Assembly: GCA_030024065.1 (NCBI GenBank)
Contig: JASEIE010000121.1
Span: forward strand, 1 to 10,599
Reading direction: 5' to 3'
Origin: Thermodesulfobacteriota bacterium
Lineage (GTDB): Bacteria; Desulfobacterota; BSN033; UBA1163
Length of the DNA: 10,599 nucleotides
This document shows positions 1 to 10,599 of this stretch, in pieces. The number at the start of each line of letters is the position of its first letter. Within the stretch, counting starts at the first letter, position 1. The position numbers were made by a program, and so were the translations under genes. The notes beneath the pieces were generated by a model. That model had not been told where the DNA came from. It saw only the letters and a program-made list of their open reading frames with translations, and made no database searches.

Positions 1-1
1 C

Positions 2-1183
2 AAAGAAGAGGAATTTCCCAAAATATTGATCGTTACAGATATGCTTCTCACCGGTTTCGATGCTCCTATTCTTCAAGTCATGTACCTTGATAAGCTCCTA
101 AGAGAGCACAGACTTCTTCAAGCTGTTGCAAGAACGAATAGGCCCTATAAGGATTTGAAAGAGGCAGGGGTTGTCATTGATTATGTGGGAATACTTAAAG
201 AATTCAAAAAAGCCTTTGAGATGTATAGCGAGGAAGACATCAAAGGAGCCCTGTTCAGTTACGAGAGCGTAAAGGAAGATTTTTTAGTCCTCATAAGAGA
301 AATCCTTGAGATCTTGAAAGAAGTGCCAAGAGATTATGAAAGAGATACCCTGCTTAAGGCCATAGAAGTTCTAACTTCGGATGAGGAAAAAGAAGAGGAA
401 TTTTTAGAGAAGTATAAGAATCTCAGAAAAACCTTTGAGCTTCTTGGTCCGGACGAAGTAAAGCTTGAATATTTTGAACACTACAAATGGATTTCAGCCA
501 TTTACACATTCTATATGAAGATGGTGATTCAGAAGCCTGCTTATGAGGGATATGTCCAAAAGTATTACGACAAAACGGTCCGATTCATTCATAAAGCCAC
601 TGAAATTGAAAAGTTGGAGAAAGAGCTACCAATAATTGCCTTTGACAGTGAATATCTTGAGAGGCTCGCAGAGAGGGTCAAGAACAGAAAAGAGAAGGCT
701 GCCAATATCCTTTTTACATTGAATCGGTTGGTTTTGGTGGATAGGCATAGGAACCCTGTATATGAATCCCTGGTGGAGAAGGTTGAAAGACTCCTTGAGC
801 TATGGAAGGAGAAGACAAAAGATTATGAGAAGATTTACATCGAAGGAGTAAAGGCAGTAAATGAAATAGCCCAGCTTTTTTCGAGACAGAAGTCTCTCCA
901 TTTCTCAGACCTTGAATATGCCCTGCTTCTGGAGATTGAGAAAAAACTTAAAGAAAACGGCTTTGAAAAGGTCGTGAAGGAGCTTTCAAGGAGCCTTGAG
1001 AAACATATGTTTTTCGGCTGGATCAATCAAATCACCATTAAAAAAGAAGTGGAGAGGGAAATAAGAAAATATGTCCGGGGGCTAAAAGGAAAATATAGCC
1101 TCTCTCTGGATGAGATGAATGATCTGCATGAGAGGCTCTTAGAAAGCGTGAAGAATTATGGAACTGCCCAACATACCGCATAA
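2..1183 (+). CDS. hsdR: Type I restriction enzyme HsdR, C-terminal part (5' truncated by window edge)
   Basis: This is the ATP-dependent translocase/endonuclease subunit of a type I restriction-modification complex. Only the last 393 codons are in the window, because the frame is open from base 2 and the start lies off the left edge. The visible part begins at the end of the second RecA-like domain. Helicase motif V is seen as [15 protein letters not shown], followed by motif VI as [12 protein letters not shown], the usual HsdR form. The remaining ~330 residues are charged and helix-rich, as expected for the HsdR C-terminal helical region that docks on the methyltransferase core. The nuclease domain and Walker A/B motifs would be upstream and cannot be checked. 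The stop codon lies inside the start of the next gene (26 bp overlap), so the two are probably translationally coupled. hsdM and hsdS are not visible and are presumably further left. Confidence 0.93.
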
Positions 1184-1700
1184 GGTATCTTACCGGGGTG
1201 TCAAGTATCCAAGACTGGAATTCAAAACCGGCGAACTTCTCATTATCCTCCCTTTTGAACAAAAACCTGATCGTCTGCTGGAAAAACATAGGAGCTGGAT
1301 ACTTAATAAGGCAAGGTTTATCAAGGAATGCTTGAAGGATACATCGAATAAGAAATTAGTCAGGAGATCTGAAGAGGAGTTCAAGAGTCTTATTCTCTCA
1401 TTTGTTACGGATGCCTCTGAAGAATTGGGGAAGGATCTGAATAGAGTCTACTTTAGGACGATGAAAACAAAATGGGCGAGTTGCAGCTCAAAAAGAAATC
1501 TGACGATAAACAGGCTGATGAGATTTTTGCCGGAGCCTATACTGAGATATGTAATTTTTCACGAGATCGCTCATCTGAGAGATAAAAGACATAATAGTAG
1601 ATTCTGGAAAAGAATTTTAAAGAGATTTGATAACTACCAGGAATTGGAAAAAGATCTGTTTATATACTGGTTTAAGCTTGCGGGTGGGTTAAAACGATAA
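1158..1700 (+). CDS. YgjP/DUF45-type (SprT-like) zinc metallopeptidase
   Basis: A 180-residue protein of the YgjP-like DUF45 metallopeptidase family. The C-terminal half carries the family signature. [19 protein letters not shown] stretch (residues 103-120) precedes the zinc site H135-E-I-A-H139, with H145 in HNSRFW as the probable third ligand; E136 would be the catalytic base. There is no signal peptide or membrane segment, so it is cytoplasmic. The gene begins 26 bp before the hsdR stop, in another frame, with only a weak ribosome-binding site, which suggests coupling to hsdR translation. From general knowledge, YgjP-like genes are often seen beside type I restriction genes, but no defence function is firmly established. 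The length is slightly short for the family (usually about 220-240). Family assignment is secure; substrate and role are unknown. Confidence 0.85.
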
Positions 1701-1765
1701 CGCGGAGGTGACGCTGTGGCAGCGGCAGGCCGTGCTGATCAGGATGAGGTGGTCGGACCGCACTT

Positions 1766-3676
1766 TCATTGATCGAGAATCTCATCCCTTACCACTCCCA
1801 TGAGGTGGGGGAAGAGATCCCTCATGTGAGGGATTTGCATGGCCCCTATAAATTCCTTTTGGAAATCTTGCTCAATGGTGAGCTCCACATATTCCACTTT
1901 TCTTGCTATTTTCTCCGCATCGGCTCTTTTATCCCTGCTTAAGAGAGCCATCCTGGCGCCATCCCCGGCGGCATTGCCAACGGCATAGACGTTTTTTAGG
2001 TCACAATCAGGGAACATTCCTAATATCATCGCATTCTCAGGATCAATATAAGTTCCAAAGGCTCCTGCCAGAATCACCCTGTCGAGTTTCTCAATACCCA
2101 ATTTTTTCATCATTAATTTGGCCCCGGCATGGAGGGCTCCTTTGGCCAGCTGGACGCTTCTCACATCCTGCTGGGTGATGGTGATCTCTTTTCCAATGGA
2201 GGTCTCATCTTTCCAAGCGATCACAAATTCGGGTTTTTCATCAGAGACTATTAAACGGGAAGAGGGGAGTTCCTTTTTAAAACGGCCGCTCTTATCGATC
2301 ACTCCATTCCGATATAATTCAGCGACAGCATCGATGATCCCTGAGCCGCAGATCCCCTTTGCTTTTACATTTCCTGATTTTGATTTCCAATCAGAATCTC
2401 CGATTACTTTAAAATCGACCCCTAAGGTATCGGCATCGATTCTCACTCGTTCTATTGCCCCAAGAGCGGCCCTCATCCCAAATCGGATATGGGCTCCCTC
2501 GAATGCAGGCCCTGTTGCGCAGGAAGCAGAGAGGAGTTGATTTCTATTTCCCATCACGAGTTCGCCATTTGTTCCAACATCAACGATAAGAACCATCGCA
2601 TCCTGGTTATAAGGCTCTTCAGCGATAAGGACACCGACATTGTCCGCGCCCACAAATCCTGCCTCAACAGGAAGAATGTGGACATTTGCAGAGGGATGGA
2701 CCTTTAATCCCAAATCCCTTGCCTTAATGTCCATGGACCGATTGAGGGCGGGAGGGAAGGGGGATACTCCTAAATATTGGGGGTCGATACCGAGAAGAAG
2801 GTGATGCATCACCGTGTTTCCGACAACGGTCAATTCTAAAATATCGTCAGGAGAGAGCTTTATCCTTTCAGTAATCGTCTGGATCAACTGATTCAATCCA
2901 TTGGTGATTGCCTGATGTAATGTTTGAAGGCCATCCGGATGGGTCATCGTATAGGTGATTCTCGACATCACATCCTCACCATAAATCACCTGGGGATTCA
3001 TCCTCGATTCGGTTGCAACCACCTCTCCATTTCCGAGATTGCAGAGATAAGCCGCCACCGTAGTTGTTCCGACGTCAATAGCAATCCCATAAATTTCCTT
3101 TACATGACCGGGTCTGATATCAAGAATCTCCCTGTCCATCCATACTACTGCCGTAACTTTCCAATTCCCCTCCCTGAGGACGTGGGGAAGCTTCAGGAGG
3201 GCAGGATAGTCAATATCAAGATGGGGAAAATGGTAATTTTGAGAGAGAGCCTTTTTAAGGCGATTGCAATCGCTTCGGAGATCATGAAAGGAAGGAGGGG
3301 TTAGTTCTATGTAGTAAGAAATCAGGGCTGGTTTATGTTCGATCCGCTTTCCTGCTATCTCCTTTCTCACAACCTGTTTTTGAATCAAACTTTCTTCGGG
3401 CACGAAGATCAAAACATTTCCTCGAATCCGGGCAGAACAGGAAAGCCGATACCCTTCCAACCTTTCTGATTCTGATATGAATTTGGCCTCCTCGTCCGTG
3501 AAAGAGGAGAGTTCTCCTTCCAACATCTTGACCTTACATTTTCCACAGGTCTTTTCACCTCCACAGAGAGATTCAATCTGAACTCCTAACTCCCGAGAGG
3601 CTTCGAGGATGGTTTTTCCCTTATGTATCTCGCCTCTTTTACCAGAGGGTTGAAAGGTCACTTTAAATTTCTTCAT
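1766..3676 (-). CDS. RACo-like reductive activator of corrinoid proteins ([2Fe-2S] ferredoxin + DUF4445/ASKHA)
   Basis: A 636-residue ATP-dependent activator that re-reduces inactive Co(II) corrinoid proteins to Co(I). The N-terminal ferredoxin domain (about 1-95) has the [2Fe-2S] ligands C38-x5-C44-x2-C47 and C80. A linker/middle region leads into an ASKHA ATPase of the DUF4445 type from about residue 195. It has phosphate-binding loops DVGTTT (201-206) and DVGTNGE (366-372), and later GICGSGIIDA (441-450) and LAGAFGTYIDPENA (536-549). The length matches RACo from acetogens and related activators. It is the last gene of the methyl-transfer operon, 81 bp after the methyl-THF methyltransferase. 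The ribosome-binding site before its ATG is weak, consistent with a catalyst needed only in small amounts. The match to a corrinoid protein and methyltransferase in the same operon makes the role well supported. Which corrinoid proteins it activates is inferred. Confidence 0.93.
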   Translation of the reverse strand: MKKFKVTFQPSGKRGEIHKGKTILEASRELGVQIESLCGGEKTCGKCKVKMLEGELSSFTDEEAKFISESERLEGYRLSCSARIRGNVLIFVPEESLIQKQVVRKEIAGKRIEHKPALISYYIELTPPSFHDLRSDCNRLKKALSQNYHFPHLDIDYPALLKLPHVLREGNWKVTAVVWMDREILDIRPGHVKEIYGIAIDVGTTTVAAYLCNLGNGEVVATESRMNPQVIYGEDVMSRITYTMTHPDGLQTLHQAITNGLNQLIQTITERIKLSPDDILELTVVGNTVMHHLLLGIDPQYLGVSPFPPALNRSMDIKARDLGLKVHPSANVHILPVEAGFVGADNVGVLIAEEPYNQDAMVLIVDVGTNGELVMGNRNQLLSASCATGPAFEGAHIRFGMRAALGAIERVRIDADTLGVDFKVIGDSDWKSKSGNVKAKGICGSGIIDAVAELYRNGVIDKSGRFKKELPSSRLIVSDEKPEFVIAWKDETSIGKEITITQQDVRSVQLAKGALHAGAKLMMKKLGIEKLDRVILAGAFGTYIDPENAMILGMFPDCDLKNVYAVGNAAGDGARMALLSRDKRADAEKIARKVEYVELTIEQDFQKEFIGAMQIPHMRDLFPHLMGVVRDEILDQ

Positions 3677-3757
3677 CTCTAATTGTTCTGGGTGTGATGA
3701 TTCCGTATGGAAAAGATGATTTGGTATAAGGGTATATAGAAGATTTAAGTGAGGAAG

Positions 3758-4561
3758 TCAAAGTAAAATCTTTTTTTCTCTATAGGCCTTAAGAAATTCG
3801 AGGCAGTAGGGGTCTTGATTGGCGAGGACCTTGCTGGCATAGGCCGATGACACGAGAGCCTGGTCCCGGACATCGATCAGGAGGGTATCGAGGCCGGCGG
3901 CAATGGCCATCGTCAAGAAAGTTCGGTTGATCAATTTCCTTGCAGGAAGCCCCATGCTGACATTACTCACCCCGCAGGTGATGTGGGATTGAGGAAAATT
4001 CGACCGGATCGTTTTGATCGTCTCCAGAGCCACAAGGGCGGCATCGGGTTCCACGGCCACAGAGAGGACGAGGATATCAAAAAAGATATAATCAGGAGGG
4101 ATATCGGCCTGCACCAAATTCTGGTAAAGCCTTTTGGCTATGCCAACCCTTTCTTCAATCGTTTTTGGAATTCCGTGGTCATCCATCAGGAGGACGACGG
4201 TTTTGCATTTCTTCTCGGTGACGAGGGGGAAGAGTTGATCCCATTTTTCTTTTTCACCGGATATGGAATTGAGGATGGGCGGTTCCGAATGGCGGTAGAC
4301 CGAGAGGGCTGCCTTGAGGGCTTCAGGATTGGCGCTGTCGATCATCAGCGGAATAGGGACCTCTTTTTGAACGAGTTCCACCAACCAACAGAGATCATCA
4401 ACCTCATTCCCACCCGCCACACCCGCATTGACGTCCAGAAAATGGGCTCCACATTCATACTGGATTTTCGCCAATTCCCTGAGGAAAGGCTCGTTTCGAT
4501 CCAGGATGGCCTGCCCCACTTTTTGAATGGTGCCGTTAATCGACTCCCCAATCATTATCAT
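3758..4561 (-). CDS. AcsE-like methyltetrahydrofolate:corrinoid protein methyltransferase (MT2)
   Basis: A 267-residue single-domain pterin-binding TIM barrel, the size of Moorella AcsE/MeTr. It should move a methyl group between the corrinoid protein encoded just upstream and tetrahydrofolate, linking the operon to the folate (Wood-Ljungdahl) C1 pool. Visible family features are the N-terminal IGESING, the pterin-site DVNAG at D43, D75 in LMIDSANPEAL, N98 in ILNSISGEK, D162, and GVSNVSMGLPARKLINRTF (197-215). N200 there corresponds to the Asn that assists the MeTr reaction. The C-terminus reads DPYCLEFLKAYREKKILL. It starts 14 bp after the corrinoid-protein stop; a second in-frame ATG two codons in is an alternative. 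A related C-terminal fragment lies at 9988-10050. The direction of transfer in vivo (demethylation feeding folate, or the reverse) cannot be told from sequence. Confidence 0.93.
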   Translation of the reverse strand: MIMIGESINGTIQKVGQAILDRNEPFLRELAKIQYECGAHFLDVNAGVAGGNEVDDLCWLVELVQKEVPIPLMIDSANPEALKAALSVYRHSEPPILNSISGEKEKWDQLFPLVTEKKCKTVVLLMDDHGIPKTIEERVGIAKRLYQNLVQADIPPDYIFFDILVLSVAVEPDAALVALETIKTIRSNFPQSHITCGVSNVSMGLPARKLINRTFLTMAIAAGLDTLLIDVRDQALVSSAYASKVLANQDPYCLEFLKAYREKKILL

Positions 4562-4575
4562 ATGTTTCCATCCCT

Positions 4576-5211
4576 TTAGTGAACCATGAGGGACTTCACG
4601 ACGTCCACGGCAGAGGCAGCGTCCGGCGCATATCCGTCTGCGCCGATTTCTCCGGCAAACTTCTCTGTGAGGGGAGCGCCTCCCACAATCATTTTGACCT
4701 GATTCCTGAGGCCGGCCTTTTCAATCACTTCAATCGTCGTTTTCATCTCTCTCATTGTGGTCGTGAGCAGCGCCGACAGCCCAACCACCTGTGGCTGGTG
4801 GGTCCTGATGGCCTCCACGAATTTATCGGCAGGGACATCAATGCCGAGGTCAACTACTTCAAAGCCCCCTCCCTCGAGCATCATGATTACCAGGTTCTTT
4901 CCAATATCGTGAAGGTCCCCTTTCACCGTCCCTATGAGGACCTTTACCGCCATAGTCCCTGTAGATTTAGAGAGGATGGGCTTCAGGATGGCCATTCCGG
5001 CATGCATGGCCCGGGCAGCGATGAGGACTTCAGGGATGTATATCTCACCGCTTTTAAATTTGACTCCGATTCGGTCCATTGCTTGAAGAAGGCCATCTTT
5101 CAGAATCACTTCCGCCGACTCCCCTCTATCCAAAGCCTCCTGAGTCAGTCTCTTGGCTTCATCCATTTTCCCTTGCGAAAGGGCTGAATAAAATATTTCC
5201 TTGTCAACCAT
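4576..5211 (-). CDS. Methyltransferase cognate corrinoid (B12-binding) protein
   Basis: A 211-residue two-domain cobalamin carrier. The N-terminal helical cap (B12-binding-2 type, about residues 1-85) has the usual DGLLQAMDRIG and YIPEVLIAARAM stretches. The C-terminal Rossmann-like domain carries the base-off/His-on signature: GTVKGDLHDIGKNLV with D-x-H-x-x-G, then SALLTTT about 40 residues on, then VGGAP. The His (residue 101 from this start) would be the lower cobalt ligand. The length is standard for MtaC/MtbC/MtvC-type proteins. It would shuttle the methyl group between the putative substrate methyltransferase upstream and the AcsE-like enzyme downstream. The start is placed at 5211 because GGAGGTG sits 4-5 bases before that ATG. 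A frame-matched ATG at 5223 also has a weaker AAGGA, so a 215-residue form is possible. Confidence 0.94.
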   Translation of the reverse strand: MVDKEIFYSALSQGKMDEAKRLTQEALDRGESAEVILKDGLLQAMDRIGVKFKSGEIYIPEVLIAARAMHAGMAILKPILSKSTGTMAVKVLIGTVKGDLHDIGKNLVIMMLEGGGFEVVDLGIDVPADKFVEAIRTHQPQVVGLSALLTTTMREMKTTIEVIEKAGLRNQVKMIVGGAPLTEKFAGEIGADGYAPDAASAVDVVKSLMVH

Positions 5212-5221
5212 TTGCACCTCC
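5212..5221 (-). promoter_or_regulatory. Strong Shine-Dalgarno deciding the corrinoid-protein start
   Basis: On the minus strand the bases just before the ATG at 5211 read GGAGGTGCAA, a near-perfect anti-16S match at close spacing. The first codons of the longer reading (ATG GAG GTG CAA) are therefore probably the ribosome-binding site and not coding. The upstream ATG at 5223 has a second, weaker AAGGA about 7 bases away. Confidence 0.6.
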
Positions 5222-5254
5222 ATCTATTTTTCCTTAACGTGTCCGTTGTTCCAT

Positions 5255-6322
5255 TCAGATTTTCTTTCCATAAATTCCGACCTCCTGGAGATACCGGCAC
5301 ATCTCGATCAGCGCCTCAAGCTGGATACTCTCGTGGGCTGATCCGGCAATGGAGAGAAAAAATCCGCCCCCCTCCATTCCCTCTATTAGACACCGGTCCA
5401 CTTCCTCCCTGACCAAGGATAAATCGGATTGGCATAAGATCTGATTCCCGTCCATATTTCCTAAAAGAACCAGATCTTTACCGAACTCTTTTTTGATCTC
5501 CTTCATATCCATTCCCGCGGCCGGTTCTATGCCGTGAATTCCCTTAATCCCTGCTTCGATTACCATGGGAATATAATCACGGATATATCCTTCCGAATGC
5601 CAGAATACAGGAACCGGAATCGAATCGACAATACGGCGGTAATAAGGAAAAGCAAGCTCTTTAAAATCCGATGGCGACACATAACCATGGCCCTTGAAGC
5701 CCATGTCGTCACCCATGATGACGAAGTCGATCCCAAGATCCACCGCGTATTTCGAGGTTTCAATAAACCATTCTGTTTTCGACTCGACACTTTGCTCGAT
5801 CAACGTCCTTTTGTCAAACAGGGCATAGCAGAACTCAATAAATCCGAAGCATTCAATGGTTAAACCGAGCGGGCCGGTATGGGAGAAGAGGACGTGAGGA
5901 TAGTCAGAATAATCTTTTTTCCAATGGTCGATCAGGCTTTTATCGTATCGTTCATTTAACCTCAACTCGGGGGAATACTTTAGGAGGTCCTCCTGGCTGA
6001 CTAAAGCTCCTCCTACGTATCGGCCATGTTTCCATCGCCTCCCAAATTCATCGATTCCGTTCCAACCTGCGACCCCGGAACCTCCTAATGATTCCTCAGG
6101 GGGCGGCGGATTGGGTGAATATCCCAATCCGGAGGGGATTCCTTCACACCATGTCTTTCGGGCCATGACGAAAATATCAACGCCGAGTTTCTTCCAGGTC
6201 TCCACCATATTTCCATTTCCGATCGCCTTGACAAACCTGGCATCAATCGCATTAAAGAAGAGAGGGACCCTGTCCGGTTCCTTGTGTCGTATGGTTGTGA
6301 GGACTCTTTCTCTTGAATTCAT
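5255..6322 (-). CDS. Uroporphyrinogen-decarboxylase-fold protein, putative substrate:corrinoid methyltransferase (MT1)
   Basis: A 355-residue URO-D-fold protein of the type that includes MtaA/MtbA/CmuA-like cobalamin methyltransferases. The N-terminus MNSRERVLTTIRHKEPDRVP is the standard URO-D opening. Later blocks are VIMGDDMGFKGHGYVSP (201-217), PVPVFWHSEGYI (236-247), GIEPAAGMDM (264-273) and LVLLGNMDG (284-292). No signal peptide is seen, so it is cytoplasmic. Lying directly before a corrinoid protein, it probably demethylates the imported substrate and loads methyl on the corrinoid. A true heme-pathway decarboxylase is unlikely in this setting. MtaA/MtbA/CmuA-type enzymes bind zinc through an H-x-C motif; here the equivalent is H242-S-E244, so metal binding, if any, must differ. 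The start at 6322 is chosen for AAGGAG seven bases upstream; an ATG at 6358 in frame has no ribosome-binding site. The substrate is unknown. Confidence 0.87.
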   Translation of the reverse strand: MNSRERVLTTIRHKEPDRVPLFFNAIDARFVKAIGNGNMVETWKKLGVDIFVMARKTWCEGIPSGLGYSPNPPPPEESLGGSGVAGWNGIDEFGRRWKHGRYVGGALVSQEDLLKYSPELRLNERYDKSLIDHWKKDYSDYPHVLFSHTGPLGLTIECFGFIEFCYALFDKRTLIEQSVESKTEWFIETSKYAVDLGIDFVIMGDDMGFKGHGYVSPSDFKELAFPYYRRIVDSIPVPVFWHSEGYIRDYIPMVIEAGIKGIHGIEPAAGMDMKEIKKEFGKDLVLLGNMDGNQILCQSDLSLVREEVDRCLIEGMEGGGFFLSIAGSAHESIQLEALIEMCRYLQEVGIYGKKI

Positions 6323-6362
6323 CAATGCGCTCCTTTTATCCGTTCTACTACCGATCATTCAC

Positions 6363-6416
6363 TCACGGCGCAATGTTTCGACTGAGGGATTCCAACAAAC
6401 TTTTTATCTCTTTCAT
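6363..6416 (-). CDS. Possible 17-residue leader/small peptide between dctM and the URO-D gene
   Basis: In the 178-bp gap between dctM and the methyltransferase gene the minus strand has ATG at 6416 with GAGGGGG 4 bases upstream and a stop at 6363. It encodes MKEIKSLLESLSRNIAP, which would form an amphipathic helix. It may be a real small protein, a relic of a longer gene, or chance. No family is recognised. Confidence 0.2.
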   Translation of the reverse strand: MKEIKSLLESLSRNIAP

Positions 6417-6500
6417 CTTGCCCCCTCATCTGCGCAGGTCAGTGATTGTCAGTTTAAATTCTATTTTTGCTTGCCGGGGATAACGCTGGCTCATCCTGTC

Positions 6501-7805
6501 CTAATAGGTGATAAGGCCCGGTAAAAAAGTAGCAATCTGTGGGAAAATCACTAATATAATCGTTACAATAATCAATGCCGCAAGGAAGGGGAATATTCCC
6601 CTAAAGATTTTCTCAAGCGGCACATCAGGAGATATTCCCTTAATGACAAATACATTGACCCCTACCGGCGGCGTGATCACCCCCATCTCGGCTAAGAGCA
6701 CAATGATGACCCCAAACCAGATGAGATCAAAGCCGAGCTTCTTAACGAGCGGGAAAAAGATGGGGATGGTAAGCACGATGAGAGCCATGGAATCCATAAA
6801 GAAGCCGCCTATAAAGTATATGAAGATAATGATCCCCATGACAGCCATCGGGGGTATGGGAAGTCCCCCGAGCCAATCAGCCAGCGCGAAGGGTATCCTC
6901 GATACCGCCATGAACTTACCAAAGATGATAGCCCCGGTGATAATGAATAAAACCATACAAGATGTTCGCAAGCCTTCTTTGCCGGCTTCAAAAAATGACC
7001 GCCAGGTTAGCTGTCGCCGGGCCAAGCCGATGAGCAAGGTGCCGCCGGCCCCGATTGCTCCAGCCTGAGTGGGACCGAACCAGCCGAGAAATAAGCCTCC
7101 AATGGCCATAACGAAAAGAATCAAAGTCTCAATAATTCCTGTTGTTGATATAAGCTTCTCTTTCCAACTGGTTGGGGGGCCAGGGGGACCGATGGAGGGT
7201 TTGCGCCAGCAAAGAATAGCCACTGTTGCTGCAAAAAAGATGCTCAGGAGTATCCCAGGCAATATCCCGGCTACGAAAAGCTTGCCTATGGATTCCTCCG
7301 TCATTATCCCATAGACAATAAGGACAGTGCTCGGTGGGATAAGGATGCCAAGAGTGCCGGCAGCAGCGACAGTACCGGTGGCGAGTGTGTCATCGTACTT
7401 ATATTTCTTCATCTCCGGAAGCGCTATCTGGCCCATGGTCGCTGCCGTTGCCGTGCTTGACCCACAGATAGCGCCAAAGCCGGCACAGGCAAAGACGGTG
7501 GCTATGGTCAGGCCGCCCCGGAGGTGCCCTACCCAGGCATAGGTCGTCTTGTAGAGCCTTCGGCTAATTCCCGAAGCAAAGGCGAAGGTTCCCATAAGAA
7601 TGAACATGGGGATAACGCTTAACGGATAAGAGGAAAAAGTGTCAAAGATATCGCGGCTAAGAAGATTAAGCGCCGCTTTTAGGGTAGTTAAATAAGCAAA
7701 ACCAACAAATCCAACCAAGGCCATGGCGAAGGCAATCGGCATTCTGAGCAGAAAGAGTGAGACGAGAAGGCCGATACCGACGATGCCTGCGGCAACTGGG
7801 CTCAT
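6501..7805 (-). CDS. dctM: TRAP transporter large permease (DctM)
   Basis: A 434-residue inner-membrane protein, full length for the DctM family, that carries out Na+-driven substrate transport in a tripartite TRAP system. Long hydrophobic segments run throughout, about 11-13 by eye. The family hallmarks are present: VIPMFILMGTFAFASGI (64-80), GFGAICGSSTATAATMG (109-125), TLGILIPPST (151-160), GWFGPTQAGAIGA (241-253), and near the end GFFMDSMALIVLTIPIFFP (334-352) and LAEMGVITPPVGVNVFVIKG (371-390). Its ATG overlaps the dctQ stop as ATGA, so the two permeases should be translationally coupled in near 1:1 ratio. A GAGGA lies about 10 bases upstream inside dctQ. It is followed by a 178-bp gap before the methyltransferase genes on the same strand. 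Confidence 0.96.
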   Translation of the reverse strand: MSPVAAGIVGIGLLVSLFLLRMPIAFAMALVGFVGFAYLTTLKAALNLLSRDIFDTFSSYPLSVIPMFILMGTFAFASGISRRLYKTTYAWVGHLRGGLTIATVFACAGFGAICGSSTATAATMGQIALPEMKKYKYDDTLATGTVAAAGTLGILIPPSTVLIVYGIMTEESIGKLFVAGILPGILLSIFFAATVAILCWRKPSIGPPGPPTSWKEKLISTTGIIETLILFVMAIGGLFLGWFGPTQAGAIGAGGTLLIGLARRQLTWRSFFEAGKEGLRTSCMVLFIITGAIIFGKFMAVSRIPFALADWLGGLPIPPMAVMGIIIFIYFIGGFFMDSMALIVLTIPIFFPLVKKLGFDLIWFGVIIVLLAEMGVITPPVGVNVFVIKGISPDVPLEKIFRGIFPFLAALIIVTIILVIFPQIATFLPGLITY

Positions 7806-8293
7806 TTCTGCACTATCCTCTTCAGCGATTTAAGAAACTCCAGTAACAAAACCAACCAGACGGGAACACTGGCAAGGGAAATACTATAAGCAAAAGGATA
7901 AAAGGGTATGCTGGCAGTTGCACTATACTCGCCCGAGGTTTGAAAGGAGTAACCGAGCACACAAAGTCGCCAAATAATCAAACTGAAGAGTCCTATTCCA
8001 AGAAGAAGAACAAAGCTTTTGATAACTGCCTGGGCACGCCTTGGCAGCCGAGCAATAAAAAATTCTACCTGGATATGCCGGCGGAGAATCAGCAACATGC
8101 CAGCAGCAAAGGCAATTGCCACTATCTGGGAAAGCATGACGATGTCAATAGCGCCAAAGAGAGGCCAAAGAAAGACCTTAGCCCCCACCACATCGATACA
8201 GGTGATAGCCATTATCACCAGCAGCCCGGCAAGCCCTATTCCCTCAAATAAGCTACATAACCGGCGATTGAACTTTTCAAATTTGTCTAACAC
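7802..8293 (-). CDS. dctQ: TRAP transporter small permease (DctQ)
   Basis: A 163-residue four-helix membrane subunit that pairs with DctM. Hydrophobic segments are at about 17-34, 49-69, 90-110 and 133-153. The typical LILRRHIQVEFFIARLP loop (68-84), with the H-x-V-E pattern of DctQ proteins, follows helix 2. The start is placed at GTG 8293 because AAGGA lies seven bases upstream and the next residues, LDKFEKFNRRL, look like a normal DctQ N-terminus. An in-frame ATG at 8359 would add a 22-residue Gly/Pro-rich leader encoded by a GC-rich hairpin, without a ribosome-binding site, and is judged not to be coding. The stop overlaps the dctM start by 4 bp. Confidence 0.92.
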   Translation of the reverse strand: MLDKFEKFNRRLCSLFEGIGLAGLLVIMAITCIDVVGAKVFLWPLFGAIDIVMLSQIVAIAFAAGMLLILRRHIQVEFFIARLPRRAQAVIKSFVLLLGIGLFSLIIWRLCVLGYSFQTSGEYSATASIPFYPFAYSISLASVPVWLVLLLEFLKSLKRIVQK

Positions 8294-8314
8294 GGTGTTT
8301 TCCTTACCATCTGC

Positions 8315-8347
8315 GGTGGGTACGGGGGAAACCCCCCCGCACCCACC
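8315..8347 (-). repeat. Stable GC-rich stem-loop between dctP and dctQ
   Basis: A 14-bp inverted repeat with one mismatch (arms 8315-8328 and 8334-8347, 5-base loop) lies just upstream of the dctQ ribosome-binding site. On the minus-strand transcript the arm begins GGTGGGTGCGGGGG. There is no following U-run, so it is not a standard intrinsic terminator. Its position between the binding-protein gene and the permease genes suits an mRNA-stability or attenuation element that lets DctP be made in excess of the membrane subunits. That role is inferred. The gap to dctP (8294-8468) holds no other gene. Confidence 0.6.
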
Positions 8348-8468
8348 CTCGGGCGGCAATATTGATTGATAAACAGTCCAAGTCCGTCAAGCTTATTCCC
8401 CCATATTGGGAGTCTTATTCTTCTCAACTGTTAGGGGTCTCCTTCAGGGGGTCAGCCTGTCCATTTTT

Positions 8469-9572
8469 TCAGGGCCTCGGTTTAACCTCCGGAGGCCCGG
8501 CTGGTGAATAGATGCGATATGCAATCTGCTTTTTCGTCCAGTGATCAATTCGATCCCTCAGGAATTTGATCCAGCCTTTCACCTCTGCCTCTGAATGCCC
8601 TTTGCCCACCATAGTTTTTATATAACCATCTATTACCGGTTCGGCTGCTGCCTTCCACTTTGGCACCTCATCCGGGGGCAGTTCAATAAATTCTACACCC
8701 TTCTCCCTACCATACTCTTTGCCGACGAAATCCACGGCATTCCACATCAAGATATATTGTTCCTTGTATTCCCCAACAAGGTTGTCAAAGATGACTTTAA
8801 TATCTGCCGGCAACTTCGCGTAGCTGTCCTTGTTCATCGCCAAATAAAAGGGAAAGGGGTTGGTGATTTGCCAGACTGACGTCGAATATTTTACAACTTC
8901 CGCAAACCGGAACGTTCTGAGTGTTTCAAAGTTTGAAGCCTCTCCATCAAGTACGCCTTTCGAGATCGCATCATAAACTTCCGGCATCGGCGTAGGAGCC
9001 GGTGTTCCACCCAGCGCCTTAATAACAACACCGGCCATCCCGGGCGCTCTTATGGTCAGCCCCTTGAGGTCTTCCAGTTTGCGCACTGGCTTCTTGGCTG
9101 TGGCGATTGCGCTCGGGGGGGAAGTGTTCATCCAGAGCACTCTAACCTTTTCAAATTCCTTGGGCTTAAATTGATCGTAGAAATCATTGATGACTTGACC
9201 GCTTACCCATGCACTGGGATAGGCGAGAGGCAAACCGACTGCTTCGGTAACCGGCATGCGACCTGAGGTGTAATAAACATGGGAGTAACCTATATCAGCG
9301 ATCCCGCTCACTATCCCATCGAATGTCGCCACTGGTGAAAGCAGTGAACCGCCAGCATAGAAATCAACCTTTACCCGACCACCGGTTCGTCTTTCTAATT
9401 CCCGACAAAATTCTTCTAATACTGTGGATTGGCTAGCTGGGGCAGGAAAGTAAGTAGCTACTTTTAACCTTACCACCTGTGCATGGGCCTTTCCAGAAGG
9501 GAAGACAGATACCATGAACCCCACGCAAAGAACCACCGCCAGAACTACCATGAATAATCTCTTCTGTCTCAT
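8469..9572 (-). CDS. dctP: TRAP transporter periplasmic solute-binding protein (DctP family)
   Basis: A 367-residue extracytoplasmic binding protein that captures the substrate for DctQM. The N-terminus is a classic Sec signal peptide: MRQKR, a hydrophobic core, then cleavage after A-H-A31. Mature sequence starts near QVVRLKVATYFPAPA. Family landmarks are the FYAGGSLLSP strand (71-80), the hinge region LEDLKGLTIRAPGMAGVVIK (166-185) and PTPMPEVYDAISKGVLDGEA (193-212). R175 is the conserved arginine that salt-bridges the ligand carboxylate in most DctP proteins, so the cargo is probably a carboxylate. The start is fixed by a perfect AAGGAGGT seven bases upstream. It is the first gene of the operon, which goes on to a corrinoid methyltransferase module, suggesting the ligand is the methylated substrate. 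Confidence 0.95.
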   Translation of the reverse strand: MRQKRLFMVVLAVVLCVGFMVSVFPSGKAHAQVVRLKVATYFPAPASQSTVLEEFCRELERRTGGRVKVDFYAGGSLLSPVATFDGIVSGIADIGYSHVYYTSGRMPVTEAVGLPLAYPSAWVSGQVINDFYDQFKPKEFEKVRVLWMNTSPPSAIATAKKPVRKLEDLKGLTIRAPGMAGVVIKALGGTPAPTPMPEVYDAISKGVLDGEASNFETLRTFRFAEVVKYSTSVWQITNPFPFYLAMNKDSYAKLPADIKVIFDNLVGEYKEQYILMWNAVDFVGKEYGREKGVEFIELPPDEVPKWKAAAEPVIDGYIKTMVGKGHSEAEVKGWIKFLRDRIDHWTKKQIAYRIYSPAGPPEVKPRP

Positions 9573-9792
9573 TTGTAATACCTCCTTTCTTTGGGTTTTA
9601 AATTATATGTTTATTCCACCTTTCATTTGAACTTTTTTAATATAAAACAAGAAAAAAGTCCATTCTTTATAATATGTCTATAGTACCCTAACCGGAAGGT
9701 CGGGGATGTAAGGATCGGTTGCTCAAGATGGACAAAGAAATCTGTTAAAAAGTGATAAGGTAATCAAAGGGTCCAGGATTCTTTTTTAAGTT

Positions 9793-9885
9793 CTACAAAT
9801 GTACTGGTCGGAAGATCAGGGCATTTGTCTTCTCTTTGTATGAACCCGATGCCATTTCAATAAATCCAACTCTGCGGAAAAACGT
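9793..9885 (-). pseudogene. Possible C-terminal relic of a GNAT acetyltransferase
   Basis: The minus strand is open here for about 30 codons, ending in a TAG at 9793. The reading includes TFFRRVGFIEM and, at the end, NALIFRPVHL. The pattern of an aromatic/Phe-rich helix, then GF-hydrophobic-E, then a final strand resembles the last ~30 residues of GNAT acetyltransferases. There is no start or upstream domain: a TAA occurs at 9904-9906. It may be a decayed gene end or coincidence. Confidence 0.22.
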
Positions 9886-9899
9886 TCTACATATAGAAC
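9884..9899. promoter_or_regulatory. Perfect 16-bp dyad, candidate operator for the dctP operon
   Basis: GTTCTA-CATA-TAGAAC is a perfect inverted repeat with a 4-base centre. It lies about 15-30 bases after the expected transcription start of the minus-strand promoter at 9921-9949, where a bound repressor would block the polymerase. The half-site spacing and GTTC...GAAC ends resemble IclR-family operators known from TRAP and catabolic operons. No regulator gene is in the window, so the binder is unknown. Confidence 0.5.
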
Positions 9900-9920
9900 A
9901 TTGTTATCCAATTTTGCGTA

Positions 9921-9949
9921 ATATTACTAAAGCTATTTTTCTTTGTCAA
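9921..9949 (-). promoter_or_regulatory. Candidate sigma-70 promoter for the dctPQM-methyltransferase operon
   Basis: On the minus strand, TTGACA (9944-9949, a perfect -35) is followed after exactly 17 bases by TAATAT (9921-9926, 4 of 6 to the -10 consensus). The expected start is near 9914. It points toward dctP, has no intact gene between, and sits directly upstream of a perfect dyad. This is the best promoter in the window. It would give a long leader and could drive all seven genes down to 1766. Confidence 0.6.
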
Positions 9950-9987
9950 GGGAATTATGGGTCTTTCTGAAAATGGGTGAGAAAAAT

Positions 9988-10050
9988 TTATATTAGAATC
10001 TTCTTCTCTCGGTAGGCCTGGAGAAATTCGAGGCAGTAATAGTTTGCATT
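9988..10050 (-). pseudogene. C-terminal fragment of a second methyl-THF methyltransferase gene
   Basis: The minus strand encodes YYCLEFLQAYREKKILI and a TAA at 9988. This nearly duplicates the end of the intact methyltransferase at 3758-4561 (YCLEFLKAYREKKILL). DNA identity is also visible: agaaattcgaggcagta occurs in both copies. Homology stops at about 10050, where a palindromic element begins at 10053, so only the last ~20 codons remain. It has no start codon or ribosome-binding site and cannot make an enzyme. It is either the scar of a duplicated methyltransferase gene lost by deletion or insertion, or the trace of a rearrangement that moved this gene end. The promoter of the dctP operon starts about 40 bases beyond its stop. 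Confidence 0.8.
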
Positions 10051-10052
10051 TT

Positions 10053-10103
10053 GTAACGCAAGGCTTCAGCCCTGCTATAAGCAGGCCTAAAGGCCCGCGC
10101 TAC
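10053..10103. repeat. Palindromic repeat element, 23-bp imperfect arms
   Basis: Arms 10053-10075 and 10081-10103 pair as an imperfect inverted repeat (17 of 23 positions) around a 5-base loop, tataa. The outer ends read GTAACGC and GCGCTAC, and the inner ends CCTGC and GCAGG. Such GTAGCGC...GCGCTAC palindromes look like REP/MITE-type repeats dispersed in genomes, but copy number cannot be seen here. It begins where homology to the methyltransferase fragment ends. Confidence 0.65.
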
Positions 10104-10111
10104 GGTCCCCT

Positions 10112-10144
10112 ATTATCTTTAGGCCATTTGCCCCTAAAAATAAT
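10112..10144. repeat. Second hairpin of the palindrome cluster
   Basis: ATTATCTTTAGG (10112-10123) pairs with CCTAAAAATAAT (10133-10144), 11 of 12 positions, with a 9-base loop. It lies 8 bases after the first palindrome. Two smaller stems follow directly: CTCG/CGAG at 10151-10162 and AGTCG/CGACT at 10161-10173. The last two overlap by 2 bases. Together they form a run of structure with no reading frame, followed by about 110 bases in which nothing is recognised except weak promoter hexamers. Confidence 0.6.
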
Positions 10145-10198
10145 GCCCAGCTCGGTTTCGAGTCGGAACGACTGGAATTTCTAATCGGGGTTTACTTC

Positions 10199-10270
10199 TT
10201 GTTGAATCTTGCCTTTTTGGTAATATCCTTCTGTTATCCGTTTGACAATACCTCTGGACATCCATTAAGT
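10199..10270 (+). promoter_or_regulatory. Weak promoter candidates for the DUF1638 gene
   Basis: Two weak rightward pairs are present. One is TTGTTG (10199-10204) with TAATAT (10221-10226) at 16 bases. The other is a perfect TTGACA (10242-10247) with a poor TTAAGT (10265-10270) at 17 bases. Either could serve the gene starting at 10282. Neither is convincing alone. Confidence 0.25.
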
Positions 10271-10281
10271 TAAATAGCTAT

Positions 10282-10599
10282 ATGAACAGACGGCCTCTTA
10301 AAAAGTCCTTTCGATGGTTGGTGCTTGCCTGTGCCGTAATGGAAAGGGAGGTTCGCCAATTTGGAAATGGTAAAGTCGAATTCAAATATTTTGATTACGG
10401 TTTACACCGCACTCCGGAAAATATGGCCAAGGCCCTTCAGACAGAAATTGATCAGGCCGAAGAAAAGGATTACAAAGGCATTATAATAGGTTATGGCCTT
10501 TGCAGCAATGGGATTGTGGGCCTCCATTCCCGTAAACATCTCCTCGTCATTCCAAGAATCCATGACTGTATCACTCTATTTTTGGGATCCACCGAAGCC
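10282..10599 (+). CDS. DUF1638-family protein, N-terminal part (3' truncated by window edge)
   Basis: An open frame of 106 codons runs from ATG 10282 to the window end. After a basic N-terminus it reads RWLVLACAVMEREVRQF, then EFKYFDYGLHRTPENM, GIIIGYGLCSNGIVGL and LLVIPRIHDCITLFLGS. This order is that of DUF1638: a Cys-containing first strand, the Y/LGLH-xxP block, GYGLC-x-NG, and the PR-x-HDCI-x-LLGS block. The conserved cysteines and His-Asp-Cys suggest a metal or cofactor site, though the biochemical role is unknown. In other genomes DUF1638 genes are often found beside corrinoid methyltransferase genes (recollection, not checked), which fits this neighbourhood. It diverges from the dctP operon. 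No clear ribosome-binding site precedes the ATG, so the exact start is uncertain. About the last half of the gene is missing. Confidence 0.85.
   Translation, partial: MNRRPLKKSFRWLVLACAVMEREVRQFGNGKVEFKYFDYGLHRTPENMAKALQTEIDQAEEKDYKGIIIGYGLCSNGIVGLHSRKHLLVIPRIHDCITLFLGSTEA

Follow-up and report, generated by a model that had tools for sequence, protein, structure and literature searches.

A TRAP transporter and corrinoid methyltransferase operon of a Thermodesulfobacteriota bacterium, with a putative IclR operator and a predicted role in demethylation of aromatic acids

The analysed window, i.e. the whole stretch of 10,599 nucleotides of contig JASEIE010000121.1 from a Thermodesulfobacteriota bacterium, carries a probable operon of seven genes on the minus strand (Table 1). 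All seven are real: each exceeded the Pfam cut-off for its own family in a search of the window, and the gene order and coordinates given by the first-pass annotation were borne out, with two starts probably to be revised. MT1 probably begins at 6322 instead of 6358; its residue 13 is a methionine that is invariant in a 44-sequence alignment and marks the start of most rows among those listed, and an RBS-like stretch supports the later start. DctQ probably begins at about 8293 (GTG) instead of the TTG at 8359, because of the length of its relatives. The dctQ and dctM reading frames share 4 bases, and only 31 bases separate MT1 from the corrinoid protein gene and 14 bases the latter from MT2. 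Wider gaps occur between dctP and dctQ (109 bases, with the long dctQ start), dctM and MT1 (142 bases) and MT2 and RACo (81 bases). The hairpin between dctP and dctQ is a possible element of mRNA stability or processing. An Rfam search of the window yielded no riboswitch or other match at the gathering score.

Table 1. Features of the window and the evidence for each
Feature	Position	Strand	Basis
RACo, reductive activator of corrinoid protein	1766..3676	-	PF14574, PF17651, PF17650, PF00111; 2Fe-2S motif
MT2, methyl-THF:corrinoid methyltransferase	3758..4561	-	PF00809; PRK07535 above cut-off
Corrinoid protein, DxHxxG motif at residues 103-108	4576..5223	-	PF02310, PF02607; motif
MT1, URO-D-fold methyltransferase, probable corrected start	5255..6322	-	PF01208; structure model
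dctM, TRAP large permease	6501..7805	-	PF06808; TIGR00786 above cut-off
dctQ, TRAP small membrane protein, probable corrected start	7802..8293	-	PF04290; length of relatives
Strong 14-pair hairpin without U tail, dctP-dctQ interval	8314..8347	-	z of -2.87 for the 137-base stretch
dctP, TRAP solute-binding protein, TarP-like (aromatic acids)	8469..9572	-	PF03480; fold neighbours
Palindrome GTTCTN6AGAAC, putative IclR-family operator	9884..9899		promoter and palindrome pattern in relatives
-10 element TAATAT, 17-base spacer	9921..9926	-	TANNAT at equal spacing in 7/7 loci
-35 element TTGACA	9944..9949	-	present in 7/7 scanned loci with orthologous dctP
Remnant of a second MT2 gene, last ~17-19 codons	9985..10049	-	identity to MT2 3' end
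DUF1638 gene, cut by window end, divergent island flank	10282..10599	+	PF07796

A single promoter had been proposed to serve the operon, and comparison of loci agrees with this. TTGACA and TANNAT with 17-base spacing were present at all seven scanned loci with orthologous dctP (the window, L001, L002, L003, L006, L013 and L098), six of which were taken into the promoter alignment; a plain promoter scan of the window was at chance level (17 found versus 14.6 expected). Judged by its conservation, the promoter TTGACA-N17-TAATAT beginning at 9949 is real.

The palindrome GTTCTN6AGAAC has one match in the window versus 0.01 expected. Of 17 genomes in the related order, 12 contained combined promoter and palindrome sites, 15 sites in all, and by position every one of these lies before either the dctP operon (five) or a gene of an IclR-family regulator (ten). 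The same site stands ahead of both the regulator gene and the target operon, an arrangement expected of an IclR-family regulon. Among 395 genomes of the phylum, the pattern was present in nine, every one of the related order. The IclR gene with the site is usually followed by a gene of the phenylacetate-CoA-ligase family; these PaaK-like ligases fall well short of the PaaK cut-off (214 versus 646). Genome G002 contains the operon and the site with no IclR match at 1e-30, and G001, G009, G015 and G018 contain IclR relatives with no strict site. Breakage of IclR genes was considered and rejected: because the stops reported in four IclR matches fall at or close to the match end, these four genes do not look broken. 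The pattern suggests that an IclR-family regulator probably acts in trans on the operon, and its gene is presumably present in the window's own genome.

All three subunits of a DctPQM-type TRAP transporter were above cut-off. In model comparison, the solved structures nearest to DctP were aromatic-acid binders, with caffeate, coumarate, ferulate, cinnamate and 4-hydroxyphenylacetate as ligands; among the best 15 fold neighbours, 11 were visibly named aromatic or TarP and four had no visible ligand. DctP is 21-26% identical to the TarP structures 7nrr, 7nsw, 7ntd, 7nra and 7nqg, and its closest structures by sequence are 4n6d, 4pgn and 4nap. The arginine R175, from which a carboxylate ligand had been deduced, exists and is invariant in 35 aligned sequences (the window and 34 chosen from 120 listed). 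We take it to be the general TRAP arginine, and it therefore indicates a carboxylate, not which carboxylate. A conserved arginine is described in PMC3610893. TarP-like DctPs are common (50 of 137 DctPs in the studied genomes exceed 90 bits versus the window DctP) and six of the eight linked to MT1 are mutual orthologues; part of the association of DctP with MT1 may therefore be due to chance.

MT1 (355 aa) matches PF01208, and its model (pLDDT 92.7) has the URO-D/MtaA fold. Assignment to the MtaA type (MtaA/MtbA/CmuA) was rejected. The HxC...C zinc site of the MtaA group, located by alignment with the island's MtaA-type protein, is absent, with WHSE and SIAGSAH at those positions, and MT1 scored 45.9 bits with TIGR01463 (cut-off 235.4). 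The neighbour protein at L001 has the zinc site and passes that cut-off. HemE was rejected too: TIGR01464 was not reported at E 0.001, and a separate URO-D protein of at least 447 bits is present in seven of eight genomes. With its own profile (E up to 0.01), MT1 reached MtaA and two URO-D structures, and neither an O-demethylase nor CdmB, in a comparison set that contained no MtvB, OdmB or MtoB sequence. A broader MT1 profile including more distant paralogues did reach CdmB (E 3.3e-8, C-terminal part), which was absent among the structural neighbours listed for MT1. Profile searches gave no match to any MttB-type family. An in-frame TGA in clade-B MT1 was dismissed, as the L011 copy read with TGA as U gave no U and only one ambiguous residue. 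Because MT1 is not of the MtaA type and is unplaced relative to the MtvB/MtoB clade, the proposed demethylation chemistry rests on context.

The remaining products also match their families. The corrinoid protein carries the DxHxxG cobalamin motif as DLHDIG, MT2 is a pterin-binding protein of the methyl-THF type (PRK07535, 299 bits versus a cut-off of 259), and RACo combines 2Fe-2S and ASKHA domains (four RACo/Fer2 Pfam matches; CX5CX2C...C from residue 38). CdhC/acetyl-CoA synthase genes were found in relatives. At the level of gene families, these matches support the joining of import genes to corrinoid-dependent demethylation leading to methyl-THF. To call this path self-contained was an overstatement, as corrinoid protein, MT2 or RACo are missing beside MT1 in several relatives.

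Comparison of loci indicates that the operon makes up one half of a larger island in relatives, with two TRAPs and multiple methyltransferases. The G001 island mixes two TRAPs with four URO-D proteins. Positions 9985-10038 of the window share 80% identity with the 3' end of MT2, the remnant frame ending in YYCLEFLQAYREKKILI and a stop, which suggests that the remnant was probably left by loss of the island's upstream half. The DUF1638 of the window shares 59-70% identity with its divergently placed counterparts at L090, L092 and L093. As for the repeat-like element at ~10052-10105, its 23-base part occurred in none of 101 loci and its 13-base part once. The first-pass annotation had overlooked the palindrome, a probable trans-acting IclR regulator, the larger island and the remnant of the deletion. 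Clade C, i.e. Chloroflexota relatives (33-40%), says little about the operon, because its conserved neighbourhood is different and the BLAST set found no corrinoid genes there. Class I benzoyl-CoA reductase (TIGR02263) had matches in nine of nine relatives' genomes, none above cut-off. The related lineage was met here only as metagenome-assembled genomes.

We propose, as a rather likely reading, that the operon serves import-coupled O-demethylation of methoxylated aromatic carboxylates with IclR-coordinated CoA ligation. Three observations favour methoxylated aromatic acids over the other substrates put forward earlier: DctP groups with aromatic-acid binders, the promoter and palindrome also stand before an IclR gene that in most cases has a phenylacetate-CoA-ligase-family gene behind it, and MT1 has no MttB-type match. 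According to the model, DctPQM, a TRAP of the TarPQM type, would capture a ferulate-, vanillate- or homovanillate-like acid and presumably carry it to the cell interior. MT1 would transfer the O-methyl group to Co(I) of the corrinoid protein and MT2 would pass it to tetrahydrofolate, while RACo would re-reduce Co(II) corrinoid with ATP. Methyl-THF would enter the Wood-Ljungdahl pathway, the methyl groups serving carbon and energy, and the leftover phenolic acid would undergo CoA ligation. The IclR-family regulator, acting on the palindrome just downstream of the promoter, would control the dctP operon together with the operon of its own gene, where a PaaK-family CoA ligase usually comes next after the regulator. 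Points against this reading are that MT1 is unplaced among characterised clades, that TarP-like DctPs are common, that the IclR gene and the strict site do not always occur together, that the PaaK-like ligases score low, and that L008 has MT1 but no TRAP gene.

It is less likely, and in our opinion improbable, that the TRAP imports a non-methoxylated aromatic acid while MT1, the corrinoid protein, MT2 and RACo take methyl groups from another source (methylated sulfur, amine or haloalkane), and that the promoter is shared only through a common lifestyle. Such a division would be consistent with the unplaced substrate of MT1, the mixed island of G001, the paralogues UROD6b and UROD413, whose best PDB match is CdmB (chloromethane), and the binding of non-methylated acids by TarP family members. 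However, MT1 comes after a permease gene in seven of ten clade-A loci, and at L006 with only a ligase gene in between; it still does so at L004 and L007, which carry another TRAP, and volatile or membrane-permeable donors would require no TRAP. We regard as very unlikely that the TRAP and methyltransferase genes are separate units abutting by chance. The 142-base gap before MT1 would allow for this, and the clade B and C MT1 loci examined mostly have no TRAP neighbour. Yet TRAP genes were found upstream of MT1 at eight clade-A loci in seven genomes, a scan of the minus strand of the gap found no consensus terminator, and at L006 MT1 still follows despite the inserted CoA-ligase-family gene. 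Least probable is import and demethylation of a carboxylate of the betaine or DMSP type (N-methylated or sulfonium), to which point the best NCBIfam model of the corrinoid protein (MtgC, glycine betaine specific, 244 bits and below cut-off), the amino-acid-like solutes of several fold-neighbour TRAP binding proteins (ectoine rows) and the aminotransferase gene upstream of IclR in many relatives, the N-methylated amino acids suggested earlier having little in their favour beyond the MtgC resemblance.

Import-coupled O-demethylation of aromatic acids can be extended to a wider and still tentative picture. MT1, in which H254 and E256 give an H-x-E pattern in place of the MtaA zinc site, might represent an undescribed clade that defines a family of import-coupled aromatic-acid demethylases in anaerobes related to Thermodesulfobacteriota; one IclR regulator might tie it to a CoA ligase/molybdopterin oxidoreductase branch, which would place uptake, methyl harvest and activation of the ring acid in a single regulon, and in the full island two TRAPs might feed four URO-D methyltransferases of differing substrates. 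Lignin methoxyl groups are a large methyl reservoir of anoxic sediments, and to our knowledge the uptake and demethylation of such acids by uncultured anaerobes are poorly known. If true, the proposal would give this lineage a route coupled to a transporter, a predicted regulator whose operator is defined, and a handful of substrates open to testing.

Among the matches listed in a search of open-licence PMC titles and abstract starts, no TRAP transporter was found within a corrinoid O-demethylase operon; the terms 'TRAP transporter' and 'corrinoid' co-occur in PMC9888536, PMC8154354, PMC5924567 and PMC6069880. The following comparisons apply to the available parts of the cited sources. The aromatic O-demethylases MtvABC, OdmABCD and MtoABCD resemble the window in having a URO-D-superfamily MT1, a corrinoid protein and MT2 in one cluster, Mto also having a corrinoid activator (PMC8630106, PMC13222342). 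However, the Mto operon contains MFS/efflux transporters instead of a TRAP, and MtoB (47-48 kDa) is longer than the window MT1. The Cdm chloromethane system of Acetobacterium dehalogenans likewise comprises a URO-D-fold MT1, corrinoid protein and MT2, and in CdmB no zinc was seen, much as MT1 lacks the MtaA zinc motif; its substrate is a gas, no transporter is named in the available text, and CdmB is similar to MT1 only via paralogues (PMC13222342). The RdhUVW cluster of Desulfitobacterium hafniense shares with the window a corrinoid protein, a URO-D protein and a MeTr-like MT2, but it is tied to reductive dehalogenases, its function is not known and the available text names no TRAP for it (PMC9888536). 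Type 1 mlp gene clusters of many anaerobes also pair coenzyme M methyltransferase homologues with corrinoid proteins, but they have residues positioned for zinc binding and a proposed methyl-sulfur/selenium role (PMC10418091), whereas the window MT1 lacks the MtaA zinc motif. Finally, Rhodopseudomonas palustris has its TarPQM TRAP transporter beside genes of coumarate metabolism (PMC3610893), whereas the window DctPQM, with its predicted ligand, is located in a corrinoid demethylation operon.

The seven-gene order and the coordinates given by the first-pass annotation were borne out by Pfam, as seven consecutive genes on the minus strand scored above the cut-offs of the DctP, DctQ, DctM, URO-D, B12-binding, pterin-binding and RACo families. 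The NCBIfam cut-offs were passed by the methyl-THF:corrinoid methyltransferase MT2 (PRK07535), DctM (TIGR00786) and DctP (NF037995). The reductive activator RACo, the corrinoid protein and the URO-D-fold methyltransferase MT1 each scored below the cut-off of their nearest model, and DctQ had no match in this search. The hairpin between dctP and dctQ is of a kind that could keep dctP mRNA above dctQM mRNA.

Positions of features in the window and in the closest relative (L013)
Feature	Sequence	Position	Remark
HsdR gene end and YgjP-like metallopeptidase gene	window	2-1700	HsdR of type I restriction; convergent with operon
MT1 start	window	6322	most likely true start
DctQ start	window	about 8293	most likely true start
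Hairpin between dctP and dctQ	window	8314-8347	strong, 14 pairs, no U tail
Putative operator	window	9884-9899	palindrome GTTCTN6AGAAC
Remnant of MT2' (second MT2 gene)	window	9985-10049	final ~17-19 codons retained
GC-rich hairpin	window	about 10052-10105	imperfect, repeat-like; after MT2' remnant, at proposed break
DUF2284 protein	L013	282-806	predicted metal-binding; directly before second corrinoid set

MT1 of clade A was present in 8 of the 17 genomes of the order to which G001 belongs. Within the phylum sample (n=395), clade A was detected in five genomes and clade B in three more (E < 1e-60); G007 (locus L008) also carries a clade A MT1, though it lies outside the 17. TRAP genes preceded MT1 in 8 of 10 clade A loci examined, from seven genomes (L001, L002, L003, L004, L006, L007, L013 and L098, the last with no separate dctQ call). 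In L006, a PaaK-like gene (phenylacetate-CoA ligase family) separates the TRAP genes from MT1. No TRAP genes precede MT1 in L008, and L005 is a cut locus starting with a PaaK-like gene. The complete seven-gene order was found again only in L002; in other loci, either the corrinoid protein and MT2 or RACo is missing next to MT1. Clade B MT1 genes in L010 and L017 adjoin branched-chain-type ABC transporters, not TRAP, again with a corrinoid protein and MT2; L017 and L018 encode an additional metallo-beta-lactamase-fold protein. MT1 relatives from Chloroflexota (33-37% identity; L030, L031, L034, L035, L037-L041) share a recurring neighbourhood in which the BLAST set used found no corrinoid genes; these URO-D-fold proteins perhaps have some other role.

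A promoter scan of the window alone remained at chance level (17 sites against 14.6 expected). Unlike this plain scan, comparison across loci was decisive for the predicted promoter: TTGACA, a 17-base spacer and TANNAT, with a palindrome at near-constant distance, were found in 7 of 15 loci scanned, namely all seven with an orthologous dctP. The palindrome reads GTTCTN6AGAAC in the window, L013, L001, L003, L098 and L006, and GTTCN8GAAC in L002; the window holds a single match to the strict form, where 0.01 were expected. The combined pattern was absent within L004, L005, L007 and L008, where TRAP is different or missing. In G004, a site lies ~850 bases left of L004 on the same contig, ahead of IclR and PaaK-like genes.

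Across the 17 genomes of the order, the combined pattern yielded 15 sites in 12 genomes and a reversed-control pattern none; in the phylum sample it occurred in 9 of 395 genomes, all among these 17. By position, five sites lie ahead of dctP (G001, G002, G003, G008, G012) and ten ahead of an IclR-family gene (G003, G004, G005, G006, G008, G011, G012, G013, G016, G017), which in G005 and G006 is directly followed by dctP. From this placement of sites, we infer that IclR binds the palindrome. IclR relatives are present in 14 of the 17 genomes, followed by a PaaK-like gene (10), dctP (2) or a molybdopterin oxidoreductase gene (G016 and G017). The protein came nearest to the BhcR model and next to PcaR/PcaU/PobR or KdgR, without reaching any of their cut-offs. 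No IclR match was found in G002 despite its operon and site, and in G001, G009, G015 and G018 the gene for the IclR relative lacks a strict site ahead of it. In five of five loci (G003, labelled by Pfam; G001, G008, G011 and G013, by BLAST), an aminotransferase gene lies directly upstream of IclR, preceded by radical-SAM-like genes. In G003, G011 and G013, the genes 3' of PaaK encode two oxidoreductases, of the molybdopterin and NAD(P)/Fe-S types, and branched-chain-type ABC transport proteins; the corresponding stretch of G001 lacks both oxidoreductases, and the contig of G008 stops here. The IclR-PaaK run is extended by both oxidoreductases and ABC transport genes in L128, L129 and L131, possibly forming an aryl-acid oxidation pathway.

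The operon or its MT2' border lies within a larger cluster, on a single contig in G001 and G012 and on several in G003 and G005. In its second block, a second TRAP and an MtaA-type methyltransferase are encoded together with MT2', URO-D proteins and corrinoid proteins; where the contig is long enough (G001, G003, G005), a divergent PocR-AraC/corrinoid protein/DUF1638 unit is present as well. The G001 island (L090 and L001, one contig) holds two TRAP transporters, four URO-D and four corrinoid proteins, two MT2, one RACo and the divergent unit; in L006, DctP of the second TRAP appears lactate/keto-acid-like. In L013, genes for a corrinoid protein, the MtaA-type enzyme and MT2' stand directly ahead of dctP. 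The window retains the end of MT2' and, 709 bases from dctP, a DUF1638 gene that shares 59-70% identity with its divergent counterparts in G001, G003 and G005. The simplest reading of this arrangement is that the block between the MT2' remnant and DUF1638 was deleted and the upstream half of the island probably lost. The DUF1638 gene before dctP in L002 did not match that of the window in the same BLAST. Neither HsdR nor YgjP-like genes were labelled in the relatives' loci examined.

We read the individual gene roles from their families, with substrate, direction and regulation putative. The TRAP transporter would bring methoxylated aromatic acids into the cell, the methyl group would pass to THF and the demethylated product to CoA activation, with IclR co-regulating all three steps. 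The CdhC/acetyl-CoA synthase family was present in nine of nine genomes tested and would therefore offer an outlet for methyl-THF. From a lignin-fed sediment enrichment, another group reported expression of a bacterial-type methyltransferase cluster in a Desulfobacterota bin (PMC10989822); this fits the proposed lifestyle, though the cluster may be a different one from our operon. Among the matches listed, literature titles and abstract openings named no TRAP transporter inside a corrinoid O-demethylase operon. Such operons with other transporters are already known, for example the Mto operon, whose transporters are of MFS and efflux types (PMC8630106), in contrast to the TRAP system here.
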